Shown here: positions 1 through 64,000 of the stretch, piece after piece
Layout of the letters: every line of letters starts with the position of its first letter
How positions within the stretch are numbered: position 1 is the stretch's first letter
Assembly: GCA_022824025.1 (NCBI GenBank)
Contig: JAJEBF010000014.1
Span: 62,001 to 126,000 of the forward strand
Direction of reading: 5' to 3'
DNA: 64,000 bases
Origin: Caldilineaceae bacterium
Lineage (GTDB): Bacteria > Chloroflexota > Anaerolineae > Caldilineales > Caldilineaceae
Program-made: the position numbers and the translations under genes
Notes under the pieces: generated by a model
The model's database searches: none
Told to the model about the DNA's origin: nothing
What the model saw: the letters and a program-made list of their open reading frames with translations, nothing else

Positions 1-31
1 AATCGCGCCGCGTGAATCTCTTTCCGTTCAT
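1..31 (-). CDS. Start of a Tat-signal exported protein (cut by window edge)
   Basis: Only the first ten codons lie in the window. Reading leftward from an ATG at 31 they give MNGKRFTRRD. The pair of arginines followed by D, with basic residues before it, is how many twin-arginine signal peptides begin. An AGGAGA ribosome site at 39-44 sits seven bases before the ATG, which supports the start. The gene follows the DegT aminotransferase on the same strand. In comparable genomes such starts often belong to solute-binding proteins or oxidoreductases; nothing here decides between them. Confidence 0.55.
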   Translation of the reverse strand, partial: MNGKRFTRRD

Positions 32-140
32 CTTATCGTCTCCTGTACACTCGTGAGCCCTTCGCCGCGATCTGGCCAAGGTCTTCCTGAAACGAGAAAT
101 GATTTTCACGGCAATCACGTAACACGTTGTTCCCCTTTTC

Positions 141-150
141 ACCTCCTTTC
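141..150 (-). promoter_or_regulatory. Perfect Shine-Dalgarno-like element far from a start codon
   Basis: The minus strand reads GAAAGGAGGT, fully complementary to the usual 3' end of 16S rRNA. It lies about 110 bases before the ATG at 31. The nearest possible start is a GTG 15 bases downstream, which would give a 30-codon peptide ending in TAA just before that ATG. The same ten bases occur at 7581-7590 before the binding-protein gene. Confidence 0.4.
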
Positions 151-178
151 CATTCAGGTAGAAAAGCGCCCAATTCGT

Positions 179-1387
179 TCATCCCTCGCTGCGTATCCGC
201 TCGACCGCGGCCCACAGCGCAGCCGCCATGTACTCCTGCTCCTCTCCGGTCATGAGCGGATGCAAAGCCATGCAAAACAATCGCGCGCTGAGTTCGTCCG
301 AAATTGGGAGTTTCTGGCCCGCAGTCTGCCTGCGCAAGTACCCGGAATCCTCGTACACCGGCCGGTTGTACACACCGCAACCCACCCCGTACTCCTTCTC
401 CATCACTTGCAACAAGCGGTCGCGCTTCTCCCCCGCCCATCCCCGCGGGACCAGCATCGTATAGAGATAGTAGGTATGTTCATATCCCTCTGGTTCGTAG
501 GGCAGCGTCAATTCCGGGATGCCTTGCAACATCAGGTTCCGTCTCTTGGCCGCCTGCACACGCTGTGCCGTCATATCGTCCAAACGCCGCAGCTGCACCA
601 GGCCGACTGCTGCCTGCACCTTGGTCAGCTTGTAGTTCGTTCCCCATCCGTCGTGGGCTCCACCGAACTGCCGTATGCCCCGCAGCCGTCGCGCGGCTTC
701 CGCATCGTTCGTGGTGATCGCGCCGCCCTCGCCCAGTGTCGTCATCAACTTCATGGTGTGGAAACTGAAGACCGTCATCCACCCCTTGGCGCCTATCTTT
801 GTCCCCTTGTACCCGCCCGCGCCTGCACGCGCCGCGTCTCCAATCACCTTCAAAGGGCCGTGTTTGGGGTGGGGGCGGCGTTCAGCAAGCTCCAGCAACT
901 CATCCATCGGCGCTGAAAGCCCGTTCATGTGCACGGGGAAAATGGCCCGCGTGCGCGGCGTGATACGCCTCTCCACGTCCGCAGGGTCCATGTTAAATGT
1001 GCGTCGATCGACCTCACTCCAGACGACCTTGCCCCGCTGTCCAACCACCGCCATCGCCGCCGCTCGAAAGTTGATTGCCGGCACGATCACTTCATCCCCC
1101 GGCTCCAGGTCCAGGCACATGATGGCCATGTCCAGTCCAGTTCCTGCGCCGTTGATCGAAACTGCCTCACCTGCGCCGCAATACCGCGCAAAGGCTTCTT
1201 CAAAGTCAACGATTTCAGGGCAGATGAAACCGAACCCCACCGTGGTGGGGTCCATCGAGTCGCGAATTGCCTTGGTGGCCGCTTCGACCTCTTCCTCCGT
1301 ATACCACCCGCCCAACATCGGCTCTGCGGGCCAGTACCGCCCTGGCCGTCCCTGTGAAAGGATCTCCTTGCGGCGGTTCTCGTCCAT
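179..1387 (-). CDS. DegT/DnrJ/EryC1/StrS family PLP-dependent aminotransferase
   Basis: 402 residues, normal for the family that aminates keto-sugars or scyllo-inosose-type substrates using PLP. The internal-aldimine lysine is K213, in SFHTMKLMTTLGEGGA, followed by the usual GEGGA turn. D184 (GDAARA) corresponds to the conserved acid that contacts the PLP ring nitrogen. I chose the ATG at 1387 over a GTG eight codons earlier because GGGAGAAG at 1399-1406 is correctly spaced for the ATG and lies inside the longer reading. A minus-strand promoter at 1637-1665 precedes it. No nucleotide-sugar genes are adjacent, so the substrate could be a sugar, an inosose or another carbonyl compound. Confidence 0.9.
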   Translation of the reverse strand: MDENRRKEILSQGRPGRYWPAEPMLGGWYTEEEVEAATKAIRDSMDPTTVGFGFICPEIVDFEEAFARYCGAGEAVSINGAGTGLDMAIMCLDLEPGDEVIVPAINFRAAAMAVVGQRGKVVWSEVDRRTFNMDPADVERRITPRTRAIFPVHMNGLSAPMDELLELAERRPHPKHGPLKVIGDAARAGAGGYKGTKIGAKGWMTVFSFHTMKLMTTLGEGGAITTNDAEAARRLRGIRQFGGAHDGWGTNYKLTKVQAAVGLVQLRRLDDMTAQRVQAAKRRNLMLQGIPELTLPYEPEGYEHTYYLYTMLVPRGWAGEKRDRLLQVMEKEYGVGCGVYNRPVYEDSGYLRRQTAGQKLPISDELSARLFCMALHPLMTGEEQEYMAAALWAAVERIRSEG

Positions 1388-1636
1388 AGTTCGATTCTCT
1401 TCTCCCTGCACTGGTCACCACTGATATCTACGCCGCGTATCCGGATTCCCACTGAGTCGTGTGAACGCCCTGTTGGTCCTAAGCGAACGAGCCTGAAGCC
1501 CTCGGCTGCCAATCGCAATTCAGTGCCGCATCAGCGCCCAGACGACCCGGGGCAACGTCACAGGACTGGTACAATCTCCAAAAGCGAAGCAACCTGCCTC
1601 CACTGCAAGTGTCACCCTCAAACGACTGGTGGGGAA

Positions 1637-1665
1637 ATTATAGTATATCCTTTTTTCGGACGCAA
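1637..1665 (-). promoter_or_regulatory. Sigma-70-type promoter for the DegT gene
   Basis: On the minus strand TTGCGT (1660-1665) and TATAAT (1637-1642) are separated by 17 bases, and the spacer is AT-rich against a GC-rich background. It points at the aminotransferase, whose ATG is about 250 bases downstream, so the leader would be long. Confidence 0.6.
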
Positions 1666-1822
1666 GGCCCTGAATTTCGAACCTGCAGTCCCGCGCCGCG
1701 GTAGTCAGGATGAGCCTACTGCAGGCCTCTTCGTGGATCCCCAGATGCAGCCAGTAACCTGTGCCCGTATTGCCCCGTCCGCTTCATCGTTGCCCCGCGG
1801 CAAGTACCCCGCGCCGCCCACT

Positions 1823-1850
1823 GTAGGGGCGATCCTTGTGGGCGCCCTCC
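1823..1850. repeat. GTAGGGGCG...GCGCCC hairpin repeat, single copy here
   Basis: The stretch starting TGTAGGGGCGATCC and ending GGGCGCCCT can fold with GGGCG pairing to CGCCC. It resembles the short GTAGGGGCG hairpin repeats scattered between genes in several bacterial phyla. Only one copy is visible in this window, so membership of a dispersed family is from general knowledge, not shown here. Confidence 0.35.
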
Positions 1851-2020
1851 CCGTCGCTGCCTCATTTACCTGCCCCACGGCGCGTCCCCGTCCTGCCTCC
1901 TACCATCCACAATCCACAGCAGTTCCCCACCTCCTTCCAGATCCCGCCGCCCGCCCCCCCAATCGCCGTCCAGACTACATCGCCCACGTTGGTCCGAAAT
2001 CCCCCTCCGAATCAGCGCGT

Positions 2021-2048
2021 TTGACAATCCGCCATTCTTCCCTATAAT
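2021..2048 (+). promoter_or_regulatory. Strong sigma-70-type promoter for the propeller/transporter operon
   Basis: Consensus TTGACA (2021-2026) and consensus TATAAT (2043-2048) are 16 bases apart. The predicted transcription start is near 2055, some 70 bases before the proposed GTG of the first gene. It is the best promoter match in the window. Confidence 0.75.
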
Positions 2049-2122
2049 TCTGACACTGACTGCCCAAACAGTCGGCCGCAGTCCCCAGACTCTGCTTGCG
2101 CCCTTCCACGAGAGCCGCCTCC

Positions 2123-3103
2123 GTGCCCTCTGTCCGAGTAAACTCTGTACGCCAACTGATCAATGACGGCATGCACAACGCCTTCACCGACCTGTGCCGT
2201 TTTCGTGATCGCCTCTATCTGACTTACCGAAGCTGCCCCGACGGCCACATGCTCTTTACCTCGTCGCGCATCGTCGTCATGTCAAGCGACGACGGCATGG
2301 AATGGCAGCCGGTACACGCCTTCAACGTCGCCAACCGCGACGTTCGCGACCCGCACTTTCTCGTCTTTGACGGCAAACTCTTCGTGTACTCCGGGACCTG
2401 GTGGGTAAACACCGACAGTTCCGAGGATAGGAATGTCAACGATCATCTTGGTTTCTGCGTCTGGAGCAGTGACGGCGAAGAGTGGCACGGCCCGCGCATG
2501 TTGGACGGCACCCACGGCCATTACATCTGGCGGGCTGCCGCGCATAATGGCACGGCCTATCTCAACGGACGCCGTATCCGCAACTTCGACGTGCTTGCCC
2601 GTCGCGACGAGCCGCCCCAATGGATGGAGTCCTGGCTGCTGCACAGCCGGGACGGACTGGCCTGGACGCCGCTAAGCCTGATTCAACCCGCCTACGGCGA
2701 TGAGACCGCCCTGCTCTTCGAACAAGACGACGGCCTGCTGGCCCTTGCCCGCGCCGGAGGCCGGCCCGCCCAGCTCTGCCGCGCGCGCCCGCCCTATACC
2801 GAGTGGACCTGCGCCGAGCTGGACCGCCACATCGGCGGCCCCCTTCTGACCCGCTGGGGCGGCGTGACCCTGGTCGGCGGTCGCAAACATACCGAAGACG
2901 GGCCGGTCACTGCCCTGTACGAGCTGGCTGACGACCAGCTGAACGAGATCGCCATCCTGCCCAGCGGCGGAGACAACTCATATCCCGGTTTCGTCGCACT
3001 GGGCCCGGACCGAGCTCTGCTCTCCTACTATTCGAGCCACGAGGGCAGCGGCACAGGCCTGGCGCCCTCGTCAATCTACCTGGCTGCACTGCAAAAGATC
3101 TGA
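2123..3103 (+). CDS. Sialidase-like (BNR/Asp-box) beta-propeller protein
   Basis: About 326 residues with the alternation of short beta segments and loops typical of the sialidase/exo-alpha fold. Asp-box-like turns are visible: SSDDGMEWQP, SSDGEEWHGP and SRDGLAWTP, each S-x-D-G-x-x-W. No signal peptide is evident, so it is probably cytoplasmic. It opens the operon and its stop is 19 bases before the first permease, which suggests it works on an imported glycoside. I took GTG at 2123; a TTG at 2096 and an ATG at 2171 are possible and none has a good ribosome site. A catalytic glycosidase role is not proven, because sialidase arginines cannot be placed with confidence. Confidence 0.75.
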   Translation: MPSVRVNSVRQLINDGMHNAFTDLCRFRDRLYLTYRSCPDGHMLFTSSRIVVMSSDDGMEWQPVHAFNVANRDVRDPHFLVFDGKLFVYSGTWWVNTDSSEDRNVNDHLGFCVWSSDGEEWHGPRMLDGTHGHYIWRAAAHNGTAYLNGRRIRNFDVLARRDEPPQWMESWLLHSRDGLAWTPLSLIQPAYGDETALLFEQDDGLLALARAGGRPAQLCRARPPYTEWTCAELDRHIGGPLLTRWGGVTLVGGRKHTEDGPVTALYELADDQLNEIAILPSGGDNSYPGFVALGPDRALLSYYSSHEGSGTGLAPSSIYLAALQKI

Positions 3104-3122
3104 TACCCGGTCAATCGCCAAC

Positions 3123-4109
3123 ATGTGGTCATTCATTCTCCGCCGTATCCTGCTGATGGTCCCCACGCTGATGGTGGTCTCCGTCATCTCCTTTGCCATA
3201 ATAGAGGCGCCACCGGGCGATTTCATGGACGCCTACGTGAACCAGCTGTTGCAGCAGCAGGAGGCAGTCGACCCGGCCGAAATCGAATCCCTGCGCAAGC
3301 GGTACGGCCTGGACGCGCCCACTTATGTCCGCTACTTCCGCTGGCTTGGCAATATCCTTCAGGGCAACCTCGGCCGCTCGCTTGAATGGAACCAGCCCGT
3401 CAGCAAACTGATCGCCGACCGTCTGCCCTGGAGTATGGCCATCTCTGTCGCTTCCTTCCTGCTTGCCTACGCGCTGGCCATCCCGATCGGCCTCTACTCC
3501 GCCACGCGCCAGTATTCCATCGGCGACTATCTGTTCACCCTGATTGGATTTGTCGGCCTGGCCACGCCCAATTTTCTGCTCGCGCTCCTGATCCTCTGGT
3601 ACTATTTCGTCGCGACCGGCAATGTCGCGGTCGGCCTCTTTTCAGACGAATACCTGGTCGCGCCCTGGAGCTTAGCCAAATTCATCGATCTCCTGAAACA
3701 TCTCTGGCTGCCCGCGCTAGTCGTCGGCACAGCCGGCACAGCCGGCCTGATTCGCGTGATGCGCGCCAACCTCCTGGACGAACTCGAGCGTCCTTACGTC
3801 ATGGTGGCCCGTTCCAAAGGGCTTTCCGAGGGCAAGCTTCTCGTCAAATATCCCTTCCGCATCGCCATGAATCCGGTCGCCAGCACCATCGGCTGGACGC
3901 TGCCCACACTGGTCAACGGCGAGCTTCTCGCCTCTCTCGTTCTGGGTCTGCCGACGGTCGCGCCTCTCTTCGTTGGCGCGCTCCTCAACCAGGACATGTT
4001 CCTGGCCGGAAGTGTGGTCATGATTCTGAGTACGCTTACTTTGGTCGGCACGCTGCTCTCCGATATCGTGCTGGCATGGCTCGACCCGCGCATTCGCGGC
4101 GCCATCTGA
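3123..4109 (+). CDS. ABC transporter permease, DppB/OppB type
   Basis: 328 residues, the usual length of the first inner-membrane permease of dipeptide/oligopeptide/nickel-type importers (some members carry oligosaccharides). It has the classical N-terminal membrane helix beginning MWSFILRRILLMVP, a periplasmic segment, then a transmembrane block with the EAA-type coupling loop around YVMVARSKGLSEGKLLVKYPF that docks on the ATPases. The C-terminus DIVLAWLDPRIR is family-typical. It is followed after 71 bases by its DppC-type partner. The substrate cannot be read from the permease; a glycan-related cargo is suggested by the upstream propeller. Confidence 0.93.
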   Translation: MWSFILRRILLMVPTLMVVSVISFAIIEAPPGDFMDAYVNQLLQQQEAVDPAEIESLRKRYGLDAPTYVRYFRWLGNILQGNLGRSLEWNQPVSKLIADRLPWSMAISVASFLLAYALAIPIGLYSATRQYSIGDYLFTLIGFVGLATPNFLLALLILWYYFVATGNVAVGLFSDEYLVAPWSLAKFIDLLKHLWLPALVVGTAGTAGLIRVMRANLLDELERPYVMVARSKGLSEGKLLVKYPFRIAMNPVASTIGWTLPTLVNGELLASLVLGLPTVAPLFVGALLNQDMFLAGSVVMILSTLTLVGTLLSDIVLAWLDPRIRGAI

Positions 4110-4180
4110 GAACTGATTTGAACGGAGCGCGCCTCTCCAACCGACGGTGAGCGCCGCCCTGAGAGACTGGTAAATCTGCT

Positions 4181-5320
4181 ATGACCGCAATCGAAGAAAG
4201 AGTCCAGCCGGGCAATGCCACGCTGAACGCCGAAGAAGAAGACCTTTCGGTTGCAACCCAATGGCAACTGATCCGCTGGAAATTCGTGCGGCACAAAGTC
4301 GCTGTCATCTCCCTGGTCGTAATCGCGATCTTCTACCTGTTCGCCGCCTTTGCCGAGTTTCTCTCACCTTACGACCCGGCCAACCACGACACCGATTACA
4401 TGTTCATGCCGCCGCAAAGGCTTCGTTTCTTTGACGAAGGGAAATTCCAGCTGCGCCCCTTTGTTTACGGCATGACCTCCAAAATGGACGAAAATACCTT
4501 CAGGACAACCTGGGAACTGGATAAAACGCAGAAATACCCTGTCAAGCTGTTCGTGCGCGGCGACCCCTATGAGCTGTGGGGCCTCTTCGAAGGCAACCTT
4601 CACCTGGTCGGCGTTGACGAAGGCACCCTCTTCCTCATCGGAACCGACAAAATGGGCCGCGACCTGCTCTCCCGCATCATCTTCGGCGGACGCATCTCGC
4701 TCTCCGTCGGCCTGCTTGGCATCGCCATCAGCTTCGTGATCGGCGTCATCATGGGGGGCGTCTCCGGTTACTTTGGCGGTGTCACCGACCTGGTCATCCA
4801 GCGCATCATCGAGTTCCTGCGCTCTATTCCCACCCTCCCCCTCTGGATGGCCCTGAGCGTGGCCCTGCCCCCAACCTGGACAGTCGTGCAAATCTACTTC
4901 GGCATCGTTGTCATCCTTTCGCTCGTCGGCTGGACAGGCCTGGCCCGCGTCGTGCGCGGCAAATTCATGTCCCTGCGCGAGGAGGAATACGTCATGGCCG
5001 CCCAGCTCAACGGCTCCAACGAGGCGCGCGTCATCTTCAAACACATGCTGCCCTCCTTCACCAGCCACATTATCGCTTCGCTCACGCTCAGCGTCCCGGG
5101 CATGATTCTGGGCGAGACCGCCCTCAGCTTCATCGGCCTGGGTTTGCAGAATCCCGCCATCAGCTGGGGCGTCCTTCTCAAGGACGCGCAGCGAATTATC
5201 GTTCTTGCCGACTCGCCCTGGCTCCTGTCTCCGGGGCTGTTCGTCATCATCGCCATACTCTGTTTCAACTTCGTCGGCGACGGGCTCCGTGACGCCGCCG
5301 ATCCCTATTCGTCAATCTAG
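4181..5320 (+). CDS. ABC transporter permease, DppC/OppC type, with enlarged external domain
   Basis: 379 residues, longer than the roughly 300 usual for DppC/OppC. The N-terminal OppC_N helix (about residues 40-70, ending in the LSPYDPANHD signature) is followed by about 80 extra residues before the conserved GTDKMGRDLLSRIIFGGR motif. The extra part is predicted to lie outside the membrane and could contact the long binding protein encoded downstream. The EAA coupling loop (EEEYVMAAQLNGSNEARVIF) is intact and the C-terminus GDGLRDAADP is typical. It pairs with the DppB-type permease upstream and the two ATPases downstream. Confidence 0.93.
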   Translation: MTAIEERVQPGNATLNAEEEDLSVATQWQLIRWKFVRHKVAVISLVVIAIFYLFAAFAEFLSPYDPANHDTDYMFMPPQRLRFFDEGKFQLRPFVYGMTSKMDENTFRTTWELDKTQKYPVKLFVRGDPYELWGLFEGNLHLVGVDEGTLFLIGTDKMGRDLLSRIIFGGRISLSVGLLGIAISFVIGVIMGGVSGYFGGVTDLVIQRIIEFLRSIPTLPLWMALSVALPPTWTVVQIYFGIVVILSLVGWTGLARVVRGKFMSLREEEYVMAAQLNGSNEARVIFKHMLPSFTSHIIASLTLSVPGMILGETALSFIGLGLQNPAISWGVLLKDAQRIIVLADSPWLLSPGLFVIIAILCFNFVGDGLRDAADPYSSI

Positions 5321-5340
5321 GCCGCCCGCGAAACCGTCCC

Positions 5341-6342
5341 ATGTCCCAGACACCGCTCCTGCTCAGCGTAGACAACCTGGCCACGCACTTCTTCTCCCAG
5401 GAGGGCATCCTCGAGGCCGTCGACGGCGTTTCTTTCGATATACATGCCGGCGAGGCGCTCGGCATCGCCGGCGAAAGCGGCTGCGGTAAAAGCGTTACCG
5501 CCCAGTCCATCCTGCGCATCGTTCCAAAGAACGGCAAAATCGTCACCGGCGCCATCAATCTCTTCCAGAACGGCGACTCTGTCGATCTTGTGCAACTGGA
5601 TGACCGAGGCCAGCAGATCCGCCAAATCCGCGGCGGTGAAATCGCCATGGTCTTCCAGGAGCCGATGGCCGCATTCAGCATGGTCTACACCATTGGCAAT
5701 CAGATTACCGAGGTCATCCGCCTCCACCAGGAATGCAGCCAGAACGAGGCGCGCGAGCGCGCCGTCGAAATGCTGCGCAGAGTGGGAATGCCCCAGCCCG
5801 AGCAGACCATCGACGCCTACCCGTTCGCCCTCAGCGGCGGCATGCGCCAGCGGGCCATGATCGCCATGGCCCTTTCCTGCCATCCCGCGCTTCTCATCGC
5901 CGACGAACCCACCACCGCAGTCGACGTGACCATCCAGGCCCAGGTATTGGAGCTGATGAAAGACCTGCAACGCGACATGGGCATGGCGCTGATCGTCATC
6001 ACCCACGACCTGGCCGTCATCTCCGAACTGTGCGATCGCGTGATGATCATGTATCTGGGCAAAGATGTGGAAAGCGCGCCCGCCGATGTCATCTTCCGCG
6101 ACCCCAAACATCCCTACACCGTGGGCCTGCTCCGCTCGGTTCCGGAGCTCGGCGAAGGCCACACACAGGAGCTTGACCCCATCTCCGGCTCAGTGCCCAG
6201 CCCCTACCGGCGGCCCACCGGCTGCCCATTCCATCCACGCTGCCCGGAGTTCATTCCCGATGTCTGCGATGTCGACCTGCCGCCCCAAATCGAGCTTGCC
6301 GGTGGGCATCGCGTTCGCTGCCATCTCTATGTCCAGGACTGA
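5341..6342 (+). CDS. ABC transporter ATP-binding protein, DppD/OppD type
   Basis: 333 residues with a complete nucleotide-binding domain: Walker A GESGCGKS near residue 45, the signature LSGGMRQR, Walker [15 protein letters not shown], and the H-loop histidine in VITHDLAV. The C-terminal extension with GCPFHPRCP is the oligopeptide/dipeptide-transporter domain that distinguishes this family. It starts 20 bases after the DppC-type permease and ends 4 bases before its DppF-type partner; the two would form the heterodimeric ATPase of the importer. Confidence 0.95.
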
Positions 6343-6346
6343 GAAC

Positions 6347-7492
<1,146 letters not shown>

Positions 7493-7580
7493 GCTCTTCC
7501 AGCTTCTTTGCCAGTATCAGCCAGGGCCCTGCGCCCAAACTGTTTCAGTTCACAACCAGGTACAGCCTTCACTGAACGCC

Positions 7581-7590
7581 GAAAGGAGGT
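7581..7590 (+). promoter_or_regulatory. Perfect Shine-Dalgarno-like element in the binding-protein leader
   Basis: GAAAGGAGGT is exactly complementary to the typical anti-Shine-Dalgarno end of 16S rRNA but is 62 bases before the start I prefer (GTG 7653), which has its own AGAGGAG. An in-frame TTG at 7605, 14 bases after the element, would add a poor N-terminus. The same ten bases occur at 141-150 on the minus strand. Confidence 0.4.
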
Positions 7591-7652
7591 GCGTTTCTCT
7601 CATATTGGCCAGTTCTCGTAACCGTGCAGTGCAAAATCAGAGGAGCAAAACT

Positions 7653-9782
7653 GTGGATCCACGTAAACTGTTTGTACATCGACGCGGCAAGGCCACCCGT
7701 GCAAGGATGGCCAGGAGCGCTTCCAGGATTGTGCCAATCCTGATCATTCTTTCCCTCCTGTTGGCGGCCTGCGGCTCCGCTGACGCGCCCGCCGCCAGCG
7801 AAGATGCCGAACCTGCCGCCCAGGAATCCGCGCCCGCTGCGGACGAGTCCTCCTCAGAAGCGGCCGCGATCACCGGCCCCGTTCTGACCGACCCGCCCGC
7901 CGGAGCAGGCGAACGCGAAGTCCAGAGCGAAGTCTATAACACGCCGGCTGACGCCGGGGGCATCGAATCCTACCAGGAAGCCCCAATGCTGGCCGAGATG
8001 GTCGCCAGCGGCGCACTGCCGCCAGTCGAAGAACGGCTCCCGATCAATCCCATCGTCATCAAGCCCGAAGAAGCTGTCGGCAAGTTCGGCGGCGAGTTGC
8101 GCAAAACCGTCAGCGGCCAGCGGGCTATGGGCGAAATGGGCTGGTGGGTCGATGAGCCGCTCACGCTACACAATCCCAAAGGCGTGATCGTTCCCAACGT
8201 GGCCGAAAGCTGGGCCTGGAACGATGACCACACCGAGCTCACCATCAACCTGCGCAAGGGCATCAAGTGGAGTGACGGCGAACCTTTCACCGCCAACGAC
8301 GTTCTGTTCTGGTGGGATGATATCATCCTCAACGAGGACCTGACACCCTCGCCCTCCACCCTGCTCAGCCGCGGCGGAGAAATGGCCCAGGTCGCCATGA
8401 TTGACGACTTCACCGTACAGTTCTCCTTCGCCGAGCCCTATGCGCTCTTCCCAACCTACCTCGGTAGTTGGGGCGGACCGCGTCGCGGGCCCACGACAAG
8501 CCCCAAACACTACCTCTCCCAGTTCCATCCCGACTACGTCGACCAGTCCGAAATCGAAGCCATGATGAGCGATGGCGGCTTCGACAACTGGATGGACCTC
8601 TTCGGGCAGAAAAACAACTCGGTCAACGCCGAGAAACCGAGCCTGGCAGCCTGGCTCCCGACCACCGTGCCGCCCAATCCGGTCGAGGTTTACGTCCGCA
8701 ACCCCTACTTCTGGAAAGTGGACACGGCTGGCAATCAGCTGCCCTATATCGACGAGGTCCATGAAATCCGCGTCGCCGACGCCGAAGCCGCGTTGCTCAA
8801 GACCATCGCCGGTGAACTCGACTTCGTGCGCGGGCTGGGCACCGCCAATATCCCAGTTCTCTCCGAAAACCGGGAGTCTGGCGACTTCCGGTTTGCCTAT
8901 GCAAACTGGATGCCCAACTCCTACGGCAATATCATGTTCAACTACACGACCGAGGATGAGGACAAGCACCAGCTCTACAACGACAAGAACTTCCGCCGCG
9001 CCCTATCCGTCGCGATCGACCGCGAAGAGATTATCAAGTTGATCTACAAGGGCGGCGTATTCGCCTCACAGATCGCGCCCCTGCGCGGGCCTCCCTATCA
9101 CGGCGAAGACGAGCTCTTCCAGTCCTGGACCCAGTTCGACCCCGACATGGCCAACCAGATGCTGGATGACCTCGGCCTCACCGAACGCGACGATCAGGGC
9201 TTCCGCCTTGGACCGAGCGGCAACGAGCTGCTCATCATCATCTCGGCCACAACGGCCTGGCCTTCCGAAACGCCAGAACTGATGGAACTGGTCAAAGGGT
9301 ACTGGGCAGAGGTCGGCATCAACGCCACCGTGACCCCCGAGGCGGGTCAGCTCTGGGGCACGCGCCACAACACCGGCGAGCACGACGTGTCCGCACGCGG
9401 CGGCCACTTCGGCGGCGGCCCCGTCCATCCGACTCTGAACTCCAATACCTTCGCGATGCGCGGCTGGCAGTGGGCGCCCGACTGGGCTGCCTGGCTCGAT
9501 ACCAACGGCGAGCAGGGCGCGGAGCCGCCGGAAGATGTGAAGCGGCTGCGTGTGCTGCGCGACCAGATCCTCGGCGAACCCGACGAGGATACGCGCAACG
9601 CTCTCATGCGGGAAGTCTTCGAAATCCACATGGACAACATCTGGTCGATCGGCCTCGTGGTCGACGATCCCAAGTTCGGCCAGCTGACCAACGTGCATAA
9701 CCGCCTGCGCAATGTGGTAACATGGTCGATCTCCGGTGAATGGACACCGACCATCCCGGCGCAGTGGTTTATCAATGAATAG
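7653..9782 (+). CDS. Extracellular solute-binding lipoprotein, family 5 (oligopeptide/oligosaccharide ABC importer)
   Basis: 709 residues, well above the 500-600 typical for family-5 binding proteins. The N-terminus is a positively charged stretch, a hydrophobic segment (IVPILIILSLLL) and the lipobox LLAAC, so the mature protein is lipid-anchored. An Ala/Glu/Pro-rich linker follows. The family-5 core is visible in VAESWAWNDDHTELTINLRKG and DGEPFTANDVLFWWDD, then FRRALSVAIDREEII. I chose GTG 7653 because AGAGGAG lies 8 bases upstream; an ATG at 7707 is the alternative. It closes the transporter operon and is followed by a strong palindrome. Ligand unknown. Confidence 0.92.
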   Translation: MDPRKLFVHRRGKATRARMARSASRIVPILIILSLLLAACGSADAPAASEDAEPAAQESAPAADESSSEAAAITGPVLTDPPAGAGEREVQSEVYNTPADAGGIESYQEAPMLAEMVASGALPPVEERLPINPIVIKPEEAVGKFGGELRKTVSGQRAMGEMGWWVDEPLTLHNPKGVIVPNVAESWAWNDDHTELTINLRKGIKWSDGEPFTANDVLFWWDDIILNEDLTPSPSTLLSRGGEMAQVAMIDDFTVQFSFAEPYALFPTYLGSWGGPRRGPTTSPKHYLSQFHPDYVDQSEIEAMMSDGGFDNWMDLFGQKNNSVNAEKPSLAAWLPTTVPPNPVEVYVRNPYFWKVDTAGNQLPYIDEVHEIRVADAEAALLKTIAGELDFVRGLGTANIPVLSENRESGDFRFAYANWMPNSYGNIMFNYTTEDEDKHQLYNDKNFRRALSVAIDREEIIKLIYKGGVFASQIAPLRGPPYHGEDELFQSWTQFDPDMANQMLDDLGLTERDDQGFRLGPSGNELLIIISATTAWPSETPELMELVKGYWAEVGINATVTPEAGQLWGTRHNTGEHDVSARGGHFGGGPVHPTLNSNTFAMRGWQWAPDWAAWLDTNGEQGAEPPEDVKRLRVLRDQILGEPDEDTRNALMREVFEIHMDNIWSIGLVVDDPKFGQLTNVHNRLRNVVTWSISGEWTPTIPAQWFINE

Positions 9783-9878
9783 ACTGAACAGACCGCCGCG
9801 GCGAACGAAACGGCCGGCTCTTCTCACCATCTGAGCGGATCTGGATTCTCTCCGCCCTGGCGGCGTAAGAACAAAAAG

Positions 9879-9910
9879 AGACAGCGAGGCCGGCGCCGGC
9901 CTCGCTGTCT
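9879..9910. terminator. Perfect 32-bp palindrome, probable bidirectional terminator
   Basis: A 16-base arm starting AGACAGCGAGG is followed directly by its exact reverse complement with no loop. An A-rich run (9872-9877) precedes it and a short TTC follows. As RNA it would form a very stable hairpin between the binding-protein gene and the class IV aminotransferase. The T run is short, so efficient intrinsic termination to the right is uncertain. Confidence 0.6.
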
Positions 9911-9947
9911 TCAATCTGGCGCCAAACGCAATTCAGGAGTGGGACCT

Positions 9948-10871
9948 ATGGAACACGATGCCGACAAACACCTGGTCTACCTCAACGGAGAGATGCTGCC
10001 GCCGGACCAAGCCAAAATCTCGGTCTTTGACACCGCTGTCACCCTCGGCGATACCGTGACCGAATCAACCCGCACCTTCGGTCACAGACCGTTCAAATTG
10101 GACAATCACATCAGGCGCCTCTACAAATCGCTCAAGGTCAGCCGCATCAATCCCGGGCACTCTCCTGAGGAGATGACCGCCATCACGCTGCAGGTGCTGG
10201 AATCGAACCTGCCGCACGTGCCCCCGCACGAAGATGTCTGGATCGTGCACAACATCTCGCGCGGGATGGGCGCGGCCGCCGCCGACCCCACCCTGCAACG
10301 CTCCCCCGCCACCGTCATCATCAACACTGCGCCGATGATTCTGAAGGACTGGGCCGGCTTCTACACCGAAGGCTGCCATGCCGTCACGCCCTTCAGCCGC
10401 GCCGTCCCCACCCAGTCGCTGGATGCCCGCATCAAGAATCGCAGCCGCCTTGCCTACACCTTGGCGGAAGCCGAAGTCAAGCTCGTCGACCCGCAGGCGC
10501 AGAGCATTATCCTCGATACCGACGGCAATGTCACTGAAAACAAGGGCGGCAACTTCTTCATCTGGGCTGACGGTCTCCTCAAGACCCCGCACGCCCGCGG
10601 CGCTCTCGCCGGCGTCTCCCGCGAAACCGTCCTCGAACTGGCCCAAACGCAGGGCATTCCCACGCAGATCACGGACTTTCAACCGTACGACATTTACACT
10701 GCCGACGAGGCATTCTTCACCAGCACGCCCTATTGCATCATGCCCGCCACAAAGTTCAACGGCCTTCCAGTCGGCGACGGCGCAGTCGGCCCTGTCACCA
10801 AACGGCTGCTGCAAGCATGGAGCGACCTCGTGGGCCTCGATATCGCGGCCCAGGCCCAAGGTCATCTGTAG
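9948..10871 (+). CDS. Class IV PLP-dependent aminotransferase (branched-chain/D-amino-acid aminotransferase fold)
   Basis: 307 residues, matching the IlvE/D-amino-acid aminotransferase/aminodeoxychorismate lyase family. The Schiff-base lysine is K163 (RIKNRSRL). The phosphate and ring contacts are recognisable: E197 in TENKGGNFF, then TPHARGALAGVSR, the usual TP-x-L-x-G-x-x-R segment. The start at ATG 9948 has AGGAG eight bases upstream; a GTG three codons earlier overlaps that site and is unlikely. It stands alone between a terminator-like palindrome and convergent genes. Which amino acid it uses, and with which stereochemistry, cannot be told from sequence alone. Confidence 0.9.
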   Translation: MEHDADKHLVYLNGEMLPPDQAKISVFDTAVTLGDTVTESTRTFGHRPFKLDNHIRRLYKSLKVSRINPGHSPEEMTAITLQVLESNLPHVPPHEDVWIVHNISRGMGAAAADPTLQRSPATVIINTAPMILKDWAGFYTEGCHAVTPFSRAVPTQSLDARIKNRSRLAYTLAEAEVKLVDPQAQSIILDTDGNVTENKGGNFFIWADGLLKTPHARGALAGVSRETVLELAQTQGIPTQITDFQPYDIYTADEAFFTSTPYCIMPATKFNGLPVGDGAVGPVTKRLLQAWSDLVGLDIAAQAQGHL

Positions 10872-10900
10872 TCTGTAAGAGGCGATAAAAGGAGTTTGAC

Positions 10901-11578
10901 CTACGCCGCAGAACCCGATCCAACCCGTTCAAACACTGTGATCTGCCACATCCCTTCCGTTGCCGCGTGAACCGGCTCCAACCCATCCCCTTCTGCGATC
11001 AGATGTACCTCTCGGTGGGGATGCACAAATGTCCGAAAATCCTTGCGTTTTATCTTGAGGTACAAATTGAACAGCCCGAATGCCAGGCGCACCCACCAAT
11101 TCTCACGAGGATAGCTCAGCGCCAGGAACCGCTCCGCCTTGCTTGCGGAGGCCCCCAGCAGCTGCTTCAAATGGGGATAACAGCAGATCACACGGTCAAG
11201 GATCACCGCGTCTGCCGGCTCGACCAGCGCGGCCGCGCTGGTGAAGTCGCCGTGCATATATTGAACCTGGCTCTCCTGACCGAGCCTGGCGCCAATCTCT
11301 TGCGCCGCCTTGATATATGCAGATGAGGCTTCGACCGCGACCACGCTTTCGACAAGGCCGCGACGAAGCAGCTCGTGGTGCACGCCACCCGCTCCGCTGC
11401 CGACTTCCAACACCCGCATCGGCCCGTCACTATTTTCCTCAAGATAGGCAATGAGCCGCTTGGCGCGCGTTTCGAGCCCATTACGAATGTATGCGTCGGC
11501 TTCTCTGCCTGCCCAATCCGCATCGAACATCCCTTCGTAATCGCCAGATTCCGGTTGTCCACAGCAGCTGCAAGGCAT
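10901..11578 (-). CDS. Class I SAM-dependent methyltransferase
   Basis: 225 residues with the Rossmann-type methyltransferase core. Motif I is VLEVGSGAGG (residues 56-65), the acidic end of beta-2 is VVAVEAS, and ILDRVICCYP is the motif-IV region. The C-terminal half (SYPRENWWVRL ... NLYLKIKRKDFRTFVHP) resembles methyltransferases related to BchM/UbiG. A small cysteine cluster (CSCC) opens the protein and could bind metal or be incidental. It is the last gene of the minus-strand group, 69 bases after the fumarylacetoacetase-family gene, and converges on the class IV aminotransferase. Substrate unknown. Confidence 0.85.
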   Translation of the reverse strand: MPCSCCGQPESGDYEGMFDADWAGREADAYIRNGLETRAKRLIAYLEENSDGPMRVLEVGSGAGGVHHELLRRGLVESVVAVEASSAYIKAAQEIGARLGQESQVQYMHGDFTSAAALVEPADAVILDRVICCYPHLKQLLGASASKAERFLALSYPRENWWVRLAFGLFNLYLKIKRKDFRTFVHPHREVHLIAEGDGLEPVHAATEGMWQITVFERVGSGSAA

Positions 11579-11647
11579 GGAATGCCTCCCTTTTTCATCT
11601 ACCTGCCAACCCGCTTCGCGCCAGGCTTCGGGTCCTTCCCGGTCGTT

Positions 11648-12577
11648 TCAAATGGCCTCCACCGTGTTCTCCAGCACGCCCAGCCCTTCGATCTCACCCT
11701 TGATCCGGTCGCCCGGCTCCAGCCGGACTTTCTTGGCATGGCCGACGCCCGCCGGTGTGCCCGTGCTAAGCAGATCGCCCGGCTCCAGCGTTACGAATTG
11801 CGAAACGAAGGAGAGCGCCTCCGCCGGTGAAAAGATCATCTGTCCGGAGTTCGCGTCCTGCTGTAGGGTGTCGTTGTGCCACAGGCGCATGCGTAACTGA
11901 TCGGCGCGGGGGACCTCGTCCCGCGTCGTGATCCACGGCCCCATCGGCGCAAAGGTGTCCAGCCACTTGCCCACCAGCCAGTCGAAGAACCAGTCTCCTT
12001 CCTGCTCCGCCAGCTGATTGCGGAACGTCAGCTCCCGCGCCGATATGTCATTGAATATCGTGTAGCCCATGATGTGCGCTTCCGCCTGTTCCGGCGTGAG
12101 GTCGCGGCCGCGTTTCCCAACCACCACCGCCAGCTCCAACTCCCAGTCAGCGAAACCGGTCGACGGCGGAATCCGGATCGGCTGCTTCGTTGCCGTCACC
12201 GATGAACTGGGCTTGATGAAAAAACGCGGGATCATCTTCTCCTTGCCGATGTAGGAGCCGCCCCCTTCCTCGATATGGCTGGCATAGTTGCCTGCCAGAC
12301 ACATCAGCTTGCCAGGACAGGGCAGCGGCGCCTTCAAAGTGACTTCGTGCAGAGGAATCTTCAGGTCCGGCCCGTTCTTGTTCCTGGCCCAGTCTAACGT
12401 AGCCTGAACGCCCTCCATCGCGGCCTCCCCCGCTCCCAGCAGCGTCAGCATGTCCGCGACCGAAGCCGGGTCCCCCAGCCGGCACGCTTCCATCGCGCCC
12501 TTCAGATCGTAGATGTGATCCCCTTCCACCGCGCCCACACGTTCCCCTGCTTTTCCCACATACGTCGCCAGTTTCAT
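11648..12577 (-). CDS. Fumarylacetoacetate hydrolase (FAH) superfamily protein
   Basis: 309 residues with the C-terminal FAH catalytic domain. The metal-binding acids are seen in DWELELAVVVG (E-x-E) and FNDISARE, and the closing motif LLSTGTPAGVG is diagnostic. The superfamily covers fumarylpyruvate and acylpyruvate hydrolases, 2-keto-4-pentenoate hydratases, oxaloacetate decarboxylases and sugar-acid dehydratase or hydrolase variants that split or dehydrate 2-keto acids with Mg2+. A ribosome site AAGGAATAG precedes the ATG. It lies 76 bases after the GH63-type glucosidase gene. A sugar-acid step is plausible from neighbours but unproven. Confidence 0.93.
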   Translation of the reverse strand: MKLATYVGKAGERVGAVEGDHIYDLKGAMEACRLGDPASVADMLTLLGAGEAAMEGVQATLDWARNKNGPDLKIPLHEVTLKAPLPCPGKLMCLAGNYASHIEEGGGSYIGKEKMIPRFFIKPSSSVTATKQPIRIPPSTGFADWELELAVVVGKRGRDLTPEQAEAHIMGYTIFNDISARELTFRNQLAEQEGDWFFDWLVGKWLDTFAPMGPWITTRDEVPRADQLRMRLWHNDTLQQDANSGQMIFSPAEALSFVSQFVTLEPGDLLSTGTPAGVGHAKKVRLEPGDRIKGEIEGLGVLENTVEAI

Positions 12578-12653
12578 CGTTCTATTCCTTTATCCCGGTC
12601 TGTGACAAACTGAATGTCTGAATTTTCGTCCATTCTTGATATGAGCACTTCGC

Positions 12654-15389
12654 TCATTTGAGCCCGCCGGACTGTTGCAACAGTTTCGCCACAAGACCTG
12701 TCCACCCAGTCTGGTGGCTGGCCCCCAACCCGGTTCCGTCGTCTCCGTTGAAATACTCGTGAAATAAAATATGCTCTCGCCAGTGTGGATCCTCCTGGTA
12801 GAGGGGCTTCTCCCCATGGAATGGACGCCTTCCGTCGCCGTCGCGCAGGAAAAGCCGCATCAGCCGCCGCGACAGTTCCACCGCCACCTCGTCCAGCGTC
12901 ATCCAAACTCCTGACCCCGTTGGGCACTCAACTTTCAAGGCATCTCCATAATAGTGGTGATAGCGTTGCAGACTTTCAATAATGAGAAAATTGATCGGGA
13001 ACCAGACGGGTCCCCGCCAGTTGGAATTTCCGCCGTACATTCCGGAGAGGGATTCCGCCGGCTCATACTGTATTGTAAATGTCCTGTCACCGACATGAAC
13101 GTGATAGGGCTGCTTCTCGTGGGCTTTCGACAGCGACCGGATTCCATAAGGAGACAGAAACTCCTCCTCGTCCAAAAGGTAGCGCAGGATGCTTTCCAAT
13201 TTGTCACGTGACAGCAAGGAGACGAGGTATCGCTCCCCCACGCCAGGCGTGTCAATGCTGCTAATCGTAGCGGTCAGGCGCGGCCTGTTCTTGATAAACC
13301 AGTGCGTGCGCCGGTTGAACTCCGGCAGCGAGGACATCAAACGCGGCTCCAACGTCTCCACGGCAAAAAGCGGGATCAGCCCGACCATCGACCGAACCTT
13401 CAGTGGAATCATGGACCCGTCGTGCATGTGCAGCAGATCGTAGTAGAAGCGGTCCTTCTCATTCCAAAGCGAGGCTCCCTCACCCCTTTTTTCGTTCATT
13501 GCCGTGGCAATGCGCAGGAAATGTTCGAAGAACTTCGTCGCCATATCCTGGTACACCGAGAAGTTCGTTGAAATATCCTGGTAAACCGTATCCTGCTCGG
13601 CCAGCTCCAGTGCTATCTTCATCATCATCAGACAGTAAAAGCCCATCCACGCGGTTCCGTCCGACTGATCGATGTGGCCCCCTTCGGGCAAGCCCGCGCT
13701 GCGATCGAAAACGCTGATATTGTCCAACCCCAGGAAGCCGCCCTGGAAGACATTGTTGCCATCCTCGTCTTTGCGGTTGACCCACCACGTGAAGTTGAGC
13801 AGGAGCTTATGGAAAAGCCCTTCCAGAAACGGCCTGTCCGGTATGCCGCTCTGACGGGCGTCGATCTTGTAGACCCGCCACACGGCCCACGCATGCACCG
13901 GCGGGTTGACATCGCCGAAATGCCACTCATACGCCGGCAAGGCGCCATTGGGGTGCATATACCACTCCCGCGTCGAAAGCGTAAGCTGCCGCTTCGCGTA
14001 GTCTGCATCCACCATCACCAGCGGAATGCAGTGGAACGCCGTATCCCAGGTGGCGTACCAGGGGTATTCCCACTTGTCCGGCATGGAAATTACGTCGAAG
14101 TTGTGCAGATGGTCCCAGTCGCCGTTGCGCCCGTTCCGGCGCCCTTCAGGCGCCGGCAAAATCGGATCCCCCCGCAGCCACTGCGGGATGTCATAGTAAT
14201 ACAACTGCTTCGTCCACAACATGCCGGCCAGCGCCTGCCTCTGTACCCGCCTCTCGTCCTCACTCAGCGTATCCTTCTGAACTGCCGCATAGAACTCGTC
14301 CGTTTCAGCAATCCGCCGCCGCAAACTGTTCTCGAATCCTCTGCCGAAAGGCTGCCGATGATCCCGGTTGGAAAGACGCCAGCGGTAGGTCCGCGAACCA
14401 CCCGCCGGGATGAAGTCAAAATAATGGACCGCCGCCTTCGTGCCGTGCTCAGCAGGGTTGACCGATTCGAGTTCACCGTTTATGACAAATCGGTGGAAGG
14501 CGTCCTTCACGTATGGCGTTCGATTCGGCGCGCCGAACAACAAGGCCGAATTGGTATCATTCTCAGTGAAGATCACTTCCCGCGCCTCCTCGGCCCAAAA
14601 GTGATAGGGCCCGAGCGCGGGATGTTCCACCTTGATCGCCATCGCTCCGTTCGGGCTTGGATGACGCGTCAGACTAGGCTGCTCGCCGACGTCGCCCAGC
14701 GGACCGCTCTCGTACCCCCAGCTCCACGTATTCCGAAACCACAATGTCGGCAGGAGATGGAAGCGCGCGCCTTCCGGCCCGCGATTCGTGACCGTGATGC
14801 GGGCCAGAATATCGTTCTCGTCCGCCTTGGCATACTCCACCATTACGTCGAAGTACCGGTTCTCTTCAAAAACGCCCGTATCCAGCAGTTCGAACTCGCC
14901 GTCTTCGTAGCCCCGCCGCCCGTTCTCCTCCACCAGCTGACTGTACGGAAACTCCGCCTGAGGATACTTGTAGAGCATCTTCATATAGCTGTGCGTCGGG
15001 CTGCTGTCCAGGTAAAAATAGCACTCCTTCACGTCCTCGCCGTGATTGCCTTCCGGGCCCGTCAGGCCGAACAGCCGCTCCTTCAATATCGGATCGTTGC
15101 CGTTCCACATCGCCAGCGCCAGGCAGAGGTACTGATTCCGATCGCAGATTCCCGCCAGCCCGTCTTCATTCCAACGGTAGGCCCGGCTACGCGCCTGGTC
15201 GTGGGAAAAGTAGTTCCACGTATCGCCATTCGCGCTATAATCCTCTCGCACAGTCCCCCAGGCCCGTTCGCTCAGATACGGCCCCCAGTGCTTCCAATTG
15301 TTCGTGCGCTTGCGATACCATTCCAGGCGCCGGTGCTCCGCCGTCTGCCCTGCATTGAGCCTGGAAAGCCCTCCCGTTCTGCTCGTCAC
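12654..15389 (-). CDS. GH63-type glucosidase (MGH1-like, six-hairpin catalytic domain)
   Basis: 911 residues, the size of bacterial proteins annotated as glucosidases of the GH63/mannosylglycerate-hydrolase group. The N-terminal part has the family's recognisable block around residues 33-130: [33 protein letters not shown] and [16 protein letters not shown]. The (alpha/alpha)6 barrel carries [29 protein letters not shown] and [16 protein letters not shown], and the C-terminus ends in the conserved [14 protein letters not shown]. No signal peptide is visible, so it should act inside the cell on imported alpha-glucosides or related compounds. It is followed by the FAH-family gene and preceded by a Gfo/Idh/MocA gene on the same strand. 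Confidence 0.9.
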
Positions 15390-15498
15390 ATTCTCTCTCC
15401 GCTTCTCACTCCGATTCGCCCTGCGCCTGCCCCGCGGCGTAACACCGCTTCGTCAACCCCTCTATCTTCCCCACTACCTGTCCGCGCCCAACATCCAG

Positions 15499-15543
15499 CT
15501 GACCGCAGACCGCAGACCACTGGCCACTGACCACTGACCACTG
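15499..15543. repeat. Degenerate tandem 7-bp repeat
   Basis: Six consecutive heptamers plus three bases: CTGACCG, CAGACCG, CAGACCA, CTGGCCA, CTGACCA, CTGACCA, CTG. It fills most of the gap between the GH63 gene and the Gfo gene. The strict 7-base period and drift of single positions recall the short tandemly repeated repetitive (STRR) heptamers known from cyanobacteria and other phyla. Confidence 0.8.
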
Positions 15544-15547
15544 CTTT

Positions 15548-16618
15548 TCAAATTTCGACGCGCCGACCGCTGCGGCTCGACTCGTAGGCCGCGTCCACCA
15601 CCTTGGCGACCCGCACCGCGTCCGCCCCGGTCGCCAGCGGTTCACCCTCGCCCTGACAGGCGCGGATGAACGCGCGTAAAAAGGACTCCCCGGATGCCCC
15701 GCCATACGCCGGCGACTCGCCAAACGTGTACGTAAACGTCCGCCGCGGCGCGGATGCCCAGCTCGGGTGCGCGCTCTCCACGTAGATGCTGTTCGGCGTT
15801 CCATTGGAACTGTAGGTGATGCGGCCCAGGCGTCCGTTCACGCTCACGTACGTGTCATAACCGACGGCATTGTGATATCCGCTTCCGCTCATCGCCAGCA
15901 TATACCCGGCGTGAAACGTCCCCACCGCGCCCGAGGCGAATCCCAACGACAGGGCCGCCACGTCTTCAACGTCAATATCCTCTCCGCTGCGCGTCGCAAT
16001 CTGCGCCGCCACCGAAACGATCTCATCCTGCGTGATGTTCAGAATCTGATCGATGTAATGGCAGCCCAGCCACGATAAGATGCCGCCCCCGGCCTTGTCC
16101 ATATTGAAGAGCCAGTGGCGTGGATCGCGCACCTGAACCTGCGTGGTCACCATCCGCATCTCCACCGAAACCAGTTCCCCGATCAAGCCCTGCTCCACAA
16201 CGCGCCGTGCGTCGCGGATCGGAGGCAACGCCCGATTCTGGTAAAAGACTCCCAGCTTGCGCTGCGCCCGGTCCGCCGCCGCGGCGACCTCCGCGCTTGC
16301 GGCGGCCGTCTTGCCGATCGGCTTGTCCGTGATTACATGTTTGCCTGCCTCGAGCGCGCGCATGAAAATCGGCGGACCCAAATCATTCCGCAGCGCCCCC
16401 ACCACAAACAGGATCCGCTCATCCTCCAATACCGAATCCAGCTCCGTCGTTGTCCTCCCGACCTTCTCCCCTTGCTCCGCCAGCGTCGACTGCAGCAGCG
16501 CCTCGTCCTTGTCCCACAACGTGACGCTGCCCACCTCCGACACAGCCTGCAACGTGCGTAGATGGGCCAGCGAATGGGGATGCGATAGTCCTAATAGGGC
16601 TGCATGTACGTCCGACAT
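15548..16618 (-). CDS. Gfo/Idh/MocA family oxidoreductase
   Basis: 356 residues. The N-terminal NAD(P) fold begins ALLGLSHPHSLAH, a less glycine-rich version of the usual GxGxxG. The family hallmark follows as TDKPIGKT (the EKP-motif position, with D for E). The C-terminal alpha/beta domain has GCHYIDQILNI, the histidine/aspartate motif that contacts substrate sugar. ATG at 16618 has GGAGGCAGG just upstream; the GTG five codons earlier lies in that ribosome site. It appears to head the minus-strand sugar-catabolic group from a promoter at 17101-17129. It is not a close relative of the three plus-strand Gfo genes. Confidence 0.92.
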   Translation of the reverse strand: MSDVHAALLGLSHPHSLAHLRTLQAVSEVGSVTLWDKDEALLQSTLAEQGEKVGRTTTELDSVLEDERILFVVGALRNDLGPPIFMRALEAGKHVITDKPIGKTAAASAEVAAAADRAQRKLGVFYQNRALPPIRDARRVVEQGLIGELVSVEMRMVTTQVQVRDPRHWLFNMDKAGGGILSWLGCHYIDQILNITQDEIVSVAAQIATRSGEDIDVEDVAALSLGFASGAVGTFHAGYMLAMSGSGYHNAVGYDTYVSVNGRLGRITYSSNGTPNSIYVESAHPSWASAPRRTFTYTFGESPAYGGASGESFLRAFIRACQGEGEPLATGADAVRVAKVVDAAYESSRSGRRVEI

Positions 16619-17194
16619 ATGTCCTGCCTCCACTTATGTACGCTCGTCGTCCAGAGACAGCACCGCTTTCACTGCCGCCGGCGTCTCCAAGTCGACAGAA
16701 TCCTCTCTCTTCCCCTCTCCCGCTTTCGCCTGCGGGGCCTCCCCCACCCCCCACCCTTCGGACCGCACGCCAGCGCCATCGGATCGCGGCCCCTCCGCGC
16801 CCCGGCCTTCCCGCCAGCCGCCGGTTCGCAGACCCAGCCCCACCGCGCCTGCCGCCCTGCCCTCTGCGCGACGGGCCGGGGCATGCAGGGAACATGTCTC
16901 TATGCGTCGAACTTCAAAACCCGGCGCCCCCTCCAAGGCGGGCCCCCGGTCTCTCGCCCTGACCAATTCGCCAGTCTCCAACCGTCAGTCAGGCGTGTAC
17001 CAGGTCCGCCTCGGGAAGAGGCGCTAGCGTCCACTGTGCTGATAAACTCAGGTGGGCGTTGTCTTTCGCGGTAGCGCAATTCATGGAAATACGTTAGCAT
17101 ATCCTAAAGGCGATTCAACTGCGTGTCAACCCTTTTGTGGTCCCTGAATGGGGCCGCATCCCGCAATTCAAGGCCCGCGCCCTGGAGGTCCTTC
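16619..17194. other. Divergent intergenic region, 576 bases
   Basis: The region separates two sets of Gfo/Idh/MocA genes reading outward. It contains a good minus-strand promoter at 17101-17129 and a GC-rich, pyrimidine-biased stretch at 16690-16960. Several short frames are open on the minus strand (16634-16981 from a TTG; 16900-17100 from an ATG), but their composition is Arg/Gly/Pro-rich and none has a ribosome site. The promoter for the rightward genes is not obvious. Confidence 0.5.
17101..17129 (-). promoter_or_regulatory. Sigma-70-type promoter on the minus strand
   Basis: TTGACA (17124-17129) and TAGGAT (17101-17106) are separated by 17 bases. It would transcribe leftward toward the Gfo gene at 15548-16618 with a leader of about 475 bases. 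Confidence 0.55.
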
Positions 17195-18307
17195 ATGTAT
17201 AGAGCGGCAGTAATCGGCCTGGGACGAATGGGCAGCACATTCGACGATGAAATGACAAGGGGCGGGTCGATCTTCCTGCCCTACTGCCATGCGCCCACCT
17301 ACATGGCATCCCCCCACACCCGGCTCGTCGCCGGCGCAGACCTTCACGCCGAGCAGGGCGCCATCTTCGGCCAGCGCTGGGGCCTCGCGCCAGACCGCAT
17401 CTATACTGACTATCGCGACATGCTCGCGGCCGAACAGCCCGATATCGTCAGCGTCTGCACCACCGCGCGCCACCGCGCCGCCATCATGAAGGATGCCATC
17501 GAGGCCGGCGTCAAGGCCATCTGGGCCGAAAAACCTTTCACCATCAGTCTCGCCGAGGCCGACGAAGTCATCGACCTCAGCCAACGCAACGATGTCTCCA
17601 TCGCTGTAAACTGTTCGCGCCGTCACAACCCCTTCCTCACCGAAGCGCGCCGCATGGCGCAAGAGGGTGAGCTGGGTGAAATTCTCCAAATCACCGCCTA
17701 TGCCGAATGCCATATCTCCCACAACGGCAGCCACGCCATCGACACCATGCGCTACCTTGTCGGCGGCGACGTGGAATGGGTCTTCGGCGAAATGGAATCC
17801 GATGAAGAGGCGGCCGCCGACGAGGACCTCAAGGGAAACGGCTATCTTGCCTTTGACAACGGCGTGCGCGGCTACCTGCGCGCCATGCCAACCGGTATCG
17901 CCCCCTGGGAGTTCGACGTCATTGGGACCGAAGGACGCGTGCGTTCCCTGGCGAACGGAACCGATACCCAATACTACCGCTGGGTCCCCGGCGGCCTGCG
18001 CGACGAGGGCCTCCCTGCCCGCGCGCCCTTCCCCTTGCCGCTCAGCATCCAGGGGACCGGCCTGTCCGTCATGGACGACCTCGTCGCCGCAATCGAAACC
18101 GGGTCCTCCCCGCGCTGCTCCGCTGAAGATGGACGCAAGGCCCTCGAAATCGCCATCGCCCTCCGTGAATCCCACCGCCAGGGCGGCCGCCGTATCGACC
18201 TCCCAATCGACGACCGGTCCCAGCGAATTCTTTCCGTCGAAATCGGCGGCGATGCTCAGCCCGCACGTGTGCGCCGTTTGCAACAAGCTGCTTCAGCCGC
18301 CCGTTAG
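17195..18307 (+). CDS. Gfo/Idh/MocA family oxidoreductase, tandem copy 1
   Basis: 370 residues, a cytoplasmic NAD(P)-dependent dehydrogenase type that oxidises sugars, inositols or derivatives. The dinucleotide motif is AVIGLGRMGSTFDDE, the EKP motif is WAEKPFT, and the substrate-domain motif is HNGSHAIDTMRYL. The ATG at 17195 has GGAGG six bases upstream. It aligns without gaps over nearly its whole length with the next gene, with roughly three quarters of residues identical by eye, so the two are a tandem duplication. It opens the plus-strand run that continues with the dioxygenase and the isochorismatase-like gene. Confidence 0.94.
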   Translation: MYRAAVIGLGRMGSTFDDEMTRGGSIFLPYCHAPTYMASPHTRLVAGADLHAEQGAIFGQRWGLAPDRIYTDYRDMLAAEQPDIVSVCTTARHRAAIMKDAIEAGVKAIWAEKPFTISLAEADEVIDLSQRNDVSIAVNCSRRHNPFLTEARRMAQEGELGEILQITAYAECHISHNGSHAIDTMRYLVGGDVEWVFGEMESDEEAAADEDLKGNGYLAFDNGVRGYLRAMPTGIAPWEFDVIGTEGRVRSLANGTDTQYYRWVPGGLRDEGLPARAPFPLPLSIQGTGLSVMDDLVAAIETGSSPRCSAEDGRKALEIAIALRESHRQGGRRIDLPIDDRSQRILSVEIGGDAQPARVRRLQQAASAAR

Positions 18308-18346
18308 GATTCCTCCCGCCGCCCGCAACAGCCAGGAGCAACCAGC

Positions 18347-19456
18347 ATGTCCGATCCAACCTTTCGAGCCGCCGTTATCGGTCTGGGACGAATGGGCAGC
18401 ACATTTGACGATGAGATCAAGCAGGGGGGCCAGTTCTTTATGCCCTACTGCCACGCGCCAACCTATGCGGCCTCCCCCCACACTGAGCTCGTCGCCGGCG
18501 CCGACCCCCACGCAGAACAGGGCGAGATCTTCGCCAATCGATGGGGCCTCGATCAGAACAGCATTTACGCCGACTACCGCCAGATGCTGGAATCCGAAAA
18601 GCCCGATTTCGTCAGCCTCTGCACCACGGCCCGCCTGCGCGCCCAAATCATGATCGACGCCATCAATGCCGGCGTCAAGGCGATCTGGGCCGAAAAGCCC
18701 TTTACGCTCAGCCTCGCCGAGGCGGATGAAGTCATCGACCTCGCCTCGCGCAAAAACGTAGCCATCGCCGTCAACTGCTCCCGCCGATACAATGTATTCT
18801 TTACCGAAGCCCGCCGCATGGTCGAAGATGGCGAACTGGGCGAAATCCTCCAAATCACCGCCTACGCCCAGTGCAATCTCTCCCACAACGGCAGCCACGC
18901 CATCGACACCATGCGCTACCTGGCGGGCGGCGATGTGGAATGGGTCTTCGGCGAAATGGAGTCGGACGAGAAAGCAGCCGACGACGAGGATCTGATGGGC
19001 AACGGCTACATGGTCTTTGACAACGGCGTGCGCGGTTTCCTGCGCGGCACACCCACCGGCGCCGCCCCCTGGGAGTTCGACCTGATCGGCGCCGAAGGGC
19101 GGATCCGCTCCCTCGCGCAGGGCATGGAAACGCAGTACTACCGTTGGGTGCCCGGCGGTTTGCGCGGCCGCGGTCTGCCCGCCCGCGCCCCCTTCCCTCT
19201 GCCTACAACCATCCCCAGCATGGGCCTCGCCGTAATCGATGATCTCGTCCACTGCATCGACACCGGCGACCAGCCGCGCTGCTCCGCCATGGACGGACGC
19301 AAAGCGCTGGAAATCGCCATCGCGCTGCGAGAATCGCACCGCCGCGGCGGCATTCGCGTCGACATTCCGCTCGCCGATCGTTCCCTGCAGATCCTGTCGT
19401 CCGGCATCGCCCAAGACGCTGTGCCCGCCCGAATCCGCAGACTCCGCGCTCAATGA
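18347..19456 (+). CDS. Gfo/Idh/MocA family oxidoreductase, tandem copy 2
   Basis: 369 residues and near-duplicate of the gene 39 bases upstream. It keeps AVIGLGRMGSTFDDE, WAEKPFT and HNGSHAIDTMRYL, and both copies share the distinctive C-terminal part YYRWVPGGLR and PRCSA-DGRKALEIAIALRESHR. Differences cluster in surface segments and in the segment around residue 300, so the copies may differ in substrate rather than cofactor. Both may act in the same pathway, for example on alternative epimers, or form a mixed oligomer; the sequence alone does not say. Confidence 0.94.
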   Translation: MSDPTFRAAVIGLGRMGSTFDDEIKQGGQFFMPYCHAPTYAASPHTELVAGADPHAEQGEIFANRWGLDQNSIYADYRQMLESEKPDFVSLCTTARLRAQIMIDAINAGVKAIWAEKPFTLSLAEADEVIDLASRKNVAIAVNCSRRYNVFFTEARRMVEDGELGEILQITAYAQCNLSHNGSHAIDTMRYLAGGDVEWVFGEMESDEKAADDEDLMGNGYMVFDNGVRGFLRGTPTGAAPWEFDLIGAEGRIRSLAQGMETQYYRWVPGGLRGRGLPARAPFPLPTTIPSMGLAVIDDLVHCIDTGDQPRCSAMDGRKALEIAIALRESHRRGGIRVDIPLADRSLQILSSGIAQDAVPARIRRLRAQ

Positions 19457-19517
19457 CCAGTTCACCGGTGAAACCAACAGTTCCCACTTCCGACCGCCGC
19501 CACCCGGAGAAACAAGC

Positions 19518-20549
19518 ATGACCGACAGGACCTATCGCGTTGCCATTATTGGCCTTGGTCGCATGGGCAGCACGATCGACGACGAGTTTCCAGACAGAAG
19601 CCCTCCCTACTCGGTCGCCGCTTCCTGCCAGGCCAGCGACCGCTTGCGCGTCGTTGCCGGGGCCGACATCGACGCGGCCAAACGCGCCGCGTTCTCCCAG
19701 CGCTGGGGCGTCGACGCCCTCTACGAAGACTACGTCGAAATGATCCGCCAAGAGGATCCCGACATGATCGCAGTCTGCACTCGCGGCCACCTCCACGCCG
19801 AAATGGCGGCCCGGTCCGCCCAAGAGGGGGTCGGCCTGATCTTCTGCGAAAAGGCGATCGCCTGTTCGATGCTGGAGGCCGACGCGATTCTCAACGCGGT
19901 CCGGGAAAGCGGTTCGCTCTTCAACTCGGGCGTCCTCCGCCGCTTCGACCTCCGCTACCACCAGGCGCGCGACCTCATTCGCCAGGGAGAAATCGGCGAA
20001 CCCAAGGCCGCCGTCCACTACGCCGCCACAAATCTCCTCCACGGCCACATTCACTCCATCGACACGCTCAGCTTCCTATTGGACGACCCGAAAGTCGAAA
20101 GCATCTGGGGGGAACTCCACTCCATCGATCATCGCATCCCCGACAACCGGTTGGATGAGGACCCGTACGGCATATTCCAACTGACCTTTGCCAACGGCGT
20201 CACCGCCGCCAGCGTCCCAGCCGGAAACTGGGAATTTGAGGTGCTCGGCGACCGCGGCAGCATTCGAATGCTTGACAACGGGACAGGCCTTCAGCTGCGA
20301 AAAAACGATGCCGGCAGGGCGCGCGTCGCCTCCGACGTCCCCGTCGCGCAAGTGGCCGAACACAGCGCCACCCAGTTCTGCCTGGAGGACCTGGTCCTGG
20401 CGCATGAAGAAGGCCGGCCTACCCTCGGCCCCGTTGAAGTCGCCCACCACCTGACCGAGGTCTGCCTGGCCCTGGCCGAGAGCCACCGCCAGGAAAAGAG
20501 GATCAACCTGCCTTTGGAAAATCGCTCACTCTACATCTTCCACCGCTGA
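19518..20549 (+). CDS. Gfo/Idh/MocA family oxidoreductase, third and divergent copy
   Basis: 343 residues. The start at ATG 19518 follows GGAGAAACAAGC; the frame open further upstream is a shadow of copy 2. Its nucleotide motif IIGLGRMGSTIDDEF shares the unusual GRMGST-x-DDE string with copies 1 and 2, but the rest has diverged: FCEKAIACS replaces AEKPFT, so proline of the EKP motif is alanine here, and the substrate motif is HIHSIDTLSFLL. The lost proline may alter the cofactor pocket or activity. It is the third of a co-oriented set and is 69 bases before the dioxygenase gene. Confidence 0.92.
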   Translation: MTDRTYRVAIIGLGRMGSTIDDEFPDRSPPYSVAASCQASDRLRVVAGADIDAAKRAAFSQRWGVDALYEDYVEMIRQEDPDMIAVCTRGHLHAEMAARSAQEGVGLIFCEKAIACSMLEADAILNAVRESGSLFNSGVLRRFDLRYHQARDLIRQGEIGEPKAAVHYAATNLLHGHIHSIDTLSFLLDDPKVESIWGELHSIDHRIPDNRLDEDPYGIFQLTFANGVTAASVPAGNWEFEVLGDRGSIRMLDNGTGLQLRKNDAGRARVASDVPVAQVAEHSATQFCLEDLVLAHEEGRPTLGPVEVAHHLTEVCLALAESHRQEKRINLPLENRSLYIFHR

Positions 20550-20618
20550 CCATTCCTGTGGCGCGCCGCAGCCAACCGTCCCTGGACGGTTCGCTTCACA
20601 GAGACAGGGAAAAGAGAT

Positions 20619-21461
20619 ATGACTAAAGTGAAAATCGACGACCGTGACTGGTCAAAACTGAGCTTCGGTCAACATGTCTATCAGCTCGAAGTTGAAGGTT
20701 ACACGGTCTTGCCCGACCTGCTCTCTTCCGAACACCTCGACCGCCTGCGGGCCGAAACAGCCCGATTGGATACCTTCGGACTGGACTACAGCGACAAGCA
20801 GCAGGTCCGTCCCAAGATCCACTTTACCGGCGGCCCGCTGACAGCGCTGATCGCCCATCCGCCAACGATCCGGTTCCTGGACCGGCTCTTCGGCGATGAA
20901 GTCGTCTTCATGTCCTACGCCTACGCACGGTCGGAGCCCGGTCATCCGGGCATCAGCATTCACACCGACGGCCAGCCCTATGGATCCAAGATCTTCGGCT
21001 ACGAAGGCAGCTGTCCCTGCATGGTGCGCGTTCTATACTACCTCCAGGATCTGACCGAGGAGGTCTCCCCCTTCCGCGTGGTCCCTCGTTCCCATCTTGC
21101 CATGCACGCCCATGGCAATCCCTACCTGCGTTACGAATCCCACCCTGAGGAGGTCATGGTGACCGCCGCAGCCGGATCTGCCGTCCTGATCAACCATCGC
21201 GTCTTCCACGGCAACTTCCCCAACGTGGGCGGCTACGCACGCGAGCTGCTCGCAATCGCCTATCGCCCCGCCTGGGCCGGCCCGGTCGAGGAAATGGTTG
21301 AGCAGTGGCCCGCCGATGAGGTGGCCAAGTTGCCGCCCGATGTGCAACCCCTCTTTATCGACCGCAACACGCGCAGGTGGGACTACGGCGCCGGCAACAA
21401 GCCGGCCGACATGGCCAGCGAAGCCCCCGGCATCAACCCGAGCCGCTGGGATCTGCCTTAG
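20619..21461 (+). CDS. Phytanoyl-CoA dioxygenase (PhyH) family Fe(II)/2-oxoglutarate oxygenase
   Basis: 280 residues with the double-stranded beta-helix of the PhyH family. The iron triad is H115 and D117 (HTDG) and H197 (VFHG); R208 is the candidate for binding the 2-oxoglutarate carboxylate. Enzymes of this family hydroxylate lipids, osmolytes, phosphonates or natural products. AGGGAAAAGAG precedes the ATG. It directly follows three sugar-type dehydrogenases and precedes an isochorismatase-like hydrolase, which suggests a small-molecule catabolic role rather than fatty-acid alpha-oxidation. Substrate unknown. Confidence 0.9.
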   Translation: MTKVKIDDRDWSKLSFGQHVYQLEVEGYTVLPDLLSSEHLDRLRAETARLDTFGLDYSDKQQVRPKIHFTGGPLTALIAHPPTIRFLDRLFGDEVVFMSYAYARSEPGHPGISIHTDGQPYGSKIFGYEGSCPCMVRVLYYLQDLTEEVSPFRVVPRSHLAMHAHGNPYLRYESHPEEVMVTAAAGSAVLINHRVFHGNFPNVGGYARELLAIAYRPAWAGPVEEMVEQWPADEVAKLPPDVQPLFIDRNTRRWDYGAGNKPADMASEAPGINPSRWDLP

Positions 21462-21539
21462 CCAAACACCGCCGCGAATCGCCAACCTGGGCATCCCCAG
21501 GTACAATCGCCGACTCGGATGTCTTGCTCGGAGAACAGA

Positions 21540-22169
21540 ATGCAGATACCGGATGAAACCGTCGCAGTCCCTGAAATCGCGTGGCGGCAGACCGTCGAAC
21601 TGCCCGCCCAGGACAGCGCCGTAATCGTCGTCGACATGCAGAACGACTTCGTGAAGCAAGGCGGCGCACTCGTCGTGCCCGACGCCGCCGCAACCCTGGG
21701 CAGCCTGCAGCGGCTCCTCGCCCGGGCCCGCGGCGCCGGCGTCCGCATCGCCTACACCCAGGACACCCACTTCGCCGGCGATCCCGAATGGGAAATCTGG
21801 CCCCGCCACTGTGAAGCAGATACCTGGGGCTGGGAAATCGTCGAGGAGCTCGCGCCCCGCCCCGACGACCTGGTCTGCCGCAAGAGCCGCTACGACGGCT
21901 TCTACGGCACCTGGCTGGAACACTTTCTCACCAACGTCTGGAAGGCGCGAAATCTCGTGATCGTCGGCACAGTTTCCAGCATCTGCGTCCTCCACACCGC
22001 CGCCTCCGCCGGACTGAGATGGTTCTCCGTCGTCGTGCCGGCCGACTGCATCTCCGCGCTGACCGACTTTGACCAGGCTCTCACGCTGCGTCAGGTCTCC
22101 TGGCTCTATACCGGCAGCGTAACCAAATCGGCAGAGGCCATCTCCTTCACCGGCGGCGACAGTGACTAA
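21540..22169 (+). CDS. Isochorismatase-like cysteine hydrolase
   Basis: 209 residues. The catalytic triad of the family is present: D32 in VVDMQNDF, K115 in CRKSRYDGF, and C149 in VSSICVLHTA. Such enzymes cleave amides or ureas (nicotinamidase, N-carbamoylsarcosine amidase, biuret and ureidoacrylate hydrolases) or vinyl ethers. The ATG at 21540 has GGAG six bases upstream; an ATG at 21519 is less likely. It ends the catabolic set before the helicase gene. The neighbours favour removal of an amide or carbamoyl group from a nitrogen-containing substrate, but this is only context. Confidence 0.9.
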   Translation: MQIPDETVAVPEIAWRQTVELPAQDSAVIVVDMQNDFVKQGGALVVPDAAATLGSLQRLLARARGAGVRIAYTQDTHFAGDPEWEIWPRHCEADTWGWEIVEELAPRPDDLVCRKSRYDGFYGTWLEHFLTNVWKARNLVIVGTVSSICVLHTAASAGLRWFSVVVPADCISALTDFDQALTLRQVSWLYTGSVTKSAEAISFTGGDSD

Positions 22170-22226
22170 TCATCAGCGGCTCAACGCCCGGCCCAGGGCC
22201 GCTCGCCGGCCTCGATCCGTCTGAAC

Positions 22227-25200
22227 ATGACCCCCCGTATCTTCGTTGCCTTCGATCTGGAGACAACCGGCCTCAATCCAAAACGCGACGCCATTATCGA
22301 GTTCGGCGCAGTCCGTTTCCAGAAAGACCGTTCTCGCCAGCGCTACGCAACCTGCATCAACCCCGGCCGCCCCCTCCCGCTGCGCATCCAGCAACTCACC
22401 GGCATCCGACCTGCAGATGTGGAAAACGCGCCCTCCTTCGAAGAGGCGAGCCCCGAGATCCTGGCCTTCTTCGGCCAGGGCGCCGGCGCCGTCGTCGCCC
22501 ATAGCGCAGGGTTCGATATCTCCTTTCTGCGAGCCGCCGGCATCGAACTGCATGCCCCGGTGCTCGACACATACGAGCTGGCAACGATCCTCCTGCCCGG
22601 CCAGCAAAGCTACAGCCTTGGCGAACTGTGCAAAAACTTGAAGATTCCCCTGGCAGAGGCCCACCGCGCCGGGCACGACGCCGAGGCGACTGCCGATCTG
22701 CTCCTCCACCTGCTCAGCCGCGTCGAAGCCTTGCCTGGCCCTGTCCTCGAAACGCTGTGCGAGGCCGGCCGCGGCGCCGAATGGGGTCCGATTCTCCTCT
22801 TCGAGGACGAGCTCCGCCGCCGAGAAACTGCCGGCAACGGCTTTCCCAGTAAAGGAGCGCAGGCGCCGCAGCCGCCAGTCAAACCGGTTCCCCGGCCCCT
22901 GAACCCAGCGCTTTCACCCCAGGAAGTCGACGCCGAACTCCTGACCGCGGCCTACGCCGAAGGGGGGGCGCTGGCTTCGGAGTTCGCCAGCGAACGCGGC
23001 GCCGGCTTTGAAAGGCGCGACGGCCAGCTGCAGATGGCCCTTCAAACCCTGGACGCCCTCAACAGGGGCGACCACAGGATCATCGAAGCGGGAACAGGGA
23101 CCGGCAAAAGCCTGGCCTACCTTTTGCCCGCCGCCGCCTGGGCCATGGCCAACCAGAGCCGCGTCGTGATTGCCACAAACACCATCCCCCTGCAAGACCA
23201 GCTCCTGGAAAGGGAGCTGCCCCGTGTGGCCCGCGTCCTGGCCGAAACTGACGCGACCCAGTACACCGGCAGCCCTTTCAACCTTCGGGCCGCGGCTTTG
23301 AAGGGCCGGTCCCGCTACCTTTGCACGCGCAGGCTCGCCCACTGGCTGGACGCGCCCCGCAGCACCGGCGTCCTCTTTGCCGAGCCTCTGTCCCCCCTCG
23401 AACTGCGCTTCCTCGCCAAACTCCTGGCCTGGCTGCCCCACACCCAATCCGGCGACCTCAGTGAGCTGCCAATTCATGACCGCCAGGAACAGGCGCTCAT
23501 GGCCCGCGTCTGCTCCCATGCCGACGAGTGCAGCCCGGAACGCTGCTTCGCCGAAACGCCGCCCGGACGGTTGGCCAGCCTTGGCCCCATCTACCGCGAC
23601 TTCTACATCGAAGCCCACCGCCAGGCCAGGTCGGCCCACCTTCTCGTGGTCAACCACGCGCTTCTGATGGCCGACGTGCAGGCGGGCGGACAGGTCCTGC
23701 CCGACTTCGACGCCCTCATCATCGACGAGGCCCACCACCTCGAGTCCGCGGCCACCGACCAATTCACCCGGCAGTTCGAGCTGCGAATGTTGCCATCTGT
23801 CCTTGAAAGGTTGGAAAGCGCCGCAGCGCAGCTGGCGCTCCAGCTTGACCAGGACCACTTTCAGGACCTGACAGAGGAGCTGGAAACCGAAAGCAAAGCC
23901 CTGCAGCAAAGCCTCCCCCCCTTTGTCGAGGCCCTGCACGAATTCGTTCAACGTCACAGCGACGGCAGGAGCGCCGCCCGCGCTTCCTCCGCCTTCCCCC
24001 AGCAACTGGCCCTGGACAGCCGCATGCGCACCCAACCCGCCTGGAGCGAAATCGAAATCCAATGGGACGGGCTCAGCGCAGAGCTCAGCATCCTGTTGGC
24101 CCAGGCCACCGAGCTCGCCGACCTGCTGGACGCCTCCCAATGGTGGCAAACCCAATACCAGCCCGGCAACCCCCTGCCCGGCGGCAGCGGGATGACCTTT
24201 GCCCTGCAGGCCATTCACGAGGCACAGACCGACCTCGCCTCCATCCTGCAGATCGCCGACGACGTCATCCTTCGCCCGCTCAACTACCAGGAAGAGTCTG
24301 TCGCCTCGCTCGAGCTGAGCTCCAACTCACAGTCCCGACGCCGCGGCAAGTCAATTACGCTTCGCAACGCGCCGATTCAGGTGAGTGAAAAACTCTCCTC
24401 CCAACTGTTCGAACGAAAACGGGCAATCGTGCTGACCGGCGCCACGCTTCAGGCGGGGGATCGCTTCGACTACCTGCGTGATCGCTTGGGATGCTGGGAC
24501 GCCAGCGGGTCCGCCATCGACAGCCCCTTCGACTTCAAGCGCAGTGCGCTCCTCTACCTGCCCACCGACATGCCCCCGCCCGACCACCACAACTACCAGC
24601 AAGCGCTGGAGCAGGCAATCCAACAGGCCGCCCTGGCTGCCGAAGGAAGAACGCTCGTCCTCTTTACCAGCCGCAACCACCTGCGCGCCAGCGCCGACGC
24701 CATTCGCACGCCGCTCGCGGCCGCCGGGCTTACCGTGATTCAGCAAGGCGAAGGCAGCCGCCGCCGCAATCTGCGCGACTTTCGCGCCAATCCGCGTTCC
24801 GTCCTGCTCGGCGCACGAAGCTATTGGGAAGGTGTCGATCTCCCCGGCGACCAGCTCCTCTGCCTGATCATCGCCCGCCTGCCATTCGCCGTACCGACCG
24901 ATCCCCTCTACGCCGCCCGCAGCCGCCTCTACGAAGACCCCTTCCACGAGTACGCCGTGCCCGAGGCGGTGATCCGCCTGCGCCAGGGCTTTGGGCGCCT
25001 GATTCGCAGCGCCGCCGATCGCGGCGTCGTCGTCCTGCTGGATAGCCGCCTCTGGCAGCGCGGCTACGGCCAGATCTTCCTCGACGCGTTGCCCGACTGC
25101 TCCCGGCGTCAAAGCCCCCTCTCGCATCTGGGCGAGGCTGTGCGCCACTGGCTGAACAGCCCTTCCGAGGCGCATCGTCCCCTCTACCGGCACGATGAGC

Positions 25201-25229
25201 CAGACCTTTGGGGAACCGGTGATGCCTGA
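22227..25229 (+). CDS. dinG: Exonuclease-helicase fusion: DnaQ-like 3'-5' exonuclease with DinG-type Fe-S helicase
   Basis: 1000 residues. Residues 1-170 are a DEDDh exonuclease (D10 and E12 in FDLETTGL; HRAGHDAEAT late in the domain). After a linker comes an XPD/DinG-type superfamily 2 helicase: Walker A EAGTGTGKS at 287-295, DEAH at 500-503 and motif VI QGFGRLIR at 920-927. Four cysteines at 366, 429, 435 and 440, between motifs I and II, match the 4Fe-4S site of DinG/XPD. Firmicute exonuclease-DinG fusions usually lack that site, whereas E. coli DinG has the cluster but no exonuclease. Role: probably DNA repair or removal of R-loops. The following glycosyltransferase gene overlaps its end. 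Confidence 0.93.
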   Translation: MTPRIFVAFDLETTGLNPKRDAIIEFGAVRFQKDRSRQRYATCINPGRPLPLRIQQLTGIRPADVENAPSFEEASPEILAFFGQGAGAVVAHSAGFDISFLRAAGIELHAPVLDTYELATILLPGQQSYSLGELCKNLKIPLAEAHRAGHDAEATADLLLHLLSRVEALPGPVLETLCEAGRGAEWGPILLFEDELRRRETAGNGFPSKGAQAPQPPVKPVPRPLNPALSPQEVDAELLTAAYAEGGALASEFASERGAGFERRDGQLQMALQTLDALNRGDHRIIEAGTGTGKSLAYLLPAAAWAMANQSRVVIATNTIPLQDQLLERELPRVARVLAETDATQYTGSPFNLRAAALKGRSRYLCTRRLAHWLDAPRSTGVLFAEPLSPLELRFLAKLLAWLPHTQSGDLSELPIHDRQEQALMARVCSHADECSPERCFAETPPGRLASLGPIYRDFYIEAHRQARSAHLLVVNHALLMADVQAGGQVLPDFDALIIDEAHHLESAATDQFTRQFELRMLPSVLERLESAAAQLALQLDQDHFQDLTEELETESKALQQSLPPFVEALHEFVQRHSDGRSAARASSAFPQQLALDSRMRTQPAWSEIEIQWDGLSAELSILLAQATELADLLDASQWWQTQYQPGNPLPGGSGMTFALQAIHEAQTDLASILQIADDVILRPLNYQEESVASLELSSNSQSRRRGKSITLRNAPIQVSEKLSSQLFERKRAIVLTGATLQAGDRFDYLRDRLGCWDASGSAIDSPFDFKRSALLYLPTDMPPPDHHNYQQALEQAIQQAALAAEGRTLVLFTSRNHLRASADAIRTPLAAAGLTVIQQGEGSRRRNLRDFRANPRSVLLGARSYWEGVDLPGDQLLCLIIARLPFAVPTDPLYAARSRLYEDPFHEYAVPEAVIRLRQGFGRLIRSAADRGVVVLLDSRLWQRGYGQIFLDALPDCSRRQSPLSHLGEAVRHWLNSPSEAHRPLYRHDEPDLWGTGDA

Positions 25230-26436
25230 CAAACTCGGGTCCCCGCCGCCCAGAACCGCTGCCGCCCCTTTCCAGAATCACCATGCTGCCCGCGCCCGGC
25301 TGCAGGTTGCTCTCGACGCCGGTCCCGCCGTTCACCAGGGCGCTGGCCTGGCCCGCTATACCGAGAGCCTGGCCGCGGCCCTGTGGCGGCACTGTCGCGA
25401 TACGATCGACCTGACCCTCTTCTATAATCGCCACAGCGGCAATCAACCGCCTCCCGACCTGCAGCCGATTCCCGCCCGCGCCATTTCTTTGGGTCAATAT
25501 TCCTGGAGGCTCGGCGTCCTCGCTTCCCAGCTGCTGCGGGCCGGCGCCGTAGAACGCAGGCTCCCGGCGGGAGGCGTCTTCCATGCCACAGAACATCTCT
25601 TGCCGTGGATGGACCGGCCCAAAGTGATGACCGTCCATGACCTGATCTTTGAACGCTTTCCCCAGCACCACACGCTGGCCAACCGGATATTCCTGCGCGT
25701 AGCCATGCCCTTGTTCGTGCGCCGAGCCGATGCGATCATTGCCGTGAGTCATCACACGAAACAGGATCTGCTGGAACTGTACCGCACGCCCCCGCAGAAA
25801 ATATCCGTCATCCACGAAGGCATCGAGAGTCGTTTCCATCCGGCCAGCGAAGACGAGGTCCGGCTTGCCAGAGAAAAATACGCTATCCGCCGTCCCTACC
25901 TCCTGATGGTGGGCACACTGGAACCCCGCAAAAACCACGCGCTCGCCTTTGAGGCCCTCGCCCGCCTCAAGGCCGAAGGTCTGCCCCACTGTCTCGTCGT
26001 CGTTGGCCGCCGCGGCTGGCTCTGGGACGCCGTGCAGCGCAATTTGGATCGGTGGCAGCTGGGCGGCGATGTCGTCTTTGCCGGCCGCGTGCCCGACGCC
26101 GACCTGCCGGCCCTTTACACCGGCGCCGCCTGCCTCCTGATGCCCAGCCTCTATGAAGGCTTCGGAATCCCCGTGCTGGAAGCCATGGCCTGCGCCGCGC
26201 CCGTCGTCTGCAGCAAGGCCAGCAGCCTGCCCGAAGTCGGCGGTTCCGCGGCACGCTACATCGAACCAATGACGAGCGAACGCCTCGTCGAAACGGTCCG
26301 CCCAATCTTGACCGACCCAAACGCGGCAAGGCAAATGCGTTCCGCCGGCCTGGGTCAGGCAGCCCGTTTCCGTTGGAAAGAGGCGGCCTTGCAAACTGTG
26401 GACGTCTACCGCGCAGCTGCGGGAGGTCCGCCTTGA
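25222..26436 (+). CDS. Glycosyltransferase family 4 enzyme (EPS cluster, GT 1)
   Basis: About 404 residues with a GT-B fold. The N-terminal domain begins LQVALDAGPAVHQGAGLARYTESL, and the nucleotide-sugar half has the canonical ISVIHEGIESRFHP, VGTLEPRKNHALAFEAL and the E-x7-E motif in YEGFGIPVLEAMACAAPVV. This is the retaining type that transfers mannose, glucose or similar from a nucleotide sugar. It overlaps the helicase gene; an ATG at 25195 would lengthen it by nine residues. It opens the surface-glycan cluster. Linkage and sugar cannot be predicted. Confidence 0.9.
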   Translation: MPDKLGSPPPRTAAAPFQNHHAARARLQVALDAGPAVHQGAGLARYTESLAAALWRHCRDTIDLTLFYNRHSGNQPPPDLQPIPARAISLGQYSWRLGVLASQLLRAGAVERRLPAGGVFHATEHLLPWMDRPKVMTVHDLIFERFPQHHTLANRIFLRVAMPLFVRRADAIIAVSHHTKQDLLELYRTPPQKISVIHEGIESRFHPASEDEVRLAREKYAIRRPYLLMVGTLEPRKNHALAFEALARLKAEGLPHCLVVVGRRGWLWDAVQRNLDRWQLGGDVVFAGRVPDADLPALYTGAACLLMPSLYEGFGIPVLEAMACAAPVVCSKASSLPEVGGSAARYIEPMTSERLVETVRPILTDPNAARQMRSAGLGQAARFRWKEAALQTVDVYRAAAGGPP

Positions 26437-27683
26437 AGCCGCTGCGCATCTGCCTTGTCAGCAAAGAGTACCCGCCGGAGGGCAAAGGCGGAATCGCCAA
26501 CTATGTCCATCTTCTGGCCCATGGCTTCGCCAAGCAAGGACACGACGTTACGGTCATCGCAGGACCAGCCCAGAATGGGAGCATGGCGTTAAGATCATCT
26601 CAAGTCTCCGCAAACGGGCCAAAGGTGAGCCGCATCGTAAACAGGCGGCTTCCCCTGCCGCCCCCTATCCGCCGAAAAGCGCGCGGCATCTGGAATCAGC
26701 TGGAGCGAAGTTGGGCCGTGGACGGTGAGATCGCCCGCCTCGAACGTGAACAAGGCCCGTTCGACGTGGTCGAAATGCCAAACTGGGGCGCCGAGGGTCT
26801 CTGCTACGCCCTTCATCCGCGCGCCCCACTGGTGATCCGCCTTGCTACCCCCCTGGCCCAGGTTGACGCCCTCAAAGGTGGCCGGGCCGCCAGGCCGGGT
26901 CTTCGCCTGGCCTGTTTTCTTGAAGCGCTTCCCGCCCGCCGCAGCGCCCGCATCATCGCGAACGGCGAATACATCGCGCAACTGTGTGGCGAGCTCTACC
27001 GAATACCGAAAGCGAAAACCGACGTAATTCCGCAAGGCATCTCTCTGCCGAATTCACCGCCAGAAACGAAATATACCAAGAGAGATTCGGTCACGATCCT
27101 CTTTGTCGGTCGACTGGAGAGGCGCAAAGGAATCGACCAACTGCTCCATGCCATTCCCAAGGTGATCGACAGCGAGCCCCGGTGCAGATTCATCATCGCC
27201 GGGGCGGACATGGGCGAGGCGCCCCAAGGACACTCCTACCAGAGTTACTTCGAAAGCTTTGCTGCGGACGCCGCGTGCGGCGCGACCACCTTTCTTGGCT
27301 ATGTGGAAGAGGACGCCCTCCACCGCCTCTATGCAAGTTGCGACATCTTTACTGCGCCCTCTCTGTCCGAGTCGTTCGGACGGATTTATCTGGAAGCCAT
27401 GGCCCGCGCCAAGCCCGTCGTCGCCTTCCAGACCGCCGCGGTACCCGAAGTTGTCGAGCAAAACGGGTCAGGCATTCTGGTCGAACCCGGCAGCGCCGCC
27501 GAACTTGCCCGCGCTCTGATCAAATTGGCCCGAAATCAGGACTTGAGGCAGCGCATGGGAAAGTCCGCATACGAGCGTGTGAGAACGAATTTCACCGCAG
27601 AGCGGATGTTGGCTGACACACTGTCCTGCTACCGGCAGGTGATGGCGCAGGTTGGGTACGGTCGCGAGGCCGGCGCCGCGTAG
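26433..27683 (+). CDS. Glycosyltransferase family 4 enzyme (EPS cluster, GT 2)
   Basis: 416 residues. The start is a TTG that shares the bases TTGA with the stop of the preceding gene; GGGAGG at 26421-26426 is well placed. The N-terminal domain begins RICLVSKEYPPEGKGGIANY with the glycine loop of GT4 enzymes, and the C-terminal domain has TILFVGRLERRKGIDQLL and SESFGRIYLEAMARAKPVV (E-x7-E). Coupled translation with GT 1 is likely. A gap of 101 bases to the flippase holds no gene. Confidence 0.9.
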   Translation: MKPLRICLVSKEYPPEGKGGIANYVHLLAHGFAKQGHDVTVIAGPAQNGSMALRSSQVSANGPKVSRIVNRRLPLPPPIRRKARGIWNQLERSWAVDGEIARLEREQGPFDVVEMPNWGAEGLCYALHPRAPLVIRLATPLAQVDALKGGRAARPGLRLACFLEALPARRSARIIANGEYIAQLCGELYRIPKAKTDVIPQGISLPNSPPETKYTKRDSVTILFVGRLERRKGIDQLLHAIPKVIDSEPRCRFIIAGADMGEAPQGHSYQSYFESFAADAACGATTFLGYVEEDALHRLYASCDIFTAPSLSESFGRIYLEAMARAKPVVAFQTAAVPEVVEQNGSGILVEPGSAAELARALIKLARNQDLRQRMGKSAYERVRTNFTAERMLADTLSCYRQVMAQVGYGREAGAA

Positions 27684-27784
27684 CCCCAATCTGTAGGCCG
27701 CATTCCGAGCGCTCGTGCCTTCCGCTTTCAGTCCGTGAAGCCCTTCTTTCGAGCTTCTGTCGCCCGCGGCCCTAAGGCAGACCA

Positions 27785-29293
27785 ATGACGGTCTTTCAAA
27801 CCATCGCAAGAAATACCTTCTGGAGCGCCCTCAGTACGTTCGGGGGACTTCTCCTTGGTATCGTCACCAACATCGTGCTGGCTCGCATGCTTGGCGCGGC
27901 GGCCCTGGGCCAGTACAACTACTGGCTCTGGCTGATCGGCCTCCTTGCTCTGGTCGCCTCCCCCGGCATCCCCCAGGCAATGACAAAATTCGGTGCGGAA
28001 TACCTGGGCCAGGGGGAAGAGCGAATTGCTTCAGCCATCTTTGGCCGCCTCCTGCAACTGGAGCTGGCCCTCGGCGCCGCGGCCGGCGTCCTGGTTCTTG
28101 CCTATTCCTGGATTGTCCCCGAAAGCGACACGCTCGCCCTGGCCGCCGTCGCCCTTGCCGTCGTGCTCGTCGTCGTCGAGGTCTTCTTCTTCGCGGCGGC
28201 CAAAGGGGCGCAGGACTTTCGCATATTCAGCCAGGCCAGCCTCATCGGAGGTCTCTTTTACGGATTCGCCGCGATTGCCATCGTGTCGTTCGGTTTTGGC
28301 GTCTACCTCCTTCTACTCGCCTACATCGGGCGCCGCATCCTCGCAATCCTCCTGGTCGGCTGGAAGCTGCCCGCGCACTATCTGTTCCAGGGGGCTTTGT
28401 CCCTCAATATACCGCCGCAGCTGCGCCGCCGCATCCTTCTCTATTGCCGGGATATCATTCTCATCTTTGCCGCCAGCACGATCCCTTATGAGCGGTTCGG
28501 AATCTTCTTTCTCAAAAGGCTGGCCACAGACGTGGACATCGCCTTTTACAGCCAGTCCTTCGACCTGGCGATTCGCGCAATGGCCATCCCCGCAATCTTT
28601 ACCGCAACCCTGTTGCCAACTTTCTCCGCGCTGCAAGGACAGGACCAGCGCGAACGGATAAATCGGATCTACCTGTCTTCCAATCGAATCGCAGCGGCAA
28701 TCGCCATGCCAATCGGGCTGGGAGGAGCCGCGGCCGCCTACTCGGTCGCGCTCCTCTATGGTCCGGAATTCCTGGCCATGGCTCCTGTCCTGGCGATCTT
28801 CTTCGTCGGTCACATCGCCGGCGCCATTGCTTCTGTCAGCGTATCCATGCTATACAGTATGGAGGAGCAGAGCTTCATCGTCCGTCTGAACGCGGTCATG
28901 GCGCTTTTCAACCTTGCCCTTTCGCTCCTCCTGATCCCAAATCTGGGCGCGACAGGCGCGGCGCTGGCCACCTGTAGCAGCCACACCATTTCCAGCATCG
29001 TTTGCATGACCCATGTCGCCCGACGCCTCCAAGTGACCTTGCCCTTCCGCGTGCTCAGCCGCGTCTCCATGGCGGCCCTGTTAGCCGCAGTGGTTGCCTG
29101 GCTCGTCAGCACCTGGCTGGGCGGCCTGGTCGTCGCCGTCGCCGCCGCCGCCCTCACATACCCCGCCATGCTCAGAATGTTCGACGCCCTGGACGACACC
29201 GACCTGCACGTGCTCAGCCGGCTGAGCCAGTACCTGCCCCAGAACCTGGCGCCGGCTTACCAGAACCTCCTCCATTTCATCGTGCGCAGATAA
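27785..29293 (+). CDS. Wzx-type oligosaccharide flippase (MATE/MVF superfamily)
   Basis: 502 residues and strongly hydrophobic throughout, consistent with the 12-14 membrane helices of polysaccharide transporters. The N-terminus (IARNTFWSALSTFGGLLLGIVTNIVLARML) and the conserved early segment PGIPQAMTKFGAEYLG are typical. It would move lipid-linked oligosaccharide units across the cytoplasmic membrane. It sits inside a run of glycosyltransferase genes and ends 3 bases before the GT2 gene. No Wzy polymerase or initiating phosphoglycosyl transferase is present in the window. Confidence 0.88.
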   Translation: MTVFQTIARNTFWSALSTFGGLLLGIVTNIVLARMLGAAALGQYNYWLWLIGLLALVASPGIPQAMTKFGAEYLGQGEERIASAIFGRLLQLELALGAAAGVLVLAYSWIVPESDTLALAAVALAVVLVVVEVFFFAAAKGAQDFRIFSQASLIGGLFYGFAAIAIVSFGFGVYLLLLAYIGRRILAILLVGWKLPAHYLFQGALSLNIPPQLRRRILLYCRDIILIFAASTIPYERFGIFFLKRLATDVDIAFYSQSFDLAIRAMAIPAIFTATLLPTFSALQGQDQRERINRIYLSSNRIAAAIAMPIGLGGAAAAYSVALLYGPEFLAMAPVLAIFFVGHIAGAIASVSVSMLYSMEEQSFIVRLNAVMALFNLALSLLLIPNLGATGAALATCSSHTISSIVCMTHVARRLQVTLPFRVLSRVSMAALLAAVVAWLVSTWLGGLVVAVAAAALTYPAMLRMFDALDDTDLHVLSRLSQYLPQNLAPAYQNLLHFIVRR

Positions 29294-29296
29294 GAG

Positions 29297-30199
29297 ATGC
29301 CTGACTCTCCCCTCTGGTCTGTCATCCTGCCCACCTACCGGCGCGAAAAGGTGCTATGTGACACAGTTCAGCATCTGCTCAACCTGTCCTATCCCAACTA
29401 CGAACTCCTGGTCATCGACCAGACGCCTGACCACGAAGCCCAGACCGAACAGTTCCTCCTTGACTGCCGCAAGCGGTTCCCGGACCGGTTTCGCCATCGC
29501 ATCGTCGCCAAAGCAAATCTGCCTCACGCCCGAAATATAGGCGCGCAAATGGCCAGAGGCAGCTCTCTCCTCTACTGCGACGATGACATCATTCCACCTG
29601 TAGATCTTATCGAACTGCACAAGGCAAACCTCGATCGCCCCGGCATCGGCGCCGCGACCGGAGGCGTATACGTGGAACGAAAGAAGATGCCTCAAAAGCC
29701 AAGACCATGTATCATCTCCCCAAATGGCCGCGTCGTCGATTTCTGGGAACACGAAGTCCCCAAAGGAACCACCGATAGCCTGCGAGGCGCTAATATGTCA
29801 ATTTCACGCAAGCTGGCAACCGATGTCGGCCTCTTCGACGAGAACTACATCGGACGCGCCAACAATGAAGAAACCGACTTTTCTCTCCGGATTCTGCGCC
29901 GCGGCTTCCAGATCGCCTATGACCCTGCCGCGGCCATCGTGCATCTCGGCTACCCGACCGGCGGCTCACGCGCCAGTAAAGACAGTGATGAAGGGCGCTA
30001 CTTCTATGAATCCCACCACAACAACGCCTACTTTTTTGCCAAGAATTTTCAGCAACGGTACCTGCCCTTCTTCCTCAAAAGGGAGCTGGGTTGGATCCTG
30101 ATCAAACAGGCCATCTTCCAGGGGCACCCGGAACGCGCAGTCCCTTCACTTCTCGGCCTTTGGCGCGGTTACAGGGCCGGCCTCCGCAACCGGAGCTGA
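29297..30199 (+). CDS. Glycosyltransferase family 2 enzyme
   Basis: 300 residues with a GT-A fold. The nucleotide-binding start is WSVILPTYRREKVL, the metal-binding acids are in LLYCDDDIIPP (DxD equivalent), and the acceptor-side acids are in NNEETDFSLRILRRGF. This inverting family uses UDP- or GDP-sugars. It is the only GT-A enzyme of the cluster and may add a branch or first sugar. It lies 3 bases after the flippase and 10 bases before the next GT4 gene, so all are probably co-transcribed. Confidence 0.9.
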   Translation: MPDSPLWSVILPTYRREKVLCDTVQHLLNLSYPNYELLVIDQTPDHEAQTEQFLLDCRKRFPDRFRHRIVAKANLPHARNIGAQMARGSSLLYCDDDIIPPVDLIELHKANLDRPGIGAATGGVYVERKKMPQKPRPCIISPNGRVVDFWEHEVPKGTTDSLRGANMSISRKLATDVGLFDENYIGRANNEETDFSLRILRRGFQIAYDPAAAIVHLGYPTGGSRASKDSDEGRYFYESHHNNAYFFAKNFQQRYLPFFLKRELGWILIKQAIFQGHPERAVPSLLGLWRGYRAGLRNRS

Positions 30200-30209
30200 C
30201 CGATTCATC

Positions 30210-31304
30210 ATGAAGATAGCCGTGCTTTCCGCCCATCTGCCATCGCCCACCCGCGCCAAAACGGGCGGCGTCGCCTACGCAGCCCACAGACTGGCCAATG
30301 CCCTGACCAAACGCGGCCACATAGTGACCGTCTTCACGACCGATCAAAGGCCGCCTGGCGCCGCCTACAGCGTCCACAGAATCCTCTCCTCTCCACCCGC
30401 CAACCCCCTGCGCGCCTGGCTCTGGCACTGGCAACTGGCTTGGCGCTTCCGCGGCCAGGACTACACCGGCTACGACATCATTCACGCCCATGGCAACAAC
30501 GCTCTTATACGACACCAGGGCAGGCCGCTGGTGAGAACGCTCCATGGCTCCTCCTGGGCCGAAGCAATCTACGCAAACAGCTGGAAACGACGCCTCTGGT
30601 ACCTTACACTTACCCCCGGCGAACGTTGGGAAGCCGCAAGAGCCACCTGCGTCGTCGCCGACAGCGCAGGTACCCGGCAGTTCGCGCCCAACATCGACCT
30701 CGTGATCCCCAATTCGGTGAATCACCAGGTCTTCTACCCAGGCCCCCAATTGAACCATCCTCTCAGACATCCCCAGCCCGCCATCCTCTTCGTGGGAACG
30801 ACAGGCGGACGCAAGCGGGGAAAACTGCTCCTGGACATCTTTCACGACCAAATTCGACCTGCCCTTCCCGGCGCAGAACTCTGGATGGTGGCCGAGCGCA
30901 GCGTCCAGGCCCCTGGTGTCACCTCCTTTCACAATCCCAGTGATGACGCCCTGGCCGATCTGTACCGCCGCGCCTGGGTCTTCTGCCTACCCAGCGCTTA
31001 CGAAGGCTTTGGCATCCCTTATATTGAAGCAATGGCTTGCGGCACACCCGTCGTCGCAACACCGAACGCCGGCGCGCGCGAACTGCTTGAGGACGGAAGG
31101 TGGGGCCTGCTGGCCCGGCCGGCCGAACTGGGATCTGGGCTATTGGCGCTCCTGAACGATCCGGCCCGTCGACACGCCCTCGCCCAGCGCGGCCTGGAGC
31201 GCGCCCAAGCCTTTTCCCAGGAGCGTGTCGTTGACGCCTACGAAAGCCTCTTCGCCAGCCTGGTCGACAGCCAGGCAGATGGCGGCAACGGGCAGCAGGA
31301 GTAG
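30210..31304 (+). CDS. Glycosyltransferase family 4 enzyme (EPS cluster, GT 3)
   Basis: 364 residues, GT-B fold. The N-terminal part carries KTGGVAYAAHRLANALTKRGH and YDIIHAHGNNAL; the donor domain carries AILFVGTTGGRKRGKLLLDIF and SAYEGFGIPYIEAMACGTPVV (E-x7-E). The residue after the beta-strand, usually a basic residue in the R/K pair contacting the nucleotide diphosphate, is retained as GGRKRGK. It is tightly packed between the GT2 gene and GT 4. Confidence 0.9.
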   Translation: MKIAVLSAHLPSPTRAKTGGVAYAAHRLANALTKRGHIVTVFTTDQRPPGAAYSVHRILSSPPANPLRAWLWHWQLAWRFRGQDYTGYDIIHAHGNNALIRHQGRPLVRTLHGSSWAEAIYANSWKRRLWYLTLTPGERWEAARATCVVADSAGTRQFAPNIDLVIPNSVNHQVFYPGPQLNHPLRHPQPAILFVGTTGGRKRGKLLLDIFHDQIRPALPGAELWMVAERSVQAPGVTSFHNPSDDALADLYRRAWVFCLPSAYEGFGIPYIEAMACGTPVVATPNAGARELLEDGRWGLLARPAELGSGLLALLNDPARRHALAQRGLERAQAFSQERVVDAYESLFASLVDSQADGGNGQQE

Positions 31305-31315
31305 GAGCCCGTCCA

Positions 31316-32461
31316 ATGTCGAGGCAACCAACGCTCTCCCCGCCCCAAACCTCAGCCCCTCCGCGACCGAGAGTTGCCCTGCTTACCCTGGACTTTTACC
31401 CGCGCGTCGGTGGAATGCAGCAATATCTATTTGAAATAAGCCGCCGTATCGGTCTCAACTGCGACCTGACCATCGTGTATCCGAACGGCAACCCCTCTCT
31501 TTTCGGCGAGGAGCCATTCCAATTGGTCAGTCTGGAGAAGGACCGGAGAGGCCCCTTTTCCGGCTCCGCCGTACAGTCGTCCTGGCGCATCTTGCGCATG
31601 TTGGGCGTTCTTCGTCCAAACATTGTCGTCGTAGGACATGCACACCCTCGGCTTCTGCTGCCAGCCGCCCTTTTCCGGAGACCCTACATCGCCCTTGCAT
31701 ACGGCAACGACTTTGAGGCCGCGCAGCAGCGGTGGCATGCCCCCTTCTTCAACCGGCTTCTTGCGGGCGCGCAATCGCTGGTGACAATTTCGCGCGCCAA
31801 CGCCCGGCGCTTTCAAGATCTGGGTCTGCCGTCCCCTGAGATTCTCCATCCCGGTACCAACCCGGAACGCTTTGCCCCGGCCCCCTCGCCTCCGCAAGGG
31901 CCTCCCGTCCTCCTCACCGTCGCCCGGCTCGTGCCCCGTAAGGGGATCGACACTGTCCTCCTGGCATTGCCCCCACTGCTAGGCCGGTTTCCCCGTCTCC
32001 AATACTGGATTGTAGGCGACGGTCCCTCCAGAGAATCGCTTGCCAGGCAGACCCGGCAGCTGGGGCTCCAGGATGCAGTGCGCTTCATGCAAAACGTAAC
32101 CGACACCGAACTGCCGCAAATCTACCGGCGCGCCGCCATTTTTGTCATGCCCGCACGCGCAGACTATTATGCCGGCAGCGTCGAAGGCTTCGGCATCGTC
32201 TATCTCGAAGCCAGCGCCTCCGGCCTGCCCGTGGTCGCGGCCCGCGCCGGCGGAGCCGCGGAGGCCGTGCTCGAAAACGAGACCGGCCTCCTGGTCCCTC
32301 CGGACGACCCCGCGGCCCTGGAACAGGCCCTTGCCCGCCTGCTCAACGACCCCGGACAAAGACAGCGCATGGGCCGCGCCGGCCGCCGCTGGGTCGAGCG
32401 CGAAATGAACTGGGATCGAGCTGGCCGTCAATTCATGTCGATCGTCGAACGAACCCTATGA
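31316..32461 (+). CDS. Glycosyltransferase family 4 enzyme (EPS cluster, GT 4; PimB-like)
   Basis: 381 residues. The start of the fold is VALLTLDFYPRVGGMQQYLFE, resembling actinobacterial mannosyltransferases such as PimB. The donor half has LLTVARLVPRKGIDTVLLAL, then YAGSVEGFGIVYLEASASGLPVV with the E-x7-E pair. The long acidic-loop phrase ARADYYAGSVEGFG is a feature of PimB-like enzymes. Mannosyl transfer is therefore a reasonable guess, not a certainty. Its stop overlaps the next start by four bases (ATGA). Confidence 0.88.
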   Translation: MSRQPTLSPPQTSAPPRPRVALLTLDFYPRVGGMQQYLFEISRRIGLNCDLTIVYPNGNPSLFGEEPFQLVSLEKDRRGPFSGSAVQSSWRILRMLGVLRPNIVVVGHAHPRLLLPAALFRRPYIALAYGNDFEAAQQRWHAPFFNRLLAGAQSLVTISRANARRFQDLGLPSPEILHPGTNPERFAPAPSPPQGPPVLLTVARLVPRKGIDTVLLALPPLLGRFPRLQYWIVGDGPSRESLARQTRQLGLQDAVRFMQNVTDTELPQIYRRAAIFVMPARADYYAGSVEGFGIVYLEASASGLPVVAARAGGAAEAVLENETGLLVPPDDPAALEQALARLLNDPGQRQRMGRAGRRWVEREMNWDRAGRQFMSIVERTL

Positions 32462-33618
32462 CACCGCGACCAATCCTCTTCGTCGACCACGCCGACGCCC
32501 TCGGCGGCGCGGAGCGAAGCCTCCTCCTCCTCATGACCTTTCTGGATCGGCGCCGCTGGCAACCCCATCTCATCGCGCCCCCCGGCCAGCTGGCTTCTGA
32601 AGCCGGCGCGGCCGGCTTCCCCGTGCATCCGCAAGCCCTGCCCCGGCTGCGCGGCTCCTCTCGCAGCCTGCTCAACCTGTGGCGCAACGCCCGCAGCATC
32701 GCAACAACCGCGCGCGATATCGGCGCCGCGCTGATCCACAGCAACACGGTGCGCGCAACCGCCTACGCCTCGTTAGCTGCCCGCCTCGCTTCGCTTCCGC
32801 TGGTCTGGCACATGCGTGACTTCTGGCTCTCGGAAGCCGAGCCGGATGCCAAATGGGCCGACCGGCTGGGAAAACGCGCCTTCACCGCGCTTGCCGCCCG
32901 CGTTGTCACAAACTCCCATGCCGTGTCCCAACACCTGCCCACCTCCCCCAAGGTGCGTGCTCTCCATAACGGAATCGATCTTTCTCACTTCGACCTGTCG
33001 CACATCACCGCCGCCAATCGAGTCGAAATCTGCAGCGCAGCCGGTTTTCCAGTCGATGCCCCTCTCGTTGGCATGATCGGCAGAACAAGACCATGGAAAG
33101 GGCAGGAAACATTCTTGCGCATGGCGGCCCAGCTCAGCGAGGCCGAGCCCGCCTGCCGCTTCCTCATCGTCGGCGGCGACCCCTTCGGCGTGCGCGACGA
33201 CTACGAGGCGCGCCTGCTGGAGTTGGGCTCGCAGCCCGGCCTCGCCGGCCGCGTCCATTGGACGGGCCAGCTCGCCGACGTGCGCCCCGCCCTGGCAGCA
33301 CTGGACTTGTTCGTCCATCCCGGCGCTCCCGAACCTTTCGGGCTCGTCAACATCGAAGCCATGGCCATGGAAAAACCGGTCGTCGCCTTTGCCCACGGCG
33401 CCCTGCCCGAAATTGTCTTGCCCGAAGAAACTGGGCTGCTCGTTCCCCCCGGCGACATACACACTCTCGCCAGCGCTGTCTCCCGCCTCTGCCGGGAACC
33501 CATAGAGGCGCGGCGCATGGGCCACGCCGGGCGGCTGCGCGTGGCCAATCATTTCCGCATCGAACGAACCGTATCCGGCTTGGAAACCATCTACGACCAG
33601 CTGCTGGAGGGCAAGTGA
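32458..33618 (+). CDS. Glycosyltransferase family 4 enzyme (EPS cluster, GT 5)
   Basis: 386 residues. It opens PILFVDHADALGGAERSLLLLM, with the GGAE loop common in GT4 enzymes, and has the donor-domain pieces LVGMIGRTRPWKGQETFLRM and PEPFGLVNIEAMAMEKPVV (E-x7-E). Start and previous stop share ATGA, indicating translational coupling with GT 4. A 43-base gap leads to GT 6. Confidence 0.9.
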   Translation: MTPRPILFVDHADALGGAERSLLLLMTFLDRRRWQPHLIAPPGQLASEAGAAGFPVHPQALPRLRGSSRSLLNLWRNARSIATTARDIGAALIHSNTVRATAYASLAARLASLPLVWHMRDFWLSEAEPDAKWADRLGKRAFTALAARVVTNSHAVSQHLPTSPKVRALHNGIDLSHFDLSHITAANRVEICSAAGFPVDAPLVGMIGRTRPWKGQETFLRMAAQLSEAEPACRFLIVGGDPFGVRDDYEARLLELGSQPGLAGRVHWTGQLADVRPALAALDLFVHPGAPEPFGLVNIEAMAMEKPVVAFAHGALPEIVLPEETGLLVPPGDIHTLASAVSRLCREPIEARRMGHAGRLRVANHFRIERTVSGLETIYDQLLEGK

Positions 33619-33661
33619 GAGCGCTGTCAACCGATCACCTGGAGCGACTTCGGTCTGTCCT

Positions 33662-34804
33662 ATGAGAGTTCTGCTCCTCTACAAGGACTACCACCCCGTC
33701 ATCGGCGGGATCGAAAACCACATCCGCCTCCTGGCGCAGGGCCTGCGTGCAGAAGGAGTCGACGCCCGCGTGCTCGTCACCAATACCGGACCCCGCACCC
33801 GTCGCCAGACAGTGGGAGGCGTACCGGTCACCAAGGCAGGCAGGCAGGCCCACATCCTGTCAACACCCATCAGCTTGCCCTTCCTCTTCGCGCTGCGCCG
33901 CCAGGCCGCGGACGCCGACATCGTCCATCTCCACGCGCCCTATCCCCTGGCCGAATTGGCGCAACTCGTCCTCGGACAGGGCAAAACAACCGTGATCTCC
34001 TATCACAGTGACATCGTCCGCCAGCGGCGGACCGGAGAACTCTATGCGCCCCTGTTGCGCCGCGTCCTGCAACGGGCCGCGCTCGTTGCCGCCTCCAGCC
34101 CTGCCTATATCAACTCCTCGCCCTTCCTGTGCGAACTGCAACACAAGTGCCGCGTCATCCACTACGGCATCGAGGTGGACCGCTTCTTCCCGTTTCCGCC
34201 GCCAGCGCGTGCCGAGGCCCCAAACCTGCGCGCCCGCTTCGGCGGCAGGCCGTTGCTCCTCTTCATCGGCCGCCTGCGCCACTATAAAGGAGTCGATGTC
34301 CTCATCCGCGCCATGCACAGCGTCAATGCCCATCTCCTCGTCGTGGGAACCGGGCCCATGGAGGAAACTTGGCAAGACCTGGCCCGTTCCGAAAACCTTG
34401 CCGATAAAGTCACCTTTCTGGGCGACTGTGCCGAGGAAGAGTGTCTCGCGGCGCGCGCCGCCGCCGACATCTTCATCCTGCCCTCCACCAACCGAGCCGA
34501 AGCCCTGGGAATCGTGCAGATCGAGGCCATGGCCTGTGGTCTGCCCGTCATCTCCACCGAGCTCGGCACCGGCACCTCCTACGTCAATATGCACGACCAG
34601 ACAGGGCTGGTCGTTCCCCCAGGCGACCCTCGCGCCCTGGCCGCGGCCATCAACAAGCTCCTCGCCGATCCGCAGAGACGCGCGCACATGGGCGAACGGG
34701 GCCGCAGACGCGTTCGCGAGGCGTTCTCCGCTCCTGCGATGGTCCGCAATACGATCGCCTTCTATCAGGAAGCAGTGGAGCTCTCAGAAGGGGACAGGCC
34801 TTGA
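33662..34804 (+). CDS. Glycosyltransferase family 4 enzyme (EPS cluster, GT 6)
   Basis: 380 residues. The N-terminal domain begins VLLLYKDYHPVIGGIENHI, a form seen in rhamnosyl- and mannosyl-transferases of capsule clusters; the acceptor-domain phrase YHSDIVRQR is family-typical. The donor half has LLFIGRLRHYKGVDVLI and NRAEALGIVQIEAMACGLPVI (E-x7-E). It is followed after 28 bases by the last glycosyltransferase gene. Confidence 0.9.
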   Translation: MRVLLLYKDYHPVIGGIENHIRLLAQGLRAEGVDARVLVTNTGPRTRRQTVGGVPVTKAGRQAHILSTPISLPFLFALRRQAADADIVHLHAPYPLAELAQLVLGQGKTTVISYHSDIVRQRRTGELYAPLLRRVLQRAALVAASSPAYINSSPFLCELQHKCRVIHYGIEVDRFFPFPPPARAEAPNLRARFGGRPLLLFIGRLRHYKGVDVLIRAMHSVNAHLLVVGTGPMEETWQDLARSENLADKVTFLGDCAEEECLAARAAADIFILPSTNRAEALGIVQIEAMACGLPVISTELGTGTSYVNMHDQTGLVVPPGDPRALAAAINKLLADPQRRAHMGERGRRRVREAFSAPAMVRNTIAFYQEAVELSEGDRP

Positions 34805-34832
34805 AAGCCTTCCACACTTGTCACGACGTCCC

Positions 34833-35951
34833 ATGAGCCACTACATTCTCGACGCCCGGACAGCAGCGCCCCGTTTTCCCGGCATCGGACGCTACGTGCG
34901 CAGCCTTTCTCCCGCGCTGATTCCCCAGCTAGCCGCAACAGAAAGTCTGACCGTCATCAACAGCCCAGCCGCAGCCAGCCCGGCGGGAACCCCTTCGCCC
35001 CGCAGCAACTTCGTAACCTCTCCCGTCTCGCCATTCGACCTCAGCCAGCAGTGGCGCATCCCCCTCCAGCTCAGGCAATTTCGGTCAGGCCCTCCGGCAC
35101 TCTACCATAGCCCCTACTACCTCATGCCCTACCGCCCCGGTCTGCCCACCATCCTGACCTTCTATGACCTGATTCCGCTCAAATTCCCCGAGACCGTTTC
35201 CCCCAGGGCAAGGCTCTTCTTTCGTCTGACCGCGTCGCTCGCCCTTCGCGTAGCGACCCGCGTCATTGCGGTTTCCCGGTCCGCCCGCAGCGATCTCATC
35301 AGCGCCTTTCGCGTCCCCGCCGCCAAGATCGCCGTCACCCCGCTCGCCGCCGGCCCCGCCTATCGCCCCCAGCCGGCCGCCGCTGTGGACCGCGTGCGCG
35401 CGCAGTATAACCTGCCTGAGAGTTTTCTCCTCTACGTCGGCATCAACAAGCCTCACAAGAATCTCCCTGCCCTCGTTGATGCCTATGCCCGGCTCGCCTC
35501 GCCGCGCACGGCCCCGCTCGTCATCGCCGGCGCCTGGGATGACCGCTACCCCCAGCCCAAACAGCGCGCCGCGCGGCGCCAGCTCACCGACGCCATCCGC
35601 TTCCTCGGGCCCATCCCCGAGCGGGACCTGCCTGCGCTTTACAGCGCCGCGACCCTGTTCATCTTTCCCAGCCTGTATGAAGGTTTCGGGCTCCCGGTGC
35701 TTGAGGCCATGGCCAGCGGGACGCCCGTAGCCTGCGCAAATACCCCAAGCCTGACAGAAATCGTCGCCGATGCCGCCCGCCTTTTCAACCCCCACTCCAT
35801 CCCGGACATCGCGGACGCGATCGCCGAGCTCCTCGAAGACGGCCCGCAGCGCGCCCGCCGCCGCGAGCAGGGCCTGGCGCGCGCCGGGCGCTACAGTTGG
35901 CGCGCCACCGCCGCCGCCACGCTCAACTGTTACCGTAAACTTCTGGAATAG
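34833..35951 (+). CDS. Glycosyltransferase family 4 enzyme (EPS cluster, GT 7)
   Basis: 372 residues from ATG 34833; the frame is open further left only as a shadow of GT 6. The N-terminus MSHYILDARTAAPRFPGIGRY and the segment YHSPYYLMPYRPGLPTILTFYDLIP are typical of GT4 enzymes of the GT 1 kind. The donor half has FLLYVGINKPHKNLPALVDAY and SLYEGFGLPVLEAMASGTPVA (E-x7-E). It ends the plus-strand glycan cluster at a bidirectional hairpin shared with coaX. Confidence 0.9.
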   Translation: MSHYILDARTAAPRFPGIGRYVRSLSPALIPQLAATESLTVINSPAAASPAGTPSPRSNFVTSPVSPFDLSQQWRIPLQLRQFRSGPPALYHSPYYLMPYRPGLPTILTFYDLIPLKFPETVSPRARLFFRLTASLALRVATRVIAVSRSARSDLISAFRVPAAKIAVTPLAAGPAYRPQPAAAVDRVRAQYNLPESFLLYVGINKPHKNLPALVDAYARLASPRTAPLVIAGAWDDRYPQPKQRAARRQLTDAIRFLGPIPERDLPALYSAATLFIFPSLYEGFGLPVLEAMASGTPVACANTPSLTEIVADAARLFNPHSIPDIADAIAELLEDGPQRARRREQGLARAGRYSWRATAAATLNCYRKLLE

Positions 35952-35988
35952 AAAAAGCCAGGGCGAGGAACGCGCTGCCTTGGCTTTG
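35952..35988. terminator. Bidirectional terminator hairpin between GT 7 and coaX
   Basis: AAAAAGCCAGG at 35952-35962 pairs with CCTTGGCTTT at 35978-35987. The left arm begins with an A run and the right arm ends in TTT, so each direction gets a stem followed by a T-rich tail. It lies exactly between two convergent genes. Confidence 0.7.
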
Positions 35989-35990
35989 GT

Positions 35991-36809
35991 TCAACCTCTG
36001 GTCGAATTGAGCTGGTAAATCCTGCGGATCCCGGCCAGCGTCAGCCATGGATCGTACTGATCGATAGCGCCTGTCAGCGAGGTGATGATCCGCCCCGCCC
36101 CTCCGGTCGCTATCACCGTAACCGGCGCGGCCAGTTCTTCACGAATCCGGCCCAGGAGACCCTCCACCAGCCCCGTATAACCAAGAATGATACCCGACCG
36201 AAGGGCGCCATCGGTGTCGCGGCCTATGGCGCTGCTCGGAGCATCCAATGCTTCCCATTGCCACCCCAGAACCTTATCAACAAACGCTGGGGCCAGCCCG
36301 TGCAAACCGGGAGCCCTGTCCAGCAGCGACCCAGCCGCCGCGGAGAGTCCCGGCGCAATCGCTCCGCCCCGAAACCGCCCCTCCTCGTCGACAACATTAA
36401 ATGTCGTCGCCGTTCCGAAATCGACCGCAACTGCCGCGCCCTCTGCCCGGGCCCTTACCGCAACCGCATCCGCCAGCCTGTCCATCCCCACTGCGTCAGG
36501 ACTTTCCAGGTCAAGAGCCAGGCCCACGTCCATTCTTTGGTGGAGCACCAGCGGTTCGCGTTCGAGCGTCTCCGCCAGCAGGCCCCGCCACACCTCCGTC
36601 AAAGGTCCAACTACACTGCACAACGCCGCGGCCCCGAAGTCCTCCGCGCCCAATCCGGTCTCTCGCCAGAGCTCCTCCAGAGAACGCCTGATCTCCTCCG
36701 GCTGACTTCGCCGGTCCGTCGGCAGCCGCCAGCTTGCAACGGGGACCTCCCCGTCGCCAAACGCGCCCACAACAACGCTGCTGTTCCCGATATCAATGGT
36801 CAGTAGCAT
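35991..36809 (-). CDS. coaX: Type III pantothenate kinase
   Basis: 272 residues. CoaX phosphorylates pantothenate with ATP in the first step of coenzyme A synthesis, without feedback inhibition by CoA. The ASKHA-fold signatures are in place: LTIDIGNSSV at 4-11 (phosphate-1), DFGTATTFNVV at 130-140 (phosphate-2), and the base D110. The catalytic loop reads PDAVGMDR (104-111) where most family members have GADR, so the alanine is methionine here. The start is 39 bases after the VanW gene, with no clear ribosome site, so coupled reading from upstream is likely. Confidence 0.95.
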   Translation of the reverse strand: MLLTIDIGNSSVVVGAFGDGEVPVASWRLPTDRRSQPEEIRRSLEELWRETGLGAEDFGAAALCSVVGPLTEVWRGLLAETLEREPLVLHQRMDVGLALDLESPDAVGMDRLADAVAVRARAEGAAVAVDFGTATTFNVVDEEGRFRGGAIAPGLSAAAGSLLDRAPGLHGLAPAFVDKVLGWQWEALDAPSSAIGRDTDGALRSGIILGYTGLVEGLLGRIREELAAPVTVIATGGAGRIITSLTGAIDQYDPWLTLAGIRRIYQLNSTRG

Positions 36810-36848
36810 GAAATTGCGAGAATGCCGCGACTCTAGCCGAGATCTCCG

Positions 36849-38810
36849 TCAGCTCTCGCCACCCCCGTCGCTTGCGCTGTTCTCCTCCGGAGTCGGCGTT
36901 GGCTCCTCCACGTCGGTTACGCCGGGTATGACCGTTCCCGGCCCGTACAAAAACATGGCATTCCAAGGCCGGTAGACAGAGACGATCCTGTCCTCGCGTG
37001 TGTTTCCATTTTCTGTAACCTGGCGGATGACCGTCGCCGTCATGCCTTCCTTGGCCCACTCTACCTGCTTAACCTGACCCGCATCCAATGAGGCATCTAG
37101 CTGGTAGATCGGATCACCCGGCTCCTTGATATCCTTGTACTCCGCCTCTCCGATTACGACCTCCCTGTCCGGCTTCGTTCCGTAAAAGCGGAAGGAAAGA
37201 ACGCCTTCTACCGTGTCCACCACCGGTTGAATCAGCAAGTGCGCCTTCGTATCATTGAGAAATCTGAAATCCACATACGGCGTGTATATCGTCGCGTCAA
37301 AGCCGGGGTCCCCGTACCAGCTCACAACATAACCGTGGTTATGCCGCTCAAGCATCGGGAATCCCGCCTCCAGCGCCGCCCGGAACACCGTCGTACTCAC
37401 CTGGCAGACACCGCCGCCAACACCAACCGCCGTCCGGTCCCCCCAGATAATGGCCGAATCTTCAAACCCGTTGGCCCCGCTCACCGCCTCAACCGTTGAA
37501 TTGAAACTGAAAACGCCCCCGGGCGGAACGACCGCACCCACGAATTTCTCTGCCGCCACCTCTATGTTGTAGACCCGCGTGCTGCTGCTGCCGCGGAAAT
37601 ACGTAGTGCCGGTCGCGATCAGCTCCCGTATCCCCAGTTCGTTCAGCCGGTTGGAGTCGACCGCCGGTGGAACCGAGATAATCGGCAGCGGACCCGTCCT
37701 CTGCTCGGATGCGAGCGCCTGGCGCACTGCCTCGACCGTCAGATCAATGTTCAACCTCTGTCCCGGCCGGCTCGCCTCCAGCACCGAAAGCGTCGAGGTC
37801 GCGTCGTTAAATCGAAGACGGGCATCCTGCGGCGGAAACGAAACCTGGTTCGCCCAACTCTCAACGACAAGCCGCAACGCCGCCTCATTCAGAAAGTTGG
37901 GATCGCCGCTGGGCATGATTCTCTGCAACAACGCCGCGTCCAGCGCAAAGGCAATCCCCGTCGGCCCGTGCTGCAACACGACCGGCGGCGGCAATATAAG
38001 TCCAGACGCCATTCCCGGCCCGCCCCCAAGGCCGGTATCCTGGGCGCCGGCGGATCCGCCGGACGACTCCGAGGACGAGACCTGGGCCCCTGCCGCAGTG
38101 CTGAACGTCTGCAAGGGCACGGCGCCCGAGCGGCCGTCCGCCACCTGCGCCATCACCAGATGCGCCGTGCCCGCCACATCCACATCCAGGCCCGCCCGCG
38201 GCGGCAATGAAAGATCGCCGATCTCGACTGCCGGGCGGCTTGGCCGCCGTACCTCCGCGGCCGCGCTGCTTACCGCCTGTCTGACAGCCCCTTCACTGAT
38301 GACCACTTCCGGCCACACCGTCTGCCCGCCGTTGAACGCCTGCCATTGGGTGAAGAGCCGCTCCAGAATGCCGCCCCGCCGGCCAATCTGATAGGCCAGG
38401 TTGACCGCCTTCTCCAGGTCCGCCTGTGGTTCCAGCAGTTCAGCGCCCAATGCCCACCGCCTGTCCGCAGATCCGGCGAAGCCAACGCTTTCCCCGCTAA
38501 CCGGGCTGAATTCAAGGAATACAGGAGCCACTGGATACGGAATCAGCTCCCGGTGCAAACGCAGCAGCGCCGACGCACGCGTTTCCCCCCCCACCGGGAC
38601 GCCGGCCACCCGCACGCCGCTGAATATGCGGTCCGTGTGCCAGAACTGCCATGCCACAAACAGGCCGGCGCACGCAACGACCATCACGCACACCCAAATC
38701 AGGATATACTCGACGCCGCTTGGGGGTCTGTCCCCGGTCGTTTGGACGCCGGGCACTTCCGGAGTGGCTGCTATCTGTCTGGCTGGAGGCAATGGAACGG
38801 TCGAACGCAT
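36849..38810 (-). CDS. VanW family protein with peptidoglycan-binding-like repeats, membrane anchored
   Basis: 653 residues. A Pro-rich cytoplasmic start is followed by a single membrane helix at about 35-57 (YILIWVCVMVVACAGLFVAW). Outside it come PG_binding_4-type repeats (the residues around GGETRASALLRL and the later RLFNDATSTLSV segment) and a VanW domain near residues 410-550 with FSFNSTVEAVSGANGF, GVGGGVCQVSTTVFRAAL and RHNHGY. A G5-like end and a Glu/Ser/Gly tail close the protein. VanW proteins occur in Gram-positive-type envelopes and are thought to act at the cell wall; the biochemical role is unknown. An AAAGG site precedes the ATG. Confidence 0.88.
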   Translation of the reverse strand: MRSTVPLPPARQIAATPEVPGVQTTGDRPPSGVEYILIWVCVMVVACAGLFVAWQFWHTDRIFSGVRVAGVPVGGETRASALLRLHRELIPYPVAPVFLEFSPVSGESVGFAGSADRRWALGAELLEPQADLEKAVNLAYQIGRRGGILERLFTQWQAFNGGQTVWPEVVISEGAVRQAVSSAAAEVRRPSRPAVEIGDLSLPPRAGLDVDVAGTAHLVMAQVADGRSGAVPLQTFSTAAGAQVSSSESSGGSAGAQDTGLGGGPGMASGLILPPPVVLQHGPTGIAFALDAALLQRIMPSGDPNFLNEAALRLVVESWANQVSFPPQDARLRFNDATSTLSVLEASRPGQRLNIDLTVEAVRQALASEQRTGPLPIISVPPAVDSNRLNELGIRELIATGTTYFRGSSSTRVYNIEVAAEKFVGAVVPPGGVFSFNSTVEAVSGANGFEDSAIIWGDRTAVGVGGGVCQVSTTVFRAALEAGFPMLERHNHGYVVSWYGDPGFDATIYTPYVDFRFLNDTKAHLLIQPVVDTVEGVLSFRFYGTKPDREVVIGEAEYKDIKEPGDPIYQLDASLDAGQVKQVEWAKEGMTATVIRQVTENGNTREDRIVSVYRPWNAMFLYGPGTVIPGVTDVEEPTPTPEENSASDGGGES

Positions 38811-38936
38811 GCAGACCTTTACCTAGGAATCAAGCCGTGGACCATGCGGGCCACAGGAACTGCGCCGCAGACGCATCCGGCGCAACGCGACAATATCGCG
38901 ACGCGATCGAAATGCCCCGGCAGAAAAACACCTCTT

Positions 38937-40529
38937 TCACGATCGCAGTTGAGGGACAATATACAGGAACGGTATGACGATGTCCATAGCTGCCAGGGCC
39001 AGAAACAGGACCCCATACAAGATCGGATGCAAAACACCGTCTTTGCGTAGATGCGAAGGCGGACCGAAGCCGCCGCCAGCCTTCTCGCCGGACCTCCCTC
39101 CTCTGACAATCCTTTCAACCCGGTGGGAGAACAGCCCGTACAGCAGCAGGCCCACCCCCGAAGCGCCCAGCAGCAACAGGGTCCACCGGTCTGCCTCGTT
39201 GCCCAACAGCGTCACCAGGAGCAAATAGCCCGACGATGCCACCAGAAGGATACCGCCTGCAAAGAGACTGGCGCGTCGTTCCAACACGACCCACCACCCT
39301 TGCGCGAAGAACAAGCCCCACGCCGGCAGCGCCGGAAAAAGATAGCGGCCCTGGTGCTGAATGAATCCAAGATTGTACCAGCCGTAGGCAGCGAATGTTG
39401 CCAACCATAACAGTATCAGGGTCATCCACGGAGACGAGATGAACTCGCGCCACTCAGTGCCGCCTCTGGCCGTCCGCCTCAAGATTCCGAACAGAAGGCC
39501 CAGCCCCGCCATCGCCGACAAGATCAGCAGAAGAGTGTAGATGCGGGCATCCACGAAGACGCCCATCCAGCCGAATACGCCCCAGAAGCTCTTGGCCGTA
39601 AACGTCCAGGCCCGTTCCCAATAAGCTCCCCAACCGTTCTCGGCAATCCAGCCCGCCGCAGTCGGTTGACCGGTCACCACCGCATCGTGCCAGCGAAGCC
39701 CAAGAATATCCAGGTCTCCGTAGAGCAAGCTGTTCCGGATCCACCACGGCAGGCCCAGAATCAGGGCAGGCGCAACGAGCAGCCCAAACCGGCCTATTTG
39801 TCTTCTGAACCCCCCTCCCGCGGCCTCTCCGGGCCGGAATGCGTTCAGTGCAACGACCGCTATCGCCACAGGGAGAAGGATGTACGCGGTTGCTTTCGTG
39901 AGGAAACCCAGCCCGATCAGGATCCCGACCGCCGCCATGGTCCCGGGCCTCTCCACCGCCCCGCCCGCCGCCACCGTCCGCTGCCAGCGCAACAGGAGCA
40001 GAACCGTCGCGGCAATCAGCAGTTCCGCGAGGGCGTCATTGTTGACCGACGCCATCAGCGACGTGTGCATCGGCAGAAACGCGGCAAACGCGGCCGCCCC
40101 CAACGCGATGTGGGGAGACTCCGGCGCGACCACCCGCGCGCACAGAAAGATCAGCAGCACGACGCCCGCGCCCAGCGCAACGCTAAACAGCCGCAGCGCA
40201 AGCAGACCGCCCCGCCCCAGCCAGTAAAAGGGAACTGAAATCAGATAGTAGAGAGGAGGTTGATGTGACTCGTATCGGACCGGCTCAACCGAGAGCGCAG
40301 GAGGGAACTTCTCCGCCTTCAGCCGCTGAAGATACGCTTCGTCGTAGTCGCCCATCTGCAGCGCAGGGAACCGGCCCTCAGTCGCAAGATGGGCAATGTA
40401 ATTGTAGTGAGCCGGTTCGTCAGGATTCTGCCAGGCCGGCGTGGTGACGGCGAAGAGCGCGCCCAAGGCAGCATAGGCAACCAAAATCAGGAGTAAGGCA
40501 TATGCGGCTGCGCTGTTGCTTCTGAGCAT
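38937..40529 (-). CDS. GT-C-like polytopic membrane protein (predicted lipid-phosphosugar glycosyltransferase)
   Basis: 530 residues with about a dozen hydrophobic segments. The first external loop has PAWQNPDEPAHYNYIAHL with the acidic pair D37-E38, the arrangement expected of GT-C enzymes, and further on YESHQPPLYYLIS. The motif also recalls the DUF2142 membrane family. Enzymes of this kind use polyprenyl-phosphate sugars to decorate surface molecules. The ATG at 40529 has AAGGGG upstream; a GTG four codons earlier sits in that site. It starts 15 bases after metG and may serve the glycan cluster on the other strand. Confidence 0.75.
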   Translation of the reverse strand: MLRSNSAAAYALLLILVAYAALGALFAVTTPAWQNPDEPAHYNYIAHLATEGRFPALQMGDYDEAYLQRLKAEKFPPALSVEPVRYESHQPPLYYLISVPFYWLGRGGLLALRLFSVALGAGVVLLIFLCARVVAPESPHIALGAAAFAAFLPMHTSLMASVNNDALAELLIAATVLLLLRWQRTVAAGGAVERPGTMAAVGILIGLGFLTKATAYILLPVAIAVVALNAFRPGEAAGGGFRRQIGRFGLLVAPALILGLPWWIRNSLLYGDLDILGLRWHDAVVTGQPTAAGWIAENGWGAYWERAWTFTAKSFWGVFGWMGVFVDARIYTLLLILSAMAGLGLLFGILRRTARGGTEWREFISSPWMTLILLWLATFAAYGWYNLGFIQHQGRYLFPALPAWGLFFAQGWWVVLERRASLFAGGILLVASSGYLLLVTLLGNEADRWTLLLLGASGVGLLLYGLFSHRVERIVRGGRSGEKAGGGFGPPSHLRKDGVLHPILYGVLFLALAAMDIVIPFLYIVPQLRS

Positions 40530-40544
40530 TTGCCCCTTCACAGA

Positions 40545-42371
40545 TTACCCGTCCGCCTCGCCCAGAACCTCTGCCGGATCCAGCTTTGTGAACAGAGGCG
40601 CAGGCTTTCTCAACCGCTGACCGGGAGCCAGCCTTTGCGCCTGCCAAACGCCGCTCGCCTCCCCATGGTCGTACCGCAACACCACATGGGCGCCGCGCGC
40701 GTCCTCAACCGCCTCCGTGCTGAGCTGGCCGAATAGCGGCTCGGAATAGCCCATCAGCTGGTGCAACCGCTCACTGCTGTGCGGCAAAATCGGCGCCCAA
40801 AGCAACTTCAGCCAGTCGATCGCCTGCAGCGTTACGTACACGGTGGTCGCCGCCGCCTCCGGGTCCGTCCGCACCGTGCGCCACGGCTCCTTTTCATTCA
40901 GATACTGGTTCACCCGCTGGCTCAAACGCCGCGCCTCTTGCAGGGCAGCCTTCAGACGCACCGCTTCGTAGAGCGCCGCGACGCTCTCAAAGCCCCCGCG
41001 TATCTCCGCCAGCAGTGACGCGTCGGTCGCGTCCAATTCGCCCGGCTTCGGCGCCGCCCCGTCGTATCGCCTGTAGGCAAAACCCAGCGCCCGGTTGACA
41101 AGGTTGCCCCAGTTGGCCACCAGCTCGTTGTTCACCAGCTCAATGAAATCCGGCCACGTGAACTCGGTATCTGCCGTCTCGGGGGCCATCGCAGTCAAGG
41201 TATAGCGCCAGGCATCCGCCTCGAACTCCTCCAATACTGTATTGAAGCCGATGACATTGCCCCGGCTGGTGCTGAACTGCGCGCCGCCAAAGTTGAGATA
41301 CTCGTTGGCCGGCACATCATAGGGCAGTTGCAGACGCGCAGTCTTCAGAGGCTCCGCGGTTGCCGAGAGTCCGGAGATATTGGCTGCTTCGCCCTCGACA
41401 TTCGTTTCAGCGTTATAGGCCATGATCATGCCCGGCCAGATCTGCGTGTGAAAGGGAATGTTGTCCTTGCCGATGAAGTAGTAGTGACGCGCCTCCGGCG
41501 AAAGGTCCCGGTCCCACCATTCGCGCCACTGGCCCCCGCTCAACGCCGCCCACTCTATCGCCGCGCTCAGGTAACCCTGCACCGCGTCGTACCAAACGTA
41601 GATGCACTTGCTGTCATAACCTTCCAGCGGGATGGAGATGCCCCAATCGATGTCGCGCGTGATGGCCCGGCCCCGCAGCTCCTTCAGGTTCAGCTGACCC
41701 TGCGTAAAGTTGAGCACATTGTTGCGCCAGTGCTCCTTGCCGCTGCCTATCCATTCCAGCAATGGCTCATTCAGCGCGCCCAGATCAAGGAAGAAGTGTT
41801 CGGTCTCCCGGACCTCCAGCTCGCGGCTGCCGCTCAGCTTGGACCGCGTATTGGTCAGCTCCAGCGCGTCGTAGAGCCGGCCGCAGTTGTCGCACTGGTC
41901 CCCGCGCGCTTCCGCAAACCCGCAAAAGGGACAACTCCCTTCCACGTAGCGGTCCGCCAGAAACCGGCCCGCCTCCGGATCGAACCACTGCTTCTGCACC
42001 TCTTTGTAGATGAACTCGTTCGCCAGATGACGCGTGAAGACCTGCTGTGTGACATCCCAGTGGTTCTGCGTATCCGTATGCGTGTAGAGGTCGAACGTCA
42101 GGCCCATCGCCTGGCAGCCTTCCACGAACAGTTCGTGGTACTTGTCCACCACTTCGGCCGCGCTGAGACCCTCCCGCTCAGCCTGCAGCGTAATCGGCGT
42201 GCCGTGCGTGTCCGAGCCGCTGACCATCAGTACATCGTTCCCGGCCATGCGCTGGTACCGGGCAAAGATGTCGGGCGGCAGATACGCGCCCGCGATCTGC
42301 CCAATATGTTTCTCGCCGTTGGCATACGGCCAGGCAACACACACAAGGATCTTCCGGCCCTGATTGGTCAT
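40545..42371 (-). CDS. metG: Methionyl-tRNA synthetase
   Basis: 608 residues, a class I synthetase without the C-terminal tRNA-binding extension of some forms. The HIGH motif is HIGQ at 22-25. The zinc knuckle is four cysteines at 147, 150, 160 and 163 (CPFCG ... CDNCG). The KMSKS loop is QFSTS at 365-369, with both lysines replaced; a similar loop is known in actinobacterial-type MetRS. The segment [10 protein letters not shown] and [12 protein letters not shown] are characteristic of that type. GGAGG lies 7 bases before the ATG. It heads an operon with the GT-C-like, VanW and coaX genes. Confidence 0.97.
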
Positions 42372-42382
42372 CAGTCATCCTC

Positions 42383-42421
42383 CACTTGAGTTGGGGCGGA
42401 CACCAAGCCACTCAAGTGTCC
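42383..42421 (-). promoter_or_regulatory. metG: Two mutually exclusive hairpins before metG
   Basis: In the mRNA sense, CACTTGAGT-like arms at 42410-42418 and 42383-42391 are exact complements of nine bases, ending against the GGAGG ribosome site (42379-42383). A second exact six-base pair joins 42416-42421 with 42398-42403. The two share bases 42416-42418, so only one can form at a time. The first would block the ribosome site, the second would free it. This fits a translational switch, but no ligand or T-box is recognisable. Confidence 0.4.
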
Positions 42422-42647
42422 TTCCCCTGAGCGGACTTCTGCGCTGCTCTCCCGCAAGCTGCCGTCCCGTTGGCTGCGACCGGCACGCCGCGCGCCGCCC
42501 TTCCGGCCCCAATGCCGCGCCTCGGGACTTTGCCCACAATCTAAGCCTGGCAGCCCCTGTCAATGACTCCTGCGCGTCTGCAGCCCAAAGAACGCCCGCT
42601 CGCGACTCGAAAATACCTCCCGAACGCCTAGCCTCATCTTCCGAGTC

Positions 42648-42677
42648 ATTATATCTGTCCCATTTCGTTCGTGGCAA
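42648..42677 (-). promoter_or_regulatory. Promoter for the metG operon
   Basis: On the minus strand TTGCCA (42672-42677) and consensus TATAAT (42648-42653) are 18 bases apart. Transcription would start near 42641, giving a leader of about 270 bases before the metG ATG. Confidence 0.6.
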
Positions 42678-42808
42678 AAGCTGGCCTCCCTCCCTCTTCC
42701 GTATGCCGCGCCGCTGCGTGCTCCCAGATCTGACGCCCAACACTTGCTTCGGCCGTCAAGTCGGCCATGGTCCCGCCCGTATCTGATTCCAACAATCCGG
42801 CTTGCTGC

Positions 42809-42817
42809 TGCTATAAT
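42809..42817 (+). promoter_or_regulatory. Extended -10 promoter for the YesL-like gene
   Basis: TGCTATAAT, that is TG-N-TATAAT, the extended -10 form that needs little -35 contact. No good -35 box is present at the right distance. It points at the membrane-protein gene starting at 42904 and could also serve the molybdenum hydroxylase genes. Confidence 0.55.
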
Positions 42818-42903
42818 GGGGGCAAAGTGACCCGGCGCCAGACAGGCGCCTCGTTGACGCAAGCTCCGCGCGGGATTGCAGCCATGCCGTTAGTAGGATC
42901 AAA

Positions 42904-43530
42904 ATGAAAGCATTTACAGTCATGTGGCGCACCATCAAGGCGCTCTACGAAGACCTGCTCCTGTGGGTCTGGCTCAGCGTGCTCTGGTGGATCGGGATCT
43001 TCCTGGTGTTGCCCGCGGGCCCGGTCACGTCGGGCATCCACAGCGCCGCCAACCGCGTCGCCAACTACCGGCGCGTGGAGAGCGCGTTCTTCTGGGATGG
43101 CGCGAAGGCGACAATTGGCAAAAGCTGGCTGCTCCTTGGCATAAACCTCCTGATGATCGGCGGCGTTGCAATCAACATCCGCTTCTACAGCTCCAGCACC
43201 GCCAGCTGGGCACAGATTATCAGCATCGTATGGGTCTGGATCCTGATAATCGTCCTCATGGCGGGCCAATATTTCTTTCCCCTGCTCTGGCAACAGGACG
43301 AAATGAGTATCAAGATGGTCCTGCGCAACGCTTTCATTCTCGCGCTGCGCCACCCTCTCTATACCTTTCTCATGTTCCTCTTCCAGGTCCTGTTGCTCGT
43401 CGTCAGCTTTGTCACCGTCCTGCCCATCTTCCTGCTTACCCCGGCGGCCGTGGTCCTGGCAATGAACTTCAGTCTCGTCGGCCTCTTGCAGGAACTGGAC
43501 CTCGCGCCGGACCCGCCGCCAGGCGCATAG
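42904..43530 (+). CDS. YesL-like (DUF624) membrane protein
   Basis: 208 residues with about five hydrophobic segments. The layout fits the YesL/DUF624 family: a short amphipathic start, a helix around WLSVLWWIGIFLVLPAGPVTSGI, a soluble loop with FFWDGAKATIGKSW, then paired helices. YesL-type proteins are often found with sugar-utilisation genes and their function is unknown. Here it precedes the FAD subunit of a molybdenum hydroxylase by 60 bases on the same strand. An AGGATC site lies just before the ATG. Confidence 0.75.
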   Translation: MKAFTVMWRTIKALYEDLLLWVWLSVLWWIGIFLVLPAGPVTSGIHSAANRVANYRRVESAFFWDGAKATIGKSWLLLGINLLMIGGVAINIRFYSSSTASWAQIISIVWVWILIIVLMAGQYFFPLLWQQDEMSIKMVLRNAFILALRHPLYTFLMFLFQVLLLVVSFVTVLPIFLLTPAAVVLAMNFSLVGLLQELDLAPDPPPGA

Positions 43531-43589
43531 CGCCTGATGCAGACACGCTGAGGCCTGCAGCGCCTCAACCCAAAGATTACATAACCACT

Positions 43590-44408
43590 ATGGCGATACT
43601 CGCGGAATATCACAAACCAACATCGCTGGCGCAAGCGTTCGAACTCCTGTCAGACCCTGCCTTCCGCCGCGTGCCCCTTGCCGGCGGCGCCCATCTCGTC
43701 GGCGTGCTGGAAACCAGGGAGCGCCGCGACATTGAGGGCGTTGTCGACCTCGCCGGGCTAGGCCTCTCGTTCATCGAGCAGGACGGCGCCTACCTGCATG
43801 TTGGCGCAATGACGACAATCACCGACCTGATCGAACATCCCCTGTCCGCAGAGCTGGCCGGAGGAATCCTGCCCGACACAGCCCGCTACGAAGGCCCCCT
43901 GAACCTGCGCAACGCCGCCACCCTCGGTGGCGTCGTTGCCCTCGCCGAGCCCGACAGCGAGACATACGCCGCCCTGCTGGCGCTGAACGCTTCGGTCGTC
44001 ACTGCCGACCCGAACGGACAGGATACCATCAGCCCGCTGCAAGAGTTCGCCGACGCCTGGCCGGCAGCATCCCAAGCCCCCAGCCTCATCACCGGGATCA
44101 GACTGCCTCTCGGTCAAGCCGCCGCCGGCCATGCCCGCATCGCTCGCACACCCATGGACCGGTGTATCGTCGCCGCCGTCGCTGTCATCCGCGCAGACGG
44201 CAAGTCGGCCCGGCCTGAACCTGCCGATGGCGGCGGGAACACCGCCTCCGCCCGTGTAGCCCTCTGCGGCGTAGGCCCCCGTCCAAGCCTGGCGGGCGGC
44301 CGGCACATTCCCGAAGGAGACTTCAAGGGCAGCGCGGAGTACAGGCTGGCCATGGTCGAAGTCGTCGTTCGACGCGCCCGTGCCGCAGCCGCCGCGACCC
44401 GCATTTAG
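43590..44408 (+). CDS. FAD-binding subunit of a xanthine dehydrogenase/CO dehydrogenase-family molybdenum hydroxylase
   Basis: 272 residues, CoxM/XdhB-like (FAD_binding_5 plus C-terminal CO_deh_flav_C). The two FAD pyrophosphate loops are altered: AGGAHL at 31-36 where AGGTDL is usual, and TLGGVVALAEPDS at 111-123 where TxGGN(I/L) is usual. The acid D122 is kept. The start is ATG 43590; the frame runs open further left only as a shadow of the YesL-like gene. It is 48 bases before the fused iron-sulphur/molybdopterin subunit. The loop changes suggest weakened or altered flavin binding, matching the defect in the partner's ferredoxin domain. Confidence 0.88.
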   Translation: MAILAEYHKPTSLAQAFELLSDPAFRRVPLAGGAHLVGVLETRERRDIEGVVDLAGLGLSFIEQDGAYLHVGAMTTITDLIEHPLSAELAGGILPDTARYEGPLNLRNAATLGGVVALAEPDSETYAALLALNASVVTADPNGQDTISPLQEFADAWPAASQAPSLITGIRLPLGQAAAGHARIARTPMDRCIVAAVAVIRADGKSARPEPADGGGNTASARVALCGVGPRPSLAGGRHIPEGDFKGSAEYRLAMVEVVVRRARAAAAATRI

Positions 44409-44456
44409 CCGTGGGCGCCTTCCATTTCGATCCATCCACCCAATAGCAACTCGAAT

Positions 44457-47400
44457 ATGCCATCACCGATTACGCTCACCATCAACGGATCCCTTCACTG
44501 CATCGATATCCAACCGGGAGAGTTGCTGCGTACAACCCTGCGGCGGCTGCGCGTCTACAGCGTCAAGCACGCCGACGAAACCGGCGAAAGCGGCGCCGAC
44601 GCCATCCTCTTGACGCGGACACCGGAAGATCCAACCAGCTATCGTCTCGTCAATAGCGGGCTGATCCTGGCCGCCCAGGCCGACGGCGCATCCATCATCA
44701 GCCTGGAAGGGCTGGAAGAAGAGGGCGAAGAGAGCGCAACCAGAAGCCGGGAAGAGGCCCTTTCCCCGCGCCTTTCCGCGCTCCAGCAGCAGTTCATCGA
44801 ATGCGGCGCCATTCAGTGCGGCTACTGCACGCCGGCCCAGATGCTCGCCGCCCAACATCTGCTCGACAAGGATCCCCAACCCAGCGAAGCCGCCGTCCGC
44901 GCCGCCATCGCAGGCGTCCTCTGCCGCTGCACCGGCTATCTCAAACCGGTCCAGGCGGTCCTGAGAACCGCGGCCCAGCTGCAGGGCAAGACCCCTCCGC
45001 CGCTTGAAATCGACGTGCGCGACGCACCCGCGACCGGGGAATGGCCTACGCCAGACGAACTGCCCCCGGACGGCTGGCGCGGCGAAGGGCCCGATACGCA
45101 GACCCAGACCCGCAGCGTCCCCGTCACCGTCGCGCCGCCCCAGACGCAGGTCGTCAACAAGGCGGAGCCCAAGGTCGATGCCGTCAAACTGGCAAAGGGC
45201 CGCCCCGTCTTTACCGACGATGTTGACATGCCCGGCATGCTCTACGGCGGCCTCCTGACGAGCCCCGTGGCCCACGCCCGCATCCTGTCGATCGATACCT
45301 CGGCAGCGCTCGCTCTGCCGGGCGTCCACGCCGTGCAAACCTACGCCGACCTGCCCCGCGTCATCTATGCCAGCGGCGGCCAGAGTTATCCCCAGCCGCC
45401 CCCGTACGACCAGGTGTGCCTTGATTCCAAAGTGCGCTATGTCGGGGATAGAGTCGCCACCGTCGCCGCCGAAACGCCGGAGCTTGTGCAGGAAGCGCTG
45501 GAACGCATCAAAGTCGAGTACGAAGAGCTGCCCGCCGTCTTCTCGCCGGAAGACGCAATCCAGCCCGGCGCGCCCGTGATTCACGACGAAGACGACGCGC
45601 AGATGATCCACGACGCCAAAGGCAACATCGCCGTCAAACTGCGCGTCGACCACAACGACGTCGATGACGCCCTGGCCTCCGCCGCCTTCGTCTTCGAAAG
45701 CGAATACAGGGTGCACCAGGTGCAGCAGTCCAGCATCGAGCCCCATATCGTCATCACCTATTGGGATGAAGACGACCGCCTCGTCATCCGCACCAGCACG
45801 CAGGTCCCCTTCCACGTGCGCCGCATGGTCGCGCCCCTGCTCGGCCTGCCCGTCCGCCGCATCCGCGTCGTTAAACCGCGTATCGGCGGCGGCTTCGGCG
45901 GCAAGCAGGAAGTGCTGATCGAGGATCTCTGCGCCCACCTGACAATCGCAACCGGCCGCCCGGTCAAGTTCGAATACACGCGCAAACTCGAGTTCACCTC
46001 CGCCCGCACACGCCATCCGCAGCGGCTGCGCTTCCGCAGCGGCGTCGACGCCAGTGGCAAGCTCGTCGCCATGGACGTGCGCGTCGTGGCCGACACCGGC
46101 GCTTACGGGACCCACGGCCTCACGGTTCAGATGGTCACCGGCTTTCGCGCCCTCAGCACATACTGGCTGCCCGCGGCCCGCTTCGACTGTGACGTTGTTT
46201 ACACCAACAAACCCGTGCCCGGCGCATTCCGCGGCTACGGCGCGCCCCAGGCCCTCTTCGGGCTCGAGCAGCATATGGAGGAGATGGCCCTCGCCTTCGG
46301 TATGGACCCGGTCGAATTCAAGCGTATCAACTGGGTCAAAGAGGGGCAATCGCTCCCCATGGCCGTGGCGATGGGCGAAGGCCGCGAGGGGTTCCCCCAA
46401 ACGGTGGAAAGCAGCGGCCTGGCCGAATGTGTCGAGACCGGCGCCGCCTCGATCGGCTGGGACCGGCGCAACGACCCCGAATGGAAAGCGCCCCCCGATC
46501 GCCCTCACATCCGCCGCGGCATCGGCCTTGCCATCTGCATGCACGGCACCGGCATCGCCGGTCTCGACATGGGCGCCGCCAGCATCAAGCTCAACGACGA
46601 CGGCTCCTTCAACCTTCTCGTCGGCGCAACCGACCTCGGCACCGGCTCCGATACCGTCCTGGCCCAGATCGCCGCCGAAGCCCTCGGCGTTCCCCTGGAG
46701 CAGATCCTCATCTACAGCAGCGACACCGACTTCACGCCCTTCGACACCGGCGCCTACGCCAGCAGCACGACTTACATCTCCGGCGGCGCCGTCCTCAAAG
46801 CGGCCGAGGATGTCAGCCGCCAGATCAGGCGCCACGCTGCCGCTCACCTCTTTGACGGCATTGAAGCCGATCAACTCTGGCTCGAAGGGCAGAAGGTCGT
46901 GGCACCGGATGGCGAGACCGTTCCGCTCGAAACGGTCGCCCTCCACAGCATCCACCAGGAGGAGCAGCATCAGATTATGGCCACCGCCAGCCACATGAGC
47001 TACGTCAGCCCGCCTCCCTTTGCCGCCCAGTACGTCTCGCTTGAAGTGGACACCGAAACCGGCCAGGTGACCGTTGAAAAAGCCGCCATGGCCGTCGACT
47101 GCGGCATCGCCATCAACCCCGTAACCGCCAGCGGCCAGGTCGAAGGAGGAATGACCCAGGCCCTCGGCTACGCGCTCTGCGAAGAAATGCCCTACGACCC
47201 CAACGGAAAACTGCAGATCGACCGCTTCGGCGACTACAGAATCCTTGCCGCCGACGAGATGCCGCAACTCGATACCGTCCTCGTCCAGACCTACGAACCG
47301 ACCGGCCCCTTCGGCGCAAAGGCGATCGCCGAAATCCCAATGGATGGCATGGCCCCAGCCATCGCCAGCGCCATCTTCGACGCCACCGGCGTCCGCATCC

Positions 47401-47459
47401 GCCAGATTCCCTTCACACCGGAGAGAGTTTGGCGGGCTCTGCAGAGAGAAGAGTCCTGA
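44457..47459 (+). CDS. Molybdenum hydroxylase: fused iron-sulphur and molybdopterin subunits with a cysteine-less ferredoxin domain
   Basis: 1000 residues joining what are usually a small (CoxS/XdhC-like) and a large (CoxL/XdhA-like) subunit. Residues 1-90 align with the plant-type 2Fe-2S domain, but its four cysteines are D40, S45, D48 and G68 (KHADETGESGADAILL; LVNSGLILAAQ). The second, helical 2Fe-2S domain is intact: C121, C124, C156 and C158. The molybdenum part begins near residue 230 and has IGGGFGGKQEV, AFRGYGAPQALFG, the cofactor loop LGTGSDTVLAQ, and the probable catalytic E959 in GAKAIAEIP. These enzymes hydroxylate purines, aldehydes or aromatics with water. The electron acceptor is probably unusual. 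No cofactor-insertion gene is adjacent. Confidence 0.92.
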   Translation: MPSPITLTINGSLHCIDIQPGELLRTTLRRLRVYSVKHADETGESGADAILLTRTPEDPTSYRLVNSGLILAAQADGASIISLEGLEEEGEESATRSREEALSPRLSALQQQFIECGAIQCGYCTPAQMLAAQHLLDKDPQPSEAAVRAAIAGVLCRCTGYLKPVQAVLRTAAQLQGKTPPPLEIDVRDAPATGEWPTPDELPPDGWRGEGPDTQTQTRSVPVTVAPPQTQVVNKAEPKVDAVKLAKGRPVFTDDVDMPGMLYGGLLTSPVAHARILSIDTSAALALPGVHAVQTYADLPRVIYASGGQSYPQPPPYDQVCLDSKVRYVGDRVATVAAETPELVQEALERIKVEYEELPAVFSPEDAIQPGAPVIHDEDDAQMIHDAKGNIAVKLRVDHNDVDDALASAAFVFESEYRVHQVQQSSIEPHIVITYWDEDDRLVIRTSTQVPFHVRRMVAPLLGLPVRRIRVVKPRIGGGFGGKQEVLIEDLCAHLTIATGRPVKFEYTRKLEFTSARTRHPQRLRFRSGVDASGKLVAMDVRVVADTGAYGTHGLTVQMVTGFRALSTYWLPAARFDCDVVYTNKPVPGAFRGYGAPQALFGLEQHMEEMALAFGMDPVEFKRINWVKEGQSLPMAVAMGEGREGFPQTVESSGLAECVETGAASIGWDRRNDPEWKAPPDRPHIRRGIGLAICMHGTGIAGLDMGAASIKLNDDGSFNLLVGATDLGTGSDTVLAQIAAEALGVPLEQILIYSSDTDFTPFDTGAYASSTTYISGGAVLKAAEDVSRQIRRHAAAHLFDGIEADQLWLEGQKVVAPDGETVPLETVALHSIHQEEQHQIMATASHMSYVSPPPFAAQYVSLEVDTETGQVTVEKAAMAVDCGIAINPVTASGQVEGGMTQALGYALCEEMPYDPNGKLQIDRFGDYRILAADEMPQLDTVLVQTYEPTGPFGAKAIAEIPMDGMAPAIASAIFDATGVRIRQIPFTPERVWRALQREES

Positions 47460-47688
47460 GCTTTCCTGCCCAAAGACGCGCGGACATGCGCCGAACGCCC
47501 AATGGCGCCGGCGCTACGGTCGAGCCCGAGGAGCCGGCGACTGTCGCCCTGACCCGGCCCGCGGCGCCAACCGGCGCGTAAGCGGGACAGAATTTCCATT
47601 CACTTCAGGATGTTTCGAAACTTTAGAGGTAAATTGGCCGAGAAGGAAGTTGAGAGGCTTCTGCGCAAAGGAGTGAATCGAGCCGCAA

Positions 47689-48456
47689 CTACTGCGCCGT
47701 GTACCCCCCATCCACCGGCCACACGCTCGCCGTTACAAACGAGGCATCGTCCGACGCCAGAAACGCGACCACCGCCGCAATCTCCTCAGGCTCTCCCATC
47801 CGTCCCATCGGATGCAGCCGCCGCATCTCCGCATGGACCTCCGGGTCGCCGACGACATTCTCAGTCAGCGGCGAATAAACGAAACCCGGCGCAACCGCAT
47901 TGACGCGCACGCCATCCACGCCAAAACGGACCCCCATCTCCCTCGTCATCTGCGCCACCGCCCCCTTGCTGTGCGGATATGCGGTGAAACCGTCGGAAAA
48001 TGGCAGCGAAGTCGGGTAGCCGACCATGCTCATCACCGATACAAGATTGACGATCGAGCCCCGGCCTGCCGGACGCATCACAGCCAGCGCCGCGTGCGAC
48101 ATCAGAAATACGCCCTTCGCATTGACCGCCATCACCGCATCCCAGCGCTCCTCAAAGTCCGCCTCAGGCGGCAGCGTGCGCGGCGTAATTCCGGCTGAGT
48201 TGACAAGACAGTCCAGCCTTCCGCCCAGCGAAAGCGCCTGCGCAACGCTCTCCTCCGCATCCGCCCGTTTCGTCACATCACATATCGCCGTATAAAGGCG
48301 GCCCTGCCCGCGCCCGGCCGCCAGCTTCTCCAGCCCTTCCCCGTCAATATCGCACGCCAGCACAACGGCGCCCTCCTCCAGAAAACGCCGCGCGCAGGCC
48401 CGCCCAATCCCCGACGCCGCCCCAGTGATAATTGCCACGCTATCGGTCAATGTCAT
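47689..48456 (-). CDS. Short-chain dehydrogenase/reductase (SDR)
   Basis: 255 residues, classical SDR. The cofactor loop is TGAASGIG (11-18) and the acid D36 after the second strand (ACDIDG) favours NAD over NADP. The active site is S140, Y160 and K164 (AYPHSKG), with the NSAG motif at 86-89. The C-terminal SVWPVDGGYTAQ is typical of 3-oxoacyl-reductase- or sugar-alcohol-dehydrogenase-like enzymes. It converges with the molybdenum hydroxylase gene across about 230 bases that hold no gene. Substrate unknown. Confidence 0.93.
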   Translation of the reverse strand: MTLTDSVAIITGAASGIGRACARRFLEEGAVVLACDIDGEGLEKLAAGRGQGRLYTAICDVTKRADAEESVAQALSLGGRLDCLVNSAGITPRTLPPEADFEERWDAVMAVNAKGVFLMSHAALAVMRPAGRGSIVNLVSVMSMVGYPTSLPFSDGFTAYPHSKGAVAQMTREMGVRFGVDGVRVNAVAPGFVYSPLTENVVGDPEVHAEMRRLHPMGRMGEPEEIAAVVAFLASDDASFVTASVWPVDGGYTAQ

Positions 48457-48535
48457 CAGCTTTTCAGCGCCCCAAAGTGCGTCCGCTTACCACAGCCCTG
48501 GACAGCCTGACACCCGTTTATCCTCAAAAACACGC

Positions 48536-49270
48536 CTAGCCCAGGGCCGCCTCTACACTCCGGATCACCGTCTCCAGCACCTTGATCCGGGCAAACCGCT
48601 TCTGCTCCGCCGCCACGATCGTCCACGGTGCCAGCACAGTATCAGTCTTCTCGACCATCTCCACGATCGCCTCTTCGTAGTCCTTGCGTTTCTTCCGGTT
48701 CCGCCAGTCCTCATCGGTTAGCTTCCACTGCCGCAAGGGATCCTCCGCCCGGCTCTCGAAACGCCGCTTCTGTTCCTTTGAGGAAATGTGCAGCCAGAAC
48801 TTTATCAATATCGTCCCGTCGGAGACAAGCAGAGATTCCCAGTGACGAATCTCCTCGTACGCCCGCCGCCAGTCCGGTACACTCGCGAAGCCCTCCACCC
48901 GCTCAACCAATACGCGCCCATACCATGTGCGGTCAAAGATGCACATGCCCCCCTTCCCGGGAACGGCCGGCCAGAAACGCCACAGAAAATGGTGCCGTAT
49001 CTCCCGATCCGTTGGCGCCTGGTACTGGTGGACAGAAAAGTGCCGCGGATCCAGCGGCGCCGTCAGCCGGCGGATGCATCCCCCCTTTCCCGCCGCGTCC
49101 CATCCCTCAAACAATATCAGCAACGGCGGACCCATCTTGCCGCCGATCTGCCCCCCCAACCTCAGACGCAAGGCCAGGAACTCCTCCTGCCGCTCCACCA
49201 GAAGCCGATTATACTCCTTCCGCTTCAGGCGCTGGCCCAGATCAACATGACTCAACAATGAATGTTCCAT
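48536..49270 (-). CDS. Polyphosphate kinase 2 family protein
   Basis: 244 residues, a single-domain PPK2. Walker A is EGWDAAGKGG (55-64), and Walker B is FDRTWYGR (112-119). WRFWPAVPGKGG is the conserved lid-side segment. PPK2 enzymes move phosphate between polyphosphate and nucleoside mono- or diphosphates; the class cannot be fixed from the visible motifs. GGGGAGGGATAG stands just before the ATG. The gene lies 79 bases upstream (in transcription) of the SDR gene. Confidence 0.93.
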   Translation of the reverse strand: MEHSLLSHVDLGQRLKRKEYNRLLVERQEEFLALRLRLGGQIGGKMGPPLLILFEGWDAAGKGGCIRRLTAPLDPRHFSVHQYQAPTDREIRHHFLWRFWPAVPGKGGMCIFDRTWYGRVLVERVEGFASVPDWRRAYEEIRHWESLLVSDGTILIKFWLHISSKEQKRRFESRAEDPLRQWKLTDEDWRNRKKRKDYEEAIVEMVEKTDTVLAPWTIVAAEQKRFARIKVLETVIRSVEAALG

Positions 49271-49584
49271 CTATCCCTCCCCTTGCTATGGGGCGGTCAG
49301 CCGCAAGCGGCTCTCCCTGTGCGAGAGGATTCCCCCCGCACCGCCCCCCTGACACCTGCTCTTCTCCGCCTTCGCGTCAAATCCCAACGGTCCTCCGCCG
49401 ACCAAGATCGCGCTGCCCTGCGCCGTTCTCCGTGTCCCTCCGTGGATCAAATAAGGTGTTGCCGTTGCACTTCGCCGTTCCCCTGCGTGGATCGGAGAGA
49501 AGCCGCTCCTCTCGTCCTTTCGCAGATCCGCAGCCCGGTCAACCATCTTCCGACCCGCACACCGCTCAGCTGACCTTGCCACCT
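49271..49584. other. Intergenic region with a degenerate repeat
   Basis: 314 bases between the glutaredoxin and PPK2 genes, both on the minus strand. It is largely occupied by the repeat at 49421-49493 and by pyrimidine-rich sequence. A minus-strand frame (49286-49582) is open but without a ribosome site and its text is the repeat itself. No gene is seen. Confidence 0.6.
49421..49493. repeat. Degenerate dispersed repeat, copy A (two internal units)
   Basis: Unit 1 (49421-49448) and unit 2 (49473-49493) both begin CGCCGTTC and end CGTGGATC. The core GTCCCTCCGTGGATCAAA at 49434-49451 recurs at 54907-54924 with one mismatch in 18. Reverse-strand reading CCACGGAGGGACACGGAG resembles CCACGGAGG/ACACGGAG repeat families seen between genes in several environmental bacteria. 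Confidence 0.65.
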
Positions 49585-49851
49585 CTACAGCTTGGCTAGC
49601 TTTGCCACCAATGCCGTCGTCGAAGGCTCGGTCATCACATCCCCGTCGGGAAAGACAATCGTCGGCACCGACATGTTGCCCCTGTTTAGCTTCTGCACCA
49701 GCTCCCTGGCCTCCTCATCGCCCTCGATGTCGATCTCTTCGAACGCAACACCTTGTCCCTGCATCACCGACTTGGCCCGCCAGCAATCCGGACACCATTC
49801 GGTGGTGTACATTTTGATCTGGGCGTCGTTTCCGTTTACGCTATTGGACAT
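49585..49851 (-). CDS. Glutaredoxin-family protein (NrdH/mycoredoxin-like)
   Basis: 88 residues, a small thioredoxin-fold redox protein. The active site is C20-P-D-C23 in YTTEWCPDCWRAK, the cis-proline is in MSVPTIVF, and the C-terminal glycine/asparagine segment is DVMTEPS. CPDC with a following tryptophan is close to mycoredoxins and NrdH-like redoxins that reduce thiol adducts or ribonucleotide reductase. AGGAG is present 7 bases before the ATG. It is divergent from the FAD/Fe-S dehydrogenase gene. Confidence 0.92.
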   Translation of the reverse strand: MSNSVNGNDAQIKMYTTEWCPDCWRAKSVMQGQGVAFEEIDIEGDEEARELVQKLNRGNMSVPTIVFPDGDVMTEPSTTALVAKLAKL

Positions 49852-50095
49852 TCGATTCTCCTGTTGTTCAACTTGAGTGGGAACGCCGCTTTATCAGGCA
49901 TTTCCCTGACAGACGCTACCTGTACCGTTATGTGTTTCTCTCTTTTGTGATACGCGAGTATACCGCAACTATGGATTCTGTTAAAGTGCAGCCTATTTCC
50001 AGCCTTGCCGAAATTCACCCAATCCCGGAATGGGCCCGCTACCCGAAATGCGCCCATTTCGAGAACTGATTGAAGGACAAAAGGATTACCCTGCT

Positions 50096-53000
50096 ATGAC
50101 GCAACAGTCCCCGACCCAAGCCCCTGCCGCCCTGCCGGCGACCGCTTTTTCCGGCCCGCATCAGGATGCGCAGGAGCTCGTCCATCAATTGGAAAAGGTC
50201 GTCGAAGGCGAGGTCCTTTTTGATGGCTATAGCCGCATGCTGTACAGCACCGACGCCAGCCAGTATCAGATCCAACCTCTCGGCGTTGTCATCCCTCGGT
50301 CAGCGGATGACGTGCAGGCCGCCGTGGAAACCGCCGCCCGCCACAATGTGCCCCTCCTGCCGCGCGGCGGCGGCAGCTCTCTGGCCGGGCAATGCGTCGG
50401 CCCCGGCCTCGTCATCGACATGACCAAATACATGGACGGTATTCTGGCCGTCGACCAGGATGCCGGCACAGCCACCGTACAGTCGGGCATCTCCATCGGC
50501 GTGCTCAACCGCACGCTTTCCCCGTTGGGCCTGATGCTGGGCCCCGATCCCGCCAGCGCCGACCGCGCTTCGGTTGGCGGCTCCATCGGCAACAACGCCA
50601 CCGGCAGCCACAGCATCCTCTACGGTATGATGGCCGACAACCTCCTGGAAACGAATGTCGTCCTCAGCGACGGTTCCACCGCCCGCTTCGGGCCCGTTGC
50701 CCCCACGGAACTTGAAAGCCGCAGCCGCGGCGATTCGCTGGAATCCCGCATCTATCGAGAAGTTCCCGGAATCGTCCGAGCCCAGCTGGAACAGATTCTG
50801 GAACGCTGGCCGCGCCACTGGCGCAGAGTTTCCGGCTACAACCTCGATCGTCTCCTCAATGCACTGCTTCAGGACGCGGCCCTCGCCGGCGCAAACGGTC
50901 GCGAGTCCGAGCAAGCCGCTCTCCTGCGCGCCCGCCTGGGCTTCGACAGCCTCTACCGTTCCCCGTACTGCGACAGCGCCCAGATCGACCGCTTCAACCT
51001 CAGCCAGCTCGTCGCCGGCAGTGAAGGCACCCTTGCAACCGTCACCAGCGCAACGCTGAAGTTGGCGCCCAAGCCTCCCATGACCGCGCTGGCCGTCGTC
51101 CACTTCGACCGCCTTGTAGACGCCTGCGCCTCCATTCCCGACATCCTCGAAACGAGCCCCAGCGCCTCCGAGCTGCTCGACAAACACCTCATGGACCTGG
51201 CACGCGCTCAACCGGAATGGGCCAAAAAACTTCACTTCGTCGTCGGCGATCCAGAAGCGGTGCTTCTCACCGAGTTCTACGGCTCCGACGAACGCGAACT
51301 CTCCGCCAGGTTGGACGGCCTCGAGCGCCACCTGCAACTGCGCGGCTGGCAGAGCAACGTCGTCAAACTGCTGAACCCCGCCCGCCAGAAAGACGTCTGG
51401 GACGTGCGCAAAGCAGGGCTCAACATCCTGATGGGCCGCCGCGGTGACTACAAACCCGTCCCCGGTATCGAGGACGTCTCGGTGCCGCAAGAACAGCTGG
51501 CAGACTATCTTCAGAAGATTCTCGATTTCTGCGGCCAGCAGGACGACGTGCCCGGCATCGCCGTCTACGCCCATGCCTCCGCCGGCTGCCTGCACGTGCG
51601 CCCGCTGCTCAACCTCAAAAACCAGACCGGCATCGACACGCTGCGTTCTGTCGGCGAACACGCCGTCGACCTGGCCGTCAGCTTCGGCGGCGCGATGAGC
51701 GGCGAACACGGAGACGGCCTCGCCCGCAGCTACCTCCATCCCCGCCTCTTCGGCAAAGAGCTCTACGGCGCGATGCGCCAGGTCAAGGATGTCTTCGACC
51801 CGGACAACCGCATGAATCCCGGCAAAATCATCGACGCGCCGCCCTCCTCAGAAAACCTCCGTTTCGGCCGCGACTACGAAACGATCCAGCTGAAGACCGT
51901 TTTCGACTGGAGCGGCGATTTCGGCTATGCCGGCGCAATCGAAATGTGCAACGGAGCCGGCGTCTGCCGCAAACTTGGCGTGGGCACAATGTGCCCCAGT
52001 TTCATCGCCACCAAAGACGAGAAGGACTCAACCCGCGGCCGGGCCAACGCCCTGCGTAACGCCATGGCCGGCCGCATTCCCCGCGAAGAACTTTTTACAC
52101 CCGAAATGTACGACGTGATGGACCTCTGCATCGGCTGTAAAGCCTGCAAAAGCGAATGCCCCTCCGCCGTGGACATGGCCCGCATCAAGGCTGAATATCT
52201 CGTCCACTATTACGACCGCAACGGCCTTCCCCTCTTCAACCGACTCATGGGCCTCCTGCCCACCCTGAACCGGCTGCTCTATCGCTTTGGCCGTCCCCTC
52301 ATCCCCATCGTTAACGGGAGCCTGAAGGCCGCGCCGGTGAAAGCCCTCCTCGCCCGCATCGGCGTCGATCCCCGCCGCCACCTGCCCTCCTACGCCCGCC
52401 AGCCCTTGTCGGACTGGTTCGCCCGCCGCAGTGGCCCCCAAGCGGAACAAGCTCCGAACGGGACAAGCGCCAACACGGTCATTCTTTTCCACGATACCTG
52501 GGCCGAATACAACCATCCGGAAATCGGGCAGGCCGCCATACAGGTGCTGGAAGCCGCCGGTTACCACGTGCGCCTCGCCCAGGGCAGGGCCTGCTGCGGG
52601 CGCCCGCTCATCACCGGCGGCCAGGCCGGCAAGGTCCGCGGCTGGGTCGATCACAACGTCGCCCTTCTCGCTCCCTTCGCACGCCAGGGCCTGCCCATCG
52701 TCGGCCTGGAGCCCAGCTGTATCCTCACCCTCAGAGACGAATACCTGGAGCTGGCGACCGACCGGGAAAGCGCGCTCGTTCTCGCCGACCACGCCCTAAC
52801 CTTCGACGAATTCATCGCCCGCGCGGCAGCCTCGCCGGATGCAATTGAAGTCGGGACCGATGACGACAAGAGCAGCCCGCCATCCCCCTTCCCTGCAATC
52901 TGGCGCAGCAAGCCGGGCACCGTATACCTGCACGGCCACTGCCACCAGAAAGCGCTGATCGGCAACGACGCCAGCCTGGCCGCGCTCCAGGCCGCCGGAT

Positions 53001-53239
53001 ACACCGTTCAGCTGATCGACAGCGGATGTTGCGGCATGGCCGGCGATTTCGGCTATACCGCGAATCACTACGAGGTTAGCCGCGCCATCGGCGAAGAACG
53101 GCTCTTTCCAGCCGTGCGCGACATGCCCGAGGACGCGCTGCTTCTTGCCAGCGGTACAAGCTGCCGCGAACAGATCCTCCAATTCACCGAAGAAGCGCCG
53201 CTCCACATGGCCCAGGTTCTTGCCAGGGCCCTGAAATAG
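50096..53239 (+). CDS. FAD-linked oxidase with C-terminal iron-sulphur/CCG domains, YdiJ type (probable D-2-hydroxyglutarate or D-lactate dehydrogenase)
   Basis: About 1047 residues, the length of YdiJ. The N-terminal part is a PCMH-type FAD domain with VAPRSADD-like strand, LLPRGGGSSLAGQC and SVGGSIGNNATGSHS, followed by the FAD-oxidase C domain with SGEHGDGLARS. Two cysteine sets follow: C618, C624 and C633 (CNGAGVCRK ... MCPSF) and C678, C681, C684 and C688 (CIGCKACKSECP). The end has two CCG-type motifs (ACCGRPL; GCCGMAGDFGY). Electrons pass from a D-2-hydroxyacid through FAD and Fe-S to the membrane or a carrier. I took ATG 50096; ATG 50030 is in frame. It converges on an ADHFE1-type gene. 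Confidence 0.9.
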   Translation: MTQQSPTQAPAALPATAFSGPHQDAQELVHQLEKVVEGEVLFDGYSRMLYSTDASQYQIQPLGVVIPRSADDVQAAVETAARHNVPLLPRGGGSSLAGQCVGPGLVIDMTKYMDGILAVDQDAGTATVQSGISIGVLNRTLSPLGLMLGPDPASADRASVGGSIGNNATGSHSILYGMMADNLLETNVVLSDGSTARFGPVAPTELESRSRGDSLESRIYREVPGIVRAQLEQILERWPRHWRRVSGYNLDRLLNALLQDAALAGANGRESEQAALLRARLGFDSLYRSPYCDSAQIDRFNLSQLVAGSEGTLATVTSATLKLAPKPPMTALAVVHFDRLVDACASIPDILETSPSASELLDKHLMDLARAQPEWAKKLHFVVGDPEAVLLTEFYGSDERELSARLDGLERHLQLRGWQSNVVKLLNPARQKDVWDVRKAGLNILMGRRGDYKPVPGIEDVSVPQEQLADYLQKILDFCGQQDDVPGIAVYAHASAGCLHVRPLLNLKNQTGIDTLRSVGEHAVDLAVSFGGAMSGEHGDGLARSYLHPRLFGKELYGAMRQVKDVFDPDNRMNPGKIIDAPPSSENLRFGRDYETIQLKTVFDWSGDFGYAGAIEMCNGAGVCRKLGVGTMCPSFIATKDEKDSTRGRANALRNAMAGRIPREELFTPEMYDVMDLCIGCKACKSECPSAVDMARIKAEYLVHYYDRNGLPLFNRLMGLLPTLNRLLYRFGRPLIPIVNGSLKAAPVKALLARIGVDPRRHLPSYARQPLSDWFARRSGPQAEQAPNGTSANTVILFHDTWAEYNHPEIGQAAIQVLEAAGYHVRLAQGRACCGRPLITGGQAGKVRGWVDHNVALLAPFARQGLPIVGLEPSCILTLRDEYLELATDRESALVLADHALTFDEFIARAAASPDAIEVGTDDDKSSPPSPFPAIWRSKPGTVYLHGHCHQKALIGNDASLAALQAAGYTVQLIDSGCCGMAGDFGYTANHYEVSRAIGEERLFPAVRDMPEDALLLASGTSCREQILQFTEEAPLHMAQVLARALK

Positions 53240-53293
53240 AATCGAAGCAGCGCCCTGCCGCCGTGCAGGCCGCCGCCCCCGTCACTGCCGCAC

Positions 53294-53341
53294 AAGGCCC
53301 GGCCTGGAAACCAGGCCGCAATCGGAGAGGGCCGGGCCCTT
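53294..53341. terminator. Branched terminator hairpin between convergent genes
   Basis: GGCCCGGCC (53296-53304) pairs exactly with GGCCGGGCC (53330-53338); inside, CCTGG pairs with CCAGG around AAA (53303-53315), though the two stems compete for two bases. AA precedes and CTT follows, so a terminator for either direction is plausible. It separates the YdiJ-type and ADHFE1-type genes. Confidence 0.65.
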
Positions 53342-53372
53342 ATTCACGTCCAACTTGAACCGCCCCCACCCA

Positions 53373-54719
53373 TCACCAGTACCGCATCGCATCTCGAAAC
53401 AGCGCCTCCAGATCCTCTCGATCCGCCGGCCGCGGTGAGAGCTTCGTTACGCGGTGTTGGGGCAGCGTCCCCTCCACCAGCGCCTGGATGTCATCCTCCG
53501 TGAACCCAATGGCCCCCAGGCCGTTGGGCACACCGGTCTTCTGCATCAGGCTGATGATCGCCCCCGCGAGCAGCTCCCCCGCATCCTCCTCCGCCGCGCC
53601 CGAAGTGTCGACGCCCATCAGCCGCGCCGCGTACAAGTGCCTCTGCGGGTTCGTCGGCGCCGTAAATCGAAAAACTGCCGGCGCATTCAAGATGACCGCC
53701 ATCCCGTGCGGTATGATCGGATGATCCGGCGGGTACCCCGGCGGCCTGTAACTGCGCACCATGCCGCTCACCGGATAGCTCATCCCATGCGGCAGATGGA
53801 CGCCTGCGTTGCCGAACCCAATGCCCGCGTATGCGGCCGCCAGCAGCATGCCGCTGCGCGCCTCACCGTCCTCCGTGTCCTGTATCGCACGCACGATATT
53901 CGCCGAGACCATCTCGATCGCCTTCGTCGCCCAGATGTCACTGATCGGGTTCGCCCCCTGATAGGCCGGCCTCAGCTCCGGTGACTCCGGCGCAACCCGG
54001 CTGTCGTACGGCAGCGCCGTCAATGACTCCAACGCATGGCTCAGCACGTCCAACCCTGTGCTCGCGGCCGCCATCTGCGGCAGCGTCCGTGTATTGTGTG
54101 GATCAAGGACGCCCATCTGGGGCCGCAAAGCCCGGTGCGCGATCCCGGTCTTGACATGCATGTCCGTCAGATCGCAGATCGCCACGCCCGTCGTCTCGCT
54201 GCCTGTGCCCGCAGTCGTGGGCACCGCAATGTGCGGACGCAACGGCCCGGGAACAGGGAGCCCTTTCCCAATGGGCGGGTTGACATAGTCCAGAAAATCA
54301 GCCGGATAGGTAGCGTAGAGATTCGCTGCCTTGGCAGTGTCCATCGTCGAGCCGCCCCCAACCGACAGGTACCCGTCAAAGTTCCCCGCCCGCGCAAAGT
54401 CGATCGCGTCCAGGAACGACACGTCAGTCGGCTCGACCCGTACCTGGTCGTACAGGACACCATCAATGCCCTCCGCCCGCAAAGCCGCCAGCGCGACCGC
54501 CACCGGCTCGCTGTCGGCCAGCCGGGGATCCGTAACCACCATCACCCGCTCGGCCCCCAGCTTCTTCATGTCATACCCGACTTCACGCGTCACGCCCGGC
54601 CCGTACTTGATGCTGGATGTGTCCAGCATGAACGCGCTCTCCTTCGTTGCGCCGCCGCCTTGGCCGCCGTGACTGCCATGCTGAGTCCGACCGCCGCCCA
54701 GGGCTCTTTGTTCTGCCAT
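53373..54719 (-). CDS. Iron-containing alcohol dehydrogenase, hydroxyacid-oxoacid transhydrogenase (ADHFE1) type
   Basis: 448 residues. ADHFE1-type enzymes oxidise 4-hydroxybutyrate to succinic semialdehyde while reducing 2-oxoglutarate to D-2-hydroxyglutarate, using bound NAD. The nucleotide motif is GGGSTMDTAK (121-130). The family-diagnostic string RPAYQGANPISDIWA and the segment GIGFGNAGVHLPHGMSYPVSG, which supplies metal-binding histidines, match human ADHFE1 closely, as does HPIIPHGMAV. ATG 54719 has AAGGGGAG upstream; the frame open further upstream runs into a repeat and is not coding. The gene is convergent with a D-2-hydroxyacid dehydrogenase gene that could re-oxidise its product. 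Confidence 0.93.
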   Translation of the reverse strand: MAEQRALGGGRTQHGSHGGQGGGATKESAFMLDTSSIKYGPGVTREVGYDMKKLGAERVMVVTDPRLADSEPVAVALAALRAEGIDGVLYDQVRVEPTDVSFLDAIDFARAGNFDGYLSVGGGSTMDTAKAANLYATYPADFLDYVNPPIGKGLPVPGPLRPHIAVPTTAGTGSETTGVAICDLTDMHVKTGIAHRALRPQMGVLDPHNTRTLPQMAAASTGLDVLSHALESLTALPYDSRVAPESPELRPAYQGANPISDIWATKAIEMVSANIVRAIQDTEDGEARSGMLLAAAYAGIGFGNAGVHLPHGMSYPVSGMVRSYRPPGYPPDHPIIPHGMAVILNAPAVFRFTAPTNPQRHLYAARLMGVDTSGAAEEDAGELLAGAIISLMQKTGVPNGLGAIGFTEDDIQALVEGTLPQHRVTKLSPRPADREDLEALFRDAMRYW

Positions 54720-54984
54720 ATCCCATCTCCCCTTGATGAAGACCTGCCGCAATTCGCCCGCCCTGTTAATCAGAGCGCCACACTGCCACAAAGAATAACA
54801 TCGCCCCCTTGCGCCTAAAAAATGGCATCCCGTCGCCGACCCACCCCTGTCCCCCAACCCCCTGCAGTGCCCCGCAGTTCCCCTGCCCTTCTCAGTGCCC
54901 CTCCGAGTCCCTCCGTGGACCAAAAGGTTGTTCCCGTTCGCCGTTTCCGTTCCCCTGCAGCTCCCCCGCAGCTTCCCACACTGT
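54720..54984. other. Intergenic region carrying repeat copy B
   Basis: Between the ADHFE1-type gene and the Ldh2-type operon the space is 423 bases in all. The first 265 hold the ADHFE1 ribosome site and a CT-rich degenerate repeat. No gene is seen. Confidence 0.55.
54880..54962. repeat. Degenerate dispersed repeat, copy B
   Basis: Contains GTCCCTCCGTGGACCAAA at 54907-54924 (17 of 18 matching copy A at 49434-49451), then a spaced CGCCGTTTCCGTTCCCCTGC segment matching the second unit of copy A. Flanked by further short GCAG/CCCC runs at 54850-54975 that look like decayed units of the same kind. Confidence 0.6.
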
Positions 54985-55013
54985 TTGAATGTTTTTTCTG
55001 TGCAAGGTATACT
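54985..55013 (+). promoter_or_regulatory. Sigma-70-type promoter for the 55-64 kb operon
   Basis: TTGAAT (54985-54990) and TATACT (55008-55013) are exactly 17 bases apart, in an unusually AT-rich pocket. Transcription would begin near 55020, about 120 bases before the first gene. Confidence 0.7.
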
Positions 55014-55142
55014 TTTTTATACGAGTCAAGCGAGTCCCACCGGCCTCTCCAGAGCACCGGCAACGCGCATCCGTGGAGACGCCGCAAACTGCCTCTGTCT
55101 CCCCTATCTCCGCCAAAGTAGCCCAAAAAGGACCTTGCACCA

Positions 55143-56192
55143 ATGCCCACCATCTCCCATCGCAGCTTGAGAGAATATGGCACAGCCATCTTTTCCGCAG
55201 CCGGCTTTCCCGCAGACCAGGGCCAAGACGTCACCGACCATCTGGTCGACTCCAACCTTGTGGGACATGACTCCCACGGCGTGATAAGGCTGCCCGGCTA
55301 TATTTCGGCGGTACGGGAAGGAACCATGAAACCGGTCGGCGACCTGAAAATCGTCCGGGAATCCCCCGCCTCCCTTGTGATCGACGCCCAGCGGATGCAG
55401 GGCATCGTACTGGCCAAACAAGCAATGGAAATGGCCGTCGCGCGCGCCAAACAGCACACCTTTGGCGCAGTCGCCGTTCACCAATCGACCCACATCGGCC
55501 GTCTGGGCGCCTTTCCGCCCATCGCCGCCGAACAGGACTGCATCGGCCTCCTGTTCCTCAACGGCGGCGGTCCGTTTACCGTCCCTTTCGGCGGGACCGG
55601 AAGGCGTCTGCCACCCAATCCCCTCGCATTTAGCGCCCCTCGCGCCCGCGGCGCCCCCCTCATGCTGGACATGACAACAAGCATGGTCGCAGGCGGCAAA
55701 GTAGACGTGCAACGGGCTCGCGGCCTCCCCGTGCCTGACGACTGGCTCATTGACGAAGAAGGCAACGCAGTCCTGGACCCAAATCAGTTCATGGAACGCA
55801 AAGCCGCCATGCTCCCGCTAGGCGGCTCGGTCGGACACAAGGGATACGGCCTGGGCATGATGGTCGAAGCCATCGCCGGCGGCCTCTCCTGGGCCGGTTG
55901 CAGCGCCGACCCGCCCACCCGCGGCGCCTCCGGCTGGGTCGCGCTGGCCATCAAGATCGAGAGCTTCATCGATCCTGACGAATACAAGCGGGAAATCGAA
56001 AAACTGGTCGAATGGGTCTGGTCCTCGCCCAAATTGCCAGGCGTCAAGCGAATCTACTACCCCGGTGAAATCGAAGAGGAACGGCGCCAGCATCGCCTCG
56101 AGAACGGCATCCCCATCGAAGATAGCACCTGGTCCCGCATCGTCGAGAGCGGCGATGAAGTAGGCGTCCAGCCCCCAACAGATCTGCAGTAA
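55143..56192 (+). CDS. Ldh2/AllD-family NAD(P)-dependent dehydrogenase (malate/L-lactate/ureidoglycolate type)
   Basis: 349 residues with the distinctive non-Rossmann fold of the MDH2 family. Recognisable parts are LVDSNLVGHDSHGVIRLPGYI near residue 35, the histidine-bearing AVHQSTHIGRLGAF, the nucleotide part PNPLAFSAPRARGAPLMLDM and LGGSVGHKGYGLGMMVEAI. Enzymes of this family oxidise L-2-hydroxyacids such as L-lactate, malate, ureidoglycolate, sulfolactate or 2,3-diketogulonate-type sugar acids. It is the first gene of the operon. The specific substrate cannot be read. Confidence 0.92.
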   Translation: MPTISHRSLREYGTAIFSAAGFPADQGQDVTDHLVDSNLVGHDSHGVIRLPGYISAVREGTMKPVGDLKIVRESPASLVIDAQRMQGIVLAKQAMEMAVARAKQHTFGAVAVHQSTHIGRLGAFPPIAAEQDCIGLLFLNGGGPFTVPFGGTGRRLPPNPLAFSAPRARGAPLMLDMTTSMVAGGKVDVQRARGLPVPDDWLIDEEGNAVLDPNQFMERKAAMLPLGGSVGHKGYGLGMMVEAIAGGLSWAGCSADPPTRGASGWVALAIKIESFIDPDEYKREIEKLVEWVWSSPKLPGVKRIYYPGEIEEERRQHRLENGIPIEDSTWSRIVESGDEVGVQPPTDLQ

Positions 56193-56248
56193 ATCCAATG
56201 CGCGCAACGGCCGCGCCCAAACCGGCTCCAACTCCCGGAGGGTGAACC

Positions 56249-56956
56249 ATGACTACCTACAGCAAGCTGTTTCGATCCCCTTACGCAGTGCCAAACGGCC
56301 TCCAAATGACCGATGACGGCCTCTGGATCGTCGATCAAATCACCGATCGAGTCATGCTCGTCGAACGTGACGGCGAGCTCGACTACTACGGTGTCCCCAA
56401 GATGATCCGCGATATCCCCAGCGATTCCTCCAACACCAGCGGAATGGCCTGGGGCGAAGACAGCCTCTGGCTTGCCGCCAACGGCTCCGCCGAACAGTGG
56501 CGGCCAATACGGGACCGCGATGCCCAGAAGTCTATGGGCGAGGTCCTGCAGGTCGATCCCAACAGCGGCCAGACCATTTCCCGTCACCCGCTGCCCAATG
56601 GCGGCGGCACGCACGGCATTGAGTACGACCACTATGACCCCGGCCACCTCTGGCTCACTACGCTCAAGGACCAGACCCTGACCAAAATGCGAATCAACGA
56701 CTGGTCCGTCCAGCATATCATCCCCCTGCCCTACACCCGCGCCCACGGCGTCGTCCGCGTTGAAGACGGTGTCTGGGTCGTCCATACAGGCCACCGCGTC
56801 ATCGTCAAACTGAGCCTCAACGACGGCGCCGAACTCGACCGGATCACCGTACCCGATTCCGAGCCGGAACCCCACGGCCTCAGCGCCGACCCGGACTGCC
56901 GCTTCATCTACTGCGACGCCTCTTCCGGTTCCGTCATGGCAATCCAAGAGGCCTGA
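56249..56956 (+). CDS. Beta-propeller protein (Vgb/SMP-30-like)
   Basis: 235 residues with four to five repeated units of the form gly-leu-W-hydrophobic-aspartate: DDGLWIVDQITDRVMLV, EDSLWLAANGS, PGHLWLTTLKDQTLTKM, EDGVWVVHTGHRVIVKL. Histidines at GGTHGIEYDH and TRAHGVV fall at propeller-loop positions where Vgb-like lyases and lactonases bind metal. No signal peptide is evident. It could be a lactonase or lyase for a sugar acid made by the neighbouring dehydrogenases, which would be logical between an oxidase and an isomerase, but no catalytic set is demonstrable. Confidence 0.7.
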   Translation: MTTYSKLFRSPYAVPNGLQMTDDGLWIVDQITDRVMLVERDGELDYYGVPKMIRDIPSDSSNTSGMAWGEDSLWLAANGSAEQWRPIRDRDAQKSMGEVLQVDPNSGQTISRHPLPNGGGTHGIEYDHYDPGHLWLTTLKDQTLTKMRINDWSVQHIIPLPYTRAHGVVRVEDGVWVVHTGHRVIVKLSLNDGAELDRITVPDSEPEPHGLSADPDCRFIYCDASSGSVMAIQEA

Positions 56957-56960
56957 TTCC

Positions 56961-57779
56961 ATGCCGTTCTCCTGCCTTCCCGTCTCCCTCTACCCCGCCA
57001 TTACCGCCGGCGAGCGAACCCTTGCCGACTGGTTCGGCCTTGCCGCCAGGCTGGGGCTGGACGGTGCAGACATCAGCGTGGCACATCTGGATTCCCTCGA
57101 TGGCGGCTACCTGAACGAGCTGCGAGGGCAGGCCCACGACGCCGGCGTTGTGATCGCCGGCATGGTAACCTATACTGATTTTACCCACCCCGACCCGGCT
57201 GAGCGGCTCCGCCACCGCCGGGAACTTGGCAACTACATCCATGCCGCTGCCCAGCTGGGCGTCTCCTTCCTGCGCGTCACAGCCGGCCAGAAACACCCCG
57301 GTGTAAATCGGGCCGATGGCGTAGCCTGGGCCGCGGAGGGACTGAACGCCTGCGTCGATGAAGCCAGGGCAGAAGGCGTCGACCTAGTTTACGAAAACCA
57401 CGCCATCGGCTACGGCTGGACCTACTTCGACTTTTCCCAGACAGCCTCTGTGTTTCTCGAAATCTGTGAACGAACCGCCGCCAGCGGACTTCGGCTCCTC
57501 TTCGACACCGCCAACCTGCTCGCCGTCAATGACGACCCGCTCGCCGTGCTCGACGCCGTCATGCCGCGCGTCGCAGCCCTCCACGTCAGCGACATCAAAA
57601 GGAAAGGGGCCTTCGAACCGGTCCTTCTGGGCAGCGGGATCACGCCGCTCGATCAGATTTTCAGCCGTTTGCAGACCTTTGGATTTGATGGTTGGATATC
57701 TATAGAAGAGGCAAGCAACACCGGTGAAGAAGGATTCCAGCAGGCTATTCAGCACGCGCAGAAACTCTGGCGGACCTGA
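56961..57779 (+). CDS. Sugar phosphate isomerase/epimerase family TIM-barrel protein
   Basis: 272 residues of the xylose-isomerase-like TIM-barrel family (AP_endonuc_2). The metal-binding acids and histidine expected at strand ends are visible: E in DLVYENHAIG, D in LLFDTANLL, H in ALHVSDIK and E in WISIEEASNTG. Such enzymes isomerise or epimerise keto- and aldo-sugars, hydroxypyruvate or inositol derivatives with a divalent metal. It starts 4 bases after the propeller gene. The position in a catabolic operon supports a sugar-like substrate. Confidence 0.87.
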   Translation: MPFSCLPVSLYPAITAGERTLADWFGLAARLGLDGADISVAHLDSLDGGYLNELRGQAHDAGVVIAGMVTYTDFTHPDPAERLRHRRELGNYIHAAAQLGVSFLRVTAGQKHPGVNRADGVAWAAEGLNACVDEARAEGVDLVYENHAIGYGWTYFDFSQTASVFLEICERTAASGLRLLFDTANLLAVNDDPLAVLDAVMPRVAALHVSDIKRKGAFEPVLLGSGITPLDQIFSRLQTFGFDGWISIEEASNTGEEGFQQAIQHAQKLWRT

Positions 57780-57804
57780 CACTCTCGAACCGAAAGATTG
57801 CCCG

Positions 57805-58866
57805 ATGCCCGAAAAACGACCCAGCATACTCCTCGCCTTTAACGATGTCGTTCGCCACAGCCATCTGGCTTCGCAGGACCTGAGCCGCCTTGATGCCTTC
57901 GCCGATTGGGACTGGTTCCCTTGCGAAGGAGGCGGCATCTATGATACCAACACCGATCCTGAGGCCGCGCGCCTCCTCTCCGAAAGGCTGCCCGGTCACG
58001 AAGCGCTGGTCGTCTGCCTCGGCGCGCCCACTTTGACGGCAGACATGCTCGCCGCGGCCCCTTCTCTCAAATTCGTCGGCGAAATGGAGGGCGATCGCTT
58101 CGCCAGCCGCATCGACCTAAACGCCGCCTGGGAACGCGGCATTCGCACCGTCGATACGACCAACGCCTCCTCCTACCCGGTCTCGGAATGGGCGCTGGCG
58201 ATGATTCTCGTCTGCCTTCGCAACGGCGGCGCCCATTTTCGCAGGATGATCGCCGGCCAGACGCCCGCCGACCGCAACGTGATGAACGGCTTGCCTGGCG
58301 TGCTCTGGGGGCGCCGCGTCGGCCTGATAGGCTGCGGCCACATGGGCCGGCGGCTCATGAAATTCCTGCGCGCTTTCGAGACCGAAATCTGGGTCCACGA
58401 CCCGTATCTTCCCCAGGAGCTGCCCGAAGCGCTGGGCTTCCTCCAGACAAGCCTCGAAAACGTGCTCTCCTGCGATGTCGTCGTCTGCCTGGTTCCGCAT
58501 ACGCCCAGAACTGAGGGCATGCTCGGCAAAGAGGAGCTGGCCCGCTTGCGCCCCGGCGCCGTCTTCGTCAGCGTCTCACGCGGCAAAGTCACCGATTCCG
58601 CCGCCCTCATCGATCGACTCAAACAGGGGGACATCGTCGCCGGCCTCGACGTTTTCGACCCGGAGCCGGTGCCGCCCGATAGCGAGATCCTGCAACTGCC
58701 CAACGTCTTCCTCAGCCCGCACATCGGAGCCTATGGCGGACCAACCGGGCACCAGGGCTTCTTCACCCTCATGGTCGATGAACTAGAGCGCTTCTTCCAC
58801 GGCCACGAGACCCAGTTCGACCTCACCCCGCGCGCCCAGGCCAACCGCACCGGGCTGGAACCTTAG
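57805..58866 (+). CDS. D-isomer-specific 2-hydroxyacid dehydrogenase
   Basis: 353 residues. The NAD loop is GCGHMG (176-181). The catalytic set of the family is complete: R259 (SVSRGKV), E287 (FDPEPVP) and H306 (LSPHIGAY). The reaction is reversible NAD(P)-linked conversion of a D-2-hydroxyacid and a 2-oxoacid (glycerate/hydroxypyruvate, phosphoglycerate, lactate, erythronate types). Start at ATG 57805; the frame is open 27 codons further upstream inside the preceding gene. It is 25 bases after the isomerase. Confidence 0.93.
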   Translation: MPEKRPSILLAFNDVVRHSHLASQDLSRLDAFADWDWFPCEGGGIYDTNTDPEAARLLSERLPGHEALVVCLGAPTLTADMLAAAPSLKFVGEMEGDRFASRIDLNAAWERGIRTVDTTNASSYPVSEWALAMILVCLRNGGAHFRRMIAGQTPADRNVMNGLPGVLWGRRVGLIGCGHMGRRLMKFLRAFETEIWVHDPYLPQELPEALGFLQTSLENVLSCDVVVCLVPHTPRTEGMLGKEELARLRPGAVFVSVSRGKVTDSAALIDRLKQGDIVAGLDVFDPEPVPPDSEILQLPNVFLSPHIGAYGGPTGHQGFFTLMVDELERFFHGHETQFDLTPRAQANRTGLEP

Positions 58867-58905
58867 GGGGGCCGGCATCACAAGTATCCTGAACGAAGGA
58901 AATCA

Positions 58906-59712
58906 ATGAATCTGGAACTCACAGGACAGACCGCCGTCGTCGTCGGCGGCGCCAACGGCATGGGCCGCATGATCGCCAAAACCTTCGCCGCCGAGGGAGC
59001 CGGCGTCGCCCTGCTCGATCGCGATCCCGTCGTAAAGGAAGTGGCCCAGGAGGCCGCCGCCCTCGGCGTCAAGTCACTGGCCGCGCAAGTGGATGTCACC
59101 GATTTCGCCGCACTTCAGGCAGCCGCAACCCGCGTCGAACAGGAGCTCGGACCCGTTCGCCACGTCGTCTACACCGTCGGCATCGATTCGGGCAAAGGCG
59201 GGTTCCCCTTCTGGAACCTCGAACCCTCTGACTGGCCCCGCGTTCACGAAGTCAATGTGCTCGGCGCCGTCAACACCGCCCATGCCTTCTATCAACCGAT
59301 GATTGCACGCCGCGAAGGCACATTCCTCTTCTTCTCCTCTGTGTCCGGCCAGATCGGCTCCCAGACCGACCCCCCCTATAGCGTCTCCAAGGCCGCCGTG
59401 CTCAGCTTCATGCAGATTGCCGCCAAAGACTTCGCGCCCTACAATATCCGGGCCAACGCAATCTGCCCCGGTATGGTCGACACGCCGCTCCAAAGGCGCA
59501 TCCACAAGTTCTCTACCGCAGAACTGCCCGAAGATGAAAGACCCAGCTACGAAGAATGGTGCTCTGAGAAGATTGGCCGCCTGGCCGTGTTGGGCCGCCT
59601 CGTTTCCCAAGAAGAGATCGCGGCCACAGTCGTCTTTCTGGCCTCCGAACACGCCCGCAATATCACCGGCCAGGCCGTAAACGTTGACAGTGGCTGGGTT
59701 ATGCACTGGTAA
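58906..59712 (+). CDS. Short-chain dehydrogenase/reductase (SDR)
   Basis: 268 residues. The cofactor loop reads GGANGMG (14-20), in place of the usual TGxxxGIG. The active site is S145, Y158 and K162 (PYSVSKAAV). The acid D38/D40 region LLDRD after the second strand suggests NAD. An unusual segment, TVGIDSGKGGFPFWN, replaces the common NNAG motif. The C-terminus ends NVDSGWVMHW. It is probably a sugar- or hydroxyacid-specific enzyme of the operon. Confidence 0.92.
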   Translation: MNLELTGQTAVVVGGANGMGRMIAKTFAAEGAGVALLDRDPVVKEVAQEAAALGVKSLAAQVDVTDFAALQAAATRVEQELGPVRHVVYTVGIDSGKGGFPFWNLEPSDWPRVHEVNVLGAVNTAHAFYQPMIARREGTFLFFSSVSGQIGSQTDPPYSVSKAAVLSFMQIAAKDFAPYNIRANAICPGMVDTPLQRRIHKFSTAELPEDERPSYEEWCSEKIGRLAVLGRLVSQEEIAATVVFLASEHARNITGQAVNVDSGWVMHW

Positions 59713-59741
59713 GAATCCTGCCTTATCCATGGGGTAAAACC

Positions 59742-60734
59742 ATGAGCGAAACGAAGGACACAAAACCGAACGCAACCGAACTCGACGCCGAACACTGGCT
59801 CCAGGCCTACGAGCAGATGGCCAAGATCCGCGCCTTTGAGGAGGCGGCCAACGAGCTCTACACCAGCGCCCGCATGCCCGGCATCACCCACCTCTACATC
59901 GGCGAAGAGGCGATCGCCGTCGGCGTCTGCGAAGCCCTGCGCCAGGACGATTACATCACCAGCACGCACCGCGGCCACGGGCACTGCCTGGCCAAGGGAG
60001 CCGCGCTTGACAAAATGTTCGCCGAGCTGTTGGGCAAAGAAGCCGGGTACTGTCGCGGCAAAGGCGGCTCCATGCACATCGCCGATCAAGAGACCGGCAA
60101 CTTGGGCGCCAACGGCATCGTCGGCGGCAGCGCCGGCATCGCCACCGGCGCCGGAATGTCCATCAAACTGCGCGGCACCGACCAGGTCGCCGTCTGCTTC
60201 TTCGGCGACGGCGCCCTCGGCCAGGGCCTCCTCTACGAATCCATGAACATGGCCCAGCTCTGGAAACTTCCCGTAATCTACGTCTGCGAAAATAACCAGT
60301 ACGGCGAATACACGCACAACTCCAAAACAGCGGCGGGGTCCATGGTCGGTCGCGCCGCCGGCTTCGGCGTCCACGCGCAGGCCATCGACGGCCAGGATAT
60401 TCGCACTGTGCACGCCACCGCCCGCCTCGTGATCGACCGCGCCCGCAAAGGCGGCGGCCCTGCCTTCCTTGTCTGCAATACCTACAGGTTCCACGGCCAT
60501 CATGTCGGCGACATCGACCGCCCCTACCGCACCCGCGAGGAAGAAGCGGAGTGGGCCAAGCGCGACCCGCTCAAGTTGTTGGAAGACTGGCTCGTAAAAA
60601 GCAAACAGGCTGAGTCGGATGTCTTCGAGCGTATCCAGCAGGACGTGAAATCGGCCGTTGAAAACGCGGTAAACTATGCCCTCGAAGCATCATTCCCCAG
60701 TGAAAGTGAGGTGGACCGGCATGTCTACGCTTGA
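59742..60734 (+). CDS. 2-oxoacid (pyruvate/acetoin-type) dehydrogenase E1 component, alpha subunit
   Basis: 330 residues. The thiamine diphosphate motif begins GDG at 155-157 and ends NNQ at 184-186 (CENNQYGEYT). The entry segment HRGHGHCLAKG and GRAAGFGVHAQAIDGQD are those of E1 alpha chains of pyruvate or acetoin dehydrogenase. It forms a heterotetramer with the beta chain encoded immediately downstream, whose start lies 14 bases inside this gene. Length and motifs are closer to acetoin dehydrogenase AcoA/PdhA than to branched-chain forms, but substrate choice is not secure. Confidence 0.93.
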   Translation: MSETKDTKPNATELDAEHWLQAYEQMAKIRAFEEAANELYTSARMPGITHLYIGEEAIAVGVCEALRQDDYITSTHRGHGHCLAKGAALDKMFAELLGKEAGYCRGKGGSMHIADQETGNLGANGIVGGSAGIATGAGMSIKLRGTDQVAVCFFGDGALGQGLLYESMNMAQLWKLPVIYVCENNQYGEYTHNSKTAAGSMVGRAAGFGVHAQAIDGQDIRTVHATARLVIDRARKGGGPAFLVCNTYRFHGHHVGDIDRPYRTREEEAEWAKRDPLKLLEDWLVKSKQAESDVFERIQQDVKSAVENAVNYALEASFPSESEVDRHVYA

Positions 60735-61749
60735 TAACGGCGTCATCCGCAGCCCGGCTGTCCACGCCCCGGGAGAGCGCCAGATAACCTTCGGCCAAGC
60801 CATCCTCGAAGCCATCACCGAAGAAATGGCGCGCGACGGGAGTGTCTTCATTATCGGCGAGGATGTGGCCGAGGCCGGCTCGGTCTTCAAGGTCCTCGTC
60901 GGCCTGCTGGACCAGTTCGGCCCCGAACGCGTCATCGACTCGCCAATCTCCGAGGCCGGCATCGCCGGTATCGGCGTCGGAGCCGCCATCACCGGCATGA
61001 GACCCATCGTCGATATCATGTTCGGCGACTTTACCACCCTGGTGATGGACCAGCTCGTCAACCAGGCCGCCAAGACCCATTACATGTCCGGCGGCAAGCT
61101 GAAAGTGCCAATGGTCCTGCGCACAACCCTGGGGGCCAGCCGCCGTTCCGCCGCCCAGCACAGCCAGTCCCTGCATGCCCTCTTCAGCCACATCCCTGGC
61201 CTCAAAGTCGCCATGCCCGCCACGCCATACGACGCCAAGGGCCTGATGAAGAGCGCCATCCGCGACGACAACCCCGTCGTCATCTTTGAAGACAAAATGC
61301 TCTACCAGGAGCGAGGCCCGGTTCCCGAACGGGAGTACACGCTCCCTCTTGGCCAGGCCGATGTGAAACGCGCCGGCGACGACCTGACCATCGTCGCCAC
61401 CAGCTCGATGGTGTACGTGGCCCTCGAAGCAGCCGACAATCTGGCCTCAATCGGCATCAGCGCCGAGGTCATCGACCCCCGCACCACAAACCCGCTTGAC
61501 ACTGAGGCCCTGGTCAACTCCGCCAAGAAGACAAGCCGCGCCCTCATCATCGACGAAGGCTACCAGCAGTACGGCGTTACGGGCGAGTTCGCCTCCGTCA
61601 TCGCCGATGGCGCCTTCTACTATCTCGACGCGCCTGTGAAGCGCATCGGCGCCATGAACGTTCCCGTCCCTTTCTCGCCCGTCATGGAGGACCTCACAAT
61701 CCCCACCGCCGAATACGTTGTCGAGACAGCCAAGGCTCTGTGCGGCTGA
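60721..61749 (+). CDS. 2-oxoacid (pyruvate/acetoin-type) dehydrogenase E1 component, beta subunit
   Basis: 342 residues from ATG 60721. The transketolase-like fold shows QITFGQAILEAITEEM, the conserved GEDVAEAGSVFKV that reaches thiamine diphosphate, ERVIDSPISEAGIAGIGVGAA and the C-terminal domain with SAEVIDPRTTNPLDTEALV. It completes the E1 enzyme. The 14-base overlap with the alpha gene implies translational coupling. An E2 gene follows after 57 bases. Confidence 0.94.
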   Translation: MSTLDNGVIRSPAVHAPGERQITFGQAILEAITEEMARDGSVFIIGEDVAEAGSVFKVLVGLLDQFGPERVIDSPISEAGIAGIGVGAAITGMRPIVDIMFGDFTTLVMDQLVNQAAKTHYMSGGKLKVPMVLRTTLGASRRSAAQHSQSLHALFSHIPGLKVAMPATPYDAKGLMKSAIRDDNPVVIFEDKMLYQERGPVPEREYTLPLGQADVKRAGDDLTIVATSSMVYVALEAADNLASIGISAEVIDPRTTNPLDTEALVNSAKKTSRALIIDEGYQQYGVTGEFASVIADGAFYYLDAPVKRIGAMNVPVPFSPVMEDLTIPTAEYVVETAKALCG

Positions 61750-61806
61750 TCCAGTCCATCCACCCTGTTTCCTGACCTGAGGACGCCGCCAAAGAAGGGG
61801 GAATGA

Positions 61807-63117
61807 ATGCCCAAAGAAGTGATTATGCCCGCCCTGGGAATGGCCCAGGACGAAGGGGTCCTGCTCCGCTGGTTCAAAAGGGAAGGCGAGGAAGTTACCG
61901 CCGGCGAGCCCCTCATGGAGGTCGCCACCGACAAGGTTGACGTGCAAGTGGAAGCCCCCGCCTCCGGTGTATTGACCGCAGTCACCGCGCAGGAAGGCGA
62001 TGAGATTCCTGTCGGGCAGGTCATCGGCCTGATTGCCGCTGAAGGCGAAGAGTTGCCTCCGCCGCCGGTGGAGAGCCGCGCCAAAGACGCGCCCGTCGAA
62101 AAACAGAGCGCGGATCCGCCGCTTCCTTCCAGCCCTGTCGCCGCCCGTATCGCCGCCGAACACGGCGTCGACCTCGCCGACGTTCAGGGCTCCGGCGGCC
62201 GCATCTCCAAGGAGGACGTGGAGGCCCACATCCGTTCAGCAACCTCCGCCCCGCGCGTCCTCGCCTCGCCCAAAGCCCGCCGGCTCGCACGCGAACGCGG
62301 CATAGACCTGGCATCGCTGACCGGCAGCGGCCCCGAAGGCGCCGTCCTTGCCGCCGATGTCCCTCTTGCAGCGCAACCTCTGCCCGCCGCGCCGCCCCAA
62401 CCTGCGCCTGCCCTTCCCGGCGCCCCCGCAGCGGCAGAACCGGAGCCGCAGGCCGTATCGCGCATGTGGCAGATCATGGCCCAACGCCTTACCGACAGTT
62501 GGACCACAGTCCCGCACTTCTACCTCGTACGAGAGGTGAGCGCCGATCAGCTGATCAACTGGCGTAACCTCCTCGCCGCCGACGAGGCCGAAGGGACGAA
62601 AATCACCTACACCGACATGCTCACAAAGCTGGCCGCGCTCTCGCTGGCCCGTTATCCCCGCGTCAACTCCTACTGGAATGACGGCGAAATCCTGATCAAT
62701 CCGCACATCAACGTCGGCCTGGCGGTCGCCGTCGAGGACGGGCTCCTCGTGCCCGTAATCCACAATGCTGACAGCCTGCGCGTCGACGAGATCGCCGCCC
62801 GCCGCGCCGACCTCGTCTCCAGGGCCGCCAGCGGCGGACTGGTCCCCGATGACTTTGCCGGCGGTACTTTCACCATCAGCAACCTCGGCATGTATGGCGT
62901 CGATGCCTTCAACGCGATCGTAAATCCGCCCCAGGCCGCCATCCTCGCGGTCGGCCGCATCGCCGACCGCGTCGTGGCCGTGGACGGACAGCCGGCCGTT
63001 CGCCCGATGATGACCCTGACCCTTTCCTGCGATCACCGCGCCGTCGACGGCGCCCGAGCCGCCCAATTCCTGGACGCCTTTGTCAACCTGATCGAAGAAC
63101 CCTTGCGGGCGCTGTAG
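61807..63117 (+). CDS. Dihydrolipoamide acyltransferase (E2) with one lipoyl and two subunit-binding domains
   Basis: 436 residues. Residues 1-78 are a lipoyl domain with K43 in the ATDKVDV motif. Two consecutive peripheral subunit-binding domains follow: 109-142 (SPVAARIAAEHGVDLADV) and 154-185 (SPKARRLARERGIDLASL), where most bacterial E2 chains have one. The catalytic acyltransferase domain ends with H410 and D414 in DHRAVDG. AAGGGGG precedes the ATG. It transfers acyl groups from lipoamide to CoA and forms the core of the complex with the E1 genes upstream. No E3 (lipoamide dehydrogenase) gene occurs in the window. Confidence 0.94.
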   Translation: MPKEVIMPALGMAQDEGVLLRWFKREGEEVTAGEPLMEVATDKVDVQVEAPASGVLTAVTAQEGDEIPVGQVIGLIAAEGEELPPPPVESRAKDAPVEKQSADPPLPSSPVAARIAAEHGVDLADVQGSGGRISKEDVEAHIRSATSAPRVLASPKARRLARERGIDLASLTGSGPEGAVLAADVPLAAQPLPAAPPQPAPALPGAPAAAEPEPQAVSRMWQIMAQRLTDSWTTVPHFYLVREVSADQLINWRNLLAADEAEGTKITYTDMLTKLAALSLARYPRVNSYWNDGEILINPHINVGLAVAVEDGLLVPVIHNADSLRVDEIAARRADLVSRAASGGLVPDDFAGGTFTISNLGMYGVDAFNAIVNPPQAAILAVGRIADRVVAVDGQPAVRPMMTLTLSCDHRAVDGARAAQFLDAFVNLIEEPLRAL

Positions 63118-63170
63118 GTTCACGCCCTTGCAAGAAAACGACAACCTTCTAATAGGGAGATAAGAGATTC

Positions 63171-64000
63171 ATGCCGCGCATTAACAGAGCCATCGAGCTG
63201 CTGGAAGCAGGACAGCCCGTCTACTACTCAGGCGTCCGCGGTGGACTGACCTACGAAAACGGAACGGCCCATCGAGACACTTGGGCCGATTACCTGATGG
63301 TCGAATTTGAGCATGGCGCCTTCGATCCGGTCGGGCTGAGTAACTTCATGCGCGGGCTCGTCGATGCCGGCGAGACCAGAAGCGGGCACCGGACGCCGGC
63401 CGTCATCTGCACCTTGCCCACCGACGGCACGGACGAACACGTCATGCGCGCCAACGCATGGATGGTAAAACAGGTTCTGGCGCGCGGCGTACACGGCATC
63501 CTGCTCTGCCATGCCGAAACGCCCGGCGCCGTCCGCGCCTTTGTCGAGGCCTCCCGCTATCCCGTCCATTCAGTTGGCGTTTCCGACGGCCCGAACGGGC
63601 TCTCGCAAGGACGAAGAGGCGCCGGCGGACAGGGCTCGGCCGCCGCCATCTGGGGCCTCACGCCGCAGGAATACGTCCAAAAGGCTGACGTCTGGCCGCT
63701 CAATCCTGAAGGTGAAATCTTGCTCGGCCTCAAAATCGAGAACCGCCGCGCCCTGGCAAACGCCGAAGCCAGCGCTGCTGTGCCCGGCATCGCCTTCGCC
63801 GAGTGGGGGCCAGGCGACATGGGCATGAGCCTGGGACACCCTGACGCGCACGACCCGCCCTATCCTGCCGAAATGAGCGCCGCCCGCGCCCGCGTCAAGG
63901 CCGCTTGCGACGCCTCCAATGTCTTCTTCCTCAACGGCGTCCGACCCGACGACGTAAAGGAACGCATCGACGAAGGCGTCATGATCGGCTCCGCAACCGA
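63171..64000 (+). CDS. HpcH/HpaI (aldolase/citrate lyase) family aldolase, 3' end beyond window
   Basis: The frame runs open from ATG 63171 to the end of the window, 276 codons, near the full length of the family. AGGGAG lies about ten bases upstream. The fold is recognisable in DYLMVEFEHGAFD near residue 40, the metal-ligand loop LLCHAETPGAVRAF (E116), and FAEWGPGDMGMSLGHP, the counterpart of the GPxDLxxSLG loop that supplies the second metal-binding acid. Relatives are class II 2-keto-3-deoxy-acid aldolases that split sugar-derived oxoacids to pyruvate and an aldehyde. Pyruvate could feed the dehydrogenase complex encoded next to it. Confidence 0.88.
   Translation, partial: MPRINRAIELLEAGQPVYYSGVRGGLTYENGTAHRDTWADYLMVEFEHGAFDPVGLSNFMRGLVDAGETRSGHRTPAVICTLPTDGTDEHVMRANAWMVKQVLARGVHGILLCHAETPGAVRAFVEASRYPVHSVGVSDGPNGLSQGRRGAGGQGSAAAIWGLTPQEYVQKADVWPLNPEGEILLGLKIENRRALANAEASAAVPGIAFAEWGPGDMGMSLGHPDAHDPPYPAEMSAARARVKAACDASNVFFLNGVRPDDVKERIDEGVMIGSAT

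Follow-up and report, generated by a model that had tools for sequence, protein, structure and literature searches.

A molybdenum hydroxylase without ferredoxin-cluster ligands and the repeated loss of iron-sulfur sites in its family

An emptied ferredoxin domain in a fused molybdenum hydroxylase

The window (the whole 64,000-nucleotide stretch of Caldilineaceae DNA analysed here) encodes a fused molybdenum hydroxylase, P0001, and a YgfM-like protein just upstream of it (Table 1). The open reading frame of P0001 starts with ATG and closes with its stop codon where the original prediction had placed them. Pfam recognised Fer2_2, the a/b hammerhead and both Moco-binding domains, the Moco domains far above their cut-offs, and the protein carries the marks of the xanthine oxidase (XO) family: Ald_Xan_dh_C, MoCoBD_1, MoCoBD_2, the GGGFG motif and E959. 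The helical [2Fe-2S] ligands (CxxC...CxC; C121, C124, C156 and C158) are all present, as is E959, both of which had been predicted. The plant-type four-Cys set of the family is absent from P0001, and Pfam found no match to Fer2 at the N terminus.

Table 1. Features of the P0001 locus, with positions counted from the first nucleotide of the window.
Feature	Position	Strand	Basis or remark
YgfM-like FAD_binding_5 protein, 272 aa	43590..44408	+	48 bp upstream of P0001; conserved upstream in most Caldilineaceae
P0001, fused molybdenum hydroxylase (ferredoxin-like, helical 2Fe-2S and Moco domains)	44457..47459	+	ORF, 1000 aa; Pfam; orthologues
Emptied plant-type ferredoxin domain, residues 1-87	44457..44717	+	No Pfam Fer2; aligns with 2Fe-2S subunits of solved structure
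Ex-cluster loop, residues 37-50 (KHADETGESGADAI)	44565..44606	+	Alignment; dN/dS 0.041
Codons of D40, S45, D48	44574-44576, 44589-44591, 44598-44600	+	Translation, alignment
Codon of G68, site of the fourth ex-cysteine ligand	44658..44660	+	Alignment
Helical 2Fe-2S domain, residues 104-172 (C121, C124, C156, C158 intact)	44766..44972	+	Pfam Fer2_2, 79.9 bits
Moco part, residues 232-998 (Q449, F480, K483, Q484, R592, T729 of GTG, E959)	45150..47450	+	Pfam Ald_Xan_dh_C, MoCoBD_1, MoCoBD_2; invariance
E641, equivalent of E. coli XdhD E606	46377..46379	+	Alignment; PMC12507026

The original prediction held that the N-terminal 90 or so residues still align with a 2Fe-2S domain in which all four cysteines have been replaced. 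Both parts are borne out: the region matches FeS subunits of solved structure such as 3hrd_D and 4zoh_C, and alignment to these and to intact relatives places D40, S45, D48 and G68 at the ligand sites. Where an intact relative reads KHGCETGECGAC...VNSC, P0001 reads KHADETGESGAD...VNSG. No replacement cysteines were found for the lost N-terminal sites. AlphaFold2 with 17 sequences gave a mean pLDDT of 44.7 and nothing usable for structural claims.

Near-full-length orthologues were found in most of the same-genus and same-family genomes searched, the named records being mostly Caldilineaceae MAGs. D40, D48 and G68 occur in 28 of the 28 members of the Caldilineaceae clade that cover the site; position 45 is Ser in 25 of these, Thr in two and Ala in one, and none of the 28 has lost the helical cysteines. 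Matching residues in 28 orthologues from separate genomes rule out a sequencing error or frameshift. Homologues with normal cysteines, which according to the original prediction might have exposed such an error, do occur, but they form lineages of their own.

Strong purifying selection acts on the emptied loop. In a comparison of 15 same-genus sequences, residues 37-50 had a median dN/dS of 0.041, the ferredoxin domain 0.132, the helical domain 0.070 and the Mo part 0.057, in agreement with the predicted selection for a retained fold rather than decay. Relative to the Mo part, the ferredoxin domain evolves 1.9 to 2.8 times as fast in cluster-lost groups versus 1.5 to 1.7 times in intact groups, which indicates mild relaxation, not decay. 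Pseudogene decay is ruled out by these ratios together with the invariance of the Mo site (below).

The 272-residue protein upstream resembles YgfM and the FAD subunits of the P0001 family and is probably the operon partner of P0001; Pfam found no CO_deh_flav_C domain in it. Upstream of this gene lies a hydrophobic, probably membrane protein of 208 residues (window positions 42904-43530), which is kept in 17 related loci and had no match in Pfam or NCBIfam.

Cluster sites across the family

A strong P0001 homologue (E <= 1e-190) is present in 233 of 396 genomes of one Chloroflexota class, nearly always as one per genome, and 182 sequences were gathered, outgroups included. Fusion to the large subunit, which had been singled out as unusual, is in fact the normal state in this family and in E. 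coli XdhD. Four cluster states were seen: both sites intact, N-terminal site lost, helical site lost, and both lost. The N-terminal site alone is lost in 44 sequences (28 in the Caldilineaceae clade of P0001, 15 in a separate clade, f28, and one in f56), with the helical cysteines kept in 15 of 15 f28 members. Three sequences of family f10 have lost the helical site alone, their N-terminal site being intact, and 36 Chloroflexota sequences have lost both (30 in one large clade and six in f20 and f48).

E. coli MG1655 XdhD (NP_417357.1; L174:27317-30187) is without all eight cluster cysteines. Of 5426 E. coli genomes, 5128 contain most of its N-terminal region, nearly always at 95% identity or more. 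The XdhD record is annotated as a fused molybdopterin- and Fe-S-binding subunit despite the absent cysteines, and NCBIfam TIGR03313 likewise names the family Mo/Fe-S-binding. An XdhD-like protein of Cetobacterium somerae (WP_257163401.1), 45% identical to E. coli XdhD and located in an ssnA cluster, retains all eight Fe-S cysteines, which indicates that the loss in E. coli is a separate one.

In a Mo-domain tree built without the Fe-S domains, the cluster states were scattered among intact lineages. The tree labels of two separate FeS subunits (L063 and L209) were corrected ahead of the loss count. With E. coli XdhD in the tree, parsimony gave seven changes at the N-terminal site and five at the helical site; a single both-lost event for f20 and f48 was not rejected (p = 0.40), and the minimum then becomes six and four. 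Because regain of four correctly placed cysteines is implausible, we read the changes as losses, and the tree thus points to six or more losses at the N-terminal site and four or more at the helical site. The D-S-D-G substitutions, for which a homologue search had been suggested, are shared, apart from some variation at position 45, within the 28-member clade, and that loss is one of several independent ones in the family.

A single origin was rejected by approximately unbiased (AU) tests for the N-terminal-only loss (p = 4.8e-6) and, within Chloroflexota, for the loss of both sites (p = 0.0095). Although weak, a tree built from the ferredoxin domain only put the lost groups close to those intact relatives that they adjoin in the Mo tree, which speaks against the transfer of one emptied N-terminal domain from lineage to lineage. 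A 13-mer, VKFGDEHGLTGAD, is common to f28 and f20, so local gene conversion between these two may have occurred.

The replacements are convergent (REPLACEMENTS). At position 40 the large both-lost clade has Ser and all other losses have Asp, and position 48 is Asp in the clade of P0001, in f28, f56 and E. coli XdhD and in most f20/f48 sequences. Where the helical site has been lost, Ser invariably takes the place of the first cysteine and Glu that of the last (in E. coli XdhD, Asp). Two acidic residues are usual at a lost site, and we infer that carboxylates stand in for the charge and hydrogen-bonding role of the absent cluster, the domain keeping its shape as a scaffold. The convergent D/S/D and S...E patterns, with their usual pair of acidic residues per site, might instead mean that the emptied sites still bind metal, Asp/Ser/Asp holding an unusual cluster or another ion. 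This is very unlikely, given that the fourth ligand is Gly, Ala, Gln or His depending on lineage and that replacement of the lost cluster's charge by two carboxylates is the simpler account.

A second fused paralogue, about 39% identical, has an in-frame TGA in three related genomes (G462 C1:1338763, G446 C1:554772 and G497 C144:32625), a candidate selenocysteine codon or the mark of a broken gene.

Active site, gene neighbourhood and probable reaction

The Mo-pocket residues Q449, F480, K483, Q484, E485, R592, T729 and E959 do not vary among the cluster-lost sequences in which these positions are covered; the counts include L209 and the contig-truncated L071, both of which carry the conserved residues. 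E641 corresponds to E606 of E. coli XdhD, a residue proposed to orient urate (PMC12507026); every cluster-lost member has Glu at this position, and E. coli XdhA lacks it. XdhD and the P0001 family also have the GTG motif in common (T729 in P0001), the corresponding motif of XdhA being GQG. P0001 scored 608.6 bits against the XdhD equivalog TIGR03313 (cut-off 1101.9) and 671.9 bits against the XdhA equivalog NF043082 (cut-off 780). As it lies below both cut-offs, it is better described as working like an XdhD-type purine dehydroxylase than as an XdhD equivalog.

Homologues of ssnA, ygeY, xdhC and an F420-type luciferase-family gene lie within 5 kb of intact and of cluster-lost family members, and ygeW and hyuA homologues also adjoin both-lost members. 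These neighbourhood genes match the reductive urate pathway in the variant described for Chloroflexota (PMC12507026). From the active-site markers and gene neighbourhoods taken together, P0001 is most likely a urate-type (XdhD-type) Mo purine dehydroxylase, an assignment that we regard as a strong inference. The loss of relay parts in many lineages could also be taken to mean that P0001 is decaying or has no redox role, acting for instance on an unrelated substrate as a hydratase or isomerase. Strong purifying selection that extends to the empty loop, the invariant Mo site with E641 and the purine-degradation context of the family make this highly improbable.

The window's genome itself encodes SsnA (513 bits, curated cut-off 455.5), on another contig than P0001. 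Its gene is followed directly by npdG, encoding an NADPH-F420 reductase (213 versus 149.8 bits; L229:8953-11392, G000 contig C60), a pair that suits an F420-dependent yanthine reduction step. A luciferase-family protein on another contig of this genome is 76% identical to one that adjoins a family member, and a separate XDH-family locus (G000 contig C32, about 40779-46828) adjoins a luciferase-family F420-type protein. A complete, single-contig genome of the same genus (G004) had no strong match to the P0001 family or to SsnA, possibly through joint loss of the two. SsnA also occurs in genomes without a P0001 family gene, so that co-occurrence across genera is not exclusive and the link between SsnA and P0001 is weak.

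E. coli YgfM keeps the TIGGE motif. In three cluster-intact members (L111, L120 and L124) the upstream FAD-type gene is without TIGG, and for L124 only CO_deh_flav_C was recognised. Across the family no clear link was seen between loss of FAD binding and cluster loss, and degeneration of the flavin partner may proceed separately from that of the clusters.

Electron supply and known systems

The XO-family unit, as taught, consists of molybdenum, two [2Fe-2S] clusters and FAD wired together, and in established structures of the family the distance from FAD to Mo is too great for ordinary tunnelling without both clusters. Since relatives of P0001 have lost one or both clusters repeatedly, the textbook electron path cannot power these enzymes, and since one lineage is without the helical cluster and others without the distal cluster or both, no single shortened route fits them all. 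The common need in the family is reduction of Mo without the relay. Among the alternatives offered in the original prediction, that of a reductase holds up, the best functional match being the urate-reducing XdhD type, whereas a shortened path fails as a general explanation because some lineages have lost the helical cluster.

Our preferred explanation, to which we assign a probability of roughly 0.5, is that P0001 is an XdhD-type purine dehydroxylase with a dispensable relay, its Mo being reduced locally by a small molecule, preferably a second purine. The Mo/iron-sulfur chain, paired with the YgfM-like FAD-fold subunit, would convert urate to 2,8-dioxopurine (yanthine), or perform a closely related purine step, with catalysis at the molybdenum site. 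We propose that the intramolecular relay became dispensable because the Mo centre is reduced by a small molecule, probably one that enters the Mo pocket, and that the ligands would then have been replaced by polar or acidic residues holding the empty loops. The reductant that we favour is a second purine: a hydride from C8 of xanthine would pass to C6 of urate, in a redox-neutral transhydroxylation. Precedents exist for abstracting and inserting oxygen within a single cycle at XO-type Mo sites, and for a transhydroxylase in another Mo family (PMC10420851). Also in favour of a dispensable relay, E. coli XdhD with YgfM is reported to turn urate into yanthine (PMC12507026) even though XdhD has none of the eight cysteines. 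Stated in full, as a relay-free purine transhydroxylase with net conversion of xanthine to yanthine and shuttling of urate, which arose several times and of which E. coli XdhD is one case, the proposal is tentative and on balance doubtful.

Several observations count against these proposals. P0001 falls under the XdhD cut-off and ssnA is not adjacent to it. Purified E. coli XdhD was reported to form yanthine from urate in an assay that contained NADH (Li et al., 2025; PMC12507026), and a strict need for NADH would make the purine version wrong there. A delta-xdhA strain did not consume xanthine in M9 glucose, a medium in which urate degradation is repressed (PMC12507026), which counts against the purine version or leaves it open.

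The main rival is that a diffusible hydride donor, NADH or, in Chloroflexota, reduced F420, reduces Mo directly or through the YgfM-like subunit by an unseen route. It would account for the NADH in the E. coli assay, for npdG beside ssnA and the F420-type luciferase-family protein in the window's genome, and for the TIGGE motif of E. coli YgfM. We nevertheless consider it rather unlikely: we know of no precedent for direct reduction of an XO-type Mo site by nicotinamide or F420, the gap between FAD and Mo without clusters is too wide, and FAD motifs are degenerate, or the FAD domain unrecognised, in several members.

The helical cluster is kept across the whole Caldilineaceae clade, for which a fully relay-free enzyme would have no need. 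For the window's lineage only, an external protein such as a ferredoxin might feed this proximal cluster, bypassing the distal cluster and FAD; the helical cysteines conserved in 28 of 28 Caldilineaceae and 15 of 15 f28 sequences fit such an entry, and for clostridial XdhD a ferredoxin has been suggested as the donor (PMC12507026). We regard it as unlikely, since no ferredoxin gene was noted adjoining P0001, and as an explanation it is not general: in another lineage it is the helical site that is gone while the distal site remains, and further lineages have neither.

Within the XO family, either or both clusters have here been removed several times with the Mo site untouched, and this repeated, convergent unwiring includes a characterised enzyme. 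E. coli XdhD, the proposed starter of anaerobic urate breakdown by gut bacteria, which is under development against gout, is fully unwired, although its record name says Fe-S binding and a commentary gives it a conventional electron-transfer partner (PMC12990295). XdhD co-purifies with a protein of about the size of YgfM, to which electron transfer was assigned (PMC12507026); the commentary likewise sees in YgfM the module for electron transfer and, for the clostridial enzyme, names the physiological donor as unknown (PMC12990295). Neither "2Fe-2S" nor "cysteine" occurs in the main text of PMC12507026. We found no mention of XdhD's absent ligands in the open-access papers covered; subscription papers lay outside the search and we claim no priority. 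The family, with members that have both clusters, either or neither, is a natural series for probing the electron source.

Among known systems, pyrogallol-phloroglucinol transhydroxylase resembles P0001 in the proposed mode only, the transfer of a hydroxyl from one substrate to another at Mo with no electrons from outside; it belongs to the DMSO-reductase family and no homology is claimed. 4-Hydroxybenzoyl-CoA reductase (1rm6), an XO-family dehydroxylase, is the best match of known structure to the Moco part, but has an intact relay and an extra [4Fe-4S] cluster. E. coli XdhABC is similar in its Moco domain (XdhA, NF043082, 672 bits), whereas its FeS subunit is separate, its clusters are intact, its motif is GQG and it has no equivalent of E606. 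The XdhD-like protein of C. somerae is, like P0001, fused and adjoins an FAD gene, in its case within the ssnA cluster, but unlike P0001 has all eight Fe-S cysteines intact. The closest parallel is E. coli XdhD (YgfN) with YgfM (TIGR03313 and TIGR03312). The two chains are only about 34% identical, XdhD has lost eight cysteines versus four, and P0001 is below the curated cut-off with no ssnA adjacent in its own genome; both, however, are fused FeS-Moco chains adjoining a YgfM-type gene, with the GTG motif, a Glu at the E606 position, lost Fe-S cysteines and SsnA in the genome.
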